From Bradyrhizobium sediminis (GTDB lineage Bacteria; Pseudomonadota; Alphaproteobacteria; Rhizobiales; Xanthobacteraceae): a DNA stretch of 64,000 nt. Both the position numbers and the translations under genes were made by a program. The DNA is taken from the NCBI RefSeq assembly GCF_018736085.1, contig NZ_CP076134.1, positions 744,001 to 808,000 on the forward strand, given 5' to 3'. A model generated the notes under the pieces. That model saw nothing but the letters and a program-made list of their open reading frames with translations, was not told the DNA's origin and did not search any database. This document shows positions 1 to 64,000 of this stretch, one piece after another. Position 1 is the first letter of the stretch. Each line of letters begins with the position of its first letter.

Positions 1-128
1 CGCGCGTCTCCGACAAGACCGCCTTCATGTATCTGGGCGAGCTGGTCGAATTCGACGACACCAACAAGATCTTCACTTCGCCAAGCGACCGGCGCACCCA
101 GGACTACATCACCGGCCGGTTCGGCTGA
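1..128 (+). CDS. pstB: PstB phosphate ABC transporter ATPase, C-terminal end (partial)
   Basis: The reading frame is open from the window edge to the TGA at 126-128 and encodes the last 41 residues of a PstB-type ATPase. The segment reads [18 protein letters not shown] and ends DYITGRFG, which matches the conserved PstB tail that follows the H-loop. PstB powers phosphate import through PstSCAB. It lies 10 bp upstream of phoU and is followed by phoB, the usual order of the Pho operon. The catalytic motifs lie outside the window, so the call rests on the tail and the neighbours. Confidence 0.9.
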
Positions 129-138
129 GGAGAGAAAA

Positions 139-852
139 ATGCCTTCTGAACACACCGCCAAGGCGTTCGACAGCGATCTGCAGGAATTGACCCGGCTGGT
201 CTCGGAGATGGGCGGTCTCACCGAGCGCATGATCGTCGACTCCGTCGACGCGCTGATCCGCCGGGATGTCGCACTCGGCAATCGCGTCGTTGCCGCCGAC
301 GCCGAAATCGACCAACTGCAGCACGTCATCGAGGAACGCGCGGTGCTCACCATTGCCCGGCGTCAGCCGATGGCGGTGGACCTGCGCGAAATCGTCGGCG
401 CCATGCGGGTCGCCATTGATCTCGAGCGGATCGGCGACCTCGCCAAGAACATCGGCAAGCGGGTCTCGGCGCTGGAGAGCGATTTCCAGCCCCTGAAACT
501 GATCCGCGGCCTCGAGCACATGACCGACCTCGTGCAGGGCCAAATCAAATCCGTGCTCGACGCCTATGCGGCGCACGATCTGCCGGCGGCGATGAGCGTG
601 TGGAAGGGCGACGAGGAGGTCGACGCCATCTGCACATCGCTGTTCCGCGAACTCCTGACCTATATGATGGAAGATCCGCGCAACATCTCGTTCTGCATCC
701 ATCTGATGTTCTGCGCCAAGAACATCGAGCGGATCGGCGATCACGCCACCAATATCGCGGAAACCGTGTTCTACATGATCGAAGGCCAGCAGATGGTCGA
801 CAAGCGCCCGAAAGGCGACATGACGACCTTTGCCGCGACCGTGCCGGACTGA
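139..852 (+). CDS. phoU: phosphate signalling complex protein PhoU
   Basis: The 237-residue product has the usual PhoU length. It shows two similar all-helical PhoU domains, roughly residues 18-105 and 120-210, each with an acidic ER(I/M)GD-type motif: LERIGDLAKNI in the first and IERIGDHATNIAE in the second. PhoU links the Pst transporter to the PhoR/PhoB two-component system and represses the Pho regulon when phosphate is plentiful. The ATG at 139 follows a GGAGAG ribosome-binding site and sits 10 bp after pstB, so co-transcription is expected. phoB starts 46 bp downstream. Confidence 0.97.
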   Translation: MPSEHTAKAFDSDLQELTRLVSEMGGLTERMIVDSVDALIRRDVALGNRVVAADAEIDQLQHVIEERAVLTIARRQPMAVDLREIVGAMRVAIDLERIGDLAKNIGKRVSALESDFQPLKLIRGLEHMTDLVQGQIKSVLDAYAAHDLPAAMSVWKGDEEVDAICTSLFRELLTYMMEDPRNISFCIHLMFCAKNIERIGDHATNIAETVFYMIEGQQMVDKRPKGDMTTFAATVPD

Positions 853-898
853 AAGAGCGTCGCGTGAACAGAATATCACAAGAGAGAAGGCCAAGAAT

Positions 899-1600
899 AT
901 GAGTGCGCGCATTATGGTGGTGGAAGACGAGGAAGCGCTCACCACGCTGTTGCGCTACAACCTCGATGCCGAAGGCTACGACGTCGAAACCGTCGGGCGC
1001 GGCGACGACGCCGACACGCGGCTGAAGGAGCGCGTGCCCGATTTGGTGGTACTGGACTGGATGCTGCCGGGCCTGTCCGGCATCGAGCTGTGCCGCCGCT
1101 TGCGGGCGCGGCCGGAAACGCGGCAACTGCCGATCATCATGCTGACCGCGCGCGGCGAGGAGAGCGAGCGCGTGCGCGGGCTCGCCACCGGCGCCGACGA
1201 CTATATCGTAAAACCCTTTTCGGTGCCGGAATTGCTGGCGCGGGTGAAGGGCCTGTTGCGCCGCGCCAGTCCCGAGCGGCTGGCCACCGTGCTGACCTAT
1301 GGCGACCTCGAACTCGATCGCGAAAAGCGCCGCGTCGCGCGCTCCGGCCGTCCGATCGATCTCGGCCCCACCGAGTATCGCCTGCTGGAATTTTTCCTCG
1401 AGCATCCCGGCCGGGTGTTCAGCCGCGAGCAGCTGCTCGACAGCGTCTGGGGCCGCGACATCTACATCGACGAGCGCACCGTCGACGTGCACATCGGCCG
1501 CCTGCGCAAACTGCTCAACCCCGGCCGCGAGCAGGACCCGATCCGCACTGTCCGCGGCGCCGGCTACGCGCTGGACGACAGGTTCGCCAAGGCGGAGTAA
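899..1600 (+). CDS. phoB: phosphate regulon response regulator PhoB
   Basis: This 233-residue OmpR/PhoB-family response regulator has an N-terminal receiver domain (about residues 4-118) and a C-terminal winged-helix domain (about 130-228). The receiver keeps the acidic pocket at D10/E11, the phospho-acceptor aspartate in VLDWMLPG (D53) and the lysine in VKPFS (K105). The DNA-binding half contains SREQLLDSVWG and RTVDVHIGRLRKLL. The frame is open further upstream, but the ATG at 899 gives the family start MSARIMVVEDEE and follows an AGAAGG-type ribosome-binding site. The matching kinase PhoR is not in the window. Its place behind pstB-phoU fixes the call. Confidence 0.97.
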   Translation: MSARIMVVEDEEALTTLLRYNLDAEGYDVETVGRGDDADTRLKERVPDLVVLDWMLPGLSGIELCRRLRARPETRQLPIIMLTARGEESERVRGLATGADDYIVKPFSVPELLARVKGLLRRASPERLATVLTYGDLELDREKRRVARSGRPIDLGPTEYRLLEFFLEHPGRVFSREQLLDSVWGRDIYIDERTVDVHIGRLRKLLNPGREQDPIRTVRGAGYALDDRFAKAE

Positions 1601-1608
1601 TTCCCAGC

Positions 1609-1738
1609 CGTCGTCCTCGCGAACGCGAGGACCCATAACCACCGATGTTGATTGTTTGAAAAGCTGGAGCCCCAGCTCGGCATAACCACAAGCACCTGTG
1701 GTCATGGGTCCCTGCGTTCGTTCGCAGGGACGACGACG
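1609..1738. repeat. palindromic intergenic repeat, family A copy 1
   Basis: Two inverted arms of about 35 bp face each other across about 50 bp. The left arm begins CGTCGTCC and runs into CCCATAACCACC; the right arm mirrors it and ends GGGACGACGACG. Four more copies occur near 4857, 8135, 33639 and 34735, always between genes. It lies between the convergent genes phoB and gcrA, so its RNA would fold on either strand and could act as a bidirectional terminator (inference). Confidence 0.85.
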
Positions 1739-1752
1739 TTTAGATACCGCGC

Positions 1753-2265
1753 TTACCGCGTCGGCTTCGCCGGTTGCCGGCGGCGGTCGCTGGCCGGCTG
1801 GTAGGCGATGCGCGAGTGGTGCGCGCAATAGGGCAGGCTGGTCAGCGCCTTGCCGCCGCAGAAGAAGAATTCCGGGCTCGAGGGATCGCCGACCGGCCAG
1901 TGGCAAGTGGCCTCGTTCAACTCCAGCAGCGACAGGCGCTGGCTCATCGGCACCACGTTGTCGTAGGCGATCGGATCCGGCTCCATCTCGACTTCGAAGG
2001 CATGGGCCAGCGCGGTATTGCCGCGCGACACCGGACGCGACACCCGCATCATGTGCTGGGCCGGGCGCGCCTTGCGCTGGCGGGGAGCGGCCGAGGTGGA
2101 GGGGCTCTTGGCGCGGCCGGACAGGCCGAGCCGGTGGACTTTGCCGATTACCGCATTTCGCGTCACATTTCCGAGTTCCGCGGCGATCTGGCTGGCCGAA
2201 AGTCCGGCCTCCCAGAGCTTTTTCAACTGCTCAACGCGATCGTCGGACCAGGTCAATACCGTCAT
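1753..2265 (-). CDS. gcrA: GcrA cell cycle regulator
   Basis: The 170-residue product begins MTVLTWSDDRVEQLKKLWEAG and continues SASQIAAELGNVTRNAVIGKVHRLGLSGRAK, the hallmark N-terminal DNA-binding region of GcrA. The C-terminal part carries the conserved TCHWPVGDPSSPEFFFCG and LPYCAHHSRIAYQP segments. GcrA works with sigma70 and CcrM-dependent GANTC methylation to time cell-cycle transcription in Alphaproteobacteria. The frame is open upstream to 2403, but the ATG at 2265 gives the family start. Two GANTC sites lie about 205-225 bp upstream. ccrM is not in the window. Confidence 0.96.
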   Translation of the reverse strand: MTVLTWSDDRVEQLKKLWEAGLSASQIAAELGNVTRNAVIGKVHRLGLSGRAKSPSTSAAPRQRKARPAQHMMRVSRPVSRGNTALAHAFEVEMEPDPIAYDNVVPMSQRLSLLELNEATCHWPVGDPSSPEFFFCGGKALTSLPYCAHHSRIAYQPASDRRRQPAKPTR

Positions 2266-2470
2266 CGCACTCTTCCCTTCGCGTCGCGCCGGCCAGTACG
2301 AGGGCGGCGCTGCGATGCCAAATCTCAAAAATCCCTGCCGGCAGAATCCCTTAGCCCTCGCCGGGCGCGAAAACCGCGCCCGAACGTGTACGCTGAACAC
2401 CAACGACTAGAGGATCAGAACCGCCGCACGAGATGTCGTACCCGACAGCAGAGAAGCTACAATATGGCGT

Positions 2471-2488
2471 GACTCCGGCGCAAGAGTC
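2471..2488. promoter_or_regulatory. paired GANTC (CcrM methylation) sites upstream of gcrA
   Basis: GACTC at 2471-2475 and GAGTC at 2484-2488 both match GANTC, the CcrM target, with 8 bp between them. GcrA of Caulobacter acts at methylated GANTC promoters, so a cluster in the gcrA upstream region could link the gene to replication-dependent methylation. Single GANTC sites occur by chance, so the regulatory role is inference. Confidence 0.4.
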
Positions 2489-2571
2489 AGCGCGGTTGCG
2501 TCCACATGTTCCGTCGCCCAGACATCGCCGCACCGCAATCTTTCGAGCTATTTTGGCCTCCGCGTGACCGA

Positions 2572-2599
2572 TTGACAGTTATCGCCGCGCGCCTAGAAT
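2572..2599 (+). promoter_or_regulatory. sigma70-type promoter for argD
   Basis: TTGACA (2572-2577) and TAGAAT (2594-2599) are separated by 16 bp, close to the housekeeping consensus. Transcription should start near 2606, about 105 bp before the argD ATG and right at the base of the following hairpin. Confidence 0.6.
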
Positions 2600-2606
2600 G
2601 CTTTTT

Positions 2607-2640
2607 ACGTGCCGCCCGAAAAGGCGGCACGTTTTGTTTT
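2607..2640 (+). terminator. intrinsic terminator-like hairpin in the argD leader
   Basis: ACGTGCCGCC and GGCGGCACGT form a perfect 10-bp stem around a CGAAAA loop, followed by TTTGTTTT. The T tract lies on the plus side, so it would stop plus-strand transcripts. It begins within a few bases of the start predicted from the promoter at 2572-2599, so it may attenuate argD or yield a very short RNA. Confidence 0.6.
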
Positions 2641-2710
2641 CCGGGACTTGTTGCGATGCAAATAGCGCCAATGCGCGGCATCGCGGCCGGCCTAACCGTC
2701 AGTGATCGCC

Positions 2711-3919
2711 ATGACCAAGAGCGCGACGTCGCATCTGCTCCCCGTATTCGCCAGGGTCGATCTCGGTTTCGAGCGCGGCGAGGGCGCGTGGCTGATCGCG
2801 ACCAACGGCGAGCGTTATCTCGATTTCACCAGCGGCGTCGCGGTCAATGCGCTCGGCCATTGCCATCCGCATCTGGTCGCCGCATTGCAGGAGCAGGCGA
2901 CAAAGCTCTGGCACATGTCGAACCTGTTCAAGAGCCCGGACGGCGACAAGCTTGCCGCGCGGCTGTGCGAAGAGAGCTTTGCCGATTTCGTGTTCTTCTG
3001 TAATTCCGGCGCCGAAGCGATGGAATGCGCGATCAAGATCGCGCGCCGCTATCACGCCGCCAAGGGACACCCCGAACGCTATCGCCTCGTCACCTTCGAA
3101 GGCGCGTTCCACGGCCGCACGCTGGGGACGCTGGCAGCGACCGGCTCGGCGAAATATCTCGAGGGTTTCGGTCCGCCGCTGGACGGCTTCGACCAGGTGC
3201 CGCACGGCGATCTCGAAGCGGTCAAGAAGGCGATCGGTCCGCAGACCGCGGGCATCCTGATCGAGCCGGTGCAGGGCGAGGGCGGTGTGCGCACCGCGCC
3301 GAATTCATTCTTCAAGGCGCTGCGCCAGCTCTGCGACGACAACGGCCTGCTGCTGATCTTCGACGAAGTGCAGACCGGCATGGGCCGCACCGGCGATCTC
3401 TTTGCCTATAAGCGCCTCGGCGTAGTGCCCGACGTGATGCCGCTGGCCAAAGCGCTCGGCGGCGGCTTTCCGATCGGGGCCTGTCTCGCGTCAGCGGAGG
3501 CGGCCTCCGGCATGACGCCGGGTTCGCACGGCTCGACCTTCGGCGGCAATCCGCTGGCGGTCGCCGCCGCCAACGCGGTGCTGGATGTGATGCTGAAGCC
3601 CGGCTTCTTCGAGCATGTGCAGAAGATGTCGCTGCTGCTCAAGCAGAAACTGGCTTCCGTGGTCGATCGTTATCCTGAAGTGCTCGCGGAAGTTCGCGGC
3701 GAGGGCCTCTTGATCGGCGTCAAGGCAGTGGTGCCCTCGGGCGATCTGGTCACGGCGCTGCGCGAGCAGAAACTGCTCACGGTCGGCGCCGGCGACAATG
3801 TGGTGCGGTTCCTGGCGCCGCTGATCGTGAGCGAAGCCGAGATCGAGGAATCTGTCAGCCGCCTCGAGCGCGCCTGCATCGCGCTGTCGGGCGACCAGTT
3901 GAAGAAGGCGGCGGGGTAA
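2711..3919 (+). CDS. argD: acetylornithine aminotransferase
   Basis: The 402-residue product is a class III PLP-dependent aminotransferase. It has the cofactor-binding [15 protein letters not shown] segment, the aspartate motif [13 protein letters not shown] and the Schiff-base lysine in [13 protein letters not shown] (about K247). ArgD moves an amino group from glutamate to N-acetylglutamate semialdehyde in arginine synthesis and can also serve lysine synthesis. The stop codon overlaps the argF start (TAATG), so translation is probably coupled. A GTG at 2702 is an alternative start. The pairing with argF favours ArgD over other class III aminotransferases. Confidence 0.95.
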
Positions 3920-4845
3920 TGAGCAAGGCCCTTCGTCATTTCCTCGATATCAACGAGCTGCCGCCCAAGGAGTTGCGCAACATGCTGGCCGCCAGCGTCG
4001 CCATGAAGGCGAAGCTGAAGGCGCATGAGAAGGGCAAGAAGCCGCTTGAAGGCAAGACGCTGGCGATGATCTTCGAACGGCCTTCGACCCGCACGCGGGT
4101 GTCGTTCGACGTCGGCATGCGCCAGCTCGGCGGTGAATCGATCATGCTGACCGGCGCGGAGATGCAGCTCGGCCGCGGCGAGACCATCGCCGATACCGCG
4201 CGCGTGCTGTCGCGCTACGTCGACGCCATCATGATCCGCATCCTCAACCACGATGCGCTCTTGGAGCTCGCCGCCCACGCCACCGTGCCCGTGATCAACG
4301 GGCTGACGCGGCGCTCGCATCCCTGCCAGGTGATGGCAGATCTGATGACCTTCGAGGAGCATCGCGGCCCGATCGAGGGCCGCACCGTGGCCTGGACCGG
4401 TGACGACAATAACGTGCTGGCCTCCTGGGCGCATGCGGCGGAGCGCTTCAAGTTCACGCTCAACGTCGCCACCCCGCCGCAGCTGGCGCCGAACAAGGCG
4501 ATGAAGGACTGGATCAAGGCGACGCAGGCGCCGATCGTGCTCGGCAACGACCCGGAGGCCGCCGTGCGCGGCGCCGACTGTGTCGTCACCGACACCTGGG
4601 TGTCGATGGGCGACAAAGATGGCGAGCACCGCCACAATGTGCTGAAGCCCTACCAGGTCAACGCCAAGCTGATGTCGCTGGCCAAGAAGGATGCGGTGTT
4701 CATGCATTGCCTGCCCGCGCATCGCGGCGAGGAAGTCACCGACGAGGTGATCGACGGCCCGCAATCGGTGGTGTTCGACGAAGCCGAAAACCGCCTGCAC
4801 GCGCAAAAGGGTATTTTGGCCTGGTGTTTCGACGCGGTGGCGTGA
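3919..4845 (+). CDS. argF: ornithine carbamoyltransferase
   Basis: The 308-residue product carries the carbamoyl-phosphate motif FERPSTRTR (STRTR at residues 56-60), the HPCQVMADL motif and the ornithine-side motif [13 protein letters not shown]. It makes citrulline from ornithine and carbamoyl phosphate in the cytoplasm, later in the same pathway as ArgD. Its ATG overlaps the argD stop by one base. Length and motifs are normal. A family A repeat follows the gene. Confidence 0.97.
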
Positions 4846-4856
4846 GCGAAAATTCT

Positions 4857-4976
4857 GTCGTCGTCCCGGCGAACGCCGGGATCCATACCGCGTGATCTCT
4901 CGTTTTTGCGATGTGGTAGACGTTTCGAGCAACGATAACAGCGGTGGTTATGGGTCCCGCTTTCGCGGGGACGACA
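4857..4976. repeat. palindromic intergenic repeat, family A copy 2
   Basis: Inverted arms CGTCGTCCCGGCGAACGC and the mirrored GCGGGGACGACAG face each other across about 55 bp. It lies between argF and hslO. It belongs to the same family as the copies near 1609, 8135, 33639 and 34735. Confidence 0.85.
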
Positions 4977-5022
4977 GATTGCCCCCTTTCGTTTTGCCCT
5001 CGCCGACCCCAGATAAAGCGCC

Positions 5023-6030
5023 ATGACGTCACAATCCCCCGACATGAAAACCTCCCAGGAAACCCCGATCCGCGCCCCCTCGGCGGTTCCGGTCGACGAT
5101 GCGGTGCTGCCGTTCGAGGTCGCTTCACTCGATCTGCGCGGTCGTTTGACCCGGCTCGGCCCCGCTCTCGACGACGTCCTCACCAAGCACGATTATCCGG
5201 CCCCGGTCGGCAAGCTGCTCGGCGAGGCGATCGTGCTGACGACGCTGCTTGGCTCGTCGCTGAAATTCGACGGCCGCTTCATCCTGCAGACCCAGACCGA
5301 CGGCCCGGTGTCGTTCCTGATCGTGGATTTCCAGGCCCCGGACCGCCTGCGTGCCTATGCGCGCTACGACCCAAAGCGGCTGAAGGAGGGCCAGGATTCC
5401 GGCGCGCTGCTCGGCAAGGGCCATCTCGCCATGACCATCGATCAGGGCCCGGACATGAGCCGCTATCAGGGGCTGGTAGCGCTGGACGGCGGCAGCCTCG
5501 AAGACGCCGCGCACGAATACTTTTTGCGTTCCGAGCAAATACCGACGCGGGTGTGTCTCGCCGTCGGCGAGGAATGGCGCGGTGGCGGCGCGGGACCGAA
5601 ACACCGCTGGCGCGCCGGCGGCGTGCTGCTGCAATTCCTGCCCAAGGCGCCGGAGCGGGCGCGGCAGGCCGATCTGCATCCGGGTGACGCGCCGGAAGGC
5701 GTCGCCGCCCACACGGTGGCGGAAGACGACGCCTGGATCGAAGGCCAATCGCTGATCTCGACGGTGGAGGATATCGAGCTGATCGATCCGGATCTGTCCG
5801 GCGAGCGGCTGCTCTATCGTTTGTTCCACGAGCGCGGCGTTCGCGTGTTCGCGCCGCTGCCCTTGCGCGCGCAATGCTCCTGCTCGCGCGACGCGGTGTC
5901 GGCGATGCTGAAGAGCTTCGCACCCGATGACCGCGCCGCGATGGTGAAGGACGACAAGGTGGTGGTGACCTGCGAGTTCTGCTCGTCGGTCTACCAGTTC
6001 ACCCCGCACGAGGCGGGGGTGGAGGAGTAG
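5023..6030 (+). CDS. hslO: Hsp33 redox-regulated holdase chaperone
   Basis: The 335-residue product matches Hsp33. The N-terminal and middle part is the folded substrate-binding region, with GKGHLAMTIDQG and YFLRSEQIPTRV. The C-terminal zinc redox switch has all four cysteines: CSC (C285, C287) and CEFC (C317, C320). Oxidation releases zinc and activates the holdase, which protects unfolding cytoplasmic proteins. The gene is complete, but its last 156 bp are repeated at 7902-8057, with a foreign-looking gene between the copies. This copy ends GVEE; the orphan copy ends GVE. Confidence 0.95.
   Translation: MTSQSPDMKTSQETPIRAPSAVPVDDAVLPFEVASLDLRGRLTRLGPALDDVLTKHDYPAPVGKLLGEAIVLTTLLGSSLKFDGRFILQTQTDGPVSFLIVDFQAPDRLRAYARYDPKRLKEGQDSGALLGKGHLAMTIDQGPDMSRYQGLVALDGGSLEDAAHEYFLRSEQIPTRVCLAVGEEWRGGGAGPKHRWRAGGVLLQFLPKAPERARQADLHPGDAPEGVAAHTVAEDDAWIEGQSLISTVEDIELIDPDLSGERLLYRLFHERGVRVFAPLPLRAQCSCSRDAVSAMLKSFAPDDRAAMVKDDKVVVTCEFCSSVYQFTPHEAGVEE
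5869..6024 (+). repeat. hslO 3'-end direct repeat, gene-attached copy
   Basis: These 156 bp encode the C-terminal redox switch of Hsp33 and recur in the same orientation at 7902-8056. By eye I count about five substitutions, mostly silent, so identity is about 97%. The two copies bracket the insert at 6031-7901. Confidence 0.95.
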
Positions 6031-6058
6031 GGGCGTGGGGCAAAACTCCCCTCTCGAC

Positions 6059-6090
6059 CGTCATTGCGAGTGCAGCGAAGCAATCCATCG
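6059..6090 (+). repeat. solitary arm of family B repeat
   Basis: CGTCATTGCGAG followed by GCGAAGCAATCCA matches the left arm of the family B palindromes near 20486, 21690, 31847, 38006 and 60770. No intact right arm follows. A degenerate match (CTGCGAGGAGCGGTAGCGA) lies just after the orphan hslO copy near 8090, so the insert may have split one repeat. Confidence 0.6.
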
Positions 6091-6259
6091 AGCGGAGAAA
6101 CCGGTTTTGGGTTGCTCCGCTAAGCTCGCGCGAGGAGGCGTGCTTGCGCTGTGTCGAACCATGAAATGTTGTCTCCCAAGTGTCCGCTTCTCCAACCTTG
6201 CCATACAACCTTAATGATGTGCTAGTTTGTAGCTGTCAGGTGCCGAACTTGGAGAAGCC

Positions 6260-7897
6260 ATGGCTACGTTGACGACAGCGCCGACCGGGAAAGGTGAGGG
6301 GCCGAACCCGAACGATAGACAGGCTTTCAGTAATTGGCTCGTGAAGCAGCCGCGCCAATGGTCGGTGACAATTGCAGCGCGCGCGGCGTTAAGAGTCCTT
6401 CCGCTTTTGCGTGACCAGGGTAATCCCGAGGCGAGCATTTTGTCGGCGTTTCGTGCCACGGCAATTGCACGATTTGCGGCTAGATTTCCTAATAAGGCAG
6501 TAGCAACGGCTGCTATTGCCGCTGCCTCCACTCCAAATGTGCCTGCTGTCGCCTCCATCGCAGCGACCGCTGCCGCCGATGTCTTCAGCGAGGGTCGCGA
6601 CGCAGCTTCTGCTGCCTCCGCTGCTTCTCTCGTCGCTTCCACGGCCGCTGCGGCAGCCTTCGCCGCTTCCGCTGCTGCCGTCTCCGAAATGTTTGCAGCC
6701 GTCAAACGTGACGCAGAGCAACTGCGCGATGGCAGGCTGCGCCCCGAGCAACTCGCATCCGCTCCGCTTTGGTCCAAGCGCACGCCGAAGGATATCGGCG
6801 GCGCATGGCGGGAACTGGCACCGCAACTTCGTGCGCGCGGCGAACATTGGTCGGTTTGGATTGATTGGTACGATGACGTTCTTGCCGGCGCGGTTCACGC
6901 TGGACGCGGAGAAGCTCAGGATGCTGCATATACTGATATCGTTGGCGAACTTCCTTGGGGGGGCGGCGCAGAAGCGGTGAACACCGCGATTGCTCGGCGG
7001 CTGGAGGTGCTCAGAGCCGATCCGGATCCAGCGCCTATTGAAGGGATCCCCAGTCCAATCGCAATCCGCCGCATGGTCGACGGCCGCATCGGGGCAGACG
7101 CCGGCGCATTGGCTGAGCCGACGCTGCGAGGCTCCCTCACGCTTGATGATCATTCACACGCTCTAGCTGCTTGCCGCAGTCGTGCCGATCAATTGCGGAC
7201 GATGGCAACGTCTCCGAAATTTCAGGGACGCTCCGAATATGCCGAAGTGCTAGCGTCATATCTGGAGTGGCTTCCGACCAGGCCCGGTGTGGGCAACATC
7301 TTACTCGCTGACGGCGAAGCACGGGTTCTGAACAAGCTGTTTGTAGCTGATGAAGAAATACTTTCGACGGGTTTTGCGGGGCGTCTTTCTGTCCTGCTCG
7401 AAGACCATATCGGTCTTAGGCCCTATTATCCCGAACTCGAACGGCATTATGTCGCGGTGAGGACGGGGCGTCTCGTAACGCCGCTTGCGCGCGATGCCGT
7501 GGAAGCAATACGGCAGATGATCCGTGCGAACACGCCCAATGTCTTTCATGAATCGGTTTCGCCTGCGATGGATGAGACGGCAAAGCCGGTGCCGGACATC
7601 AAGCCGCTAGCTCCGGAAGATGCGCCTCCCCCGGATCCTAATCGCCCCAGACCTCCGAGGGATCCTGTTGCGGAGGTGGATCCGGCAAAGTCGCGCAATT
7701 TTGCATTTGCGAGCGCAGCAAACAGGATTTGGGAAATCCTGAAAAGTGGAAAGAACATTCGCGAAAACGTCGAGGGCTGGCAAGCGACATACGAACAGTT
7801 CAAGCCGCATATCGGAACGGTTTTGCAATGGCTGAGAGACTTTTGGCCTGGTGGGGGCGACGGCATACCGCCCCTGCCTCCGGCGATGTCAGCCTGA
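6260..7897 (+). CDS. uncharacterised 545-residue protein, cargo of the hslO insert
   Basis: I cannot assign a function. The N-terminus reads FSNWLVKQPRQWSVTIAARA and ALRVLPLL, then FRATAIARFAARFPNKA. Residues about 70-150 are extremely alanine/serine rich and probably helical. Then come LWSKRTPKDIGGAWRELAP and GEHWSVWIDWYDDVLAG. From memory, similar N-terminal blocks occur on many rhizobial proteins with differing C-termini. A Pro-rich linker (about 440-475) precedes a short tail ending WLRDFWPGGGDGIPPLPP. No signal peptide or clear membrane span is seen. It is the only gene in the insert, and its codon use is less GC-extreme than that of its neighbours, which suggests transfer. Confidence 0.8.
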   Translation: MATLTTAPTGKGEGPNPNDRQAFSNWLVKQPRQWSVTIAARAALRVLPLLRDQGNPEASILSAFRATAIARFAARFPNKAVATAAIAAASTPNVPAVASIAATAAADVFSEGRDAASAASAASLVASTAAAAAFAASAAAVSEMFAAVKRDAEQLRDGRLRPEQLASAPLWSKRTPKDIGGAWRELAPQLRARGEHWSVWIDWYDDVLAGAVHAGRGEAQDAAYTDIVGELPWGGGAEAVNTAIARRLEVLRADPDPAPIEGIPSPIAIRRMVDGRIGADAGALAEPTLRGSLTLDDHSHALAACRSRADQLRTMATSPKFQGRSEYAEVLASYLEWLPTRPGVGNILLADGEARVLNKLFVADEEILSTGFAGRLSVLLEDHIGLRPYYPELERHYVAVRTGRLVTPLARDAVEAIRQMIRANTPNVFHESVSPAMDETAKPVPDIKPLAPEDAPPPDPNRPRPPRDPVAEVDPAKSRNFAFASAANRIWEILKSGKNIRENVEGWQATYEQFKPHIGTVLQWLRDFWPGGGDGIPPLPPAMSA

Positions 7898-7901
7898 GGG
7901 T

Positions 7902-8060
7902 GCGCAATGCTCCTGTTCGCGCGACGCGGTGTCGGCGATGCTGAAGAGCTTCGCACCTGACGACCGCGCCGCGATGGTCAAGGACGACAAGGTGGTGGTG
8001 ACCTGCGAGTTCTGCTCGTCGGTCTACCAGTTCACCCCGCACGAGGCGGGTGTGGAGTAG
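7902..8060 (+). pseudogene. orphan 3' fragment of hslO
   Basis: This stretch encodes AQCSCSRDAV through QFTPHEAGVE, the last 52 or so residues of Hsp33 with all four zinc cysteines, but it lacks the rest of the gene. It is the second copy of the 156-bp direct repeat. It starts just after the stop codon of the cargo gene. An ORF running into it from 7851 is unrelated upstream sequence. It could be the ancestral 3' end displaced by the insert, or the incoming one. Confidence 0.9.
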
Positions 8061-8134
8061 GGGGCGGGCGCGGTCAGTCGCAGTTCTTCACTGCGAGGAG
8101 CGGTAGCGACAATTTGAAAAGTTGAACTCTCTTG

Positions 8135-8255
8135 CGTCGTCCCTGCGAACGCAGGGACCCATACGCTGCGGCCTCACGATGAGACGACGGTGTTAGATAC
8201 CTTCTACAGCAACAGGCACCGGTGGTTATGGGTCCCTGCGTTCGCAGGGACGACG
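8135..8255. repeat. palindromic intergenic repeat, family A copy 3
   Basis: The inverted arms CGTCGTCCCTGCGAACGCAG and its mirror ending CAGGGACGACG are separated by about 60 bp. It lies between the orphan hslO fragment and apaG. Confidence 0.85.
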
Positions 8256-8276
8256 GATAAAGCAGCGCTCCTCCGC

Positions 8277-8669
8277 CTAGTTCAACACCCGCTTGCTGTC
8301 GGGGCTGTCGAGCGAAAATGCCGGCACGTCGATCTCGAATTTCTCGCCGCTCTCGCTGACCATCTGGTAACGGCCGCTCATGAAGCCCGAGGCGGTCGGC
8401 AGCGGCACGCCGGAGGTGTATTCGAAGCGCTCGCCGGGCGCCAGCACCGGCTGTTCGCCGACCACGCCTTCGCCGCGGACTTCCTGCATGCGCCCCGCCG
8501 CGTCGGTGATGATCCAGTGCCGGGTCCGCAACTGCACGGTCTCTCCGCCGGTATTGGTGATGACGATGGTGTAGGACCAGAAATACTGACGGTTTTCGAC
8601 CGACGAGCGCTCGGGGAGGAAGTTCGGCTCGACGGTAACCTCGATCTGGCGGGTAACGGCGCGGTACAT
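8277..8669 (-). CDS. apaG: ApaG (Co2+/Mg2+ efflux-associated, FN3-like fold)
   Basis: The 130-residue product begins MYRAVTRQIEVTVEPNFLPE, the usual ApaG start. It contains FWSYTIVITNTGGETVQLRTRHWIITDA, the glycine-rich GEGVVGEQPVLAPGE loop and GFMSGRYQMV. ApaG proteins are small beta-sandwich domains that have been linked to divalent cation efflux, though their biochemical role is not settled. The frame is open upstream to 8783, but the ATG at 8669 fits the family start and length. It converges with the family A repeat and is divergent from the opgC cluster. Confidence 0.95.
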   Translation of the reverse strand: MYRAVTRQIEVTVEPNFLPERSSVENRQYFWSYTIVITNTGGETVQLRTRHWIITDAAGRMQEVRGEGVVGEQPVLAPGERFEYTSGVPLPTASGFMSGRYQMVSESGEKFEIDVPAFSLDSPDSKRVLN

Positions 8670-8907
8670 GCGAACAATCCAGAATCCTTGAGGCCCATCA
8701 TAGCGAAAAGTCCCGACGGAACCAACCGCCGGGCCGCTATGTCGGCAGCCATGCAATTGTAATTCCAATCGCGGTTTCAACAAAGTTCCGGCCTAAAGCG
8801 CACCCGTGCGCCCGACGGCTCTCGTATCTTGCTTGCAACTGGCGGGCCGGTACTATCTTTCGTGTCGGACGGGCGCTTAAAGTCCACGTCCCGAGACGGT
8901 GCCAGAG

Positions 8908-10149
8908 ATGTCCATTGCCGATCGAATTGCCGGATCACCGCTGGCGGGCGCCGCTGCAGCCGGCACGCGCGATGCGGCGCCGGCGATTGCCATCCCGTCC
9001 GGCGCAGAGCGGGAATTGCGGCTCGATCTGTTCCGCGGCATCGCGCTGTGGCTGATCTTCATCGACCACCTGCCGCCCAACGTCCTGACCTGGTTCACCA
9101 TCCGCAATTACGGATTCAGCGACGCCACCGAAATCTTCATCTTTATCTCCGGCTATACCGCGGCGTTCGTCTACGGCCGCGCCATGCTCGAGGCGGGCCC
9201 CGTGATCGCTACTGCGCGCATCATGCGGCGGGTCTGGCAGATCTACGTCGCGCATGTGTTCCTGTTCACGATCTTCCTCGCGGAAATTTCCTACGTCGCC
9301 ACCCGTTTCGAGAACCCGTTGTACGCGGAAGAAATGGGCATCATGGATTTCCTCAAGCAGCCGGACGTCACCATCATCCAGGCGCTGCTCTTGAGATTCC
9401 GTCCCGTCAACATGGACGTGCTGCCGCTCTATATCGTGCTGATGCTGTTCCTGCCGCTGATCCTGTGGCTGATGAAGTGGCGGGCCGACGTCACGCTGGC
9501 GCTGTCGGTCGCGCTCTATGCGGCGACCTGGCACTACGATCTCTATCTGTCGGCCTATCCGAACGGCTTCTGGGCCTTCAATCCGTTCGCCTGGCAGTTG
9601 TTGTTCGTGTTCGGCGCCTGGTGCGCGCTGGGCGGCGCCGGGCGAATGTCGCGGATTCTCTCGTCGCGGATCACGATGTGGATCTGTTTTGCCTACCTGC
9701 TCGCCGCGTTCCTGGTCACGCTGACCTGGTACGTGCCGCAGCTGCACCATCTGATGCCGAAGCTCATCGAGCAGTGGATGTATCCGATCAACAAGACCGA
9801 TCTGGACGTGCTGAGGTTCGCGCACTTTCTGGCGCTGGCGGCGATCACCGTGCGCTTCCTGCCGAAGGACTGGCCCGGACTGACGTCGCCATGGCTGCGG
9901 CCGCTGATCCTGTGCGGGCAGCATTCGCTCGAGATTTTCTGCCTCGGCGTGTTCCTCGCCTTCGCCGGGCATTTCGTTCTGGCTGAAATCTCCGGTGGAG
10001 CCGGGCTGCATTTCATCATCAGCGTCTCCGGAATCCTCATCATGTCCGGCATGGCGTGGATCATTTCATGGTACAAGCATTCTGCCGACAAGGGTGCATC
10101 GCGGAAAAAGGGCGCCGTCGGCAACGCCGATATGGCGGGAGGGGGTTGA
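8908..10149 (+). CDS. opgC: OpgC-domain membrane protein (glucan acyl-transfer type)
   Basis: This polytopic membrane protein of about 413 residues has around ten hydrophobic spans. Its N-terminal block RELRLDLFRGIALWLIFIDHLP is the OpgC/acyltransferase-3 signature with the conserved arginine and histidine. In Proteobacteria OpgC adds succinyl groups to osmoregulated periplasmic glucans. A GTG at 8899 is an alternative start. The stop overlaps the start of the next gene (TGATG), and a second SGNH-type gene follows, so three envelope genes are probably co-transcribed. The acyl donor and target here are inferred from the family. Confidence 0.85.
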   Translation: MSIADRIAGSPLAGAAAAGTRDAAPAIAIPSGAERELRLDLFRGIALWLIFIDHLPPNVLTWFTIRNYGFSDATEIFIFISGYTAAFVYGRAMLEAGPVIATARIMRRVWQIYVAHVFLFTIFLAEISYVATRFENPLYAEEMGIMDFLKQPDVTIIQALLLRFRPVNMDVLPLYIVLMLFLPLILWLMKWRADVTLALSVALYAATWHYDLYLSAYPNGFWAFNPFAWQLLFVFGAWCALGGAGRMSRILSSRITMWICFAYLLAAFLVTLTWYVPQLHHLMPKLIEQWMYPINKTDLDVLRFAHFLALAAITVRFLPKDWPGLTSPWLRPLILCGQHSLEIFCLGVFLAFAGHFVLAEISGGAGLHFIISVSGILIMSGMAWIISWYKHSADKGASRKKGAVGNADMAGGG

Positions 10150-10910
10150 TGAAGTCCAACCCGGTGACCATCCTGGGCCTGATCGTGTTTGCCGGCTTGC
10201 TGGCCGCGGCTCCCGCGCGTGCCGAGGATGCCCCGGCCCCGGCGAATTGCGAGGTTCCGGCCTATCTGCTCACCACCGAGAGTCCGCTGTCCAAGGTCGA
10301 GGACGCCATCAACCACCGCAAGCTGGAAATTCTGGTGGTGGGCAGCCGGTCGTCGACCATCAATGCATCCGAGGCCAGCGCCTATCCCGGCCGGCTGCAG
10401 GCGATGCTGCAGGAGCGGCTGCCGAAAGTCGCGGTCAGCGTCTCCGTAGAACTACAGATCAAGAAGACCGCCGAAGAAGTTGCCAGCGGTCTCGGTAAGC
10501 TGGCGGAAGCAAAAAAGCCTGCTTTGGTGATCTGGCAGACCGGCACCTACGATGCTATGCGATCCATCGATCCCGATGATTTTCGCAGCGCCGTCGGAGA
10601 GGGCGTTGCTGCGCTGCAAAATGCCGGGGCCGACGTGGTCCTGATGAATTTGCAATACAGCCCGCGCACCGAGACGATGATTTCCACGCCGCCGTACCTA
10701 GATAATATGCGTGTGGTGGCACAGGAGCATAACGTTCCGCTGTTCGACCGCTTCGCCATCATGCATCACTGGAGCGACTCCGGGGATTTCGACCTGTTCA
10801 GCACGTCGCATGGTCTCGACCTTGCCAAGCGCGTGCACGATTGCCTCGGCCGCGCGCTGTCGAAATTCGTGATCGAGGCGGCGCATGTGAGCCCGGCGCA
10901 GCAGAATTGA
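10149..10910 (+). CDS. exported SGNH-hydrolase-like protein, first of a tandem pair
   Basis: The 253-residue product begins with a signal peptide, MKSNPVTILGLIVFAGLLAA, cleaved near APARA-ED. The mature part resembles the SGNH fold: VVGSRSSTINASEASAYPG sits where block I with the catalytic serine belongs, VIWQTGTYDAM fits the GxND region, and a C-terminal SHGLDLAKRVHDCL replaces the usual DxxH block. The canonical GDS and DxxH motifs are degraded, so activity is uncertain. It overlaps the opgC stop and resembles the next gene, which suggests a duplication. A role in modifying a periplasmic glycan is inference. Confidence 0.7.
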   Translation: MKSNPVTILGLIVFAGLLAAAPARAEDAPAPANCEVPAYLLTTESPLSKVEDAINHRKLEILVVGSRSSTINASEASAYPGRLQAMLQERLPKVAVSVSVELQIKKTAEEVASGLGKLAEAKKPALVIWQTGTYDAMRSIDPDDFRSAVGEGVAALQNAGADVVLMNLQYSPRTETMISTPPYLDNMRVVAQEHNVPLFDRFAIMHHWSDSGDFDLFSTSHGLDLAKRVHDCLGRALSKFVIEAAHVSPAQQN

Positions 10911-10923
10911 GGATCCAGCGTTA

Positions 10924-11874
10924 ATGACGTCAATGAGTTGCTACCGCCCTTTTTGCCGAATGGCATTTCTGGCCGCGCCCGCCGTGGCGGCGCTCGTACT
11001 GCTGGCACCTGGCTCGATGGCGCCCGCGCGGGCGCAAGCCGCCCAGGCTGCCCATCCAGATCCTGCCAAACCGCCGCAGCAAAAGGGCCTCACTTCCAAG
11101 GCGATCGACAAGGTCAAGGAAGTCGCGAAATCGGCCAGCGATATCTTCAACCGCGTTCCCTGCCTGCCGCCGAAGGGCGGCGCCAGAAAGATGGGCTCGC
11201 TGCCGCATGTCGCGGGCAAGCTCGCCGCCGGGGAGCCGGTGGTGATCATCGCGTTCGGCTCGTCCTCGACCTCCGGCTACGGCTCGACCTCGCCCGAATT
11301 CACCTATCCCAACCGGCTGGCGGCGCAGTTGCGCCGGCAATATCCGACCGCCGATATCACCGTGATCAATCGCGGCCAGGGCGGCGAAGACGCGCCCGAA
11401 ATGATGAAGCGGCTGCAGACCGCGGTGCTCGACATGAAGCCGGACCTGGTGATCTGGCAGGTCGGCACCAACGCGGTGCTGCGTAATCTCGATCCTACCG
11501 AGACCATCAAGCTGGTCGAGGAAGGCGTCGCGCGGATTCAGGCCGCCGGCGCCGATCTGGTGCTGGTCGATCCGCAATATTCGCCGGCGGTCAACGAGCG
11601 CGCGGAAAGCGCAGGCAAGATGATCAAGCTGCTCAACGGGGTGGCCGAGCTGCGTCACGTCGGCATCTTCCCGCGTTTCGAGGTGATGCGCGACTGGCAC
11701 GAAAAGCAGTCGATCCCGATGGACAATTTCGTCATCGCCGACGGCCTGCATATGAGCGACTGGGGCTACGCCTGCTTCGCGCAACTGCTCGGCGACGACA
11801 TCATCAAGTCGGTCGGCCAGATCAAGCTCGGCGTCAACGTGCCGTCCAACGTGCAGACCTACCGGCCGATGTGA
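10924..11874 (+). CDS. exported SGNH/GDSL-type hydrolase, second of a tandem pair
   Basis: The 316-residue product has a signal peptide ending near APARAQA and then an SGNH core. Block I is VVIIAFGSSSTSGYG with the likely serine nucleophile, block II is INRGQGGEDAPEMM, block III is VIWQVGTNAV, and block V is IADGLHMSDWGYACFAQLL with the D/H pair. These motifs are complete, unlike those of the preceding paralogue. It starts 13 bp after that gene and probably belongs to the opgC operon. A periplasmic acyl-ester hydrolase or transferase acting on glucans is plausible but not shown. Confidence 0.8.
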   Translation: MTSMSCYRPFCRMAFLAAPAVAALVLLAPGSMAPARAQAAQAAHPDPAKPPQQKGLTSKAIDKVKEVAKSASDIFNRVPCLPPKGGARKMGSLPHVAGKLAAGEPVVIIAFGSSSTSGYGSTSPEFTYPNRLAAQLRRQYPTADITVINRGQGGEDAPEMMKRLQTAVLDMKPDLVIWQVGTNAVLRNLDPTETIKLVEEGVARIQAAGADLVLVDPQYSPAVNERAESAGKMIKLLNGVAELRHVGIFPRFEVMRDWHEKQSIPMDNFVIADGLHMSDWGYACFAQLLGDDIIKSVGQIKLGVNVPSNVQTYRPM

Positions 11875-11879
11875 GGGAG

Positions 11880-11957
11880 TGGGCGAATAGGGAGTAGCGA
11901 ATAGCGAATAGGGTGGTTATTTTTCTACTCGCCATTCGCTACTCGCTACTCGCCCCC
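11880..11957. repeat. inverted repeat between convergent genes
   Basis: GGCGAATAGGGAGTAGCGAA and a mirrored arm of TACTCGC / ATTCGC units flank GGTTATTTTT. The arms consist of short tandem GCGAATAG-like units. It lies between the second SGNH gene and metZ, which converge, and the fold could terminate both transcripts. Confidence 0.6.
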
Positions 11958-11958
11958 T

Positions 11959-13152
11959 TCACGCCATCTCCAGCGCGGCCACAAGATCCTCGATCAGGTC
12001 GTCGCGGTGTTCGAGCCCGGCCGAGAAACGAATGAAGCCTTCGCTGATCCCGAGTTCGGCGCGCGCCTCCGGCGTCAGTCGCTGATGCGTGGTGGTCGCG
12101 GGATGGGTGACGAGACTCTTGGCGTCGCCGAGATTGTTGGAGATCCGCGAGATCTTCAGCGCGTTGAGCGTGCGGAACGCCGCCGCCTTGCCGCCATTGA
12201 CCTCGAAGCCGACCAGCGTCGATCCGGCGCGCATCTGCTTCTTCACCAAGGCGGCCTGCGGATGATCGGACCGGCCGGGATAGATCAGCCGCGAGATCTT
12301 CGGATGCTGCGCCAGCACATCGGCGATCGCCGATGCGGTTTCGGTCTGGGCGCGGACGCGGACCGCCAGCGTCTCCAGTCCCTTCAGCAGTACCCAGGCG
12401 TTGAACGGCGACATCGACGGGCCGGTCTGGCGCATGAAGTTGTGGATGTGCTCGGCAATGAACGCTTCCGACGACAGGATGATGCCGCCGAGGCAGCGGC
12501 CCTGGCCGTCGATGTGCTTGGTCGCGGAATAGACCACGACGTCGGCGCCGAGGGAGAGCGGGCTCTGCCAGATCGGCGTCGCAAACACATTGTCGACGAT
12601 CAGCCGCGCCCCGCCCTGATGGGCGATCTCGGCAATCTCCGAGATGTCGAGCACGTCGAGCGTCGGATTGGTCGGGCTCTCCAGGAAGCAGGTCCTGGTG
12701 TTCGGCCGCATCGCCTTTTTCCACTGGTCGAGATCGAGGCCGTCGACCAGCGTGGACGAAATGCCGTAGCGCGGCAGCAGGTCTTCCACCACATAGCGGC
12801 AGGAACCGAACATCGCCTTCGCCGCCACCACGTGGTCGCCGGCCTTCAGCGGCGCGAGGATGGCCGTGGTCACCGCGGCCATGCCGGTGGCGGTGGCGCG
12901 CGCGGCTTCGGCGCCCTCGAGCTCGATCATGCGGCGCTCGAACATCGAGATGTTGGGGTTGGAAAAGCGCGAATACAGAAAGCCGGGATCCTCGCCCTTG
13001 AACCGCGCCTCGCATTGTTCGGCGCTGTCGTAGATGAAACCCTGGGTCAGGAATAGCGCTTCCGACGTTTCGCCGAATTGCGAGCGCAGGGCGCCGGAAT
13101 GCACCAGCCGGGTTTCGGGGCGGTAGCGGGCGGTGGATTTAGTCTCAGACAT
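11959..13152 (-). CDS. metZ: O-succinylhomoserine sulfhydrylase
   Basis: The 397-residue Cys/Met-metabolism PLP enzyme has the cofactor motif YSATKHIDGQGR (lysine about 212), SRFSNPNISMFERRM and ATATGMAAVTTAIL. MetZ makes homocysteine directly from O-succinylhomoserine and sulfide in methionine synthesis. The frame is open to 13227, but the ATG at 13152 follows GGAGGT at the right distance and gives MSETKSTARYRPETRLVHSG, a typical start. A SAM-II riboswitch precedes it, which independently supports a methionine role. Cystathionine gamma-synthase is the main alternative; the MetZ call follows sequence style and the alphaproteobacterial context. Confidence 0.9.
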   Translation of the reverse strand: MSETKSTARYRPETRLVHSGALRSQFGETSEALFLTQGFIYDSAEQCEARFKGEDPGFLYSRFSNPNISMFERRMIELEGAEAARATATGMAAVTTAILAPLKAGDHVVAAKAMFGSCRYVVEDLLPRYGISSTLVDGLDLDQWKKAMRPNTRTCFLESPTNPTLDVLDISEIAEIAHQGGARLIVDNVFATPIWQSPLSLGADVVVYSATKHIDGQGRCLGGIILSSEAFIAEHIHNFMRQTGPSMSPFNAWVLLKGLETLAVRVRAQTETASAIADVLAQHPKISRLIYPGRSDHPQAALVKKQMRAGSTLVGFEVNGGKAAAFRTLNALKISRISNNLGDAKSLVTHPATTTHQRLTPEARAELGISEGFIRFSAGLEHRDDLIEDLVAALEMA

Positions 13153-13188
13153 GTGACCTCCATCGTGACCACCCATGAAAATGGTCAC

Positions 13189-13221
13189 AAAAAACCGGCC
13201 TGGAAAAATTCCACAGGCCGG
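13189..13221 (-). terminator. intrinsic terminator in the metZ leader
   Basis: On the minus strand CCGGCC and TGGAA pair with TTCCA and GGCCGG around a short T loop, followed by six T residues. It lies between the SAM-II aptamer and the metZ start. Its upstream CCGGCC strand also pairs within the alternative hairpin at 13213-13243, so the two folds exclude each other. Confidence 0.7.
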
Positions 13222-13243
13222 GATCACACTGTCCCCGGCCTGT
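13213..13243 (-). promoter_or_regulatory. antiterminator-type hairpin of the metZ riboswitch
   Basis: ACAGGCCGGG (13213-13222) and CCCGGCCTGT (13234-13243) form a perfect 10-bp stem with an 11-base loop. It shares bases with the terminator at 13189-13221 and abuts the 3' end of the aptamer. This layout fits a switch between two folds. Which fold SAM favours cannot be read from sequence alone. Confidence 0.55.
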
Positions 13244-13294
13244 TTAGCGACTTATTTAACGTGGCTGCAAGCCGGCCGGCTCAAATCACCACGG
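13243..13294 (-). ncRNA. SAM-II riboswitch aptamer upstream of metZ
   Basis: Read on the minus strand this matches the SAM-II consensus from end to end: CGTGGTGATTTG, a CCGGCCGGCTTGCA segment, GCCACG pairing back to CGTGG, and the conserved TTAAATAAGTCGCTAAA. The H-type pseudoknot binds S-adenosylmethionine and is common upstream of methionine genes in Alphaproteobacteria. The aptamer lies about 90 bp before the metZ ATG. Confidence 0.93.
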
Positions 13295-13415
13295 GATAAG
13301 TCATGCTGATATTCGCTTGCGCCCTTTCAGTCAAGGCGGCCATCGGATAACCGGTAAAAGTCCGTATTTTCAGCGTCTGGATGGCGGAAGCCCGGCCATC
13401 CTGAGGACCCCACTC

Positions 13416-14522
13416 GTGACCTTCACGCTTCCGCCCGACGCCAATGGCATTCTGCCCGACCGCATGATTGCGGCGATGGCCGATGCCGGCCTGATCCTGC
13501 CGGCCTATCCCTTTGTCGAAAGCCAGATCCAGCCGGCGAGCCTCGATCTGCGGCTCGGCGATGTCGCCTACCGGGTGCGCGCGAGCTTCCTGCCGGGGCC
13601 GGGCGCCACGGTGGCCGAGCGCATCGATGAGTTGAAACTGCACGAAATCGATCTCACCGACGGGGCCGTGCTGGAGACCAACTGCGTCTACATCGTGCCG
13701 CTTTTGGAGAGCCTGGCGCTGCCGCCGGAAATCGTCGCCGCCGCCAATCCGAAAAGCTCGACCGGACGGCTCGACGTGTTCACCCGCGTGATCGCGGACG
13801 GCACCCGGCGCTTCGACATGATCGGCGCCGGCTATCACGGCCCGCTTTATGCCGAGATCAGCCCGAAGACATTTCCGGTGCTGCTGCGCGAGGGATCGCG
13901 GCTGAGCCAGGTCCGCTTCCGCACCGGCGACGCCGTCCTCAATGCCGATGAACTCGAGGCGCTGCATGACGCGGAGCGGCTGGTCGACGTCGACGACGCC
14001 GATCTCGTCAATGGCGTGGCGCTGAGCGTCGACCTTTCAGGCGAGAACGCCAACGGTTTCGTCGGCTACCGCGCCAAGCGTCATACCGGCGTGGTCGATA
14101 TCGACCGCCGCGGCGGCTATGCGGTCGGTGAGTTCTGGGAGCCGATCGCGGCGCGGCCCGACGGCAGCCTCATTCTCGATCCCGGCGAGTTCTACATCCT
14201 GGCGTCGAAAGAGGCGGTGCAGGTGCCGCCGGATTATGCCGCCGAAATGGTGCCGTTCGATCCCCTGGTCGGCGAATTCCGCGTCCATTATGCCGGCTTC
14301 TTCGATCCCGGCTTCGGCTATGCCGGCGCCGGCGGGCAGGGCTCGCGCGCGGTGCTGGAAGTGCGCTCGCGCGAGGTGCCTTTCATTCTCGAGCACGGCC
14401 AGATCGTCGGCCGGCTGGTCTACGAGAAAATGCTGGCCCGGCCCGACGCCATGTACGGCCAGCGCATCGGCTCGAACTATCAGGCCCAGGGCCTGAAGCT
14501 GTCGAAGCATTTTCGCGCATAG
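13416..14522 (+). CDS. dcd: two-domain dCTP deaminase family protein
   Basis: The 368-residue product has two DCD/dUTPase-like halves. The first carries IQPASLDLRLGD and the motif NPKSSTGRLDVFTRV (SSTGRL about residues 114-119), then FDMIGAGYHGPLYAEIS. The second, weaker half ends VPFILEHGQIVGRLVYEKM. dCTP deaminase supplies dUTP for thymidylate synthesis. The length is nearly twice that of the single-domain enterobacterial enzyme and fits the alphaproteobacterial long family. The frame is open upstream, but the GTG at 13416 gives a family-like VTFTLPPDANGILPD start. It is divergent from metZ. Confidence 0.85.
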   Translation: MTFTLPPDANGILPDRMIAAMADAGLILPAYPFVESQIQPASLDLRLGDVAYRVRASFLPGPGATVAERIDELKLHEIDLTDGAVLETNCVYIVPLLESLALPPEIVAAANPKSSTGRLDVFTRVIADGTRRFDMIGAGYHGPLYAEISPKTFPVLLREGSRLSQVRFRTGDAVLNADELEALHDAERLVDVDDADLVNGVALSVDLSGENANGFVGYRAKRHTGVVDIDRRGGYAVGEFWEPIAARPDGSLILDPGEFYILASKEAVQVPPDYAAEMVPFDPLVGEFRVHYAGFFDPGFGYAGAGGQGSRAVLEVRSREVPFILEHGQIVGRLVYEKMLARPDAMYGQRIGSNYQAQGLKLSKHFRA

Positions 14523-14573
14523 GCCTAAAGCGGCTCGCTCGTCGGTGCGGAGAGTAACTGCAATCTCTTAAAA

Positions 14574-14587
14574 TTGATTCAGATCGT
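14574..14587 (+). promoter_or_regulatory. FNR/FixK-like site upstream of the PHA synthase
   Basis: TTGATTCAGATCGT resembles the TTGA-N6-TCAA box bound by FNR/FixK2 regulators, with mismatches in the right half-site. It lies 116 bp before the synthase ATG. The same site with the same flank (GCCGAAAGCG) occurs at 16700-16713 before the VIT gene. Confidence 0.5.
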
Positions 14588-14702
14588 TGCCGAAAGCGCT
14601 TCGGTCCGGAAAGCTATCGAGTGGTAATATGCGCCCGCCAGAAGGTTTGATGCCGCCGGATGAATGGACGCCCACCCACAGGTTTGAGAAAGGCTCATAT
14701 CC

Positions 14703-16505
14703 ATGAAGAGAGTGGCAAGCCCGGCGGCAAAGATGAATCTGGTCCCGGCGGTATCGTTGCCGCCGGTCGAGGAAAGCGTCGGCAGCGAAGCCTTCCGCGC
14801 GATCGACCGGATGCGCGAAGCCCTTACCGCCCAGGCGACGGGAGGGCTTTCGCCGGCCTCGCTGGCTCTTGCCTACTTCGATTGGTTCATTCATCTCGCG
14901 TCGGCTCCCGGAAAACGCCTGGAACTGATCGACAAGGCGTCACGGAAAGCGGGTCGTCTGCTGGCTCATTGCGCAGCGGCAGCGCGCAATCCCGATACGC
15001 CGCCGTGCATCGAACCGTTGCCGGGCGATTACCGGTTCAGCGCCGAGGAATGGCGCAAACAGCCGTACAATTTCCTGGCCCAAGCCTTCCTGCTCAATCA
15101 GCAATGGTGGCACAACGTCACCCGCGAAGTGCCCGGCGTCACGCCGCATCATGAAGACGTGGTGTCTTTCGCCGCGCGTCAGTTCCTTGACATGTTCTCG
15201 CCATCGAACTTCCCGTTCACCAACCCCGAAGTGATGGAGAGGACCATCGAGACCGGCGGGGCCAATTTCGTCCGGGGATTCCAGAACTGGGTGGAGGATG
15301 TCAGTCGGCTCGTCTCCAGGCAGCCCCCGGTCGGCACCGAGAATTTCCAGGCTGGCAGAAACGTTGCCGTCACGCCGGGAAAGGTCGTTTACCGGAACCA
15401 CCTGATCGAACTGATTCAATATGCGCCATCGACGGAGACGGTGATGGCCGAACCGGTGCTGATCGTGCCGGCCTGGATCATGAAATACTATATCCTCGAC
15501 CTGTCGCCGCAGAATTCGCTCGTCCGCTACCTGGTCGGACAGGGCCACACCGTGTTCTGCATCTCCTGGCGCAATCCAGGCGCCGAAGATCGCGATCTCA
15601 CCATGGACGATTACCGGCACAGCGGCGTCATGGCAGCGCTGGCGGCCGTCAGCGCCACCGTTCCCGGACGCAAGATCCATGCGGCCGGGTATTGCCTCGG
15701 CGGAACGCTGCTGTCGATCACCGCCGCCGCTATGGCGCGCGCCGGCGACGACCGCCTGGCGACGGTTACGCTGTTCGCAGCCCAGATCGACTTCACCGAG
15801 CCCGGCGAACTCGCCCTCTTCATCGACCACAGCCAGATGCATTTTCTGGAGAGCCTGATGTGGAACAAGGGCTACCTCTCCGCCGATCAGATGGCGGGCT
15901 CCTTCGAGCTTCTGCGCACCAACGACCTGATCTGGTCGCGGCTCGTGCACGACTATCTGATGGGCGAGCGGACGCCGATGACCGATCTGATGGCGTGGAA
16001 CGCGGACTCCACCCGCATGCCTTACAAGATGCATGCGGAGTATCTGCAACGGCTCTATCTCGACAACGAACTCGCGGCCGGCAACCTCATGGTCGACGGA
16101 CACGCGGCAGCGCTCCAGAACATCCGCGCACCGATGTTCGTCGTCGGAACCGAACGCGACCATGTGGCGCCATGGCGGTCCGTCTACAAGATCCACTATC
16201 ACACCGACACCGACGTCACCTTCGTGCTCACGAGCGGCGGGCACAACGCCGGCATCGTCAGTGAGCCCGGCCATCCGCACCGGCATTTCCGTATCGCCTT
16301 GCGGCGTGCCGCCGATATTTGTCTCGACCCCGACGAATGGGCTGTCGCGGCGCTATCGAAAGAGGGGTCTTGGTGGGAGGACTGGGCCAATTGGCTCGCC
16401 GGCCATTCCGCGCCGGAACGCGTGCCGCCGCCTGCCATGGGAGCCGCCGGGAAAGGCTTTGTACCGATCGCGGACGCGCCAGGCACCTACGTCTTCCAGC
16501 GGTGA
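14703..16505 (+). CDS. phaC: polyhydroxyalkanoate synthase (class I type)
   Basis: The 600-residue length matches class I PHA synthases. The N-terminal region has EEWRKQPYNFLAQAFLLNQQWW, typical of the PhaC N-domain. The alpha/beta-hydrolase domain holds the modified lipase box GYCLGG with the catalytic cysteine C331, and probable partners D486 (GTERDHVAP) and H514 (SGGHNAGIV). PhaC polymerises hydroxyacyl-CoA into carbon-storage granules. No phaA, phaB or phasin gene is adjacent, so this may be an accessory synthase. A FixK-like site upstream suggests low-oxygen control. Substrate chain length cannot be read. Confidence 0.93.
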   Translation: MKRVASPAAKMNLVPAVSLPPVEESVGSEAFRAIDRMREALTAQATGGLSPASLALAYFDWFIHLASAPGKRLELIDKASRKAGRLLAHCAAAARNPDTPPCIEPLPGDYRFSAEEWRKQPYNFLAQAFLLNQQWWHNVTREVPGVTPHHEDVVSFAARQFLDMFSPSNFPFTNPEVMERTIETGGANFVRGFQNWVEDVSRLVSRQPPVGTENFQAGRNVAVTPGKVVYRNHLIELIQYAPSTETVMAEPVLIVPAWIMKYYILDLSPQNSLVRYLVGQGHTVFCISWRNPGAEDRDLTMDDYRHSGVMAALAAVSATVPGRKIHAAGYCLGGTLLSITAAAMARAGDDRLATVTLFAAQIDFTEPGELALFIDHSQMHFLESLMWNKGYLSADQMAGSFELLRTNDLIWSRLVHDYLMGERTPMTDLMAWNADSTRMPYKMHAEYLQRLYLDNELAAGNLMVDGHAAALQNIRAPMFVVGTERDHVAPWRSVYKIHYHTDTDVTFVLTSGGHNAGIVSEPGHPHRHFRIALRRAADICLDPDEWAVAALSKEGSWWEDWANWLAGHSAPERVPPPAMGAAGKGFVPIADAPGTYVFQR

Positions 16506-16699
16506 ACGGCGGCTGATGCCATTCGAAGCCACGCGGTATTCCCCGTTATGAGGAATACTTCTTCGCGATGAGAGGCGGGGCGCCTATCGCATCAGCAGGG
16601 CGCCGGCCCGGGCCGCGATCAGGCGCTATGCGAAGGACCGGCTTCCGCTGCTCCAGGCAAGAACGATCTTTCTGATGGTGTGACTGTAATCCTCTGATA

Positions 16700-16713
16700 T
16701 TGATTCAGATCAT
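16700..16713 (+). promoter_or_regulatory. FNR/FixK-like site upstream of the VIT-family gene
   Basis: TTGATTCAGATCAT matches an FNR-type palindrome (TTGAT-N4-ATCAA) except at the last two bases. It lies 79 bp before the start codon. The same core plus flank is found at 14574, before the PHA synthase gene. Confidence 0.5.
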
Positions 16714-16792
16714 CGCCGAAAGCGTGCCCCTTTGGGAAGCTGTTCAAACTAACGGGTGTGCGCGAGCGAACGCCGCCGCAGAAAGTTTGAAA

Positions 16793-17488
16793 ATGAGCCG
16801 TCTGCATCGGGAGAACCACCTTGTCGAGCGCATCGGCTGGCTGCGGGCGGCGGTGCTCGGCGCCAACGATGGAATCATCTCGACTGCCAGCCTGGTGCTG
16901 GGTGTGGCGTCGGCGGCTGCTTCCCAGAATGATATCCTGTTGACCGGCGTTGCCGGGCTGGTCGCCGGCGCGATGTCGATGGCGGCCGGCGAATATGTTT
17001 CGGTCAGTTCGCAGTCCGATACCGAGCATGCCGACCTCGCGCGCGAGAAGCGGGAGTTGGCGGACGATCCCCTGTTTGAGCGCGAAGAACTGGCTCAGCT
17101 CTATGTCGCGCGCGGCGTCAAGGCCGATCTCGCCCGCGAGGTAGCGAAGCAATTGATGGCGAAGGACGCCGTCGCCGCGCATGCGCGGGACGAACTCGGC
17201 ATTTCCGAAATTACGACCGCGCGTCCGGTACAGGCGGCGCTGGCATCGGCCGCGACCTTCTCCGTAGGGGCCGCGGCGCCGCTCGCGCTTGTCCTGGTTT
17301 CGCCATCCAGCGTCTTGATTCCGGTCGTGTCGGTCGGATCGTTGCTGTTCCTTGCCCTGCTCGGCGCGATCGGTGCGAAGGCCGGAGGCGCTGGCCTGGT
17401 GAAGCCGACCCTGCGCGTGACGTTCTGGGGGGCCTTCGCGATGGCACTGACGGCCGGAATCGGTGCCGTCTTCGGCAAGGTGGTCTGA
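16793..17488 (+). CDS. VIT1/CCC1-family transporter
   Basis: The 231-residue protein has the VIT family pattern: HLVERIGWLRAAVLGANDGIISTASLVLGV in the first membrane region, then GLVAGAMSMAAGEYVSVSSQSD, a charged cytosolic helical section rich in E and K (about 85-145), and three C-terminal hydrophobic spans. Members move Fe2+ or Mn2+ out of the cytosol; plant and bacteroid-associated proteins of this fold occur. The ATG at 16793 sits after an AAAGTTTGA stretch like that before phaC. It probably has its own oxygen-responsive promoter. Confidence 0.9.
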   Translation: MSRLHRENHLVERIGWLRAAVLGANDGIISTASLVLGVASAAASQNDILLTGVAGLVAGAMSMAAGEYVSVSSQSDTEHADLAREKRELADDPLFEREELAQLYVARGVKADLAREVAKQLMAKDAVAAHARDELGISEITTARPVQAALASAATFSVGAAAPLALVLVSPSSVLIPVVSVGSLLFLALLGAIGAKAGGAGLVKPTLRVTFWGAFAMALTAGIGAVFGKVV

Positions 17489-17586
17489 ACGCCGGGCGCG
17501 CCCGCCACCGCAACCTGTTCGTTGCACGCGGCAAGCGGCAGCGCCAATGCCCCGATGCACATCGCTGCCATCAGCTTTTCGCACAT
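17489..17586 (-). pseudogene. possible lipoprotein signal-peptide remnant
   Basis: The minus strand reads MCEKLMAAMCIGALALPLAAC, a good lipoprotein signal with an LAAC lipobox, but the frame then runs antisense through the VIT gene to 17101. Only about the first 33 codons lie outside VIT. It may be the 5' end of a lipoprotein gene truncated by rearrangement, or chance. Confidence 0.3.
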
Positions 17587-17680
17587 GGCGGCTCACCGCC
17601 TATCGCAGCTATAGTGCCGCAAGGCGGCCGCCGTTCGCGGCGGCCAAAGCATGGCGTAAGGGTTCAACAAGGGTTCGGGG

Positions 17681-18739
17681 ATGGCGATGACCGAGGCGAC
17701 CGACGGTGCGCGCGAGGCGCAATGGCTGAAATGGCGCAGCGTCGCCGATCTCTATCATGCTTTTTTCACCGGCCTCATTCTGACCGTGGTGACGCGGCGC
17801 GGCACGGCGGATGCCGCGGAATTCGTGTTCCGGGTGTTTCGCCGCCAGCAGCAGGAGCGCTTCCTGCCCGGCCTGGAAAAACTCGGCCTCAGCCATCTGC
17901 CGCCGGCGGTGGCGGCGGCGCAGTATCACTATCTCTCCAACTGGATCGGCGGCGTCCATGTCGAATATATGTATGAGACCGATCGCAAGGCCTGGATCCG
18001 CTATCCGCCGCCGCGCTGGATCTGGCGCGGCACCGCGATCTGCGGCGTGCCCGGCGAAGTGTCGCGGGCGATGCTGCGCGGCTGGCATGCCAATAACGGC
18101 GTTGCGCTCGGCAATCTGAAGCTCGGCTTCGTCTGCACCAAGCAGAGCGTCGACGGTCAGGACGGGCTGGAAGGCTATTACTGCGAATACGACCACCCGC
18201 TCGAGATCGATGCGCGGCTCAAGTTCGCGCGGCATCTCGAAGCGCCCTTGTTCGATTTCGCCGGCGCACCGGCGTTGCCGGTTGCGAGCTGGCCGAAGCC
18301 GCGGCTGGAAAAAGCCTATCGCAACTACGCCATGGAATATGTGCGGACCGCAGCACCGGTCATGGTGCAAGTATTCGGGCCCGAAGACGCCGGCTACCTG
18401 CTGCATCTGACCGGCAGACTGATCGGCATGCAGTATTTCGACGAGATCGCGCGCAGCTTCGGCGCGGACCGGGGATCCGCCAGGGAGTTCGCGGTTTTCC
18501 TGCACACGTTGCTGGAAGCGCAGGACGATACCGCCGGCATTGACGATTCCGGTGGCGTCTTCGAAATCCGGCAGCAGAGCTGGAAGCTGATGGCCGATGT
18601 CGGCGATTATCACCCGGCCTGCGCAAAAGTCCTCGAAGGATTGTTCGAGGGGCTTGCGGCCGGCTGCGGGCGTCACATTCCCGTGTATTTGAAACCGGCG
18701 ACAGGCGGCCAGCCGCCCTTCGTCTGGTCGATCGGCTGA
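17681..18739 (+). CDS. conserved hypothetical protein, 352 residues
   Basis: I do not recognise this family. The product is cytosolic in character, with no signal peptide and no clear membrane span. It is rich in aromatic residues: YHYLSNWIGGVHVEYMYETD, WIRYPPPRWIWRG and GLEGYYCEYDHPLEIDARL. GYYCEYD and the region around Y/H/D could form an active site. It remotely recalls small-substrate hydrolases acting on cyclic amino-acid derivatives, but I would not assign that. It starts at an ATG after a weak ribosome-binding site and stands alone between the VIT gene and the MATE exporter. Confidence 0.75.
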   Translation: MAMTEATDGAREAQWLKWRSVADLYHAFFTGLILTVVTRRGTADAAEFVFRVFRRQQQERFLPGLEKLGLSHLPPAVAAAQYHYLSNWIGGVHVEYMYETDRKAWIRYPPPRWIWRGTAICGVPGEVSRAMLRGWHANNGVALGNLKLGFVCTKQSVDGQDGLEGYYCEYDHPLEIDARLKFARHLEAPLFDFAGAPALPVASWPKPRLEKAYRNYAMEYVRTAAPVMVQVFGPEDAGYLLHLTGRLIGMQYFDEIARSFGADRGSAREFAVFLHTLLEAQDDTAGIDDSGGVFEIRQQSWKLMADVGDYHPACAKVLEGLFEGLAAGCGRHIPVYLKPATGGQPPFVWSIG

Positions 18740-18771
18740 TTTGTACGATTACTCGCATCTTGCACAGCTGC

Positions 18772-18916
18772 GCCCCTCTCCCGCTTGCGGGAGAGGGTTG
18801 GGGGTGGGCGCCTCAACGGGCACCAACGCCAGTGGAGAGAGCTTCCCCCACCCGCCGCGCTCCGGCGCGCAATTGCGCTGCCGAGCGCGGCGACCTCCCC
18901 CGCAAGCGGGAGAGGT
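18772..18916. repeat. palindromic intergenic repeat, family C copy 1
   Basis: CCCTCTCCCGCTTGCGGGAG at the left and CTCCCCCGCAAGCGGGAGAG at the right are themselves hairpins and inverted copies of each other, about 100 bp apart. It fills most of the 300-bp gap between 18740 and 19041; I see nothing else there apart from the MATE ribosome-binding site. A variant of this family is embedded in the lhr gene. Confidence 0.85.
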
Positions 18917-19041
18917 AAGAAAGCCCCCCGGCGCAGGCGGCCCATGCGCCTGACGCACATGGAATCGCGCGGGATCGTGCTAGGAAACGGCCAGCACGGA
19001 ACCAGATCGGGCTGGAGCGCGGCAGAGGCGCGGGAGAAGAA

Positions 19042-20484
19042 ATGTCCGATATCGGTGTCGCCGAAATCCCCGTAGACGACGACGAACGCCCGCTTCCGCC
19101 GCCCGAAGCGCCGGTGAAGAATGCGCTGGTCGAGGGTCCGATCCTGCGCACGCTGTTGTGGCTGGCATGGCCGAACGTGATCGCGCTCTCAGCCGGCACC
19201 TGCGTGGTGATCGCGGAAACCTCCTATATCGGCCGGCTCGGCGTCGAATCGCTGGCGGCGATGGCGCTGGTGTTCCCGTTCGTGATCCTGACCATGACCA
19301 TGTCGGGCGGCGCGATGGGCGGCGGCGTGGCGTCGGCAATCGCGCGAGCGCTCGGCGCCGGCGACATCGACCGCGCATCGACGCTGGCGGCGCATGCGCT
19401 GTTGATCGGCCTCTGCCTCGGACTGGCGTTCATGCTGGGCATGCTGATCTTCGGGCCGAGGCTATTGGAAATGCTCGGCGGCCGCGGCAATGTGCTGGCT
19501 TACGCCATCGGCTATGTGCAGATCTTTTTCGGCGGCGCGGTGGTGCCCTGGCTGATGAACACGTTCGCGGGAATCCTGCGCGGCACCGGCAACATGAAGC
19601 TGCCGTCGCTGCTGATGCTGTCTTCGGCCACCTGCCAGATCATTCTCGGCGGCATTCTCGGCCTCGGCCTCGGACCGATCCCGTCATTCGGCATGCGCGG
19701 CGTTGCCGCCGGGTCGCTGGTCGCATACGTGATCAGCGTATCTGTGATGGCATGGTACATCTTTTCCGGACGCGCGCGCGTGGTTCCCAAGATCAGGGGC
19801 CTTCGCATCCGGTGGTCGATGTTTTTCGATATCCTGAAGGTCGGCGCCGTCTCCTGTTTCTCGCCGCTGCAGTCGGTGCTCACCGTCACCATCTTCACCC
19901 ACATGCTGGCGCAGTTCGGCACCGAGATCCTCGCCGGCTACGGCGTCGGCGCCCGACTCGAATTCATGCTGACTTCGATCGCGTTCTCGGTCGGCATCGC
20001 CTCGGTGCCGATGGTCGGGATGGCGATCGGTGCGCGGCGGGTGGCGCGGGCGCGGCGGATCGCCTGGACCGCGGGTTGCGTCGCGTTCCTGTCGGTCGGC
20101 ATGGTCGCCACCGTGATCGCGATCTATCCCGATCTCTGGGTCAGCATCTTCACCAGGGACGAGAGCGTGCGCGCCGCCAGCCGTCAATATCTGTCGACCG
20201 CAGCGCCGATGTACGCCTTCCTCGGGCTGTCGATCTCGATGTATTTCTCCTCGCAGGGCGCGGCGAAAGTGCTGGGACCGGTGCTGGCGCAAACCGCGCG
20301 GCTGGTGTTCGTCGCCGCCGGCGGCTGGTGGTTGTCGACGTATGCTCCGACCGCCGCGAACTTCTTCGCGCTGGCGGCGGCTTCCATGGTGGTGCTCGGC
20401 GTGCTGTCCGCCGCGAGCGTCATCTTCACGCGATGGGGACCGAAGGGCGCTCCGGTTACGGAAGTCCGCCCTGCCTTGTCCTGA
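19042..20484 (+). CDS. MATE family efflux transporter
   Basis: The 480-residue protein has about twelve hydrophobic spans in two related halves, typical of MATE exporters. Segments such as LWLAWPNVIALSAGTCVVIAETSYIGRLG and GGAMGGGVASAIARALGAGD match the N-lobe, and GYGVGARLEFMLTSIAFSVGIASVPMVG matches the C-lobe. MATE proteins expel cationic compounds or metabolites using a Na+ or H+ gradient. A GGAGAAG ribosome-binding site precedes the ATG. Its substrate is unknown. A second, unrelated-context MATE gene lies at 38904-40238. Confidence 0.92.
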   Translation: MSDIGVAEIPVDDDERPLPPPEAPVKNALVEGPILRTLLWLAWPNVIALSAGTCVVIAETSYIGRLGVESLAAMALVFPFVILTMTMSGGAMGGGVASAIARALGAGDIDRASTLAAHALLIGLCLGLAFMLGMLIFGPRLLEMLGGRGNVLAYAIGYVQIFFGGAVVPWLMNTFAGILRGTGNMKLPSLLMLSSATCQIILGGILGLGLGPIPSFGMRGVAAGSLVAYVISVSVMAWYIFSGRARVVPKIRGLRIRWSMFFDILKVGAVSCFSPLQSVLTVTIFTHMLAQFGTEILAGYGVGARLEFMLTSIAFSVGIASVPMVGMAIGARRVARARRIAWTAGCVAFLSVGMVATVIAIYPDLWVSIFTRDESVRAASRQYLSTAAPMYAFLGLSISMYFSSQGAAKVLGPVLAQTARLVFVAAGGWWLSTYAPTAANFFALAAASMVVLGVLSAASVIFTRWGPKGAPVTEVRPALS

Positions 20485-20485
20485 A

Positions 20486-20630
20486 CGTCATTGCGAGCCA
20501 ACGGGTCGCGCGAACGCGCGCCCGATGACAGGCTTCGCGAAGCAATCCAGAGTCGGGAAACAGCTGTTGGATTGCTTCGTCGCTTGCGCTCCCTAGCGCA
20601 AACGCTTCGCGTTTGTCGCAGGCAATGACG
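20486..20630. repeat. palindromic intergenic repeat, family B copy 1 with nested insert
   Basis: The arms CGTCATTGCGAG and its mirror GGCAATGACG bound the unit. The left arm contains an extra stretch (ACGGGTCGCGCGAACGCGCG then CCCGATGACAGGCT) also found in the copy at 38006. The right arm contains a GCGCAAACGCTTCGCGTTTG hairpin. It lies between the MATE gene and a convergent gene. Confidence 0.85.
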
Positions 20631-20639
20631 AAAAGAGGA

Positions 20640-21134
20640 TCAATGTCGCCGCCGGTGTCGGCGGTGGCCGCCGCCGACATTGGCCATCCGCATCAACTGC
20701 GGAATCATGCCCATCATGTCGCCGCCGCCGGCGCCACCGAGCATGCCCATGATGTCGCCGCCACCCATGAAGTCGCTACCGCCCATGCCGATCCCGTAAC
20801 TGGCGGGCGCATAGGCTGCGCCGCCGCCGAAACCGACCGGGATTCCGCCGCCGATGCCGCCGAACCCGCCGCCGCCCATCGTGCCACCCATGCCGCCGCC
20901 TTCCATCATCTGGCTCATCATCGGGCCCATGGTCTGCATCATCATGCCGAAGCGGCGCTTGCCCATCTTCGCCTTCATCATTTCCAGCATCGGCGCCATC
21001 TGGGTCATCATGTCGCCGCCGCCACCGCCTCCGGCGCCAAAGCCCGCGAACTGGGCCTTCGCCGGCACCGTCGTCAGCGTAAACAACAGCAGCAGCGTGG
21101 CTGCCTGGCACACCACTTTGTCAGCTCCAGTCAT
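20640..21134 (-). CDS. secreted methionine/glycine-rich protein with His/Arg tail
   Basis: The 164-residue product starts with a signal peptide (CQAATLLLLFTLTTVPAKA, cleavage before QFAG). The mature protein is almost entirely Gly and Met with clustered motifs: GGGGGGDMMTQMAPMLEMM, GMMMQTMGPMMSQMMEGGG and GGGDIMGMLGGAGGGDMMGM. It ends GGGHRRHRRRH. Met-rich clusters and a His tail suggest soft-metal (copper or silver) binding or a periplasmic scaffold, but this is inference. The ATG at 21134 is chosen because it opens the signal peptide; the frame is open to 21188. I do not recognise a named family. Confidence 0.75.
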   Translation of the reverse strand: MTGADKVVCQAATLLLLFTLTTVPAKAQFAGFGAGGGGGGDMMTQMAPMLEMMKAKMGKRRFGMMMQTMGPMMSQMMEGGGMGGTMGGGGFGGIGGGIPVGFGGGAAYAPASYGIGMGGSDFMGGGDIMGMLGGAGGGDMMGMIPQLMRMANVGGGHRRHRRRH

Positions 21135-21251
21135 GATTCCGCTCCCTGTGCGCAAGCCCCGCGAGGGCGCGGCGCAAACCGGACGCACGCGGCGATGCTA
21201 GGAGCGGGCGGGGGGCGTTTCTGTGAGAAGGATCACGTTTGCTGAAGGCCG

Positions 21252-21653
21252 TTATGCGGCGTCACGGTTCAATGCCTTCTGCATGGCCAGCGCCGCCTGG
21301 TCCATCTGGGCGTTGATGTAAGGCGCAATTTCGTTGGGCAAGACGTCGACAGTCCAGATCAGCCGGCTGCCCGCCTCGCCATCGGCGACGACCTGCACCG
21401 AGGCGCTGTGCTGTTTCAGCCGCTCGCTGATGACCGCGTAGACCAGCCGACGCCGCGCCTCATCGCAATCGACCAGCAGCTCGCGCGCCACCGTGCCGTT
21501 GGCAAACGTCACGATCCGCGCGTCGCCGTCGAGACGCGCGTCGAGCACGAAGCCCGGCGCCAGCCGCGTATGCACCGCGCCGAAATCGCGCACCGCGGAC
21601 CAGACGTCGTCAGGATGGGCGTCGAGGGGGATGTCTTTGTGGATGGAAGCCAT
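21252..21653 (-). CDS. SRPBCC (START-like) family protein
   Basis: The 133-residue product has the polyketide-cyclase/SRPBCC layout. It opens MASIHKDIPLDAHPDDVWSAVRDFGAVHTRLAPGF and continues GTVARELLVDCDEARRRLVYAVI, then a C-terminal amphipathic helix. The family forms a hydrophobic ligand cavity, with very varied substrates. Here the ligand is unknown. It is a single gene, with the Met/Gly-rich gene downstream and a family B repeat upstream. Confidence 0.85.
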   Translation of the reverse strand: MASIHKDIPLDAHPDDVWSAVRDFGAVHTRLAPGFVLDARLDGDARIVTFANGTVARELLVDCDEARRRLVYAVISERLKQHSASVQVVADGEAGSRLIWTVDVLPNEIAPYINAQMDQAALAMQKALNRDAA

Positions 21654-21689
21654 GGGTGGTCTTTCTTTTTTGAATGGAGGTGCCTATGC

Positions 21690-21774
21690 CGTCATTGCGA
21701 GCGGAGCGAAGCAATCCATGGAGCCGCAAGGGAAGAATGGATTGCTTCGTCGCTTCGCTCCGCTCGTAATGACG
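21690..21774. repeat. palindromic intergenic repeat, family B copy 2
   Basis: CGTCATTGCGAGCGGAGCGA and the mirrored TCGCTCCGCTCGTAATGACG are close to a perfect palindrome over about 85 bp. It is directly followed by a different palindrome (family E) at 21788. Confidence 0.9.
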
Positions 21775-21787
21775 GCGAAAAAAGTCG

Positions 21788-21878
21788 GTAGGGTGGGCAA
21801 AGGCGCATCAGCGCCGTGCCCACCATCTATCCGGTCGCTGATGCTATTGGTGGGCACGCTTCGCTTTGCCCACCCTAC
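21788..21878. repeat. palindromic intergenic repeat, family E
   Basis: GTAGGGTGGGCAAAG and CTTTGCCCACCCTAC are inverted ends about 60 bp apart, with internal GTGCCCACC / GGTGGGCAC pairs. Two unrelated palindromic families lie back to back in this SRPBCC-VOC gap. Confidence 0.85.
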
Positions 21879-21891
21879 GATTCCTCGCAAT

Positions 21892-22251
21892 TCACGTGCA
21901 AACCGCCTCGACATTGTTGCCGTCGGGATCGATCAGGAACGCGGCAAAGTAGCTCGGGCCGTAGTCGGCGCGCGGGCCGGCGCCGCCGTTGTCGCGGCCG
22001 CCGGCCTTGATGCCCTCGCTGTGGAATTTCTCGATGGCGGCGTGGTCGGGGGCGCGGAAGGCGACATGGGCGCCGCCATTGGCCGGTCCCTTGTGCAGAT
22101 GCAGCCACAGCGCCGGCTGGCCCTTGGGCCCGAAGCCCGCGTAGGAATCGTCGCGCGAGCACAGCACATAGCCGAGCGGCGCCAGTGCGGCGGTGTAGAA
22201 ATTCACGCTGCTGTCGAGGCCCTTAACCCTCAATCCGATATGGTCGTACAT
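21892..22251 (-). CDS. VOC family (glyoxalase-like) protein
   Basis: The 119-residue product is a single vicinal-oxygen-chelate unit. It begins MYDHIGLRVKGLDSSVNFYTAALAPLGY, typical of the first beta-alpha-beta module with its metal-ligand histidine, and ends YFAAFLIDPDGNNVEAVC with the conserved PDGNxxE metal-ligand glutamate. Such proteins catalyse metal-dependent isomerisation, ring cleavage or drug inactivation; the substrate is unknown. It lies 56 bp downstream of the AraC regulator gene on the same strand and may be co-transcribed with it. Confidence 0.9.
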   Translation of the reverse strand: MYDHIGLRVKGLDSSVNFYTAALAPLGYVLCSRDDSYAGFGPKGQPALWLHLHKGPANGGAHVAFRAPDHAAIEKFHSEGIKAGGRDNGGAGPRADYGPSYFAAFLIDPDGNNVEAVCT

Positions 22252-22307
22252 GGCGATCTCCGATTTTCGGCGCGTTCCAGCAACGCGCGGTTCGGAGACG
22301 ACCCTAG

Positions 22308-23147
22308 TCAGTGCAGGGCGAGGCGTTCTTGGAAAATCTTGCGCATCCCGCGCGAGGCCTCGCGGAACCGGCGCGGCGAGACGCCGGCGGCGCGGTGGAA
22401 GGTGCGGACGAAGTTGGAGAGATCGCCAAAACCGACGTCATAGGCGACGTCGGTGACGGAGAGACCGTCGTCGGCCAGAAGGCGCGCGGCATGGCGCAGC
22501 CGCGAGCGCACCAGATATTGGTGCGGGGTGACGCCGAGCACGCCCGAGAACAGCCGCAGGAAGTGGAACGGGCTGATATCGGCTTGCGCTGCGGCCTGTT
22601 CGAGATCGATCTCCCGGTGCGAATGCGCGTCGATCCACAATGCGGTTTCCACTGCGCGGCGGCGATCCTTCGCCCCCGCCGCCATCGGCTTTTGCGCCCG
22701 CCCGGAAACCGTTTCGACGAACCGGCTGGCGAACAGCTGGCCGACCTCGTCGAGCCCGATATCGCTGCGGCCATCGGCTGCGGCCTGCGCCAGTTCGCCC
22801 AGCACCATCAATTCAGGCAGCGGCGGCGCGACGCCGACCTGCCAGATCTGGGCGCGGTCGCCGATCGCTTCCACCAGTTCGGGCGAGAGGAAGAACGACA
22901 GGCACTCGTCGCCGCAGACATGGTCGTGGGTGCACATGTATTCGCCGCCGGGATGGCCGACCAGCACCGACCCCGCCACCAGTTCAAAGGTCTGGCCGCG
23001 GCTGCGGCAGCCAAAACTGCCCTTGCGGACATAGGACACCGAGTGGCAGCGATGCTGCTCCAGATACGGCTTGTCGCCCGGCGCGGCGGTGCAGCGGAAG
23101 TCGAATACGGAGATGGAGTCGCACTGGAAAAGCGGTGTTGCCGTCAT
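22308..23147 (-). CDS. AraC family transcriptional regulator
   Basis: The 279-residue protein has an N-terminal cupin-like sensing domain (about 1-150) and a C-terminal AraC double helix-turn-helix (about 175-270). The DNA-binding part contains [34 protein letters not shown] and [33 protein letters not shown]. The sensing domain has Cys and His residues ([11 protein letters not shown]) that might bind metal or react with electrophiles. It lies 9 bp after ogt, so a shared transcript is likely, which recalls the Ada regulator plus alkyltransferase pairing. That functional link is inference. Confidence 0.92.
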
Positions 23148-23156
23148 GCGGCGATT

Positions 23157-23738
23157 TTAGCCCTGCAGGCGCGGCGGGGCAACGGGGAGCAGCACGTCGA
23201 ACAGCGTCTTGCTAATGATGCCGCCGCGCGCGCCCTCGATCGAAAGCAGGGTGCGCTTTGAGATACTGCCGCCATTCGCTGACATCTTGTCCGCATAGCT
23301 GCCGGCTTCGAGGACGCGGTGGCAGGGCACGATGATCACGAAGGGGTTACGGGCCAGCGCCTGTGCCACCGAATGCACGGCGCCGGTCGCGCCGAGCCGT
23401 GCGGCGATTTCGGCATAGGTGCGGGTTTCTCCGCGCGGGATCGCCTGCGTCAGCTGGTAGACCCGCCGGTTGAAGGCGTGGACGCCGGTCGTATCGAGGG
23501 TGACGTCGGAAAAATCGGCAAGGCCGCCGCGCAGCAGCGTCACGATGCCCTCGATCGCGATTTCGACGTTCGGCGGCGGGCGCTGTTCGCGGGCGTCGGG
23601 GTAGATATGATACAGCCGCCGCCGGGTTTCGATCTCGCGCGCCTCGGGCAGCTGCACGCCAACGATGCCGGCAAGGCCCCATGCAATGCCGCAACGGCCG
23701 ATCATCGTATCGAAAATGGTGTACCCACGCCCCGCCAT
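23157..23738 (-). CDS. ogt: methylated-DNA--protein-cysteine methyltransferase
   Basis: The 193-residue protein carries the MGMT active site IIVPCHRVL (acceptor cysteine C139) and the helix-turn-helix section YAEIAARLGATGAVHSVAQALARNPF used for base flipping. It repairs O6-alkylguanine by irreversible transfer to the cysteine. Residues about 1-90 form the variable N-terminal domain. The ATG at 23738 is preferred over an in-frame TTG two codons upstream. It heads a short minus-strand run with the AraC gene and the VOC gene. Confidence 0.93.
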   Translation of the reverse strand: MAGRGYTIFDTMIGRCGIAWGLAGIVGVQLPEAREIETRRRLYHIYPDAREQRPPPNVEIAIEGIVTLLRGGLADFSDVTLDTTGVHAFNRRVYQLTQAIPRGETRTYAEIAARLGATGAVHSVAQALARNPFVIIVPCHRVLEAGSYADKMSANGGSISKRTLLSIEGARGGIISKTLFDVLLPVAPPRLQG

Positions 23739-23882
23739 ACGCAACCCACCCCGGCGGGGATCATAGCACCGTCACAAAAGGCTGCACCTGGAAAATTCGG
23801 GTCCGGTTAAGGTTGCCGAGGGGGCGTATCGAACCCGCTTGGCGGACCGCGCGGTCTCGGCTAATGAGAGGGGCAAGCGACC

Positions 23883-23956
23883 GCGGGCGTAGTTCAATGG
23901 TAGAACGGCAGCTTCCCAAGCTGCATACGAGGGTTCGATTCCCTTCGCCCGCTCCA
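23883..23956 (+). tRNA. tRNA-Gly (anticodon CCC)
   Basis: A complete 74-nt cloverleaf is visible. The acceptor arms GCGGGCG (23883-23889) and CGCCCGC (23946-23952) pair, followed by T and an encoded CCA. The anticodon stem GCAGC/GCTGC holds the loop TTCCCAA, which gives anticodon CCC. The T arm is GAGGG-TTCGATT-CCCTT. Confidence 0.97.
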
Positions 23957-24233
23957 TCCTGCTTCGCGCCAGGGCGCTTCGCAGGACTTTAATTTTTCGG
24001 CAGCGCGAAGCAGGATGCCCTTCGAAGCTTTAGCGGAGAAGGGCGACCTGGCAAAAAATTCAGACCCCTTGTCGGATTCCCGTCCCCCCGTTCGTCCTCC
24101 GGGCGAGCCACGCAAGAGGGGCCGAGCTGATCTTCGTTTATGTGCCCATTGCTGATCTCGAAGGCGCCGCGGCCTTGGAGATAAGGCACGATGGGCACCA
24201 GCTCAACTGAACCCAGCCAACAAGGACTCCGTC
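23957..24233. other. gap between tRNA-Gly and the VOC remnant
   Basis: About 277 bp without a credible gene. It contains partly mirrored CCTGCTTCGCG / GCGCGAAGCAGG segments just after the tRNA, a possible tRNA terminator or repeat. The rest resembles decayed coding sequence but no family can be named. Confidence 0.5.
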
Positions 24234-24389
24234 ATGACTTCCATCACCCCGTTTCTCTGGTTTGACAACAACGTCCCCGAGGCTGTCGCCTTCTACAAAT
24301 CGGTGTTTCCCAATGCGAAGGTCGAAACTGTCAATGACTTCATGGCGAGCTTCGTCATCGCCGATCTCGACAAGGCCTATGCCGGCTGA
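24234..24389 (+). pseudogene. truncated PhnB/3-demethylubiquinone-like VOC gene
   Basis: The 51-codon frame starts MTSITPFLWFDNNVPEAVAF and YKSVFPNAKVETVND, a clear match to the N-terminus of PhnB-like VOC proteins, usually about 140-160 residues. The next residues FMASFVIADLDKAYAG do not continue the family, and a stop follows. This looks like a gene cut down by an internal deletion. It lies between tRNA-Gly and ssrA, both common integration targets. Confidence 0.75.
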
Positions 24390-24402
24390 TGCCCGAAGGG
24401 CG

Positions 24403-24430
24403 TTGGTTCCCTTCGCCTGCAGCCTAGTAT
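24403..24430 (+). promoter_or_regulatory. probable ssrA promoter
   Basis: TTGGTT (24403-24408) and TAGTAT (24425-24430) are 16 bp apart and lie just before the first conserved tmRNA acceptor-piece sequence. Confidence 0.45.
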
Positions 24431-24436
24431 TTCCTC

Positions 24437-24816
24437 CCATTCACGCCTATATCTGGGGTGTCGAAAGACGATGGCGCTGAAACTCAGAGCGGACTGCGGG
24501 CAGACCCGGGGGCAGTACCCGGCGCCTCCACCTTAGCAGCTTGAGCTTAAAGGTCTCATTTCGGTGAGATCGATTCCGTCGCAAGGCGGAATTCCTAAGC
24601 TGTTAAGGCGGGGGCGAAACAGGATCGATGGTCGCGAAGAAGCTCTGAATTGTTCCCGGCATGATACCGCCGTTATCGGGTCAAAAACCTAAATGCAAAC
24701 GATAACGTTGCATTGAACGAAGTGCGCCTCGCGGCGTAACCTGTTCGGGGTAGGTACCACCTGGCAACAGAACGGCCATCGCCGCGTCAGCCCTCGGGCT
24801 GGCGCGGCTTTATTTT
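24437..24816 (+). ncRNA. ssrA: circularly permuted two-piece tmRNA
   Basis: The acceptor piece comes first and ends near 24532 with CCGGG-loop-CCCGG and GGCGCCTCCACC; the last A of CCA is not encoded. A linker whose ends pair (AGCAGCTT with AAGCTGTT) follows. The coding piece starts at 24610 with GGGGGCG, which pairs with CGCCTCC of the acceptor piece. The tag frame at 24695-24739 encodes ANDNVALNEVRLAA and a TAA stop. This order (3' piece before 5' piece) is the known alphaproteobacterial arrangement, in which the linker is removed. tmRNA with SmpB rescues stalled ribosomes. The outer ends are approximate. Confidence 0.9.
24781..24816 (+). terminator. ssrA intrinsic terminator
   Basis: GCCGCG-T-CAGCCC pairs with GGGCTG-G-CGCGGC around a tiny loop, followed by TTTATTTT. 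It lies at the end of the tmRNA coding piece. Confidence 0.85.
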
Positions 24817-24901
24817 GTGGAGGCTTTCGCATCTGCGCGTTGCCTTCAACTTGGGCCGTCGCCGTGCTAGACAATGGCTTGCCGCAACAGGGAGGTGAAC
24901 G

Positions 24902-25474
24902 TTGACCGAGGCGATCGCTTCCACCGACCAGTCCCGCAGCGGCTTGCTGAAGATCGCGGCTTTCGGCGCGCTGTCGGGCATTCTCACCCCGCTGCTGCCG
25001 CCTTTGATCGACAAGCTCAACGGCGCGCCCGGCGATGTCAGGATCGCGCTGGTCGCGGTCCCGTTCGCGGTGCTGGTCGGCATTCTGGTGCGGCGCTGCT
25101 CGGCAAATCCGTGGTGGGCGGCGCTGGCGGCCGCCATCATCACCATGGTCGCCTTCGTCTGCGCGGTGAACGCCGCGATCTTCATCGACGGGCAGGCCAA
25201 TGGCCTGGCGAAGGCGTCGAGAAATATCCTGGCTGGCCTGACCGGCGGCTTCGTCGGCGCCGGCGTGATGGCGCTCGGGATAGCTCTGCTGCCATCCGGC
25301 CCGCGCGCCCCCGCGGCGTGGCTGCCGATGCTGATATCAGGCACCGTCACCGGCGCGCTGCTGGCGCTCGACAACGCGCTCGACCTCGACCTGACCTCGG
25401 TGCTGTTTCCGGTCTGGCAGGCATGCGTCGCGGTCGGGCTGACGACGGCCCTGCAACGGGCGAAATTGTCCTGA
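24902..25474 (+). CDS. small integral membrane protein, unknown function
   Basis: The 190-residue product has about five hydrophobic segments: GALSGILTPLLPPLI, VRIALVAVPFAVLVGILVRR, ALAAAIITMVAFVCAVNAAIF, GGFVGAGVMALGIALL and ISGTVTGALLALDNAL. I do not recognise a named family. The start is a TTG at 24902 placed after a strong GGAGGTGA ribosome-binding site. It lies 47 bp before the OYE gene on the same strand, so co-transcription is possible. Confidence 0.75.
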   Translation: MTEAIASTDQSRSGLLKIAAFGALSGILTPLLPPLIDKLNGAPGDVRIALVAVPFAVLVGILVRRCSANPWWAALAAAIITMVAFVCAVNAAIFIDGQANGLAKASRNILAGLTGGFVGAGVMALGIALLPSGPRAPAAWLPMLISGTVTGALLALDNALDLDLTSVLFPVWQACVAVGLTTALQRAKLS

Positions 25475-25520
25475 CCGATTTTCCGCCGTTCCACCTCCCG
25501 TTCAGGCCAGCAAGGTTTCG

Positions 25521-26687
25521 ATGTCGCAGCCGCTATTGTTCCAGCCGATCACGTTCCGCGGCGTCACCGCCAGGAATCGCATCCTGATCTCGCCGATGTG
25601 CCAGTACTCGGCGGCCGACGGGCTCGCCAGCGACTGGCATCTGGTGCATCTCGGCAAGTTCGCGCAAGGCGGCGCCGGCATCGTCATGACCGAGGCCGCC
25701 GCGGTCACGGCGGAGGGCCGCATCACCCATGGCGATGTCGGGCTGTGGCACGACGGCCAGATCGCGCCGCTGGAACGGATCGCCACCTTCCTGCGCGACA
25801 ATGGCGCGGTGCCGGCGATTCAGCTGGCGCATGCCGGGCGCAAGGCCAGCATGCAGCGGCCGTGGTACGGCAACGCGGCGCTCAACGCCGATGACCACGC
25901 GCGCGGCGACCTGCCGTGGCGGGTGGTGGCGCCGAGCGCGATTGCGATGGACGAGGGCTGGCTGACGCCGGATGCGCTCGATCTCGACGAGCTTGCCAGC
26001 CTGCGCGAGCATTGGCGGCTCGCCACCTTGCGCGCGGTCGAGGCCGGGTTCGACCTGCTCGAAGTGCACTGTGCCCACGGCTATCTGCTGCACGAATTCC
26101 TGTCGCCGCTGTCGAACCGCCGGCCCGACGGCTACGGCGGCGATCGGCAGGGGCGGATGCGCTATCCGCTCGAGATCATCGAGACCGTGCGCGCGGCATG
26201 GCCGGCCGACAAGCCGCTGTCGGTGCGGATCTCGTCGGTCGACGGCGTCGAAGGCGGGCTCGAACTCGCCGACCAGATCGCGTTTGCGATCGAGGCCAGG
26301 GCGCGCGGCGCCGACCTGATCGACTGCTCCTCCGGCGGGTTGCTGGGTTCGGCGACCGCGGCGCGGATTCCGCGCGGCTACGGGTTTCAGGTGCCCTATG
26401 CCGATGAAATCCGGAAATCCGCCGGCATCGCCACCATTGCGGTCGGCCTGATCCTGCATCCGGAGCAGGCCGAGCAAATCCTGGCGAACGGGCAGGCGGA
26501 CCTGATCGCCGTCGGCCGCGAAGCGCTGTTCGATCCGAACTGGCCGCTGCACGCGCAGCTCGCGCTGACCGAGCCCGGCGGTGAAGTGTTTGAATCCTGG
26601 CCGCGGCAATATGGCTGGTGGCTGGAGCGCCGCGAGCCCGGCCTGCGCAGGCTCGGTGGCCCGCCCCTGCCGTTCCGCAAAGGCTGA
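25521..26687 (+). CDS. NADH:flavin oxidoreductase, Old Yellow Enzyme family (NamA/YqjM type)
   Basis: The 388-residue protein is an FMN TIM-barrel of the OYE family. It starts LLFQPITFRGVTARNRILISPMCQYSA with the conserved cysteine of the YqjM subgroup. The active-site pair lies in LEVHCAHGYLLHEFLSPLSNRRPDGYGGD. FMN-phosphate motifs include IAVGLI and ADLIAVGREALFDPNWPLHA. These enzymes reduce electron-poor C=C bonds using NAD(P)H. The physiological substrate is unknown. The length is typical. Confidence 0.93.
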   Translation: MSQPLLFQPITFRGVTARNRILISPMCQYSAADGLASDWHLVHLGKFAQGGAGIVMTEAAAVTAEGRITHGDVGLWHDGQIAPLERIATFLRDNGAVPAIQLAHAGRKASMQRPWYGNAALNADDHARGDLPWRVVAPSAIAMDEGWLTPDALDLDELASLREHWRLATLRAVEAGFDLLEVHCAHGYLLHEFLSPLSNRRPDGYGGDRQGRMRYPLEIIETVRAAWPADKPLSVRISSVDGVEGGLELADQIAFAIEARARGADLIDCSSGGLLGSATAARIPRGYGFQVPYADEIRKSAGIATIAVGLILHPEQAEQILANGQADLIAVGREALFDPNWPLHAQLALTEPGGEVFESWPRQYGWWLERREPGLRRLGGPPLPFRKG

Positions 26688-26723
26688 GCGCGCTGGACGC
26701 GGCTGAACCCTCTCCAGTGTGGT

Positions 26724-26876
26724 GGCCTCATCCTTCGAGACGCTTGCTTCGCAAGCTCCTCAGGACGAGGGACTCTCTATCCTCTCATGGTGAGACACGC
26801 GCGCGTTCCCAGGGACGAGCGATGCTCCATCCCTCATGGTGAGGAGCGCGGCAACGCCGCGCGTCTCGAACCATGA
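26724..26876. repeat. palindromic intergenic repeat, family F
   Basis: Segments TGGCCTCATCCTTCGAGACG, CTCCTCAGGACGAGG and TCATGGTGAGGAGCGCGGCA followed by GCGCGTCTCGAACCATGA form interleaved inverted matches over about 150 bp. It lies between the convergent OYE and ridA genes. Confidence 0.75.
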
Positions 26877-26901
26877 AGCCCGCAGATGTGAAAACGTCCG
26901 A

Positions 26902-26921
26902 GGCCGGGAAAAAGCCCGGCC
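26902..26921 (-). terminator. possible ridA terminator hairpin
   Basis: GGCCGGG and CCCGGCC pair perfectly around a six-base A-rich loop just downstream of ridA. The following T tract on the minus strand is weak, so termination strength is doubtful. Confidence 0.4.
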
Positions 26922-26944
26922 GCGGCTCCATCATCTGGATGGCG

Positions 26945-27295
26945 TTACCGCGCCGCGATCACCATGATCTCGACGTTGTATTGCGGCGCCGCCAGCTTGA
27001 CCTCGACGGTGGCGCGCGCCGGGGTATTTCCCGCCGAGACCCAGCCATCCCACACCGCGTTCATTTCCGGGAAGGTCTTCATGTCGGTCAGATAGATCGT
27101 CGCGGTCAGCAGCTTCGACTTGTCGCTTCCCGCTTTCGCGAGATGGCCATCGATGATCGACAGAATGTCCTGCGTCTGCCTGGTCACGCTTTCGCCGGCC
27201 GCCTTGTTGGCGACGACGCCGGCGAGATAGACGGTGTTGCCGTGGACCACGGTCTGGCTCATGCGCGGGCCGGTATCGAAACGCTGGATGGTCAT
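26945..27295 (-). CDS. ridA: RidA family protein (enamine/imine deaminase type)
   Basis: The 116-residue product has the RidA fold markers VVHGNTVYLAGVVA, QTQDILSIIDGHLAKAGSDKSKLL and a C-terminal ARATVEVKLAAPQYNVEIMVIA. RidA hydrolyses reactive enamine and imine intermediates released by PLP enzymes. The usual arginine of the active site appears to be present in TPARATVEV. The protein may belong to a Rid subfamily other than canonical RidA. It stands alone on the minus strand, 120 bp from the next gene. Confidence 0.92.
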   Translation of the reverse strand: MTIQRFDTGPRMSQTVVHGNTVYLAGVVANKAAGESVTRQTQDILSIIDGHLAKAGSDKSKLLTATIYLTDMKTFPEMNAVWDGWVSAGNTPARATVEVKLAAPQYNVEIMVIAAR

Positions 27296-27415
27296 ATTGT
27301 TCTCCTGAAATGTGGGGCCGGTTACTTAGCGCGCGGGCGCGTCATTGGCAAAGCTCGTCAAGCCCGGCCATGACGAGTTACTGAAAAGGCTGGACGCATT
27401 TTCTTGTCAGAATTT

Positions 27416-29074
27416 CTACCCCGCCGCCTTTGCCGCCGCCCGTCCGGCGTTTCTCCCCGAAAACAAACAGCCGCCGAGAAACGTGCCTTCCAGCGAGCGA
27501 TAGCCGTGCATGCCGCCGCCGCCGAAGCCGGCGGCTTCGCCGACAGCGTAAAGGCCGTTGATGATCTTGCCGTCCTGGCCGAACACGCGGGAGTCGAGAT
27601 CGGTCTCGAAGCCGCCGAGCGTCTTGCGGGTCAGGATGTTGAGCTTGACCGCGATCAGCGGGCCCTGCGCCGGATCGAGGATGCGGTGCGGCTTGGCGGT
27701 GCGGATCAGGCGGTCGCCGACATACTTTCGTGCGTTGTGGATGTTCATCACCTGCGTGTCCTTGACGTAAGGATTTGCGATCTCGCGGTCGCGCGCCTCG
27801 ATCTGGGCCTTGACCTGTTCGAGCTCGAGCAGGTTGTCGCCGCTGAGTTTGTTCATGGCTTCGACGAGGGCTTCGAGATTGTCGCGGACGATGAAGTCGA
27901 CGCCGTGGGTCTTGAATGCCTCCACCGGCGCCGGCGCGCCCTTGTTGGTGGCGCGGCGCGCGGTCGCGAGCCAGCTCTTGCCCGTCAGATCTGGGTTCTG
28001 TTCGGAGCCGGAGAGGGCGAACTCCTTCTTGATGATGCTCTGCGTCAGCACGAACCATGAATAGTCGTAGCCGGTGCCCATGATGTATTGCAGCTGGCCG
28101 AGGGTGTCGGAGCCGGGAAACAGCGGCGAAGGCAGCCGTCTTCCTGACGCGTCGAACCACATCGACGATGGTCCAGGCAGGATGCGGATGCCGTGGCGCG
28201 GCCAGATCGGCGACCAGTTCTGGATGCCCTCGACATAGTGCCACATCCGGTCGCGGTTGATCAGCCGCGCGCCCGCGGATTCCGTAATGCCGATCATCCG
28301 GCCGTCGACATGTTCGGGCACGCCGGAGATCATGAATTTCGGCGGCGCGCCGAGGCGCTTCGGCCAGTTCTGCCGCACCAGGTCGTGATTGCCGCCGATG
28401 CCGCCGGAGGCGACGATCACGGCCTGTGCGCGCAAGCTGAAATCGCCGGTGACCTTGCGTGAACTGCTCTTGCCGCGCTCGACATTGTCGGGCGCGAGGA
28501 CCGCGCCGCTGACGCCGTCGACGGTGCCGCCGGTGACGCTGAGCGCATCGACGCGGTGGCGGAATTTGAAGGTCAGGCGGCCGCTGGCCTGGGCTTCGCG
28601 CGCGCGCCGCTCGAACGGTTCGACGATGCCGGGACCGGTGCCCCAGGTGACATGGAACCGCGGCACCGAATTGCCGTGGCTCATCGCGTCATAGCCGCCG
28701 CGCTCGGCCCAGCCGACCACGGGGAAGAAGCGATGGCCCATCGCCCGCAGCCAGCCGCGTTTCTCGCCGGCGGCGAACGCCACATAGGCTTCCGCCCATT
28801 TCCGCGGCCAGAGATCCTCGTCGCGGTCGAAGCCCGCCGATCCCATCCAGTCCTGCAGCGCGAGTTCGTAGCTGTCCTTGATGCCGAGCCGGCGCTGTTC
28901 GGGACTGTCGACCAGGAACAATCCGCCGAACGACCAGAACGCCTGGCCGCCGAGGCTCTGTTCGCCCTCCTGGTCGATCACGATGACGCGCTTGCCGGCG
29001 TCGGCGATTTCGGTTGCGGCAACGAGGCCTGCGAGGCCGCCGCCGACCACGATTACATCCGCATCATATGCCAT
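27416..29074 (-). CDS. FAD-binding dehydrogenase (fumarate reductase/KstD-like flavoprotein)
   Basis: The 552-residue flavoprotein starts with a Rossmann dinucleotide motif, DVIVVGGGLAGLVAATEIADAGKRVIVID. It has the FAD-binding segment SLGGQAFWSFGGLFLVDS and the C-terminal GLYAVGEAAGFGGGGMHGYRSLEGTFLGGCLFSGRNAG. This layout is shared by fumarate reductase, ketosteroid dehydrogenase and related enzymes. It matches best a group annotated only as FAD-binding dehydrogenase. No signal peptide is visible. The substrate is unknown; no electron-transfer partner is adjacent. Confidence 0.9.
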   Translation of the reverse strand: MAYDADVIVVGGGLAGLVAATEIADAGKRVIVIDQEGEQSLGGQAFWSFGGLFLVDSPEQRRLGIKDSYELALQDWMGSAGFDRDEDLWPRKWAEAYVAFAAGEKRGWLRAMGHRFFPVVGWAERGGYDAMSHGNSVPRFHVTWGTGPGIVEPFERRAREAQASGRLTFKFRHRVDALSVTGGTVDGVSGAVLAPDNVERGKSSSRKVTGDFSLRAQAVIVASGGIGGNHDLVRQNWPKRLGAPPKFMISGVPEHVDGRMIGITESAGARLINRDRMWHYVEGIQNWSPIWPRHGIRILPGPSSMWFDASGRRLPSPLFPGSDTLGQLQYIMGTGYDYSWFVLTQSIIKKEFALSGSEQNPDLTGKSWLATARRATNKGAPAPVEAFKTHGVDFIVRDNLEALVEAMNKLSGDNLLELEQVKAQIEARDREIANPYVKDTQVMNIHNARKYVGDRLIRTAKPHRILDPAQGPLIAVKLNILTRKTLGGFETDLDSRVFGQDGKIINGLYAVGEAAGFGGGGMHGYRSLEGTFLGGCLFSGRNAGRAAAKAAG

Positions 29075-29354
29075 CGCGCCATTCCCCCAGCCTTGCGCGA
29101 TAGAAGCCCGCGCCCTTTACCGCGGTCAACGGCAAACGAACGTGCGAAGCGGTCGCAGCCAGCAAGGATTTGTTAACTTGTTCCAGTTTGGGACCATTTG
29201 CCGCGCCGGGTGCAGCGCGCCTGCAACACTTGATTTGAATTTGTTTGGAGCGGTGCCGGCCATCTGGACAAAATCCCGATCCGGCAACACGCTGGCGAAA
29301 CGCCTTGCATCACCCAAGGCGCTCGGGTTCGACGGGTTTGGACTGGGGCTGGAT

Positions 29355-29897
29355 ATGAAGTTCGTGACCGGATTGCTCGCGGCGGTGCTGTTGCTGGCGG
29401 GGGGTGGCGCCAGCCAGGCGGTGGTTCGCATCGCCGACGACCGCGGCGGCCGGATCGGCACTTATGTGGACAAGTATCAGGGCCTTCGTACCTCGGGCGA
29501 GCAGGTGATCATCGACGGTCTGTGCGCCTCGGCCTGCACCATCGTGCTGGGCGCGGTTCCTCACGACAAGATCTGCGTTACCTCGCACGCCAATCTGGGC
29601 TTCCACGCGGCATGGGATTTCGGCGCCAATGGCCGCGCCGTGACCAATCCCGAAGCCACGCAGATGCTGTATTCGATGTATCCGACCCCGGTGCGGCGCT
29701 GGATCGCGCAGCGCGGCGGGTTGAAATCGCAGATGATTTTCCTGCGCGGCAAGCAGTTGCAGGCGATGTACAAGCCCTGCTACCTCGACGCCCAGGCCTC
29801 CTCGCCGCGGCCGGGGCCGGCGCGCAAGGATCGCGCCGCCGGTCAGCGTGAAGTGATCACGCCCACCCCCGCCGCGCTTGCCCGGCAGCCGGACTAG
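29355..29897 (+). CDS. exported protein with a ClpP/crotonase-like SACT motif
   Basis: The 180-residue product has a signal peptide (MKFVTGLLAAVLLLAGGGASQA). The mature part shows IIDGLCASACTIVLGAV followed by LGFHAAWD. A serine in a CxSACT motif followed by a histidine in an FHA motif is typical of periplasmic proteins with a ClpP-like fold, in which they would be a Ser-His pair. Two or three cysteines may form disulfides. The C-terminus is Pro/Arg-rich. The frame is open far upstream, but the ATG at 29355 opens the signal peptide. The target is unknown. Confidence 0.75.
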   Translation: MKFVTGLLAAVLLLAGGGASQAVVRIADDRGGRIGTYVDKYQGLRTSGEQVIIDGLCASACTIVLGAVPHDKICVTSHANLGFHAAWDFGANGRAVTNPEATQMLYSMYPTPVRRWIAQRGGLKSQMIFLRGKQLQAMYKPCYLDAQASSPRPGPARKDRAAGQREVITPTPAALARQPD

Positions 29898-30028
29898 CCC
29901 TATCTGAACGGAACAGGCTGACGACCGGCGGTGACGCCGGCCGTCGATGCCTTTGTTTCAGCGCACGTATTCCGCAAAACTGGCCTTCCGGTTTTGCGAC
30001 TGGAATACGCGCCCCTTAGAGTTCGCCC

Positions 30029-30220
30029 ATGGCTCAGCCGGTTTCCACGCAGCAACTGCCCTCGATCTTGCCGCCCGGCCGCAGGGTCGCGACAGCGATC
30101 GCCGTGGGCGCCGCGGCGCTCGGCGCCGTGGCCGTGCTCGGCGCGCTGGCGCTGTGGGTCCATTACGGCACCGCGGTGTTTTTCGAGATGATCGCCTCGG
30201 GCATCTCGGCCTGCTTCTGA
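30029..30220 (+). CDS. small single-span membrane protein next to the Sco gene
   Basis: The 63-residue protein has one hydrophobic segment, ATAIAVGAAALGAVAVLGALALWVHYGTAVFF. It ends EMIASGISACF. It lies 22 bp upstream of the Sco-family gene on the same strand and is probably co-transcribed with it. I do not know a named family. Small membrane proteins beside Sco genes may assist cytochrome oxidase assembly, but that is inference. Confidence 0.65.
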   Translation: MAQPVSTQQLPSILPPGRRVATAIAVGAAALGAVAVLGALALWVHYGTAVFFEMIASGISACF

Positions 30221-30242
30221 TCCCCGGACATAAGGAACTTTC

Positions 30243-30854
30243 ATGACGGATCGGACCCCCCGCATGCTGGCCAGCCGGCCGCTGGTCATTATCGCCGCAT
30301 TCGCCGGAAGCCTGGTGGTTGGCCTCCTGCTGATGCTGTGGGCGGTTGGCGGCTTGCGCAATGTGGCGACGCCTGCCGCCATCGGCGGGCCGTTTCAACT
30401 GGCCGACCAGGCCGGTCAGATCGTGACCGAAAAGAACCTCAAGGGCCGCCCGACGCTGATCTTCTTCGGCTTCACCCATTGCCCCGACGTGTGCCCGACC
30501 GCGCTGTTCGAGATTTCCGAGGTGTTGAAGGCGATGGGCAAGGATGCCGACCGCGTCAACGCCTTCTTCGTCTCGGTCGATCCCGAGCGCGACACCCCCG
30601 CGGCCATGAAGGATTATCTGTCGAGCTTCGATCCGCATCTCAAAGGGCTGACCGGCGATCCCGAGGCGGTGGCCAAGGTGATTTCCGCCTATCGGGTCTA
30701 TGCCCGCAAGGTCCCGACCAAGGATGGCGGCGACTACACCATGGATCACACCGCCCTGATCTACCTGATGGACCGCGACGGCAAGTTCGTCTCGCCGTTC
30801 AATATCAAGCGGACGCCCGAGGAGGCCGCGGCCGACCTCAAGCGTTACCTCTGA
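30243..30854 (+). CDS. Sco1/SenC family copper chaperone
   Basis: The 203-residue protein has an N-terminal membrane anchor (residues 14-36) and a thioredoxin-like periplasmic domain. The copper ligands are present: the CPDVCP motif (C80, C84) and a histidine in YTMDHTALIYL. The VDPERDTP motif is also conserved. Sco proteins deliver copper to the CuA site of cytochrome c oxidase. No oxidase genes are nearby, so it may serve a terminal oxidase encoded elsewhere. Confidence 0.95.
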   Translation: MTDRTPRMLASRPLVIIAAFAGSLVVGLLLMLWAVGGLRNVATPAAIGGPFQLADQAGQIVTEKNLKGRPTLIFFGFTHCPDVCPTALFEISEVLKAMGKDADRVNAFFVSVDPERDTPAAMKDYLSSFDPHLKGLTGDPEAVAKVISAYRVYARKVPTKDGGDYTMDHTALIYLMDRDGKFVSPFNIKRTPEEAAADLKRYL

Positions 30855-30937
30855 GCCACACGCCGCGACGACAAACGGCGTTCGCGTCGCCAGCCGGATG
30901 GTCTATAAGGCCGTCCAATCCGGAAAAACCGCCGTCA

Positions 30938-31843
30938 ATGCAGCCGCAGATCATCCCGCTTTCAGCGCTTCGAACCGCCCGTGCCGTCCTGGCGGCGGCC
31001 GGCATTGCGCTGGCTGTGGCGCTGTCCGGCGGCACGGCGCTGGCGCAAATCCCGGCCAAGCCCGCGGTGGAGGCGGCCCCGCAGGCGGTGCCCGGCTTCT
31101 GGGACCCGCGCCGGCGTCCGGACCGGCCGGACCTGTCCCGCCTCACGGTGATCCGGTTCCTGACCGAAACCGATTATCCGCCGTTCAACTTCACCGGTCC
31201 CGACGGCAATCCGGCCGGCTTCAATGTCGACCTGGCCAGATTGCTTTGCGAAGAGATCAAGGTCACCTGCACCATCCAGATGCGGCGCTTCGAAACGCTA
31301 TTGGATGCGATCGCGAGCAACCGCGGCGACGCCATCATCGCCTCGCTGGCGGTGACGCCGCAACTGCGCGCCCGGGTCGATTTCACCGATCCCTATTACC
31401 GCGCGCCGGCGCGGTTCGTGTCGCGGCGCGACGCCGTGATGCCGGAGGTGCGCCCCGAATATCTCGAAGGCAAGAAGATCGGGGCCGTCGCCGGCACTTC
31501 GCATGAGGCCTATCTCAAGGCCATGTTCACCGACGCCGAACTGCATCCCTACCCCAACGACGACGCGCTGCGGCTGGCGCTGCGACGGGGCGAGGTCGAT
31601 TTCATTTTCGGCGACGCGATCTCGCTGGCGTTCTGGATCAACGGCACCGACTCGGCCGAATGCTGCGCGTTCTCGGGCGGACCGTTCGTCGAGAGCCGCT
31701 ACTTCGGCGAGGGCATCGGCATCGGCGTGCGCAAGGGCAACGACCTGTTGCGGCAGGCGCTGAACTGGGCGCTGTTCCGGCTCTGGGAAAAAGGCCGCTA
31801 CACCGATCTGTGGCTGCGCTATTTTTCGGTCAGCCCGTTCTAG
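30938..31843 (+). CDS. transporter substrate-binding protein (family 3 solute-binding type)
   Basis: The 301-residue product has a signal peptide ending near GGTALAQ. The mature domain reads IRFLTETDYPPFNFTGPDGNPAGFNVDLARLLCEEI and RGDAIIASLAVTPQLRARVDFTDPYY, the hallmark of periplasmic binding proteins for polar amino acids. FIFGDAISLAFWI and GIGVRKGNDLLRQALNWAL complete the fold. No permease or ATPase lies beside it, so it is an orphan binding protein or a sensor. Two cysteines (ECC) near residue 240 are unusual. Confidence 0.88.
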   Translation: MQPQIIPLSALRTARAVLAAAGIALAVALSGGTALAQIPAKPAVEAAPQAVPGFWDPRRRPDRPDLSRLTVIRFLTETDYPPFNFTGPDGNPAGFNVDLARLLCEEIKVTCTIQMRRFETLLDAIASNRGDAIIASLAVTPQLRARVDFTDPYYRAPARFVSRRDAVMPEVRPEYLEGKKIGAVAGTSHEAYLKAMFTDAELHPYPNDDALRLALRRGEVDFIFGDAISLAFWINGTDSAECCAFSGGPFVESRYFGEGIGIGVRKGNDLLRQALNWALFRLWEKGRYTDLWLRYFSVSPF

Positions 31844-31846
31844 CCC

Positions 31847-31927
31847 CGTCATTGCGAGGAGCGTAGCGACGAAGCAATCCATTCTTCCTTTGTGACCATG
31901 GATTGCTTCGCTTCGCTCGCAATGACG
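31847..31927. repeat. palindromic intergenic repeat, family B copy 3
   Basis: CGTCATTGCGAGGAGCGTAG and the mirrored TCGCTTCGCTCGCAATGACG form a compact palindrome of about 80 bp between the binding-protein gene and lysK. Confidence 0.9.
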
Positions 31928-31994
31928 GGTGCATCCTAAAATTTGCATTTGCCTGCGGAAGCGCTAGTTTCCGCGGTCCTGGAGACCCCTTTAG

Positions 31995-33635
31995 ATGTCC
32001 ACGATCGATCTTGCCGTCAGCCCGGGCGATTTGCGCGCGCTCGCCGAACAATCCAACGCCTGGCCGTTTGAGCAGGCAAAAACGATTGTCGCGCGGCTGA
32101 AAAAGCAACCGAAGGACGAAGTGCTGTTCGAGACCGGCTATGGTCCGTCGGGCCTGCCGCATATCGGCACCTTCGGCGAGGTCGCGCGCACCACCATGGT
32201 GCGCCACGCCTTTCGCGTGCTGACCGAGGACAAGATCAAGACCCGGCTGCTGGCGTTTTCCGACGACATGGACGGCCTGCGCAAGGTGCCGGACAACGTG
32301 CCGAACAGGGAACTGCTGGAAAAGAATATCGGCAAGCCGCTGACGCGGGTGCCGGATCCGTTCGGCACCCATCCGAGTTTCGGCGCGCACAACAATGCGC
32401 GGCTGCGCGCGTTTCTCGACACCTTCGGCTTCGACTACGAGTTTGCCAGCTCGACCGATTACTACACGAGCGGAAAATTCGATGCGGCGCTGCTGCGCAT
32501 GCTGGAGCGGTTCGACGCAGTGATGAAGGTAATGCTGCCGTCGTTGCGCGAAGAACGCGCCGCGAGCTATTCCCCGTTCCTCCCCATTTGCCCGCGGACC
32601 GGCGCGGTGCTGTATGTGCCGATCGTCGAACATGACGTGAAGGCCGGGACGGTCTCCTACGACGACCCCGAAACAAAAGAGCGCGTCACGCTCCCGGTCA
32701 CCGGCGGCCATTGCAAGCTGCAATGGAAGCCGGACTGGGCGATGCGCTGGTTCGCGCTCGGCGTCGACTATGAAATGGCCGGCAAGGACCTGATCGATTC
32801 GGTCAAGCTGTCGGGCAAGATCTGCTCAGCGCTCGGCGGCCTGCCGCCGGAAGGCTTCAATTACGAGCTGTTCCTCGACGACAAGGGCCAGAAGATTTCG
32901 AAGTCGAAGGGCAACGGGCTCACCATCGACGAATGGCTGCGCTATGCCTCGCCGGAATCGCTGTCGCTGTTCATGTATCGCGAGCCGAAGGCGGCGAAGC
33001 GGCTGTATTTCGACGTGATCCCGCGCAACGTCGACGACTACCAGCAGTTCCTCGAAGGCTTTCCGCGCCAGGATGGCAAGCAGCAGCTCGCCAACCCGGT
33101 CTGGCACATCCATGCCGGCCATCCGCCCAAGGCCGACATGCCGGTCACGTTCCAGCTGCTGCTGACGCTGGTGTCGTCGTCGAATGCGGAGAATGCCGAG
33201 ACCCTGTGGGGCTTCATCGGCCGCTATCGCCCCGGCGTCACGCCGCAGAGCCATCCGAAGCTGGACGCGCTGGTCGGCTACGCCATCAACTATTATCGCG
33301 ACTTCGTGGCGCCGACCAAGAAGTTCCGCGAGCCCACCGACAGCGAACGCGCGGCGCTGCAGGATCTGCGCGACGCGCTGTCGAACATGCCGGCGGCATC
33401 GACCGCCGAGGATATCCAGAACGTGGTCTACGAGATCGGCCGCCGCGAGCCGTTCCTCGACGCGATAAAAAAGGGCAAGGATGGCCGGCCCGGCGTCTCG
33501 CTCGACTGGTTCAACATGCTTTACCAAGTGCTGCTCGGTCAGGAAAAAGGCCCGCGCTTCGGCTCCTTCGTCGCGGTCTATGGGCTCACGAATGCGGTGG
33601 CGATGATCGACGGCGCGCTGGCAAGATCGGCTTGA
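31995..33635 (+). CDS. lysK: lysyl-tRNA synthetase, class I
   Basis: The 546-residue enzyme is a class I LysRS. It carries a HIGH-like motif [13 protein letters not shown] (about residues 50-62) and a KMSKS-like motif KISKSKG (about 300-306). These belong to class I synthetases; the common bacterial LysS is class II and has neither. Class I LysRS occurs in archaea and in Alphaproteobacteria, where it is the usual enzyme. It charges tRNA-Lys in the cytoplasm. Length and motif order are normal. Confidence 0.96.
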
Positions 33636-33638
33636 TTT

Positions 33639-33756
33639 GTCGTTCCTGCGAACGCAGGAACCCATAACCACCGGCCCTGGTGTTGCGAAGAACGTCTGCC
33701 ACATCGCGAAAACCAGAGACCTCGCGGTATGGATCCCTGCGTTCGCAGGGACGACG
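33639..33756. repeat. palindromic intergenic repeat, family A copy 4
   Basis: GTCGTTCCTGCGAACGCAGG and the mirrored CCCTGCGTTCGCAGGGACGA lie about 75 bp apart. The arm carries CCCATAACCACCGG. It fills the first part of the 290-bp gap after lysK; the rest holds only a probable ribosome-binding site for the next gene. Confidence 0.85.
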
Positions 33757-33925
33757 CTGAAGAGGGACCGCGCTTCCGGACTTCCCTTCGCAGCGCATCA
33801 TTGCGAACTGCGCCAAATCGAGATGGCAGCTCCGCGGCGATTTCAGCCGGGCGCCCGTTCAAATCGCGCTATACTTCCAAAAAACAAACCAAGCCTCCGC
33901 CGAGGGGCAGGCCAGCACAGGGAGC

Positions 33926-34717
33926 ATGCTCATGCAGTTCAGGGTTTCGCCGAAGTCGCTTCAGGACAGTGTTGATGCCGAGCAATGGCGGGCGCGGGTC
34001 GACCTCGCGGCGGCGCACCGGCTGGCCTACATGCATGGTTTCAGCGAAGGCATCTTCAACCATCTGACCTTCGTGGTGCCGGGCCGCAGCGACCGCTACT
34101 ACCAGATCCCGTTCGGGATGCACTGGTCGGAGGTCACCGCCTCGTCCTTCATGGAGGTCGGCGTCGACGACGGCGAGGTCAAAAGCGGCGAGGGGGAGGT
34201 GGAGCGCTCCTGCTATTGCATCCACGCGCCGATCCACAAGGCGCTGCCGCAGGCGAAAGCGGTGTTCCACACCCACATGCCCTATGCGAGCGCGCTGACG
34301 CGTCTGGAAGATCCGCGCATCAAGGAGATCGGCCAGACCGAGGTCGGCCTATCCGGCGCCATTGCCTATGACGACGAATACACCGGCCCGGCGCTCGATC
34401 CTGCCGAGGGCGCCCGGCTCGCCAGGGTGATCGGCGACAAGACGGTGCTGTTCATGGCCAATCACGGCATCTCGACGGTCGGTGCAACCGTCGCCGATGC
34501 CTATGACAAGCTCTATTATGTCGAGCGCGTCGCGCAGGTTCAGATTTACGCGATGTGGACCGGGCAACCCCTGAAGCGGCTTCCTGCCCATGTGGTCGAG
34601 AAGACCCGGCGCGACTTCATGGACGATCATCTCTACAAGGGGCCGACCCCGGCGCAGCGGCACTTCGATGCCTTGAAGCGCATCCTCGACCGCAAGGAGC
34701 CGGACTACGCGACGTAG
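33926..34717 (+). CDS. class II aldolase/adducin family protein
   Basis: The 263-residue product matches class II aldolase/adducin. It has FSEGIFNHLTFVVPGRSDRY near the N-terminus, zinc-ligand histidines in AVFHTHMPYASALT, a further histidine in FMANHGISTVGATVADAYDKLYYVERVAQ, and glutamates that fit the active site. Family members cleave sugar phosphates or act on related hydroxy acids. No sugar operon surrounds it, so the substrate is open. An ATG two codons downstream is an alternative start. Confidence 0.9.
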   Translation: MLMQFRVSPKSLQDSVDAEQWRARVDLAAAHRLAYMHGFSEGIFNHLTFVVPGRSDRYYQIPFGMHWSEVTASSFMEVGVDDGEVKSGEGEVERSCYCIHAPIHKALPQAKAVFHTHMPYASALTRLEDPRIKEIGQTEVGLSGAIAYDDEYTGPALDPAEGARLARVIGDKTVLFMANHGISTVGATVADAYDKLYYVERVAQVQIYAMWTGQPLKRLPAHVVEKTRRDFMDDHLYKGPTPAQRHFDALKRILDRKEPDYAT

Positions 34718-34734
34718 GAATTATCGTCGTCCCG

Positions 34735-34847
34735 GCGAACGCCGGGACCCATACTCCGCGGCTTCTCGATTCTGGGCGGTGGCGGTCGACACTTCCCGCA
34801 ACAATCACCATCGGTGGTTATGGGGCCCGGCGTTCGCCGGGACGACG
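34735..34847. repeat. palindromic intergenic repeat, family A copy 5
   Basis: CGTCGTCCCGGCGAACGCCG and the mirrored CGGCGTTCGCCGGGACGACG form a near-perfect inverted pair, about 70 bp apart. It lies between the convergent aldolase and carbonic anhydrase genes. Confidence 0.9.
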
Positions 34848-34850
34848 TTG

Positions 34851-35612
34851 TCAGCTCGACTGCAGCACGTAGCGGCGGTTGTCCTTCTGCACCGGGCGGG
34901 CGTTCATCGGATAGAGCCTGGCGAAAGCCGCGACATTGGCTTCCGCTACCTGGATCGGTTGGGTCAGCACCAGCCATTCGACGGTCTCCGAACAGGGCGG
35001 CGTCGTCAGCGAACCGGGATAGCGGTAGTAGCCGAGCTTGGCCGGAAGCAGTGCATTGGGATCGATGCCGGGGTCGGCCTTGACGGCCGGCCCTTCCTTC
35101 ATGGGCATGGTCGAGATGATCTTGCTGAAGGCGGCGTTCGGCTTGCCGGTCGCCATCAACACGCCGACCACGGCAAGCGCGCCGGTTTCGGCACGGTGCA
35201 CGAAATGGGCCTCCATCGGAAAATTCCTGCCTCCGATCAGATGCTCGCTCGGCCGGTGAAAATGCACCTGCTGCAATTCATATTTGACGTCGCCGAGCGT
35301 CAGCGTGCTGCCTTTGGCGAAATTGAGCTGGATGGTGTGGCCGTTGTTGACGATGGTGTCGGCGGCGGCGGTTTTGGCCCAGTTGAACTTGAGCGCCGGC
35401 AATTGCGACTTGACCGTCGTGCCGATATCGATCGGCGATTGCTGCGAGCCGATGCCGCAGACCTTGCTGGCGGCGTCGAGGTCGCCCCATTTCGCCGGGC
35501 CGCCGGCGCCTTCATAACTCCAGTGGTGGCCTTCCGCGGCAATTCCCTGTTGCGTGCAGAGCGGGCAAAGCGCGAGGCCCGCCAACGCCCTCAGCGCATG
35601 GCGACGATTCAT
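34851..35612 (-). CDS. alpha-class carbonic anhydrase, exported
   Basis: The 253-residue enzyme has an RR-containing signal peptide (MNRRHALRALAGLALCPLC) that fits Tat export. The catalytic domain begins HHWSYEGAGGPAKWGDLD and includes SPIDI, the zinc histidines in QVHFHRPSEHLIGG and MEAHFVH, and the GSLTTPPCSETVEWLVL motif. It interconverts CO2 and bicarbonate in the periplasm. The cysteines in VCGIGSQ and PPCSE probably form the usual disulfide. It is a monocistronic gene as far as can be seen. Confidence 0.95.
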   Translation of the reverse strand: MNRRHALRALAGLALCPLCTQQGIAAEGHHWSYEGAGGPAKWGDLDAASKVCGIGSQQSPIDIGTTVKSQLPALKFNWAKTAAADTIVNNGHTIQLNFAKGSTLTLGDVKYELQQVHFHRPSEHLIGGRNFPMEAHFVHRAETGALAVVGVLMATGKPNAAFSKIISTMPMKEGPAVKADPGIDPNALLPAKLGYYRYPGSLTTPPCSETVEWLVLTQPIQVAEANVAAFARLYPMNARPVQKDNRRYVLQSS

Positions 35613-35726
35613 CGTCAGTCTCCTTTTTTATGCAAATTGAAACGCCGGCCGGCTCAACTCGGGCGCGAAACTATTGAACGGGATGTGCCGCTGCAAGTTC
35701 ATCGGGCGGGCAGTCTTACCGGCTGG

Positions 35727-36380
35727 TTACTGGCTCGCCCACACGATGCGCGCGATCCACGCTACGTCGCCCGCCGCCAGCGTGCGGTCGGCATGGGCCG
35801 GATTCAGCGATGCCAGCTCCAGCGTCTTGGCGGTCCGCCGCTTCAATTCCTTGACCATCACCTCGCCGCCGGTGGTTTTCACCACCACGCGGTCGCCGCG
35901 GCGGATCGGCGTGCCCGGCGACACCACGATGATGTCGCCGTCGCGATAGGCCGGTCTCATCGAATCGCCGGAGATCTCCAGCGCGTAGGCGTGCTCGTCG
36001 TTGACGGCGGGCAGGCCCACTTCGTCCCAGCCCTTGCCGGCAGGGTGTCCGCCATCGTCGAAATAGCCGCCGGCTCCCGCCTGCGCGAAGCCGAGCAGCG
36101 GCACCGACTGCACGGCCCGCGGGCTGTCGCCGATCAGCTGCACGAAGGTGTCGATGGAGGTGTTGGTGGCGGCGAGCGCCTTGGCGACCGATTCGGTGGA
36201 AGGCCAGCGTTCGCGGCCCTCGGGGGTGATGCGCTTGGACTTGTTGAAGGTGGTCGGGTCGAGGCCGGCGCGCTTGGCGAGCGCCGAGGCCGTAATTCCG
36301 GCGCGTTCGGCCAGCCGGTCCATCGCGGTCCAGACCTGCTCGTGGGTCAGCATTCGCGGCGCTTTGGAATGTTTGGCCAT
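35727..36380 (-). CDS. HTH-S24 (LexA/CI-like) repressor
   Basis: The 217-residue protein has an N-terminal helix-turn-helix (AGITASALAKRAGLDPTTFNKSKR, about residues 28-51) and a C-terminal S24 peptidase-like domain. The latter holds ALEISGDSMRPAYRDGDIIVVSP, where the serine of GDSM is the nucleophile, and GDRVVVKTTGGEVMVKELKRR with the partner lysine. Such proteins resemble phage CI repressors and can self-cleave after DNA damage. The cleavage site Ala-Gly may lie in FAQAGAGGY. No phage genes surround it. A start at residue 10 (MLTHEQ) is possible. Confidence 0.9.
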   Translation of the reverse strand: MAKHSKAPRMLTHEQVWTAMDRLAERAGITASALAKRAGLDPTTFNKSKRITPEGRERWPSTESVAKALAATNTSIDTFVQLIGDSPRAVQSVPLLGFAQAGAGGYFDDGGHPAGKGWDEVGLPAVNDEHAYALEISGDSMRPAYRDGDIIVVSPGTPIRRGDRVVVKTTGGEVMVKELKRRTAKTLELASLNPAHADRTLAAGDVAWIARIVWASQ

Positions 36381-36562
36381 GGCTCGATGGCGCCCAAATC
36401 TAGGAATTATTACCTCAATAAACCGGTTTTCGCCCCAACGCGCAAGGGAGCAAAAGCGACCCTTGAAGTGTGGAAGTTGCGCCGATACGGTCGGCGCGCG
36501 AGGTCCGGAAGTTCCGGAAGAATCCCAAGAGACTCAAACAACAAGCAGGACTTTCGGCCGCC

Positions 36563-36907
36563 GTGCGCAGGATCTACAAAATCTGTCCCGCCTCGGCCTG
36601 GCGCGAGGCCGAGCGGCAAGGCGTGTACCGCGGCAGCGCCGACGATGCGCGCGACGGCTTCATTCATTTCTCGCTCGCCTCGCAGGTGGCCGAGACGGCG
36701 AGGAAGCACTTCTTCGGTCAGATCGGGCTGTTCCTGGTCGCGGTCGATGCCGATGCGCTGGGTGAGGCGCTGCGCTGGGAACGTTCGCGCAATGACGAGC
36801 TGTTTCCGCATCTCTACGGCGAACTCGACCTCGGCGTGGTGATCGCCATCTTCGACATGCAGGCGCGCGCCGACGGATACCATCACATTCCGGAGCTGGA
36901 GCCGTGA
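36563..36907 (+). CDS. DUF952 family protein
   Basis: The 114-residue product begins VRRIYKICPASAWREAERQGVYRGSADDARDGFIHFS, the DUF952 signature. It continues LVAVDADALGEALRWERSRNDELFPHLYGELDL. The fold is related to ADP-ribosyl-transfer-like RNA 2'-phosphotransferase folds, but no activity is assigned. The GTG at 36563 is preferred; the open frame extends to 36470 with no family match. Its TGA overlaps the GTG start of pyrD by four bases, so the two are translationally coupled. Confidence 0.88.
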   Translation: MRRIYKICPASAWREAERQGVYRGSADDARDGFIHFSLASQVAETARKHFFGQIGLFLVAVDADALGEALRWERSRNDELFPHLYGELDLGVVIAIFDMQARADGYHHIPELEP

Positions 36908-37998
36908 TCCGCGCCTTCGACGCCTTTTCGCTGCCGCTGTTGCGCTGGTTCGATCCGGAGGACGCGCATCGCCTGGCGATCCAGGGGCTGCGGCTGCTGC
37001 CGCCGGTGCGGCCGCGGCCGGACGATCCAAAACTGGCGGTGCGGGCGTTCGGGCTGAATTTCCCCAATCCGGTCGGCATGGCGGCGGGCTTCGACAAGAG
37101 CGCGGAAGTCCCCGATGCGCTGCTGCGGCTCGGTTTCGGCTTCGTTGAAATCGGCACGGTGACGCCGCGTCCCCAGGGCGGCAATCCGCGGCCGCGGCTG
37201 TTCCGGCTGGAACGCGACGAAGCCGTCATTAATCGCATGGGGTTCAACAATGACGGCGCCGAAGCGGTGCTGCGGCGGCTGGCGGCGCGCGCCAATCTCG
37301 GCGGCATCGTCGGGGTCAATGTCGGCGCCAACAAGGATTCCGCAGATCGTGTCGCCGACTATGTCAAACTGATCGAAACCTTTGCGCCGGTGGCGAGCTA
37401 TTTCACCGTCAACGTGTCGTCGCCGAATACGCCGGGCCTGCGCAATCTGCAGCAGGCATCCGCGCTCGACGATCTCCTGGCCAAGGTGATCGATGCGCGC
37501 GAGCGGGTGCGGCGGAACGCCGGCGACTCGCCGGTGCTGCTCAAGATCGCGCCGGATCTCAGTCTCGCCGAGCTCGACGATGTCGTTAACATCGCCCGCT
37601 CGCGCCGCGTCGACGGCATGATCGTGGCCAATACCACGCTGGCGCGGCCTGCCACCTTGCGCGAACAGGCCCGCGCCAGGGAGCAGGGCGGCCTGTCGGG
37701 CCGGCCGTTGTTCCGGCTGTCGACGCGGATGGTGGCCGAGACCTACGTGCGCGCCGAGGGCGCGTTTCCGCTGATCGGCGTCGGCGGCATCGATTCCGGC
37801 GGCGCCGCGCTGACCAAGATCCGCGCCGGCGCCAGCCTGATCCAGCTTTATTCGTCGCTGATCTACAAGGGCCTCGGCCTGGTCGAGAACATCAAGAACG
37901 ACCTTGCCTCGACGCTGCTGCGCACCGGCCGCGACTCGCTGTCGGAAATCGTCGGCGCCGATGCCGCGACCATCACCGCCGAGGACTGGCCGGTTTAG
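36904..37998 (+). CDS. pyrD: dihydroorotate dehydrogenase, class 2 (quinone)
   Basis: The 364-residue enzyme has the class 2 N-terminal helical extension for membrane association (LLRWFDPEDAHRLAIQGLRLL). It also shows NPVGMAAGFDKSAE, GFGFVEIGTVTPRPQGGNPRPRLFRL, INRMGFNNDG and the catalytic serine region FTVNVSSPNTPGLRNLQ. It oxidises dihydroorotate to orotate with ubiquinone in pyrimidine synthesis. The GTG start overlaps the DUF952 stop. It is followed by a family B repeat. Confidence 0.97.
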   Translation: MIRAFDAFSLPLLRWFDPEDAHRLAIQGLRLLPPVRPRPDDPKLAVRAFGLNFPNPVGMAAGFDKSAEVPDALLRLGFGFVEIGTVTPRPQGGNPRPRLFRLERDEAVINRMGFNNDGAEAVLRRLAARANLGGIVGVNVGANKDSADRVADYVKLIETFAPVASYFTVNVSSPNTPGLRNLQQASALDDLLAKVIDARERVRRNAGDSPVLLKIAPDLSLAELDDVVNIARSRRVDGMIVANTTLARPATLREQARAREQGGLSGRPLFRLSTRMVAETYVRAEGAFPLIGVGGIDSGGAALTKIRAGASLIQLYSSLIYKGLGLVENIKNDLASTLLRTGRDSLSEIVGADAATITAEDWPV

Positions 37999-38005
37999 TT
38001 GACAC

Positions 38006-38128
38006 CGTCATTGCGAGCCAACGGGTCGCGCGAACGCGCGCCCGATGACAGGCTCCGCGAAGCAATCCAGCTTGCGGCGCAAAGAAGGAAGCCGGATTGC
38101 TTCGTCGCAAGTGCTCCTCGCAATGACG
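38006..38128. repeat. palindromic intergenic repeat, family B copy 4 with nested insert
   Basis: Arms CGTCATTGCGAG and CTCGCAATGACG bound it. The left arm holds the same extra stretch as the copy at 20486 (GTCGCGCGAACGCGCG then CCCGATGACAGGCT). It lies between the convergent pyrD and MBL genes. Confidence 0.85.
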
Positions 38129-38151
38129 AACCCAATACCATCCATTTTCAT

Positions 38152-38886
38152 CTATAACTCGACAATCATACCGTCGCTCGCCGCGGCGTAGGCCAGCGTA
38201 TCCAGCCGTCCCAGCATGTCGTCGCTCATGTGGGTGAGCACCAGCCGCTTCGGCCTGATCTCGGCGAGATGCGCCTCCAGCGTCGTCAGGCTGAGGTGGT
38301 TCTTCACGATCCTGTCGTAATAATAGGCTTCGGCAATGAACAGGTCGGCGTCGCGCGCCGCCGGGATCAGCGTCTCCGTCCATTCGGTGTCGGCGCTGTA
38401 GGCGATGACGCGGCCCCCGGCTTCGACCCGGTAGGCCAGAAAGGGCCCGCCGGATTCGCCATGCACCACCGGGTAGGGCGTGACCTCGACCGCGCCGAAA
38501 CTGCGCTTTTCTTCCGGCCTGAGCGCGACGACCGACAGCTCGAAGCGCTGTTTGGTCTTCGATGAATTCTCGAACAGCGCTTCCATCACTTGCGCCAGCC
38601 GCGCCTCGATTCCTTCCGGCCCGGCGACGACCAGCGGGCGGGTCCGGCGGGCGAACTGCGCATCCAGCAGCAGGAACGGCAGCCCGCCGAAATGATCGCC
38701 GTGGAAATGCGTGATCAGAATGAGGTCGATGCCGTCGCGGATAATGCCCTGCCGCTTCAGCGCCGGCAGCGACGAGGCGCCGCAATCGATCAGGAAATTG
38801 ACGTGATCGCCGGTGACATGGAAGCAGGTATTGGACCTGCCGCCGGAGCCGAACGCGTCGCCGCAGCCGACAAATTGCAGTTGCAT
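38152..38886 (-). CDS. metallo-beta-lactamase-fold hydrolase (RNase Z-like)
   Basis: The 244-residue protein has the metallo-beta-lactamase signature ILITHFHGDHFGGLPFLLLD, an upstream LIDCGASSLPALK, the metal-ligand aspartate in VIAYSADTEWTETLIP and a C-terminal histidine in LVLTHMSDDML. The layout resembles RNase Z and related phosphodiesterases. The ATG at 38886 gives MQLQFVGCGDAFGSGGRSNTCF, the usual short start; the open frame upstream lies within the neighbouring MATE gene. It starts 17 bp after that gene on the same strand and is probably co-transcribed. The true substrate is not known. Confidence 0.88.
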   Translation of the reverse strand: MQLQFVGCGDAFGSGGRSNTCFHVTGDHVNFLIDCGASSLPALKRQGIIRDGIDLILITHFHGDHFGGLPFLLLDAQFARRTRPLVVAGPEGIEARLAQVMEALFENSSKTKQRFELSVVALRPEEKRSFGAVEVTPYPVVHGESGGPFLAYRVEAGGRVIAYSADTEWTETLIPAARDADLFIAEAYYYDRIVKNHLSLTTLEAHLAEIRPKRLVLTHMSDDMLGRLDTLAYAAASDGMIVEL

Positions 38887-38903
38887 CGGGCGATCCTCCT
38901 GGT

Positions 38904-40238
38904 TCAGCCGGGCAGCGGCGCCTGCCGGAACGAAGCCCGCAGCATCGCCGGATAGCGCAGTGCCTGCAAGCCGCCGCGCGCGGCGTAGTGCACCAGCAAG
39001 GCCCCCCACAGCCCCGTGTTGCCGAATGAACGCAGCGCCAGCCAGGCCGCGAGGAAGATCGCGAGCGAGGCGACCATCAGATTGCGCATGTCGCGCGCCC
39101 AGGTCGCGCCGATATAGACGCCGTCAAAGGCAAAGGCGAACACGGCAAGCGACGGCGACAGGATCACGAATACCAGAAAATCCCGCGCGATGCGGCGCAC
39201 GTCGGGGCTTGCGGTCATCATATCGATCAGCGCGGGGCCGAACAGCGCGAACGCGGCAGTGACCGCCAGCGCAAAGCCAAAGCCCCAGAACACGACCAGC
39301 CGCACCGCGCCAGAAAATTCATCCCGCGCGCGGGCGCCATAGGCGCGACCGCAAAGCTGTTCGGCGGCGTTCGCCAGCCCGTCGAGGAAGAAGGCGCTGA
39401 TCAGCAGGAAATTGTGCAGCACGGCATTGGCCGCGAGCGTGACGTCGCCGGAGCGCGCGCCCTGCGCGGTGAAGAACAGGAACGCCGCAATCAGCGCCGC
39501 GGTGCGGATCATGATGTCGCGGTTGACGGCCAGCATTCGCATGAGCGTGTCGCGGTCGAACAGGGTGGCCCGCGACAGCGGCAAATGATCCTGCGCGAGA
39601 TTGTGCGCGATCGCGACGCCGATCAGGAGCCCGAGGGCTTCGGCGATCAGCGCGGCCATCGCGGCGCCCGCAATGCCAAGATCGAGCGTCAGCACCAGCA
39701 GCAAGGTCGCCACCATGTTGATGAGATTGATCGCGATCTGCACCCCGAGCGCCAGCGTCGCGCGGGCCTGTCCGATCAGCCAGCCGAGCACGACATAGTT
39801 CGCCAGCGCCAGCGGCGCCGACCAGATCCGGATCGCAAAATAGGTTCTTGCCGCTCGCGTCACGCCCTCGCTGCCGCCCATGGCGCCGAGCAGGATGGCG
39901 GCAAGCGGGATCTGCAGGGCAATCAGGCCGGCGCCGACCAGCGCCGCGACGATCAGTCCGCGCACCAGGATCGCGCGCAGTTCGTGCATCTCGCCGGCGC
40001 CGAGCGACTGCGCGGTGAAGGCAACGGTGCTCATGCGCAGGAAGGCGAACAGCCAGAACAGGCAGTCGAACAGCACCGACGCCATCGCGACCCCGCCCAG
40101 CGACGTGGCGTCGCCGAGCCGGCCGATCGCGGTGGTCGAGACGATGCCGATCAGCGGCGTCGTCAGGTTCGCGACCATCGCCGGACCTGCGATGGCAAAG
40201 ACCTGCGCGGTCGTAACCCTGGATGCGGGAGCCAACAA
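38904..40238 (-). CDS. MATE family efflux transporter (DinF-like)
   Basis: The 444-residue protein has about twelve membrane spans in two halves. N-lobe segments VFAIAGPAMVANLTTPLIGIVSTTAIGRLGD and FLRMSTVAFTAQSLGAGE, and the C-lobe segment FFLDGLANAAEQLCGRAYGAR, match the DinF branch of the MATE family. It exports cationic or oxidised compounds. It precedes the MBL gene by 17 bp on the same strand. It is distinct from the MATE gene at 19042, which belongs to another branch. Confidence 0.92.
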   Translation of the reverse strand: MLAPASRVTTAQVFAIAGPAMVANLTTPLIGIVSTTAIGRLGDATSLGGVAMASVLFDCLFWLFAFLRMSTVAFTAQSLGAGEMHELRAILVRGLIVAALVGAGLIALQIPLAAILLGAMGGSEGVTRAARTYFAIRIWSAPLALANYVVLGWLIGQARATLALGVQIAINLINMVATLLLVLTLDLGIAGAAMAALIAEALGLLIGVAIAHNLAQDHLPLSRATLFDRDTLMRMLAVNRDIMIRTAALIAAFLFFTAQGARSGDVTLAANAVLHNFLLISAFFLDGLANAAEQLCGRAYGARARDEFSGAVRLVVFWGFGFALAVTAAFALFGPALIDMMTASPDVRRIARDFLVFVILSPSLAVFAFAFDGVYIGATWARDMRNLMVASLAIFLAAWLALRSFGNTGLWGALLVHYAARGGLQALRYPAMLRASFRQAPLPG

Positions 40239-40256
40239 TTGCTTGCGCGCGGGCTA

Positions 40257-40372
40257 GATCACGATCCGACGGATCGTGATCTCATCTCTATGTTTGAGCA
40301 TGATCTCCGGGCAAGCGCTTCGCGTTTGTCCCGCGGAATACCGCGTCCCACGTTTACGGATCATGCTTTAAC
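40257..40372. repeat. palindromic repeat, family G, with perfect GATC-rich palindrome
   Basis: GATCACGATCC-GAC-GGATCGTGATC style symmetry (40257-40281) is followed by GAGCATGATC and, about 60 bp later, GGATCATGCTTTA. The last two pair as inverted ends. The unit also contains GCAAGCGCTTCGCGTTTG, as in the family B copy at 20486. It lies between two minus-strand genes. Confidence 0.7.
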
Positions 40373-40667
40373 GTCCGCGCGGCGTGATCAGCCGCGTCAC
40401 CAGCCAGATCGGCACCACGATCACGGCGCCGAGCAGGAAGTATCGCCACAGCCAGTTGATGGCGTCGAAGCCGAGATCCCAGAGCCGCTGGAACAACAGC
40501 CGGATGCTCTGGATGATATTCCAGGGATCGAAGCCGATGGCGGCGAGCACCACGCCGACCAGGATCGACAGCAGCACCAGCCGGAACGCCACCGCCAGCG
40601 GCGAACCGCCCAGAAAACGGGAAAGGCCGTCATTGGCTGCCGGCAGTTCTCTGGTGTCGTTGGGCAT
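40368..40667 (-). CDS. small membrane protein (DUF6460-like)
   Basis: The 99-residue product has two hydrophobic segments, AFRLVLLSILVGVVLAAIGF and WLWRYFLLGAVIVVPIWLVTRL, joined by DPWNIIQSIRLLFQRLWDLGFDAINW. The block LSRFLGGSPLAVAFRLVLLSILVGVVLAAIGFDPWNI looks like the DUF6460 domain common in Rhizobiales, recalled from memory. The ATG at 40667 is chosen; the frame is open to 40745 without family match. Function is unknown. Confidence 0.75.
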   Translation of the reverse strand: MPNDTRELPAANDGLSRFLGGSPLAVAFRLVLLSILVGVVLAAIGFDPWNIIQSIRLLFQRLWDLGFDAINWLWRYFLLGAVIVVPIWLVTRLITPRGR

Positions 40668-40818
40668 TGATGGTCTCCCGCGCGGATTGGCCCTCGCACT
40701 ATAGCCTGATCGCCCTGACATGGGGAACCCGCCTGCCGCCGTCAATGGCCGCCGGCCAATACGGCGCTTCTTGCGGGCGCATCCTGGCTATATAGGGCGT
40801 GTTGCAGCGATTTTTACC

Positions 40819-40901
40819 CGTCATGCGCGGGCTTGACCCGCGCATCCATCTTCCGGAAAAGTTCCTGCTGGATGGATTGCCGGATCAAGTCCGGCAATGA
40901 C
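40819..40901. repeat. palindromic intergenic repeat, family D copy 1
   Basis: CGTCATGCGCGGGCTTGACC and the mirrored GGATCAAGTCCGGCAATGAC bound about 80 bp just before the methyltransferase gene. The other copy, near 46067/47505, is split by an IS element. Confidence 0.8.
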
Positions 40902-40918
40902 AACTGTGGATTCCGATC

Positions 40919-41845
40919 ATGCCCGCGCGCCTGTTCCTGTCCTCCGGCGATTTGATGGCCGATCGACGGTTTGATTTTGCGCGCGATCTGCAGCTGAAGG
41001 GCGATCTCGCCGCCGCCGCCGATCTGTTGCTGCAGGCGACCGAGCTTGCGCCGAACTTTGCTTCGGCCTGGTTTACGCTCGGCGAAATCCGCGAGCGGCT
41101 CGGCGAGCGCGATGCGGCGATTGCGGCGTTTCGGAAAGCACGCGCCGCCGACCCCGATGACCGGCACGGTGCCGGCCTGCGGCTGATGCTATCGGGCGCG
41201 GAGCAGCTCTCGGCGATGCCACAGGCCTATGTGCGGGCGCTGTTCGATCAATATGCGCCGAAATTCGAGGCGGCATTGGTCGACGATCTCGGCTATCGCG
41301 GTCCGGCGCTGTTGTTCAAAGCCGTGCTGTCGGCGCGCGCTGCCGTCCGCAAGCCAGCCTTCTTCAAGCGCGCCATCGATCTCGGCTGTGGCACCGGATT
41401 GGCGGCCACTGCCTTCGCCAGGGAGGTCGACCATTTCACCGGCATCGACCTGTCGCCACGCATGATCGAGCGGGCGCGCGCCACCGGGCTCTATGCGCAG
41501 CTCGAGGTGGGCGAGATGCTGCAAGGCCTGCGCCGCAAGCCCGACGCCGGCGCCGATCTCATTCTCGCCGCCGACGCGATGGTCTATGTCGCGGATCTCG
41601 CGTCGCTGTTGCACGAGGCGAGGCGCGTGCTGGTGCCCGGCGGCCTGCTGGCCTTCACCGTCGAGACCCATCGCGGCGACGGCGTCATCCTCGGCGAGGG
41701 CCTGCGCTATGCGCACGGCGCCGGTCATGTGCGTGCGTCGATCGCCGATGCCGGCCTCGTGCTGTCGCGGCTGGAAGATCTGTCGGCGCGCAATGAGGAC
41801 AACGAGCCGGTGCCCGGCCTGGTCGTGGTCGCGGCGAAGGGCTGA
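40919..41845 (+). CDS. TPR-containing class I SAM-dependent methyltransferase
   Basis: The 308-residue protein combines an N-terminal TPR segment (about residues 18-85: GDLAAAADLLLQATELAPNFASAWFTLGEIRERLG and AIAAFRKARAADPDD) with a methyltransferase domain (about 145-300). SAM-binding motifs are AIDLGCGTGLAATAFA and DHFTGIDLSPRMIERA; motif IV is LILAADAMVYVADL. Family members methylate small molecules or proteins; the TPR may recruit a partner. An ATG at 40955 is an alternative start. Confidence 0.88.
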   Translation: MPARLFLSSGDLMADRRFDFARDLQLKGDLAAAADLLLQATELAPNFASAWFTLGEIRERLGERDAAIAAFRKARAADPDDRHGAGLRLMLSGAEQLSAMPQAYVRALFDQYAPKFEAALVDDLGYRGPALLFKAVLSARAAVRKPAFFKRAIDLGCGTGLAATAFAREVDHFTGIDLSPRMIERARATGLYAQLEVGEMLQGLRRKPDAGADLILAADAMVYVADLASLLHEARRVLVPGGLLAFTVETHRGDGVILGEGLRYAHGAGHVRASIADAGLVLSRLEDLSARNEDNEPVPGLVVVAAKG

Positions 41846-41983
41846 CGTCTGGTTGGCACAGCCTCGAAGCATGCGCCGGAACAGGGCGGCATTGCGTCGC
41901 AAGCTATTGCCTGACGTGACGGAATGTCAGATCAAGACATTCACGCCCTGCAACAAGAACAACAAGTTTCGGGAGAAACAACA

Positions 41984-43216
41984 ATGAAGAAGAACAGACA
42001 GACCCGGCGCGAATTCGGCGCCACCGCGCTTTCCGCAATCGCAGCCTCCGTCCTGCCCGCGCCCTATGTCTGGGCGGCAGAGAAGAAATACGACGTCGGC
42101 GCGAGCGATACCGAAATCAAGCTGGGCCAGACCGTGCCGCACAGCGGCCCCGGCTCGCTCTATGGCGTGCTGGGGCGGGTCGGCGAGGCCTATTTCCAGA
42201 TGCTGAACGAAAAGGGCGGCATCAACGGGCGCAAGGTCAAATTCCTTACCATGGACGATGCCTACAGCGCGCCGAAATGCGTCGAGGCGACGCGGCGGCT
42301 GGTCGAGCAGGAAGAAGTGCTGGCGCTGTTCGGCTCGCTCGGCACCGCGCCGCAGACTGCGGTGCATAAATATCTCAACTCGAAGGGCGTGCCGCAGCTT
42401 CTGCTCAACACCGGCGCGTCGAAATGGAACGATCCGAAGAACTTCAAATGGACCATGGCGGGCCTGCCGCTGTATCCGACCGAAGCGCGAATTCTCGCCA
42501 AGCATGTCGTTGCCGCGAAACCGAATGCGAAGGTCGGCATTCTCTACCAGAACGACGATTTCGGCCGGGACTTCCTGGGACCGTTCAAGAAGGTGCTGGA
42601 GGAAGCCGGCGGCACCGCCAAGGTGATCATGGAGCAGACCTACGACCTGACCGAGCCGACCATCGATTCCCAGCTCATCAATCTTTCGAAGTCCGGCGCG
42701 GATGTCTTTTACAACATCAGCACCGGCAAGGCGTCGTCGCAGTCGATCCGCAAAGTCGCCGAACTCGGCTGGAAGCCGCTGCACCTGCTGTCCGCCGGCT
42801 CGACCGGACGTTCCATCCTGAGCGCGGCGGGCCTGGAGAACGCCACCGGCATCGTCGCCATCCGCTATGCCAAGGAAGTCGGCGTGCCGCGCTGGGTGAA
42901 GGATCCCGACGTGATGGCGTTCGAGGAATTGCGCAAGAAGTATCTGCCCAATGTCGATCCGGACAACACCATCGCGTTCGCCGGCTATGGCCAGGTGGCG
43001 TCGATGGCCGAAATCCTGCGCCGCTGCGGCGACGATCTGACCCGAGCCAACGTCTTGAAGCAGGCGTCCAACCTCAACGGCTTCCATTCGCCGTACATGC
43101 TGGACGGCGTGACCTACAGCTATACGCCCGACAACTACACGCCGATGAAGACGCTCTACATCTCCACCTTCAACGGCAAGGATTGGGATATCTCCGATAA
43201 GCCGGTCACGGAGTAA
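41984..43216 (+). CDS. ABC transporter substrate-binding protein (branched-chain amino acid type)
   Basis: The 410-residue protein carries a Tat-type signal, RQTRREFGATALSAIAASV, followed by PAPYVWA cleavage. The mature part reads IKLGQTVPHSGPGSLYGVLGRVGEAYFQMLNEKGGINGRKV, the hallmark of LivJ/LivK-type periplasmic binding proteins. GILYQNDDFGRDFLGPFKKVLEE and AFAGYGQVASMAEILRRCG complete the two-lobe fold. The ATG at 41984 after GGGAGAAA is chosen over an upstream ATG at 41924. No permease or ATPase genes are adjacent. A strong hairpin follows the stop. Confidence 0.93.
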   Translation: MKKNRQTRREFGATALSAIAASVLPAPYVWAAEKKYDVGASDTEIKLGQTVPHSGPGSLYGVLGRVGEAYFQMLNEKGGINGRKVKFLTMDDAYSAPKCVEATRRLVEQEEVLALFGSLGTAPQTAVHKYLNSKGVPQLLLNTGASKWNDPKNFKWTMAGLPLYPTEARILAKHVVAAKPNAKVGILYQNDDFGRDFLGPFKKVLEEAGGTAKVIMEQTYDLTEPTIDSQLINLSKSGADVFYNISTGKASSQSIRKVAELGWKPLHLLSAGSTGRSILSAAGLENATGIVAIRYAKEVGVPRWVKDPDVMAFEELRKKYLPNVDPDNTIAFAGYGQVASMAEILRRCGDDLTRANVLKQASNLNGFHSPYMLDGVTYSYTPDNYTPMKTLYISTFNGKDWDISDKPVTE

Positions 43217-43234
43217 TCGCTGGCGGCGTCAATC

Positions 43235-43264
43235 TCACCTCGCCCCGCAAGCGGGGCGAGGTGA
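43235..43264. terminator. hairpin after the ABC binding-protein gene
   Basis: TCACCTCGCCCCGC and GCGGGGCGAGGTGA form a perfect 14-bp stem around an AA loop. No T tract follows, so it may be a repeat (family C-like) as much as a terminator. Confidence 0.5.
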
Positions 43265-43316
43265 AGTGCGCCCGTAGCCCTCGACGAAAGCCCTGCAACG
43301 GCTTACCTGTTGGGCC

Positions 43317-46028
43317 GTGCCGCCCCGCATCCTTAACCTTTCCCCGGCCGAGCCGGACGCGCTGCTGCCGGACCGTTTCGTCAAATGGTTTGCGGGCCGC
43401 GGATGGTCGCCCCGTGAGCATCAGCTCGCCTTGCTCGCCAAGGCCCGCGCCGACGCTTCCGCGCTGCTGATTGCGCCGACCGGCGCCGGCAAGACGCTGG
43501 CGGGATTCCTGCCGACGCTGGTGGAGCTGAGTGCTACACCGCGCGCCTCCTTGTTACCTCCCCCCTTGTGGGGGAGGTCGACGCCCGAAGGGCGGCGGGA
43601 GGGGGGTGTGCCGCTTGCTCCGAACGATACGGCTTACCCCCCACCCCAGCCCTCCCCCGCAAGGGGGGAGGGAGCTGATACGGCAAGTGGCGGCGTGATC
43701 TCCACCGGCCGCAGCCTGCAACGCAGCCGCGGCCTCCACACCCTCTACATCTCGCCGCTGAAGGCGCTCGCGGTCGACATCGCGCGCAACCTGGAGACGC
43801 CGATCGCCGAGATGGATCTGCCGATCAAGGTCGAGACCCGCACCGGCGACACGCCGGTGTCGCGACGGCAGCGGCAGCGGCGCTATCCGCCGGACATCCT
43901 GCTCACCACGCCCGAGCAACTGGCGCTGCTGCTGTCGTCCGACGACGCGCCGTTTCTGTTTTCACAGCTCAGGCGCATCGTGCTCGACGAGTTGCATGCG
44001 CTGGTGACCTCCAAGCGCGGCGACCTGCTGTCGCTCGGCCTGGCGCGGCTATGGCGGCTGGCGCCGCAGCTGCGCGCGATCGGACTGTCCGCCACCGTCG
44101 CCGAGCCGGAATCGCTGGCGCGGTTTCTGGTGCCGCAGCGCGACCGCCAAGGCGAAGCCGCCAACATCGTCGTCGCCGGTGGCGCGGCTGCGCCGATCGT
44201 CGAAATGCTCGACACCAGGGAGCGCCTGCCATGGGCCGGCCATTCGGCGCGCCACGCACTCAACGAGGTCTACGACCTGATCAAGGCCAACAAGACCACG
44301 CTGGTGTTCGTCAACACCCGCAGCCAGGCCGAGATGCTGTTTCAGGATCTGTGGCGGATGAACGACGACGGCCTCGCGATCGCGCTGCATCACGGCTCGC
44401 TCGACGTCGCGCAGCGCCGTAAGGTCGAGGACGCGATGGCGGCGGGCAGGTTGCGCGGCGTGGTCTGCACCTCGTCGCTCGACCTCGGCGTCGACTGGGG
44501 CGACGTCGATCTCGTCATCAATATCGGCGCGCCGAAGGGCGCCTCGCGGCTGATGCAGCGCATCGGCCGCGCCAACCACCGCATCGACGAAGCCTCGCGC
44601 GCCGTTCTTGTTCCCGCCAATCGCTTCGAGGTGCTGGAATGCGCGGTCGCGATCGACGCCGTCGCGGAGAACGCGCAGGACACCCCGCCGCTGCGCTCCG
44701 GCGCGCTCGATGTGCTGGCGCAGCACGTGCTCGGCTGCGCCTGCGGCGAACCGTTTCTGTCGGACGAGCTCTACGAAGAGGTGCTGACGGCGGCGCCCTA
44801 TTCCGATCTCGCGCGGACCGATTTCGACGACGTCGTCGATTTCGTCGCCTCCGGCGGCTATGCGCTGAAGACCTATGAGCGCTTCGCCCGCATCAAGCAG
44901 GACAAGGCGGGTCGCTGGCGCGTGACCAACCCCAGGGTGCGGCAAAGCTATCGCCTCAATGTCGGCACCATCGTCGAGGAATCCATGCTGAAGGTGCGGC
45001 TGGTGCGCTCGCGCGGCGGTCAGGGAAATAGCAAGGGCTCCACCGGCGCGCTCGGCCGCGGCGGCCGCATGCTGGGAGAGATCGAGGAATATTTCATCGA
45101 GGGGCTGGTGGTCGGCGACACTTTTGTGTTCGGCGGCGAGGTGGTGCGCTACGAGGCGCTTGCCGAGGACCAGGTCTACGTTTCCCGGGCTAACGATAAA
45201 GACGCGAAAGTGCCGTCCTATATGGGTGGCAAGTTTCCGCTCTCGACCTATCTGGCCGAACGGGTCCGCAACCTGCTCGCCGACAGGCGTGCGTGGACGG
45301 CCTTGCCGGACCAGGTGCGCGACTGGCTGTCGCTGCAGGCGCGTCTGTCGCGCGTTCCCGGCGCCCGTGAGCTGGTAGTGGAAACGTTCCCCCGCGCCGA
45401 CAAGCACTACCTCGTCTGCTATCCCTTCGAAGGGCGGCTGGCGCATCAGACGCTCGGCATGCTGCTGACGCGGCGGCTGGAGCGCGCCCGCGCCCGGCCG
45501 CTCGGATTCGTCGCCAATGAATATGCGCTGGCGGTGTGGGGACTGGGCGACATGTCATTCATGATCCGGCAGAACAAGCTCGATCTCAACGCGTTGTTCG
45601 ATCCGGATATGCTGGGCGACGATCTCGAAGCCTGGCTTGCGGAATCCGCGCTGATGAAACGCACCTTCCGCACCTGCGCCATCATCTCCGGGCTGATCGC
45701 CCGGCGCTTCACCGGCGAGGAAAAGACCCGGCGTCAGGTGCTGTTCTCGACCGACCTGATCTACGACGTGCTGCGCAAGCACCAGCCCGACCATGTGCTG
45801 CTGCGCGCCGCGCGCGCCGATGCCGCGACCGGGCTGCTCGATATTCGCCGGCTCAGTGATATGCTTTTGCGAATCAAGGGGCGAATCACCCACCGGGAAC
45901 TGGACCGGATTTCGCCGCTTGCGGTGCCCGTGATGCTGGAAATCGGCCGCGAAGCGGTCTATGGCGAAGCATCCGACGAACTCCTGGCGGAAGCCGCCGA
46001 AGAACTCGTCAAAGAGGCGATGTCGTAG
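43317..46028 (+). CDS. lhr: Lhr-family ligase-associated DEXH-box helicase
   Basis: The 903-residue helicase has Walker A APTGAGKT (residues 53-60), the DExH motif VLDELHAL (224-227), IGLSATVAEPE, TLVFVNTRSQAEMLF and QRIGRANHR, with the Lhr-type C-terminal extension. The pattern fits the ligase-associated DNA-damage-response helicase group whose genes cluster with a PdeM nuclease, as here. It is predicted to unwind DNA in repair. Start is a GTG at 43317. Residues about 75-125 are low-complexity sequence encoded by a palindromic repeat placed between motif I and LYISPLKALAVD; the frame stays open through it. Confidence 0.93.
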   Translation: MPPRILNLSPAEPDALLPDRFVKWFAGRGWSPREHQLALLAKARADASALLIAPTGAGKTLAGFLPTLVELSATPRASLLPPPLWGRSTPEGRREGGVPLAPNDTAYPPPQPSPARGEGADTASGGVISTGRSLQRSRGLHTLYISPLKALAVDIARNLETPIAEMDLPIKVETRTGDTPVSRRQRQRRYPPDILLTTPEQLALLLSSDDAPFLFSQLRRIVLDELHALVTSKRGDLLSLGLARLWRLAPQLRAIGLSATVAEPESLARFLVPQRDRQGEAANIVVAGGAAAPIVEMLDTRERLPWAGHSARHALNEVYDLIKANKTTLVFVNTRSQAEMLFQDLWRMNDDGLAIALHHGSLDVAQRRKVEDAMAAGRLRGVVCTSSLDLGVDWGDVDLVINIGAPKGASRLMQRIGRANHRIDEASRAVLVPANRFEVLECAVAIDAVAENAQDTPPLRSGALDVLAQHVLGCACGEPFLSDELYEEVLTAAPYSDLARTDFDDVVDFVASGGYALKTYERFARIKQDKAGRWRVTNPRVRQSYRLNVGTIVEESMLKVRLVRSRGGQGNSKGSTGALGRGGRMLGEIEEYFIEGLVVGDTFVFGGEVVRYEALAEDQVYVSRANDKDAKVPSYMGGKFPLSTYLAERVRNLLADRRAWTALPDQVRDWLSLQARLSRVPGARELVVETFPRADKHYLVCYPFEGRLAHQTLGMLLTRRLERARARPLGFVANEYALAVWGLGDMSFMIRQNKLDLNALFDPDMLGDDLEAWLAESALMKRTFRTCAIISGLIARRFTGEEKTRRQVLFSTDLIYDVLRKHQPDHVLLRAARADAATGLLDIRRLSDMLLRIKGRITHRELDRISPLAVPVMLEIGREAVYGEASDELLAEAAEELVKEAMS
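43552..43676. repeat. family C palindromic repeat inside the lhr reading frame
   Basis: TACCTCCCCCCTTGTGGGGG and, about 100 bp later, CCTCCCCCGCAAGGGGGGAG are inverted ends with internal GACGCCCGAAGGGCGGC. The sequence is of the intergenic family C type (compare 18772), yet it is translated as LLPPPLWGRSTPEGRREGG and following residues. Confidence 0.9.
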
Positions 46029-46076
46029 AAGAAAAATGCATCTATTGTGCTCCCATGCATCAACGCCGTCATGGCC

Positions 46077-46087
46077 GGGCTTGTCCC
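46077..46087 (+). repeat. IS4-family target site duplication, left copy
   Basis: GGGCTTGTCCC lies directly outside the left inverted repeat and recurs at 47432-47442 outside the right one. Eleven base pairs is within the range known for IS4-family elements. Confidence 0.95.
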
Positions 46088-47431
46088 ACGGCTGTCCGGC
46101 ACGGGTTATGCTTCATGCCGCCTTCTCCAATGTGACGCAACCGCGGGCGGTGCGACGACGTCGCGCCGTCCGGGTAGCGGAGGGCTCGAAATCGAATTTG
46201 GCCTGGTGTGGTGTTGGGCCTGGCGGGGAGGCTTTTTGAAGAAGTCCTGCAATCGGCCGCCGATGCATAAGATTGGCACGGATCAGCCTGGTGAAGGCGA
46301 GCGGGCTTTTGACGATCTTGTTGGCGTCGTGAGCCAGGCGCAGCAACAGGAAGGCAATCAGGGCGACCGTGATCTGAATGCGAACCGCATTTTCGGATGT
46401 GCCGAGGAAGTGAGTGATCTTCAAGGTCTGTTTGACCCATCGAAAGAACAGCTCGATCGCCCAGCGACGCTTGTACAAATCGGCGATTTCCTCTGCGCTG
46501 GCGGTCAGATCGTTGGTGAAGATGCGCAGCACCTTGCCGGTCTCTATCGTGACCTGGACTTCGCGGACCAGGCCCGACATTGGATTGCAGCGGGAGGCGG
46601 CGAGCCGCTTCGGAAGATATCCGGTCCGATCGCTCAGGACCGGCGATCCCACCGCAACCGGCCGATCCTCGACGACCTCAAAGGGCGTGTTGCGCTTCAG
46701 CCGCGTTACGATACGGCAGCCGGCCTGATCGAGCGTCGCCCACCACCCGTAATCGTAATAGCCGAGATCGAAAACATAGGTCGCCCCCGCCTCGATCGGC
46801 ATCGCTTTGGCCGCCGTGATGTCATTGACGTTGCAAGGCGTCACCATCAGGTAGAGCGGCTGGTCGGCATCGGGATCGTAGATGATGTGGGCCTTGGCGC
46901 CGCAAACGCCGGCCGAAAATGTCGCCCAATGGCCGCTCAGGCTGCTCAGCCGCACGCTGGTCGAATCGATCAGGCGAACGCAATCGCCGATCTTCCTGCG
47001 ATAGCCGTTCTGCAACTGAGCGATCAGCGCCGAGAGCAGGTCGGCAAACACTTCCACAGGGCGCGAAGCGTTCGCGGTCGACAAGGCCGACTTCGAGATC
47101 GTGCAGCCGCCAAGGTGATAAAGCTTACCGGCGTGGCTTCTCAGGCCGGCTTCGATCTCCCGAAGGCCGCGCGCCCCGCAAAACTGTGCGTACAGCATTG
47201 CGATCAGATGCGGACGGCTCTTCGTCACCCGATCGTCCCAATCGGCATTGTGCCGGTCCACAAGACGATCAAACGTCGCCCACGGAATCTGCTTCAGAAG
47301 GCAGTGAAAAACGATATTCTGGTGCGGCACGGCGTTGATCCTCTTGCTGTTCAGATGATTCGCAACCAACTGAACCCAAGCAGAATCAATGCCGTGCACT
47401 TCATCAAGCAGAAAACGTGCCGGACAGCCGT
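46088..47431 (-). mobile_element. IS4-family insertion sequence, complete, 1344 bp
   Basis: The element is bounded by ACGGCTGTCCGGCACG (46088-46103) and its exact inverse CGTGCCGGACAGCCGT (47416-47431); the match extends imperfectly to about 30 bp. An 11-bp direct duplication, GGGCTTGTCCC, flanks it. It encodes one intact transposase on the minus strand. Clean ends and an intact gene suggest recent insertion. Confidence 0.95.
46113..47330 (-). CDS. IS4-family DDE transposase
   Basis: The 405-residue transposase begins VPHQNIVFHCLLKQIPWATFDRLV, the N-terminal DUF4372-type domain of many IS4 transposases. The DDE catalytic residues appear as RLIDSTSVRL (first D), TYVFDLGYYDYGWW (second D) and YKRRWAIELFFRWVKQTLKITHFLG, the Y-R-E-K signature with the glutamate. 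The GTG at 47330 is preferred over an open frame that runs out of the element to 47492. No frameshift or stop interrupts it, so it is probably functional. Confidence 0.92.
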   Translation of the reverse strand: MPHQNIVFHCLLKQIPWATFDRLVDRHNADWDDRVTKSRPHLIAMLYAQFCGARGLREIEAGLRSHAGKLYHLGGCTISKSALSTANASRPVEVFADLLSALIAQLQNGYRRKIGDCVRLIDSTSVRLSSLSGHWATFSAGVCGAKAHIIYDPDADQPLYLMVTPCNVNDITAAKAMPIEAGATYVFDLGYYDYGWWATLDQAGCRIVTRLKRNTPFEVVEDRPVAVGSPVLSDRTGYLPKRLAASRCNPMSGLVREVQVTIETGKVLRIFTNDLTASAEEIADLYKRRWAIELFFRWVKQTLKITHFLGTSENAVRIQITVALIAFLLLRLAHDANKIVKSPLAFTRLIRANLMHRRPIAGLLQKASPPGPTPHQAKFDFEPSATRTARRRRTARGCVTLEKAA

Positions 47432-47442
47432 GGGCTTGTCCC
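47432..47442 (+). repeat. IS4-family target site duplication, right copy
   Basis: GGGCTTGTCCC directly follows the right inverted repeat and equals the left copy at 46077-46087. Confidence 0.95.
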
Positions 47443-47500
47443 GGCCATCCACGTCTTGGCCTCACAAAGGAAGACGTGGATGCCCGGGACAAGCCCGGGC

Positions 47501-48196
47501 ATGACGAGAACTGCCATCGATATTGTCAGTCGTTCTTCGGTCAGCATCGCCGGCGTGACCCTCGTCGCCGATCTCTCCGGCGCGCTGTTCTGGGAAGAGC
47601 AGGGCCTGCTCGTCGTCTCCGACCTGCATCTGGAAAAGGGCTCCAGTTTTGCAACACGCGGCGTGCTGCTGCCGCCCTACGACACCGCCGCGACGCTCGG
47701 CCGCCTCGCGGCCGTTATCGCGCGCCATGACCCGCGCATGGTGATTGCGCTCGGCGACAGTTTTCACGACCGCGACGCCCATGACCGGCTGTCCGCAGCC
47801 GACCGCGACGCTCTCACGGCAATGCAGGCGCGGCGCGACTGGATCTGGATATCAGGCAATCACGACCCGGCGCTGCCATCCGATCTCGGCGGCGTGGTCG
47901 CCCATGAAGTCGCGATCGGGCCGATCGCATTTCGCCACGAACCATCAGGCGCGTCGGGCGAAATCGCCGGCCATCTGCATCCCAAGGCGCGGGTGTCGGC
48001 GCGCGGCCGCTCGATGGAGCGGCGCTGTTTTGCCAGCGACGGCGAGCGCGCGGTGATGCCGGCTTTCGGCGCCTATACCGGCGGCCTGAGCATCCGCGAC
48101 GCGGCGTTCGCGAGGATCTTCCAGAGCCTCGGCTTCATGGCGCATGTGCTCGGCGATAACAGGCTTCACACCATCGCCGCATCGCGCTGCTACTGA
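47501..48196 (+). CDS. pdeM: PdeM-type ligase-associated metallophosphoesterase
   Basis: The 231-residue protein carries the calcineurin-like metallophosphoesterase motifs: VVSDLHLEKG, IALGDSFHDRDAH, WISGNHDPALP and EIAGHLHPKARV. This arrangement is that of the PdeM nuclease group found beside Lhr helicases and ATP-dependent ligases in DNA-damage-response clusters. The upstream lhr gene lies on the same strand, now separated by the IS4 element. The ATG at 47501 sits in the arm of a palindromic repeat; an internal start is possible. Its promoter may come from the repeat or the IS. Confidence 0.9.
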   Translation: MTRTAIDIVSRSSVSIAGVTLVADLSGALFWEEQGLLVVSDLHLEKGSSFATRGVLLPPYDTAATLGRLAAVIARHDPRMVIALGDSFHDRDAHDRLSAADRDALTAMQARRDWIWISGNHDPALPSDLGGVVAHEVAIGPIAFRHEPSGASGEIAGHLHPKARVSARGRSMERRCFASDGERAVMPAFGAYTGGLSIRDAAFARIFQSLGFMAHVLGDNRLHTIAASRCY

Positions 48197-48299
48197 GAGA
48201 GCGAGCATGCAAGTGCTCGCGGCAAAGGGACGCAGGGCTTCATGCTGAGTTCATCGTATGGAATTTCCAGCTGGGTACTCGCCAGGGAGGATGGCGCGG

Positions 48300-49442
48300 T
48301 CAGTCCCTCGGGTTGACCATGGCCGAAGCCATAAACGCTGCGACCGCAGCGGAGTATTCTTCCAATCCCTTGAAATTGAAATGCATATCGCCGTTTTCCC
48401 AATAGAAGTCCTCCGGGTGCGATCCGAATCGCTGCTTCAATGTCGCGGTGGCATTGAAGAAAAGAAAGTCGTTGGCGACGCAAGTTTTTTGCACCGTAGA
48501 GCTGACGAGATCGTTCCACACGTGGCCCGCAGCGTCGGGTTTCAAGTGCCGAAGATGCGGGTGAGAGATGAATAGCACCCGGCTCCCGTCCTTGGTGTAA
48601 TCCTTTAATACCTCAGCCAGCTCCTGCAGATTCTGCCTGAAACTCAAAAGCGCTTCTGAATATTTCTGTTCGAGGTCAGCACCTTGGTCCTGTGAATAGG
48701 AAAAGAGAGTGAGGTCCGATCGGTATTTCTCAATTGCCGATGGCAAGCGCACAAAGGTGAGCCAAAGCTTTGCCGCAAACCGCATCAGATACAATGGATG
48801 CTTGCGAGCTTCCATCAAGCCAATACTGCATTCGTGTCCAATGGGTGAAACCTTGACGCCGACATTCTGTCCGCGCTCATTGCGGACAATCAGCCGACGA
48901 TATCGAGCGAAGTCGTCGTATAAATCGGTCTCGTCCACATCCACCACGATATAGTCGGGACGCACGATCGGCAGCAGCTTCTTCGCCTGCGGCACGAAGA
49001 TAGCCGGGGAATATGAGGTGTATCCGGCATTGTAGGTCTTCAGGCAAACCCCGCGCTCTGTCTTGAAATATTTTGCAACCTGATACGGCAGGGTGTTCTT
49101 GTCGTCGAAGCCTTCCATGAATGAATCGCCAAGGAACAGAACCGAAATCGGATTTCGGCACCCCGCCAGCAGTGCCGCATCGTCGATGATCCTGATGCCG
49201 TTGGTGTCATAGGATCTCTTGTAGCTGAAGCCAGTCAGATCGCCGTAAATGCACAAGTTCTGGTTTTCCGGTTCCGGCTTGTGGTTCAGGACGTTGGATT
49301 CCCAATTCAGATTGATATTCGCCAATTCGAGATCGTACAGCGGACCGAAGTATTGCTGCATCCGCAAGCCGATCTCGAAAATGACGGCCCACGTGATGAC
49401 CAGCAGCGCCGCCTTTCCGAGGAAGTGAAACCATTCCTTCAT
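48300..49442 (-). CDS. membrane-anchored SGNH hydrolase-like protein
   Basis: The 380-residue product has one N-terminal membrane anchor (AALLVITWAVIFEIGLRM). The outer domain has an SGNH/GDSL nucleophile block, SVLFLGDSFMEGFDDKNTLP, a glycine/asparagine block in KTYNAGYTSYSPAIFV, and a C-terminal DMHFNFKGLEEYSAAVAAF with the D/H pair. Such proteins often acetylate or deacetylate exopolysaccharide or lipids in the periplasm. It is followed downstream by no same-strand gene, and lies 133 bp after the patatin gene. Codon use is less GC-rich than in the flanking conserved regions. Confidence 0.85.
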   Translation of the reverse strand: MKEWFHFLGKAALLVITWAVIFEIGLRMQQYFGPLYDLELANINLNWESNVLNHKPEPENQNLCIYGDLTGFSYKRSYDTNGIRIIDDAALLAGCRNPISVLFLGDSFMEGFDDKNTLPYQVAKYFKTERGVCLKTYNAGYTSYSPAIFVPQAKKLLPIVRPDYIVVDVDETDLYDDFARYRRLIVRNERGQNVGVKVSPIGHECSIGLMEARKHPLYLMRFAAKLWLTFVRLPSAIEKYRSDLTLFSYSQDQGADLEQKYSEALLSFRQNLQELAEVLKDYTKDGSRVLFISHPHLRHLKPDAAGHVWNDLVSSTVQKTCVANDFLFFNATATLKQRFGSHPEDFYWENGDMHFNFKGLEEYSAAVAAFMASAMVNPRD

Positions 49443-49575
49443 TGAATATCTCCAAAAATAACTCCGAGCGGCTCAACATAAGCTCGTTGCAGACTTTCGA
49501 TTGGCGAACCTCTGTCCGTCAAAGGTGGTCCACCAAAGCTCCAAGCGTCGATAAAGAGCTCCGGCAAGGCATCGG

Positions 49576-52056
49576 TCATCTCGCAGCTTTGAATGTTTCA
49601 GGCTGCTCATCTGCGGTGAGCGCGGCCCGTAGCTCCGCAATCAATTTCTTGCAGGTGGGTAGATGGCGCTCCTCCACATCCAGAATCCGGAGAAATCCTC
49701 GTTTCTTCAATGCCGCTATCGCGGCTGGAGACTGCGATTCGGAACCGGCCGCCTCGGAAACGATATCGATAAGACGGTCAATGGCGTGCAAGCGGCCGAG
49801 CAGGTAGTCATTCTCGCGGTAGGCGCGCGACAAGAACGCGGCAGATTGACTGAACGCAGTACCCTTTAGCTGAAACGTCCCCAGTCTGTTGATACCGACG
49901 GCGTCCTGCGCACTGATACGGTCAATCCGGACCTCGTTGAATTCCCCCGCTTCCCGCCACGGCATCACGGGAAACGTCACAACGTCCCAGAACGGAAACC
50001 CGAGATGATTTACAAGCACCTCGTGCCTCGCAAGGGGAGGCCACCCCTCGGTTTCGGAAAGAAGAACGTCAATGTCCGACGTGCTGGCTTTGAGATCGAT
50101 ATCCGAGCCGAGGCGCTCGATGAGCACATCAATCCGATCCCTGTGTCGCGTGGCAAAGGACTGCGCATATTTGCCAATTTGTCCGACGTCAGTCGGAGAC
50201 GGCCCTACCCGAAAGATGTCCTCGACCAGATTGCGGGTGGTTGCATTGACGGAGGTGGCAGCCTCTCTTTGCTCCAGTGCGTCTGCGCATTCGTAAAACT
50301 TGCGTTTCAAGCGGTCGACGCTGGCGGCCTCCAGACCCTCGAACTCTCCTGAACCGAGCATCTGGGAAAGGCGGTTTTGACCTTCGATCAGGAAACGAAG
50401 CCTGCGCTTTCGATAACCCACGTCAAACGCAAGTAAAAACGTGATCCACTTCGGGGTGTCAGGGCCTGCGACAGTTTCCGCCTGCAAGGGTCGGCCATCT
50501 GCGGGCTCGTAGGTCACGCCGGCCTGGATTGCCCAGGCGTCTATGATTTCTGCAATCGACCGCGCGAAGGGTGATTCCGGACGAACGCCGCGGATCTCCA
50601 TGATCAGTCGACTGACGAAGTCGCGCACCGAGGCGAGTTTCAGGCGCACATAGGCATCGTATGCGAAACCCGCGTCGCGGGCGGCCTTGATATTTGCCTG
50701 CTCGCGCCAGCCGCGAATCTGATCCTCGCTGTTCGGCTCGCGGTCGGTGGTCATGACCCCTGCGACAAGCCGGCGGATATTCGGCCGCGCGCTGTCGACG
50801 ATCGCCCTGAGCCGACGCACCTGTTCGTTGAAATGACCTATCCAGCTGAGTTCGTCGGTCACGGGTTGGGACAGCGGAATCTCGGACAGCGCACCTTTCA
50901 GCGTCGGAAAAAATCCTGGCAGACCGTGATGCACGGCCAGGCCCGCGGGTGTGGGGTTGGGATCAACGTAGACCACCCGTCGATCTACCTCACGATACGC
51001 GGCGCGGCCTCGGATGGCGCCGACCGCTTCGCGAAAGGGATGGCTGCTCAAAACGCTGCCATCGATGAACGGAACGGAAGCCGCGTCGACGTTCATTTGC
51101 ACGTAGTTGTCGAAATTCCGCGCAATGAACTCCGCGCGGCGCGGCCAGGGAATGGAGCGATTCCTGAGAAGTTGATCGACCTCCAGGATGCGCGCTGGCG
51201 GAAATGCTCCCGGAATTGATGACGTCGCGCGCGCGGCGAAAGCCAGCGCAGGCGCATTGGCCATTTCGAAATCGCTCTCAATGGCTCCGCTTTGACGCCT
51301 CCGGTATCTGAAATGGAGGTGGTGACGGTGTTCGCGCTCATGAATGATCGGAGGATTGTGAATCTGCATGGTTCGCTGGTGACCATTGAAATCAGTCAGG
51401 GTCACGAACAAATCGAGCCCTTGGCCGGAAGGAAGCAGAGAAGCCATCTCTCCCCGCGGCGTTCCCATGGCAGCTACCGCGTCGTACATCAGAGCGGTCA
51501 TCTTCAGGCCATCGAATGGGGGCTCAAACCATCGAGACCGCATGAACAGCGACAGTTTGGAACGCACCTCCAGGTCGCTGATCAGTCCTTTGCCTGTCAG
51601 ACCGGCGGCCCAGAACAGCGGTCGAAGAATCCACTTGCTCGATATGTGTGCCTTCGCTTCCGATGCCAGTAGCTCGGTGACATCGGCATTCTCAAGCCAG
51701 AGGTCGCGGAGCCGACCCATGGGCAGGTCATGACTCAACGCCCGTGCCAGCATGATGCCGTTGATTCCGCCCGCGGAGGCTCCCGCTACGATGTCAACGA
51801 TGACCCGCAGATCGACTGTCCGGCCGATATCGCGCAGGAGATCGAAATAGATCGCTTCAGTGTCAAATTCGGGATCGGAGCGGTCGCGAACATCGAAGAA
51901 TGCCGCGGCCGAGCGCTTTTCCCGGTTGATGATGGTATGAAGGGCGCTTGAAGCCCTGACGAGCTTCAGAATCTCCTTGGTGACGCCATGCATATAGATT
52001 GCCAGCGAGGCGCCTCCGAAGCAAACGAGCGCTATGCGGAGTTCCTTTTCGCGCAA
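49576..52056 (-). CDS. patatin-like phospholipase with C-terminal extension (DUF3376-type)
   Basis: The 826-residue protein starts with a patatin domain. LRIALVCFGGASLAIYMHGVTKEIL carries the glycine-rich oxyanion region, IVAGASAGGINGIML the GxSxG nucleophile (S94), and PFIDGSVLSSHPF the catalytic aspartate (D332). A long C-terminal region (about 400-826) is mostly helical and fits the patatin-related DUF3376 group. No signal peptide is seen, so it is probably cytosolic. The likely start is a TTG at 52056 preceded by a GAGGGGG ribosome-binding site. It would hydrolyse acyl-lipids. It is not visibly in a CBASS or retron context. Confidence 0.9.
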   Translation of the reverse strand: MREKELRIALVCFGGASLAIYMHGVTKEILKLVRASSALHTIINREKRSAAAFFDVRDRSDPEFDTEAIYFDLLRDIGRTVDLRVIVDIVAGASAGGINGIMLARALSHDLPMGRLRDLWLENADVTELLASEAKAHISSKWILRPLFWAAGLTGKGLISDLEVRSKLSLFMRSRWFEPPFDGLKMTALMYDAVAAMGTPRGEMASLLPSGQGLDLFVTLTDFNGHQRTMQIHNPPIIHEREHRHHLHFRYRRRQSGAIESDFEMANAPALAFAARATSSIPGAFPPARILEVDQLLRNRSIPWPRRAEFIARNFDNYVQMNVDAASVPFIDGSVLSSHPFREAVGAIRGRAAYREVDRRVVYVDPNPTPAGLAVHHGLPGFFPTLKGALSEIPLSQPVTDELSWIGHFNEQVRRLRAIVDSARPNIRRLVAGVMTTDREPNSEDQIRGWREQANIKAARDAGFAYDAYVRLKLASVRDFVSRLIMEIRGVRPESPFARSIAEIIDAWAIQAGVTYEPADGRPLQAETVAGPDTPKWITFLLAFDVGYRKRRLRFLIEGQNRLSQMLGSGEFEGLEAASVDRLKRKFYECADALEQREAATSVNATTRNLVEDIFRVGPSPTDVGQIGKYAQSFATRHRDRIDVLIERLGSDIDLKASTSDIDVLLSETEGWPPLARHEVLVNHLGFPFWDVVTFPVMPWREAGEFNEVRIDRISAQDAVGINRLGTFQLKGTAFSQSAAFLSRAYRENDYLLGRLHAIDRLIDIVSEAAGSESQSPAAIAALKKRGFLRILDVEERHLPTCKKLIAELRAALTADEQPETFKAAR

Positions 52057-52387
52057 GACTGTCCCCCTCGGGAAAGGATTTAGCGACGCGCCACAATAAC
52101 AATATCTTGCATGGATTGCTAAGCGAAAGCGGGAGGACCGCTTCCTGCGACGGCAGGCAGGCGTCGCGCATGCCTCTACACCTGTAGAGCGTTCCGATCA
52201 CGGCGACGTCAGAACGTCCGCGTCGGGTCATTCGCGTCGATCTTGACGTGTCGGCGGGACGTCCGAGCCGGCGGACGCCCGCTTTGTGCCCAATACGGGA
52301 AGTAATCAGGATCCTTCGATCACCTCGTCGACGCGGGCCAGCGGCGGCGGCGGGACATCGCGGCGGATTTCCGATCGGGCAGAAAGC
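52057..52387. other. gap between caspase-like and patatin genes
   Basis: About 330 bp without a convincing gene. It holds the patatin ribosome-binding region (near 52065) and, at 52225-52264, a 40-bp segment that recurs at 58952-58991 in the same orientation. Nothing else is recognisable. Confidence 0.6.
52225..52264 (+). repeat. 40-bp direct repeat, left copy
   Basis: GGGTCATTCGCGTCGAT is identical to 58952-58968, and the next 23 bp (through GTCGGCGGGA-like sequence and GTCCG) match with about four differences. The two copies flank 6.7 kb that carries the caspase-like, deacetylase, AraC-TPR and TPR genes. Confidence 0.75.
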
Positions 52388-54208
52388 TTAATTGCAAATT
52401 TCGGTATTCCCACCGCCAGGTGGACCACCTTGGCCAAGCATTCGATATTCAATCCGGCAGCCCTTGGCGATCGGCCGGCATCCGCCTTGTCCGCAAATAA
52501 CCTGCCCCGCCGTTGAAGGCTTGGTCGATGTCGCCGGCTCTTGTGCAGTTCGCTGCGGCTTGGTCGGCGGGGCAGTATCACGCTTGACCGACGGTTTCTT
52601 CTGTTCACTCTTTTCGCACGTATTGTCGTCGCCAACGTCGTAGCCCGCCGGGCAAGTTATTTTCCTGCAGCGCTCGCCATTGGCCTTGAAACCATGATCG
52701 CAAATCAGCGGGCAAACGCGCGTCGTCTTGCTCTTGACGACATCGAGTGCATCGACGCTGGCAACTCTAACTTCCAGTTTCATGCCCGCGTGCTTGTTGA
52801 ACAGATCGAGCGACCGCTGCGCTGCCGCATTCCAGTTGCCATCTACCGATCCGGTGTTGCAGCCGACTCGCCGCAGTTCGGATTGTAGTGAACGGGGAAG
52901 ATCGACCGTCGCTTGTTGATCAGATTTATCAGCCGGTGGCGTCAATGCCGCGACCTTTTCTTCCTTGGACTTCTTTTCAGCTGCGGCTTTGGCTTCAGCG
53001 GCAGCCTTTGCCTCTTCGGCGGCTTTGGTGCGTTCAGCCTCCTTTTCGGTGGCCTTGGCTATCGCTGCGGCCTTTAACCGTTCTGCTTCTGCAACCTTCG
53101 CCTCTTGGGCGTGCTTGGCCAATTCCGCAGCCACGCGGGCGCGTTCAGTCGCTTTGGCCTGCTCGGCGGCCTTGGCCTGTTCGGCGGCTTTCGCGCCTTC
53201 GATAGCAAGCCGCGTCTGTTCTTCCTGCGCGGCTTTGGCCTTGTTTGTGGCGTCAACCCGCGCCGCTTCCGCCGCCAATTTATCGCGTTGCGCTTTGGCA
53301 AGGGCGGTGAAGAAGCCAGACGGGTATTTTTCGATGAAAGCGTCCCAAACCGGCTTCGTGCCGACTTGAAGCGCGAATTCGTAGTTCCGCTGCATCGGGG
53401 TATCTTGATCCACGGGCGCAGCGATGGCTGGGGCTGGCGCGGACGGCACAAGCGTGACATCGTTGCCGCCCAATGATCCGTATACGAACGGCTCCTGTGC
53501 GTTGTTCGTGGCCTTCAATACGTCGTCGCGAACGAAACCGAATGCCTTGCGAAGATCGAGGCCGGGCTTGGCAAGATGGGTGACGAGCGCAGCGGCGAAC
53601 GGACTGTTCTTGCTGTCGCCGTCGGATGCCGTCGAGCCCGCCTTGGCGGCAAAGGCAATCATCGTGTTGGGAGTGGAAGGTTCGACCTTCGCCAGCCCCC
53701 GTCCAATCGCTCGGGAACCAACCGTCCGTTTCATTTTCTTGGCAAACGGATTGTCACGGCAAGCGTCAAGGATGACCAGACGAAGTTGCTTGGCAGGCTC
53801 GACCGCGAAAAGTACGCGGTCCAAAGCAAAGGTTTCATCAAGAACGTCGGTGTCGGTTTCCAGCGCGGCGTCCACCGGGATTAGATAGTTGGTGCCATCC
53901 AGTTCAATGCCGTGCCCGGCATAGTAGATTACTGCCATATCGGCATCGCGTGTCTTGTTGCCAAACTCGCGCAAGGCACGGCGCATTTCGTTGGTATTCA
54001 AATCCAGTTTCGAGTCTACGGAGTCGAACCCTGCCTTCCTGAACGTGGCAGCAACCGCTGCCGTATCGTTTGCAGGATTACTGAGCCTCGCGACCTTCTG
54101 ATAGGCCGAATTGCCGATCACCAATGCAACACGTTTCTCGGCGAATGATGAACCGCATCCGAGCCAAGTCGCAAAAATCAAAAAAGCAATAAACCGAAAT
54201 GCGCCCAT
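52388..54208 (-). CDS. exported caspase-like (C14) protein with coiled coil and Cys-rich tail
   Basis: The 606-residue product has a signal peptide (MGAFRFIAFLIFATWLGCGS). Residues about 24-240 form a caspase-fold peptidase with KRVALVIGNSAYQ, the catalytic histidine in IYYAGHGIE (H99) and cysteine in VILDACRDNPF (C150). A long Ala/Lys/Glu helix (about 310-420) follows. Next is a peptidoglycan-binding-like unit (LQSELRRVGCNTGSVDGNWNAAAQRSLDLF), then a Cys-rich segment (CPLICDHGFKANGERCRKITCPAGYDV). The ATG at 54208 opens the signal peptide. Export to the periplasm suggests an envelope role rather than cytosolic immunity. The target is unknown. Confidence 0.9.
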   Translation of the reverse strand: MGAFRFIAFLIFATWLGCGSSFAEKRVALVIGNSAYQKVARLSNPANDTAAVAATFRKAGFDSVDSKLDLNTNEMRRALREFGNKTRDADMAVIYYAGHGIELDGTNYLIPVDAALETDTDVLDETFALDRVLFAVEPAKQLRLVILDACRDNPFAKKMKRTVGSRAIGRGLAKVEPSTPNTMIAFAAKAGSTASDGDSKNSPFAAALVTHLAKPGLDLRKAFGFVRDDVLKATNNAQEPFVYGSLGGNDVTLVPSAPAPAIAAPVDQDTPMQRNYEFALQVGTKPVWDAFIEKYPSGFFTALAKAQRDKLAAEAARVDATNKAKAAQEEQTRLAIEGAKAAEQAKAAEQAKATERARVAAELAKHAQEAKVAEAERLKAAAIAKATEKEAERTKAAEEAKAAAEAKAAAEKKSKEEKVAALTPPADKSDQQATVDLPRSLQSELRRVGCNTGSVDGNWNAAAQRSLDLFNKHAGMKLEVRVASVDALDVVKSKTTRVCPLICDHGFKANGERCRKITCPAGYDVGDDNTCEKSEQKKPSVKRDTAPPTKPQRTAQEPATSTKPSTAGQVICGQGGCRPIAKGCRIEYRMLGQGGPPGGGNTEICN

Positions 54209-54587
54209 GTATGACCCCGGACGGCAGACTAACAAGTAATGCCGGAATCACAACAATCTCTCTGTGACGTTAGTCACAATAGATATCCGCATCCGGCCTT
54301 CGATCAAACCCAAGAACGGGACGCCAAGGCAGCGCGAGCGATGTCCATGCTGTGGCGTGTTATTCACCGGGCGGCTGCGCCTCGGGCTCTGGGAGTTCGG
54401 GATATCCGAGTCGGGTCGTGAGCGGAGATCAGGCTCTGGCTGAACCGGGTCCGTTTATCAGCCAAAGCGGATGTTCGGCGCCGGCGGCGGCACGTGCGCT
54501 AAGTGCCCAGAGGCGGACATACGTGTTGATATTCAGCCATCGCTGATGTCGCGCCACTCGCTTTGTGCGGTTCGCTGCATTGCGGTC
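54209..54587. other. gap upstream of the caspase-like gene
   Basis: About 380 bp between two minus-strand genes. I see no plausible gene. It must contain the promoter for the caspase-like gene; no clear sigma70 boxes stand out on the minus strand. Short stretches resemble decayed repeats. Confidence 0.5.
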
Positions 54588-55346
54588 TCAGTGGCTTGTC
54601 GCTCGCACCCATTTGGCGACTTCGACGACCGGTGCGACCCAGACTTCGTTCTGAGTGGCCAAATGGTCCAGCAATCCATTGAGGATCGACGGCTCGACAA
54701 ACAAGTCATGGGTTCCTGATCCTATGCCGTGAAAGACCAATATCAGCCAGTCGCCGCGGTCGCGCGTGAGATGTATCGCATCGGCGAGAGCGGCGAGCGA
54801 AAGCCCGTCAGCCTGAAAACAACCAAGGTTCATCATATCGAGGTCGCCGGATACATTCACCGCTTGGTCGGTCCGTCCGCCGCGCGCGGCGACAAAATCA
54901 GAATGGATAAGGCCGGAAATGGCCGTCTTGTTGGGCCACCGGCCGAGATGCGTATCGTAACACGTGTAGGCGTAGGTGCGCTCACCGAGACCGTCGATCA
55001 GTTTCAGAAATGCATTGGCGACCCGCACTTCCTGTTGGAATCTAATGGGCTCATAGCGCCGCAAATCGAAGGCTTTGTCGAGCCAGGCTCTGTGGGCGGC
55101 TTTGCGCCGGCAAGGGTGAAACAAGCTGTGGTTTCCCAGTTCGTGCCCGCGTGCTGCAAGCGCGCGCCAGGGCATCGGGTCGCTGCACGGGGCCGTCGCT
55201 ATATGGAGATAGAAGGTGCCACGCATTCCTCGCGCTTCGAGAACTGGTCCGGCCAGTTCATGATGGACAGGAAGCGCATCATCGAATGTGATCGACACGG
55301 CACATCTGCGTCCCGTCGGCCAGCAAGGCTTTTCCAAGCGGTCCAT
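54588..55346 (-). CDS. polysaccharide deacetylase (NodB-like) family protein
   Basis: The 252-residue protein has the NodB-homology signatures: CAVSITFDDALPVHHEL, where the usual TFDDG is TFDDA with both catalytic/metal aspartates, and GHELGNHSLFHP with the two zinc histidines (HSxxH). LILVFHGIG supplies motif 4. No signal peptide is visible; the N-terminus starts MDRLEKPCWPTGRRC. Family members remove acetyl groups from chitin, peptidoglycan or exopolysaccharide. The substrate is unknown. It lies alone on the minus strand between the AraC-TPR gene and the caspase-like gene. Confidence 0.88.
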   Translation of the reverse strand: MDRLEKPCWPTGRRCAVSITFDDALPVHHELAGPVLEARGMRGTFYLHIATAPCSDPMPWRALAARGHELGNHSLFHPCRRKAAHRAWLDKAFDLRRYEPIRFQQEVRVANAFLKLIDGLGERTYAYTCYDTHLGRWPNKTAISGLIHSDFVAARGGRTDQAVNVSGDLDMMNLGCFQADGLSLAALADAIHLTRDRGDWLILVFHGIGSGTHDLFVEPSILNGLLDHLATQNEVWVAPVVEVAKWVRATSH

Positions 55347-55552
55347 GAAAACCTCTCAATTGTCGCCCACAGTCTTAGCGCCAATCTCAACTTACAAAGG
55401 CGTGGATTCGCGCGGTGAAAGCCGGAGTGATCCGGTTGAACCTGTGGTCCACTCGTGCGCCGCGTTGTACCGCGGGTGCAATCGGCGTCCGGCTTTCCCT
55501 ATGTGAGCGCTGCTTAACAGATCAACGGCGGTAACAAAGCCGTTCCACAGAT

Positions 55553-56743
55553 CTACGCTAGGGGCAACCCGGCGATTTCCAGGCCATCGCCGAGGCGAGA
55601 CATAAAGGCTGGCGTGAAGGGCCAAGCGTGTCTGGCTTCCGCGACTGTCAGATCGGGATCCTTCCGCATCAACTGGCGGCCCATTCGGCGGGCCTCTCCC
55701 CGCGCTCCCGTCAGCGCAGCTGCGGCCACCGCGATCCTTTGCGCCCAAAAGGATCCCGGACAAGCCTCCACACCGCTCTTTACCCATAGCGCTGCCCGAT
55801 CATACCGGCCGGCGGCGAAGTGAGCACAGCCCATCCCTATAAAGCTGATGTGTCGCAGCGGTTCGAACGGCATCAGATGAAGAGCGATACTGAGTTCACG
55901 GATTGCGGCTTCGCTATCCCCGAAGTAGGCCGACATCCACCCGCGACGTATCCACCCATATGCAAGCCATGGATCGAGCACCAACGCACGCTCGAGCCGC
56001 CGGTCGGCTTCTTCGAGCCGATGCGCCAGCACGAGAGCCCCGCTGCTCAGCGTCACCGTCAAGGCATCGTGCGGGGCGAGATGATAGGCCTCGTCAGCGA
56101 GCTGGCAGGACCGCTCCCGATCGAGATCGGGAGTCGAACTGAAACGATGGGCCGCTCGCTGCCCCCAACACCAGGCGGCAACCGCCTTCGGCAATCCGTA
56201 GGTTGGAGCCAACTCCTGCGGGCGGCCAAGCTCTTCGAGAGCCGCGCTGCATTGTTTTGGTGCGACCGCGAAGGCAAATGGCAGAGCACTCAACGTCAAT
56301 AGCATGGCCTCATCCATGTCCATGTCAGCGTCGTTCTCCGACGAGCTTCGGACTCGCTGAATGGTCGTCGACGGGAGCTCTCCGAAGGCGTTTCGATACT
56401 GGGCTGCAAACCGACCCAACTGGCTGAAGCCACTGCCAAGTGCAACGTCTGTGACTGTGTCCTTCGGACCGGCGCGCAGCAGTTCTTGACGGGCACGCGC
56501 AAGCCGCATCCGCCGTACCCAGCCGAGGGGCGTAGTGCCCAGAAACATCCTGAAGTGAGCCTCAAGCGTTCGCGGGCGAACGCCACTGACCTGAGCAAGT
56601 AGTTCGAGCTGAATCGGCTCGGACAGATGGCCACGGAGCCAGCCAAGGGCACGCACCAAATCCGCCGGCAACGCCGACGAGGTGTCTAGCGAGTTGGTTG
56701 GGTTCGGATGCGCTTCCGAAATTGAGTCAGGCGTCGACATCAT
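55553..56743 (-). CDS. AraC-type regulator with C-terminal TPR-like region
   Basis: The 396-residue protein has the AraC DNA-binding domain at the N-terminus, not the usual C-terminus. About residues 28-130 include LLAQVSGVRPRTLEAHFRMFLGTTPLGWVRRMRLARARQELL and VTDVALGSGFSQLGRFAAQYRNAFGELPS. The remainder (about 150-360) is helical with TPR-like repeats such as LEEADRRLERALVLDPWLAYGWIRRGWMSAYFGDSEAAIRELSIAL. It is divergent from the exported TPR protein at 56901, separated by about 157 bp, and may regulate it. Similar inverted AraC/TPR designs occur in Bradyrhizobium, as far as I recall. Confidence 0.85.
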   Translation of the reverse strand: MMSTPDSISEAHPNPTNSLDTSSALPADLVRALGWLRGHLSEPIQLELLAQVSGVRPRTLEAHFRMFLGTTPLGWVRRMRLARARQELLRAGPKDTVTDVALGSGFSQLGRFAAQYRNAFGELPSTTIQRVRSSSENDADMDMDEAMLLTLSALPFAFAVAPKQCSAALEELGRPQELAPTYGLPKAVAAWCWGQRAAHRFSSTPDLDRERSCQLADEAYHLAPHDALTVTLSSGALVLAHRLEEADRRLERALVLDPWLAYGWIRRGWMSAYFGDSEAAIRELSIALHLMPFEPLRHISFIGMGCAHFAAGRYDRAALWVKSGVEACPGSFWAQRIAVAAAALTGARGEARRMGRQLMRKDPDLTVAEARHAWPFTPAFMSRLGDGLEIAGLPLA

Positions 56744-56900
56744 CAGGCCTCAACAAAGGAGGGTCCGAGCCACACAATACTCGATCCTCAGCGTTCTCGG
56801 CGAGATTTGTATAGCGATGCGGCTAGCGCATAGCCGCCCTTAAGTGATCGGCCTATCTAGGCGACGGTCAGTTGAAATCCGACCGACGGGGAGCTGAATC
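56744..56900. promoter_or_regulatory. divergent promoter region between AraC-TPR and TPR genes
   Basis: This 157-bp region must hold the promoters of both divergent genes. No perfect operator palindrome stands out by eye. Its position makes it the natural binding site for the AraC-type regulator. Confidence 0.4.
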
Positions 56901-58487
56901 ATGATTAAAACGTCATTCGCCATTGCCGCTGGGCTCGCGGCGGGGATTTCGCTTGCACAACCGGCTTTCGCACAATCGGGCGATGAAAAGCTCGGCACTG
57001 TACATTTCGAGACATCCTGCAAACCGGAAGCGCAGAAACTTTTCAACCGCGGAATGCTGTATCAGCACTCATTCTGGTACCGTGCGTCGCAACGAGTTTT
57101 CGAGGACGTGCTGAAGGCTGATCCCGAGTGCGGCATCGCTGATTGGGGCATCGCGCTAAGCCTGCTGTGGAATCCCCATGTCCCACCGCCCGCGAAGAAC
57201 CTCGCCGAAGGCGCCGCCGTGCTGGCGAATGCGAAGGGCATCGTCGTCAAGACCCAGCGCGAGCGCGACTACATCGATGCGCTTGGCGTCATGTACACCG
57301 ATTACGATAAGCTCGATCACCGCACGCGCATACAGGCCTACGCCAAAGCGATGGAACAGCTAGCGCAGCGCTATCCAAACGACGACGAAGCGCAGATCCA
57401 CTACGCGCTGGCGCTCAATACCTCGGCTTCGCCGGTCGACAAGACTTATGCCAACCAGCTCAAAGGCGCGGCCATCCTGGAGATAATCGCAAAACGCCAG
57501 CCGCGACATCCCGGCGTGGCGCATTATCTGATCCACCTCTACGACTATCCGCCGATCGCCGAGAAGGGCCTCGAGGCCGCCCGGCGCTATGCCAAGATTG
57601 CCCCGGCGTCGGCACATGCCCAGCACATGCCGTCACACATTTTCACGCGGGTCGGCTCCTGGAGCGAATCAATCGCGTCAAACGTCGAGGCGGCGCGCGT
57701 CGCAAAGGCGGGCAAGGAGAGCAACGATGAACTGCACGCCATGGATTACCTAGTCTATGCCTATCTGCAGCTCGGGCAGGACGATAAGGCCAGGGCCGTC
57801 ATCGACGATATGACGAAGGTCACCAGCTTCACCGAGACTTTCCTCCCTGGGCCCTATGCACTGGCGGCTTCGCCGGCGCGCTACGCGGTGGAGCGCGGCG
57901 ACTGGAAGGCCGCGGCTGAGCTTCAGGTTCGTCCCAGCCCGTTGGCTAACGTTCAGGCGATCACGTATTTTGCACGCGCCCTCGGAGCCGCCCGCTCAGG
58001 CAATGCGGAAGCCGCCAAGGTTGACATCGCCAAGCTCGCTGAGCTGCGGGACAAGCTGCGCGATACGAAGGACACCTATTGGTCGGAGCAAGTGGACATT
58101 CAGCAGCAGGCCGCGACCGCTTGGGTGCTCTATACCGATGGCCAGTACGACGACGCGCTGAAGGCCATGAGCGCCGCCGCCGACGCCGAGGATAGAACCG
58201 AGAAGCATCCGGTGACGCCCGGCGTGCTCAAGCCGGCGCGCGAACTTTATGGCGTGATGTTGCTGGAGCGCGGAATGGTGAACGATGCGCTTATTGCCTT
58301 TGAAGCGACGTTGAAGAAGGAGCCCAACCGGTTGGGTGCTTATGTGGGCGCAGCGAAGGCCGCCGAAAGGTCCGGTGACAAGACCAAGGCTCGCCATTAT
58401 TACGAGAAAATCGTGGCGATCACCGATGGCGCGGATACGACCCAGGCCGAGGTCGCTGGCGCACGCGCATATCTGAGGAAACTCTGA
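56901..58487 (+). CDS. exported TPR protein with conserved His motifs
   Basis: The 528-residue product has a signal peptide (MIKTSFAIAAGLAAGISLA, cleaved near AFAQ). The mature part has scattered TPR-type helices. Distinctive histidine-rich segments are HPGVAHYLIHLYDYPPIAEKG and HAQHMPSHIFTRVGSW, plus FWYRASQRVFEDVLKADPECGIADWGIALSL at the N-terminus. From memory this matches a widespread uncharacterised family in Proteobacteria and Acidobacteria. The His pattern might bind metal or haem. It overlaps functionally with the next gene: the stop TGA is directly followed by the GTG start of the small secreted protein. Confidence 0.85.
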   Translation: MIKTSFAIAAGLAAGISLAQPAFAQSGDEKLGTVHFETSCKPEAQKLFNRGMLYQHSFWYRASQRVFEDVLKADPECGIADWGIALSLLWNPHVPPPAKNLAEGAAVLANAKGIVVKTQRERDYIDALGVMYTDYDKLDHRTRIQAYAKAMEQLAQRYPNDDEAQIHYALALNTSASPVDKTYANQLKGAAILEIIAKRQPRHPGVAHYLIHLYDYPPIAEKGLEAARRYAKIAPASAHAQHMPSHIFTRVGSWSESIASNVEAARVAKAGKESNDELHAMDYLVYAYLQLGQDDKARAVIDDMTKVTSFTETFLPGPYALAASPARYAVERGDWKAAAELQVRPSPLANVQAITYFARALGAARSGNAEAAKVDIAKLAELRDKLRDTKDTYWSEQVDIQQQAATAWVLYTDGQYDDALKAMSAAADAEDRTEKHPVTPGVLKPARELYGVMLLERGMVNDALIAFEATLKKEPNRLGAYVGAAKAAERSGDKTKARHYYEKIVAITDGADTTQAEVAGARAYLRKL

Positions 58488-58898
58488 GTGACGCGCTGCA
58501 ATAAGCACGCAAACATCTCGGTGAGAGCATTCCTTCTGCCGATCGTGGTAGGTGCTCTTGCGACTCCGGCTGGCGCTCAATCGCTTCAGCTCGTCGGATA
58601 TTCAGGTCATCTCGGCGAGTGGGAGTTGACCGCCACCGTCACGGAAAATGCTTCCAGCCGAAAGGAATACGCCGGGCCGATGACGATGAAGCATGTCGGT
58701 ATATGCAGTCAGGATGGTCGGGAGGAGAGGACCGGTGAAATACACTTGCGCATATCGGCCTCGTGGTCGCGATTGAATGCCACACTCTCGATTGCCGGCG
58801 TCGAATGCACCTACAGCGGGACATTGTCGGACTCCTATACTGGCACAATGTACTGCCCCAATCGAGAATCAGTTCCGCTCAAGCTGTGGCTAAAATAG
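58488..58898 (+). CDS. small secreted beta-rich protein
   Basis: The 136-residue product starts at a GTG immediately after the TPR stop. A signal peptide (VRAFLLPIVVGALATPAGAQ) precedes a mature part with alternating beta-like segments: GEWELTATVTENASS, SWSRLNATLSIAGVECTYSGTLSDSYTGTMYC. Two or three cysteines may pair. No named family is recognised. The zero-gap arrangement with the TPR gene predicts a joint function in the periplasm. Confidence 0.7.
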   Translation: MTRCNKHANISVRAFLLPIVVGALATPAGAQSLQLVGYSGHLGEWELTATVTENASSRKEYAGPMTMKHVGICSQDGREERTGEIHLRISASWSRLNATLSIAGVECTYSGTLSDSYTGTMYCPNRESVPLKLWLK

Positions 58899-59600
58899 TT
58901 ATCTGCCAGACTAGCCAACTCCGGCTCTGACGCGGTCTGTATGACTGCTATGGGTCATTCGCGTCGATTTTGGCGTTTCGGCGGGATGTCCGGTGAGAGG
59001 GTAATCTCGGAAATGCCGATTGTCCGGTTTTGCGGGTTGAAGACATCGGTCTGGGTCTGGTTCAAGCGCTCAAACCGGAGACTTGAACCATGAAGAGCGG
59101 ACGTACGGCGCACGAAGCGCTTTACCTGCCTGCAAACTGCAACGGAAAACGACCCGACGGGCAAATCAGCAAGAACCTGTCCAGCCCTTCGCGCAAAAAT
59201 ATTCCGCTTAACACGTCGGGCAAATCACCTTTAGCAATTCGCCCGTCTCACCCGACAAGGGCGGATCGCGAGTCGTCACGAACGCGCGGTGGGATGCGAT
59301 GGACGCGACAGCGTCGGGCGCGCAAGGGATCGCAGGGCGGGTCTTTCCGTGAGCGATCGGCCGGCGCGCGGACGGACGGCGCTGCTAACTGTCTTCGACG
59401 AAACTGGCCGGATCGCACGAGGTCCGGTGAGAGCTTTGGCGAGATAGGCGCGGACGGCGAAGTCGTGTGGTCCTGACGCCCCCAGGCTGGCGTCAAGTCG
59501 TGTGGAGATGCATCCGGCTCAACCGGGCCCGCGATGCATCGTCAATCCGCATGGCGACGGTGGCAAAGTGCAAGGCTCACCGAGGAGATCACCTATAATA
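58899..59600. other. 702-bp gap of relic sequence
   Basis: No intact gene is seen. The segment includes the right copy of the 40-bp direct repeat (58952-58991) and a stretch near 59200-59480 (CGCCCGTCTCACCCGACAAG, then GTGGGATGCGATGGACGCGA) that I recall as a recurrent decayed element in Bradyrhizobium genomes. It is probably the remains of earlier insertions next to the IS630 element. Confidence 0.5.
58952..58991 (+). repeat. 40-bp direct repeat, right copy
   Basis: This segment matches 52225-52264 at about 36 of 40 positions by eye, in the same orientation. The copy continues GTCCGGTGAG instead of GTCCGAGCCG. Confidence 0.75.
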
Positions 59601-59609
59601 CCAACGGCC

Positions 59610-60676
59610 CTAATTGCTGACTGTTGCCCATGTTCGGGTTGTGATTGATGCGATGCGCTTTGGATCTTGTTCAAAGAAGTTCCATGCACCGCAGGTTTTA
59701 TCAACGATATCGTCGTAATCGTCGAAGACGGTGATCGCGAGTTTGTTGCCGCGCAGATATTCCCAGACGTTTTCGATCGGATTGAGTTCAGGAGCGTATG
59801 GTGGCAGCCGCACGAGAGTGATGTTGTCGGGGATCGTGAGCGCGGCGGCGATGTGATAGCCGGCGCCATCGAGGACGAGAGCGGCGTGGCTACCTGCCGC
59901 CACCTTGCGGCCAATCGCAGTCAGATGCAGCGACATGGTCTCGGCGTTCGCCGCCGGCATGACCAGCCCTGCTGCGACGCGACGTTGCGGACAGGCCGCG
60001 CCGAACAGGTAGACCCAGTCGTAGCGTTGGTCGTGCGGCGCGCGGGGCCTCGTTCCACGCTTGGCCCAGACGCGGGTCAGCGTGCCCTGCTGGCCGATCC
60101 GGGCCTCATCCTGGAACCAGATTTCGATCGGCTTGCCTTTGGCACGGTCGGGGATTTGCGCCGTGACTGTCGCGGCGAATTTTTTTTAAACGTCTCCTGG
60201 GCTTCTTCGTCAGCCTGTGGGTGGCGGGGCCTTACCGACAGTTTGCGGTAGCCGAGCTTGGCCAGAACCTTCCCGATCGAACGCTCGTGGAGCGCAACAC
60301 CGAAGCGCCGCTGCAATTCGTCGCGCAGATCGACCCGCCGCCAACGCACTACCCCGTGCACCGCAGGGTCGGGGCCGGCCTCGACAAGCTCGGCCAATTC
60401 GGCCTGCTGCCGCGCCGTGAGTTTTGATCCGGGACCTGGCGACTTGAGATTGCGAAGCCCGGCCAGTCCCGCGGCGTTGTAACGGTGCACCCAGTCCCGC
60501 AAGGTCTGACGGTCCATACCGCAGGTTTCGGCCGCCGTTTTGCGGTCCAGGCCATCGAGAACCAGCGCAAGCGCAAGTATCCGACGCGCCGCGGCACTAT
60601 TCTTCTCCCCGCTCGCCGCCTTGCGAAGCTCCGAAGCCGTCAGATCAAGTCGGGTGATCGATACCGCCGCTCCCAT
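59610..60676 (-). CDS. IS630-family transposase read through a -1 frameshift
   Basis: The first frame (60676 down to about 60181) begins MGAAVSITRLDLTASELRKAASG and holds a helix-turn-helix (LDGLDRKTAAETCGMDRQTLRDWVHRY). At 60180-60187 the coding strand has eight A residues (TTT-A8-TTC). The second frame continues with IWFQDEARIG (first D), AALVLDGAGYH (second D) and LPPYAPELNPIENVWEYLRG (E). Slipping back one base at the A-run joins both into one DDE transposase of about 355 residues. This could be a programmed frameshift, known in other IS families, or a disabling mutation. Confidence 0.85.
60180..60187 (-). promoter_or_regulatory. A8 slippery run in the IS630 transposase
   Basis: Eight consecutive A residues on the coding strand sit exactly where the two transposase frames must be joined by a -1 shift. 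The phasing A-AAA-AAA fits a -1 slippery heptamer. Confidence 0.6.
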
Positions 60677-60769
60677 CGAGGCCGCTCCTCTCAAAAGCAA
60701 GCATCGAGTCAGAGTTTCACTGATTTGGGAATCCCAAATGAGTCAAAGTTTCGGGCCGTTGGTATCAGC

Positions 60770-60855
60770 CGTCATTGCGAGGAGCGGTAGCGACGACGCA
60801 ATCCATGCTTCAACAACCGGAGAGATGGATTGCTTCGCTTGCGCTCGCAATGACG
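60770..60855. repeat. palindromic intergenic repeat, family B copy 5
   Basis: CGTCATTGCGAGGAGCGGTA and the mirrored CGCTTGCGCTCGCAATGACG flank about 45 bp. The IS630 element ends 8 bp before it. Confidence 0.9.
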
Positions 60856-60919
60856 ACACGAGGAGAGCCGGGTGCTGCGCCGTGTTCGCCTGCTCCGCGG
60901 CCGGCCGCGCCGAAGCAGC

Positions 60920-61711
60920 CTAATCCTTCCGGAACACGATCGACGCCATCCAGCCGGTCATGATCGCCATCAAGGCCGTCACCAGCCCGTAGATGAAGCC
61001 GTTCTGTCGCGCGGTGGTGGCGACGAATTGCTCGAAGCCGACCTTGACGATTTCGAACGCGGTTTCGGTCTTGGTCACCAGGGCGCCGTCGGAGAACAGC
61101 TTGATCTCGACGTCATAGGTTCCGATCGGCACTTCGCCCGGCAGCGGAATGCTGGTGCGGAACAGCGTCGGTGTCAGGAACGTCACTGCCGAGGTCGCCT
61201 CGCGGTAAAGGCCGCGTTCGGAGCGCAGCCGCACGAAGGCAGAGCGGAACGGATCGTTAGGCACGACGTCGGCGTAGTCGGTGCCGACGCGCTGGGTCAG
61301 CAGCACGTTGTTGAGGCCGAGCTGCTGCCGCCGCTGGACTTCGGGCGAAGCGATGGCGTCGAACGGCCGGTTGGAAAACAGCGCCAGATAGGTCGGCACT
61401 TTCAGGAATTGCCGGTAGTCGGTGTTGATCCAGATGCCGAATTTGCGTTCCTTGCGGCGCGTCACCATGTCGGCGCGCGGACCGGAGACGGTCACGACCA
61501 GGTCGTAACTGGTGCGGGTCGCGGGCGTGGATGGGTCTTTTTCGACCGAACCGAACAGCACCAGTTCTTCACCGGAATAGTTCGGCGTCACGGTGACGCG
61601 GTGGTTCGAGACAGATGCGATCAGCCGTTCCGCGCGCGCAGGCGCGACATTGACCGCCGCGCTCACAACCAGCGCGAGTCCAGCCGCCGCGAGTGAGGTG
61701 CGCGCGATCAT
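60920..61711 (-). CDS. TIGR02186-like exported membrane protein
   Basis: The 263-residue product has a signal peptide (TSLAAAGLALVVSAAVNVAPARA) and one C-terminal membrane span (GFIYGLVTALMAIMTGWMASIVF). The domain between contains RVTVTPNYSGEELVLFGSVEKD, YDLVVTVSGPRADMVTRRKERKFGIWINTD and IPLPGEVPIGTYDVEIKLF. This matches the family named TIGR02186, which usually neighbours TauE/SafE permeases. Its function is unknown; the pairing suggests an accessory in sulfur or organic anion export. Its ATG overlaps the stop of the upstream permease gene by four bases. Confidence 0.88.
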   Translation of the reverse strand: MIARTSLAAAGLALVVSAAVNVAPARAERLIASVSNHRVTVTPNYSGEELVLFGSVEKDPSTPATRTSYDLVVTVSGPRADMVTRRKERKFGIWINTDYRQFLKVPTYLALFSNRPFDAIASPEVQRRQQLGLNNVLLTQRVGTDYADVVPNDPFRSAFVRLRSERGLYREATSAVTFLTPTLFRTSIPLPGEVPIGTYDVEIKLFSDGALVTKTETAFEIVKVGFEQFVATTARQNGFIYGLVTALMAIMTGWMASIVFRKD

Positions 61712-62634
61712 CCGGTGCCTCCGGTTTCGCGGATGGTGAAGAGGTCGTCGGGGCGGATCGCCAGTTCGATCGCGAAGCGGATGCCGACCGCCAGAATCAG
61801 CAGGCCGAGCAGCAGCCGCAGCTGCTCGCCGCGGATCTTCTGGCCGGCGCGGGCGCCGAACTGCGCGCCGGTCACGCCGCCGACCATCAGGATCAGCGCC
61901 AGCACCGCATCGACCAGATGGTTGGTGACCGCGTGCAGCATGGTGGCGAACACCATGGTGACCAGCGTCAGCACCATCGAGGTGCCGATCACGGTCGAGG
62001 TCGGCACGCGCAACAGATAGATCATGATCGGGATCAGGATGAAGCCGCCGCCGATGCCCATCACCGCGCCGATGAATCCGATGACCAGGCCGACGACGAT
62101 GACGGGGATCACCGACAGATAGATCTTGGAGCGCTTGAAGCGCATCTTCAGCGGCAGTCCGTGGATCCAGCCGTGGCTGCCCGAGCGCCGCGCCAGCGGC
62201 ACCACGCCGCGCCTCGCCCGCATGATGGCGCGGATGCCTTCCCAGAACATCAGGCCGCCGACGGTGCTCAGCAGGATGACGTAGGACAGCGCGATCATCA
62301 GGTCGAGCTGGCCGAGCGAGCGCAGCAGCGTGAAGGTCCAGACCCCCAGCGCGGTGCCGATGGTGCCGCCGCAGAGCAGCACCAGCGCCAGCGCCGGATC
62401 GATGGCGCGGCGCCGCCAGTAGGTCAGGGCGCCCGAAAACGACGAGGCGGCGATATGGCTGGCGACGGAAGCGACCGCGACCGCGGGCGCGATGCCGACG
62501 AAGATCAACAGCGGCGTCATCAGAAACCCGCCGCCGATCCCGAACATGCCGGACACGAAGCCGACCGCCGCGCCCATCGCCAGGATGAGGAAGACGTTGA
62601 CCGGAATGTCGGCGATCGGGAGGTAGAGCTGCAC
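61708..62634 (-). CDS. TauE/SafE family sulfite/anion exporter
   Basis: The 308-residue protein has about eight membrane spans and two TauE/SafE repeats. The signatures are GAAVGFVSGMFGIGGGFLMTPLLIFVGI in the first half and FIGAVMGIGGGFILIPIMIYLL in the second. Members export sulfite, sulfoacetate or related anions. The GTG at 62634 is chosen because VQLYLPIADIPVNVFL matches the start recalled for homologues; starts at 62688 or 62727 are open in frame. Its stop overlaps the start of the TIGR02186-like gene (ATGA). Confidence 0.88.
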   Translation of the reverse strand: MQLYLPIADIPVNVFLILAMGAAVGFVSGMFGIGGGFLMTPLLIFVGIAPAVAVASVASHIAASSFSGALTYWRRRAIDPALALVLLCGGTIGTALGVWTFTLLRSLGQLDLMIALSYVILLSTVGGLMFWEGIRAIMRARRGVVPLARRSGSHGWIHGLPLKMRFKRSKIYLSVIPVIVVGLVIGFIGAVMGIGGGFILIPIMIYLLRVPTSTVIGTSMVLTLVTMVFATMLHAVTNHLVDAVLALILMVGGVTGAQFGARAGQKIRGEQLRLLLGLLILAVGIRFAIELAIRPDDLFTIRETGGTG

Positions 62635-62826
62635 GCGCGATTTCTTCGGAATGTAGCCGCGAGGCCGGCCGATAACCGCCCACGGCATGGTTTGTTGGGG
62701 GCGCGGAGAACGACCGCGTCCCTGCATAACCGAAATCGACCGGGGGAGGGACTAAAGAATCCGCGGCAGGGCGGCTTTTTTGCCCCAAGGCGCCTTCGGA
62801 TTTTCCGATGTGGTGAAAAACCGGGA

Positions 62827-64000
62827 TTAACGGGAGGCGCGCTTGGTCGAAACCGGCTTCGCCGCGGGCTTCGCGGTGGTGGCCTGCACCGGGCCTGAGT
62901 CCCATCCGCCGGCCGGGGCCGCCACATGGATGGCGTCGTCGGGCTGGGGCTCCGGCGTGAAGGTCTGGATCGCGAGCCTGGCCGCGGCCAGCGACTGGGC
63001 GTCGAGCCGCTTGGCGATATCGTCGCGCTTGCGGACGGAATCCTCATCGCCCTGCGCCGCCGCCAGGCTGAACCATTTGAAGGATTCGGCGAGGTTCTGT
63101 TCGACGCCGATGCCGCGGGCATAGAGGATGCCGAGGTTGAACTGGCTGTCGGCGACGCCGCGGTCGGCCGCCTTGCGGAACCATTGAGCCGCGTTCTTGT
63201 AGCTGGCGCCCTTGCCGCCGCCGTCGGCGTCGAGCACGGCCAGATTGTGCATCGCCTTGGCGTTGCCGCGCTCGGCGGCCTGCATGTAATAGCGCCGCGC
63301 GATATCGACGTCCTTCTTCACGCTGAGGCCCTTTTCGTAGAGGGTCCCGAGCCGGAAGATCGCCGGCACCACGCCGGCCTGCGCCGCGCGGTCATACCAT
63401 TTCGCGGCCTCGTCGAAATTCGCCGCCACGCCTTTGCCTTCGGCGAAGCGCAGGCCGATCTCGTAGGCCGCGGTCGGATCGCCCTTCAGCGCCGCGGTGC
63501 GCAGCACCGGTCCGCCGATCGCCTCGGGCAGCCGCTCGGTCGGCGGCACCTGCACTTGCAGGAGTTTGCGGCTGGCGGGCGCGGCCGGCTGGGCCGGAAT
63601 GGCGCCGGTGATATCGGCTGAAGATACCGGCGAGGCGATAGGTATCGCCGCCGCCTGCGGGATGGCGACCGAGGCAGTGCCGTCGGGGGCGCTGGGCCCG
63701 GAGTTGTTGAACGATTGCCGGCCGATCGGCTTCGGCGAGGTCATCGAGGGCATGGCGGGCGCCGGCATCGCCGGCTTGGCGCCGTCATCCGCTGGCGCCT
63801 GGAGCGAAGGCGCCGGCTCGTTCGAGCTCTCCATCGCCGGCATCGGCGGGACGGTGCCGCTGTCGAGCAGCGTCATCGCCATCTTGAAGGTGCCGAGCAC
63901 GATGACGACCACGCTCGCGCCGACCAGCAGCGAGCGGATCTTGGAGGTGATGGTCGAAGGCTCCTTGGCCTTGTTGCCGGCGGCGCCCTTCAGCGGGCCG
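62827..64000 (-). CDS. SEL1-repeat membrane protein, C-terminal part (partial)
   Basis: The gene runs off the window edge; 391 residues are visible. A membrane span (SLLVGASVVVIVLGTFKMAMTLL) near the visible N-terminus is followed by a Pro/Ala/Ser-rich linker. Four SEL1-type repeats come next: AAYEIGLRFAEGKGVAANFDEAAKWYDRAAQAG, PAIFRLGTLYEKGLSVKKDVDIARRYYMQAAERG, AMHNLAVLDADGGG and SQFNLGILYARGIGVEQNLAESFKWFSLAAAQG. The topology (cytosolic N-terminal part, one span, periplasmic SEL1 repeats) resembles PodJ-like polarity proteins. That identity is tentative without the N-terminal region. Confidence 0.8.
   Translation of the reverse strand, partial: GPLKGAAGNKAKEPSTITSKIRSLLVGASVVVIVLGTFKMAMTLLDSGTVPPMPAMESSNEPAPSLQAPADDGAKPAMPAPAMPSMTSPKPIGRQSFNNSGPSAPDGTASVAIPQAAAIPIASPVSSADITGAIPAQPAAPASRKLLQVQVPPTERLPEAIGGPVLRTAALKGDPTAAYEIGLRFAEGKGVAANFDEAAKWYDRAAQAGVVPAIFRLGTLYEKGLSVKKDVDIARRYYMQAAERGNAKAMHNLAVLDADGGGKGASYKNAAQWFRKAADRGVADSQFNLGILYARGIGVEQNLAESFKWFSLAAAQGDEDSVRKRDDIAKRLDAQSLAAARLAIQTFTPEPQPDDAIHVAAPAGGWDSGPVQATTAKPAAKPVSTKRASR

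Follow-up and report, generated by a model that had tools for sequence, protein, structure and literature searches.

A one-gene insert between two hslO 3' ends in Bradyrhizobium sediminis, probably delivered by recombination through hslO homology

We have found that the gap between hslO and apaG is a hotspot of gene turnover in Bradyrhizobium, with species differing in the genes they carry there, and that in Bradyrhizobium sediminis this gap holds one gene bracketed by two copies of the hslO 3' end. According to the reading that we prefer, to which we assign a probability of about 0.6, recombination through hslO homology delivered a unit of hslO end plus gene from a relative. This type of mechanism is already known. 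The window analysed is a stretch of 64,000 nt (G000:C1:744001-808000) of the B. sediminis genome (G000), which is assembled as one 5.55-Mb contig.

The gene hslO, which encodes the Hsp33 chaperone, lies at 5023..6030 on the forward strand as an intact open reading frame of 335 aa (Pfam HSP33, E 6e-67), and it is completed by the first copy of its 3' end (copy 1, 5869..6030, forward). It is followed by a promoter-like upstream element (6197..6226, forward) and by the cargo gene (6260..7897, forward, 545 aa), the stop of which is 4 bp ahead of the second copy (copy 2, 7902..8060, forward), an orphan with its own stop. The convergent neighbour apaG, conserved beside hslO, occupies 8277..8783 on the reverse strand, with its true start probably near 8672. 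The direct repeat extends over 172 nt (5869-6040 and 7902-8073) at 93% ungapped identity, and a search of the hslO end against its own hslO-apaG gap returns 159 nt at 96% (E 2e-73). The original prediction, which reported 156 bp of hslO present twice at about 97% identity, is thus correct to within a few bases, and its distance of 1.9 kb between the copies is measured as ~1.87 kb. Its other statements on the anatomy hold as well: the CSC and CEFC codons of the redox-switch cysteines are present in both copies, the cargo is the single long plausible gene between them with no integrase recognised, and hslO is still intact.

From repeat start to repeat start, the unit of hslO end, spacer and cargo measures 2,033 bp (5869..7901, forward), and its removal restores the presumed empty site. 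When the hslO 5' part is joined in frame to copy 2, the result is an open 334-aa HslO with no recipient sequence missing, which shows no difference over its 334 residues from the present 335-aa protein and lacks only the last residue of the latter. In their first 150 nt the two copies differ at five sites, all synonymous, and have the same translation, as is expected if copy 1 derives from a working hslO. The GC3 of the cargo is 0.57, versus 0.84 for hslO and 0.88 for otc. The right junction of the insert can be seen in the sequence.

We have also considered REP-like DNA as the driver of the insertion. Since the repeat at 6049..6129 is genus-wide, being present in all 265 of the 265 genus genomes searched, it explains nothing specific to the insert. 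Just 3' of copy 2, at 8135-8255, a palindromic element forms a perfect inverted repeat of 29 nt; this element has dozens of partial copies in the genome and a related sequence at 4859-4887 before hslO. Further downstream, two neighbouring and similar-looking ORFs (10056-11874; 284 and 316 aa), which we take to resemble SGNH-type hydrolases, stand behind an acyltransferase-like gene (8899-10149).

We have then compared the two copies with the hslO genes of relatives. They differ at 5883, 5925, 5928, 5946 and 6018, and at all of these sites but the last, copy 2 has the base of G166, the nearest relative, while at 6018 copy 1, copy 2 and G166 are all different. Two of the bases common to copy 2 and G166 are rare among other hslO genes, namely T5883 (2/123) and T5925 (1/123). 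As copy 2 has these rare bases in common with the nearest relative, it is probably native and copy 1 incoming. On the side of copy 1, five of its six differences from G166 match G155, compared with 15 of 38 elsewhere in hslO. Judging from few sites, the changeover, at which native sequence gives way to incoming sequence, lies between ~5821 and 5883, close to the repeat start. Overall, that the orphan is the native end and the completing copy the incoming one is the favoured reading, short of proof, and it agrees with the earlier claim that the incoming DNA brought a replacement hslO end.

The tree of hslO ends (62 rows, 152 nt) agrees with this reading only weakly. Copy 2 does pair with G166 (88/79, not starred), but forcing the two copies to be sisters is 8.6 log units worse and yet not rejected (p-AU 0.31). 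The placement of copy 1 beside G155 has no support (76/0). A tree in which copy 1, copy 2 and G166 are constrained together scores 4.9 log units above the free search, so copy 1 may stem from a near relative, one branching just outside the pair of copy 2 and G166.

The survey of the hslO-apaG gap covers 128 hslO loci from 126 of the 265 genus genomes, that is about half of the genus; the sample is biased, since the loci are mostly best repeat matches plus genomes with several matches. In the 115 genomes that have both genes in the stretch, the gap ranges from 7 to 10,126 bp: it does not exceed 400 bp in 62 of them, measures 401-1000 bp in a further 20 and is longer than 1000 bp in the other 33; in 11 genomes apaG is outside the stretch. 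Varied accessory genes are found between the two conserved genes, including histidine kinases, LysR and AraC regulators, transporters, a caspase-domain protein, trypsin-like proteins and IS transposases. In G166 the gap of 2.3 kb holds another reading frame, of 400 aa, whose GerE match falls just under the cut-off, and searches of this genome have found neither a cargo relative nor a second hslO end. As predicted, then, there are both strains that lack the insert and strains with other genes at hslO; the same gene with both repeats is not a feature of all relatives. In G060, the whole otc-hslO-apaG stretch occurs twice (L065, L066), inverted, ~55 kb apart and with an equal gap, possibly as an assembly duplicate. 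Our literature search has found no report of hslO as an insertion hotspot, and for hslO together with Bradyrhizobium nothing apparently relevant by title and abstract.

A second hslO 3' end is present at 9 of the 128 loci (G000, G066, G093, G140, G159, G162, G165, G182 and G234), with that of G140 amounting to only 40 nt. Control searches by the same method give 0/117 for the apaG 3' end and 1/128 for the hslO start (62 nt, 76%). When the repeat is searched against the 265 genomes, 34 have more than one match, G000 among them; of the other 33, seven have a second hslO end nearby, G236 has one elsewhere, G060 and G171 have a second full-length match, and the remainder are short matches. A histidine-kinase module is common to seven of the nine second-end loci, with a junction that is broadly similar and decayed. 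These seven are scattered on the hslO tree, requiring 7 changes as drawn, of which supported branches force only 2 (among grouped rows). The module also stands at hslO in G004, G124, G178, G239 and G247, where a second end is not detected. G066 has other cargo, and its junction is ~40-60 nt off that of G000. Given how G000, G066 and the histidine-kinase loci differ, at least three different structures exist, of which that of G000 is the least decayed. The expectation of different cargo between hslO ends is therefore borne out, as further duplications of the hslO end enclose different genes.

G236 presents a separate arrangement (L064, 3201-9733). An orphan hslO 3' end (5856-6002) lies directly 3' of a gene that we name groEL-like by eye. 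After it comes the histidine-kinase module present at hslO in other species, and pieces of the far end of the module are repeated upstream of the groEL-like gene. The own hslO gap of G236 is 509 bp, too small for the module. Such an orphan fits with mobility of hslO ends.

The database search has identified 120 cargo relatives among 8000 candidates scored. Members of the family are matched in 15 of the 265 genus genomes, in 19 of 391 genomes of the family sample and in 4 of 16 Rhodopseudomonas. The gene is beside hslO in three of the 15 genus genomes with a match (G000, G069, G035) and in all four Rhodopseudomonas having it (G368, G413, G426, G460). No second hslO end has been found in G069, G035 or these four Rhodopseudomonas at E<=1e-3 within 7.6-10.0 kb downstream; one 28-nt match each in G069 and G035 (E 0.006-0.007), far downstream, is taken as chance. 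For the other 12 genus matches, including the strong ones in G219 and G055, no hslO is near in the stretch examined. Among the 12 Rhodopseudomonas that lack the cargo, the gap is 0-251 bp in 11, G481 being the remaining one. Stops break two of the seven hslO-site cargo copies, those of G035 and G413. By eye, the promoter-like element of B. sediminis belongs to a short upstream element that is alike in six hslO-site cargo genes, G413 excepted.

The cargo protein itself consists of an N domain (residues about 14-250, with an HWxVWxxWY motif at 196) and a type A C-terminal domain (about 256-541), both as defined here. A stretch encoded at 6509-6709 is alanine-rich (46% Ala over residues 84-150) and aligns with numerous gaps among relatives. 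No match to the protein has been found in Pfam and PADLOC (up to E 10) or in NCBIfam, and a sequence search of the PDB with the profile found nothing. In some relatives there are TIR, class-3 cyclase or subtilase domains, which these share with the conflict and anti-phage proteins of TIR, cyclase or protease type in the PADLOC models, whereas the B. sediminis protein has no catalytic effector domain of these kinds and no model matched it. These domain partners make a role in conflict or immunity a reasonable guess, and nothing beyond a guess, for a protein whose C-terminal half seems to be exchanged. As for carriers, no viral_contigs stretch fits the one pattern used and phage records are also without a match; among plasmids there is one record only, matching the C-terminal half at 34%.

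To describe the family, we have assigned architectures to 132 sequences, made up of 120 hits and a further 12 taken from genomes and including some duplicates, and have named the domains N, A, B and C. The arrangement N-A is the most frequent (55), followed by N-C (21), N only (16), N-B (15) and N-N-A (12), while N-N (6), A alone (4), N-N-B (2) and N-N-N-A (1) are rarer. In profile comparison, tails A, B and C show no match among one another. The tree of N domains includes 118 domains and has many weak branches; 98 domains are labelled, and the other 20 are set aside as having no single type. At least 23 changes of C-terminal type occur on it, a count given with no shuffled baseline alongside. 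Supported pairs that cross the types are G000 (A) with P0055 (C) at an N identity of 75%, P0031 (A) with P0078 (C) at 76%, and P0010 (A) with P0073 (B) at 61%. All three tails are also found at the hslO site itself: type A in G000, G368, G413 and G426, type B in G069 and G460, and type C in G035. The hslO-linked copies are split on this tree, which is still compatible with a single origin. A shared N-terminal domain combined with C-terminal domains that are not recognisably related is the pattern of polymorphic systems, and a family with exchangeable tails at a fixed core-gene site seems to be undescribed in the libraries searched.

Based on the above analyses, we can outline how the insert may have arisen. 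The donor would be a Bradyrhizobium relative with the cargo directly 3' of hslO, and the donor segment would start within the hslO 3' end, stop just beyond the cargo stop and recombine through hslO homology. Either the segment would have been circularised, carrying a truncated hslO end, and have entered by a single crossover, or it would have been joined by anchoring on homology, with an illegitimate right end. In either case the upstream hslO of the recipient would be fused to the incoming end and cargo, and the old end displaced downstream as an orphan. Four parts of this model are inferred, namely the donor, the form in which the DNA arrived, a dependence on RecA and any selection in favour of the cargo. 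What points to recombination through hslO is the open empty site, the one-sided homology at the gene end, the existence of hslO-cargo neighbours elsewhere and the lack of a recognised recombinase. As in a Campbell-type integration, the homologous end is partially and directly duplicated and no recipient sequence is lost. Our searches found no donor for copy 1 plus cargo.

A laboratory precedent comes from E. coli, as described in the sections of PMC3240628 used here: a PCR product of the partial duplication was obtained in 56 of 60 clones, the 14 sequenced ones had duplications of 109-950 bp, and these were ascribed to single crossovers of a circle short of part of the homology, whereas illegitimate recombination had been predicted to give a deletion. 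The likeness to hslO lies in a partial gene-end duplication around inserted DNA, of about 160 bp in our case; the difference is that those clones were selected plasmid integrations, whereas hslO shows a natural insertion. According to the same sections, illegitimate joining usually deletes recipient DNA, and as no recipient DNA seems lost at the B. sediminis insert, this counts against the illegitimate-joining variant.

On the other hand, the changeover near the repeat start is also predicted by site-specific integration. An integrase could have put an element with a replacement end into the hslO 3' end and later been lost, leaving the cargo between attachment sites. Direct repeats flank a cargo that has neither integrase nor transfer genes, no recipient sequence is missing, and this anatomy fits the definition of a CIME in the part of PMC5704250 considered; with its clean changeover, such a decayed site-specific element is still viable as the main rival, but we consider it rather unlikely. 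No integrase is among the 15 Pfam families recognised in 75 ORFs (>=130 aa) of eight other inserts, and none is among the matches listed (25 of 56 families) for 33 further or overlapping gap ORFs. Compared with the CIMEs in that part of PMC5704250, no cognate integrase is seen here and no fixed core is shown. A fixed attachment core is suggested by the changeover in G000, and we have set it back because the boundary in G066 differs; junctions are placed best in these two genomes only, the older histidine-kinase inserts being too decayed to place. In the original prediction, the part not supported is a dedicated insertion site with a fixed attachment core: the G000 and G066 junctions are ~40-60 nt apart, no integrase is recognised in the inserts that lie between hslO ends, and six hslO-linked cargo loci have no second end. 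The site is more like a hotspot fed via recombination at the flanking core genes.

A further explanation, that the cargo is an ancestral neighbour of hslO which has mostly been lost, with the second end produced by local duplication or by exchange between strains with and without the gene, we regard as very unlikely. The equal position of the cargo in two genera and the N-domain tree would suit it. Against it, only 15 of 265 genus genomes have the cargo, 12 of them elsewhere, and 11 of the 16 Rhodopseudomonas have the short gaps described above; in addition, a purely local duplication leaves unexplained the rare bases that copy 2 and G166 have and copy 1 lacks. An assembly artefact is hardly credible: the genome is a single contig, the copies are not identical (5 differences in the first 150 nt) and have different flanks, and comparable structures occur in other assemblies.

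Returning to recombination through hslO, several known systems resemble it in part. In the sections of Oliveira et al. 2017 (PMC5635113) available to us, hotspots without integrases are described and recombination at flanking core genes is argued; they share with the hslO site varied genes between conserved core genes, no recognised integrase and a proposed core-gene exchange. The model given there is double homologous recombination and, in those sections, entails no gene-end scar, whereas at hslO one end looks non-homologous or circle-borne. Similarly, the part of PMC5361080 used here explains gene ends displaced in Vibrio T6SS clusters, and C-terminal displacement in Rhs proteins, by a proposed anchoring on one side; an upstream-anchored module displaces the old 3' end downstream, as we propose for hslO, and constant N-terminal and varied C-terminal parts recall the cargo family. 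The effector itself is displaced in that case, but here a bystander chaperone gene is the anchor, and no immunity gene is seen. The cargo family shares its pattern of N and C parts with Rhs-type polymorphic systems; the insert has no second gene, and we do not count the family among those systems.

Integrase-less hotspots are known statistically, while readable scars of single events are rare. With a recent and undecayed gene-end duplication, in which one copy seems native and the other incoming, the route of gain becomes directly testable. The cargo family combines a single constant domain with three exchanged tails, matches no model of the libraries searched and can be regarded as a candidate for conflict functions in rhizobia and related bacteria. 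A more far-reaching idea, which we hold to be unlikely as a whole, is that hslO 3' ends may serve as portable homology handles, by which short units of an hslO end plus one gene would move between Bradyrhizobium and Rhodopseudomonas without bringing a recombinase. The chaperone would be restored at every transfer, and the gene carried would be fast-changing, of immunity type and with an exchanged tail. If true, this would amount to a system of cassettes anchored on a core gene and dependent on housekeeping recombination.
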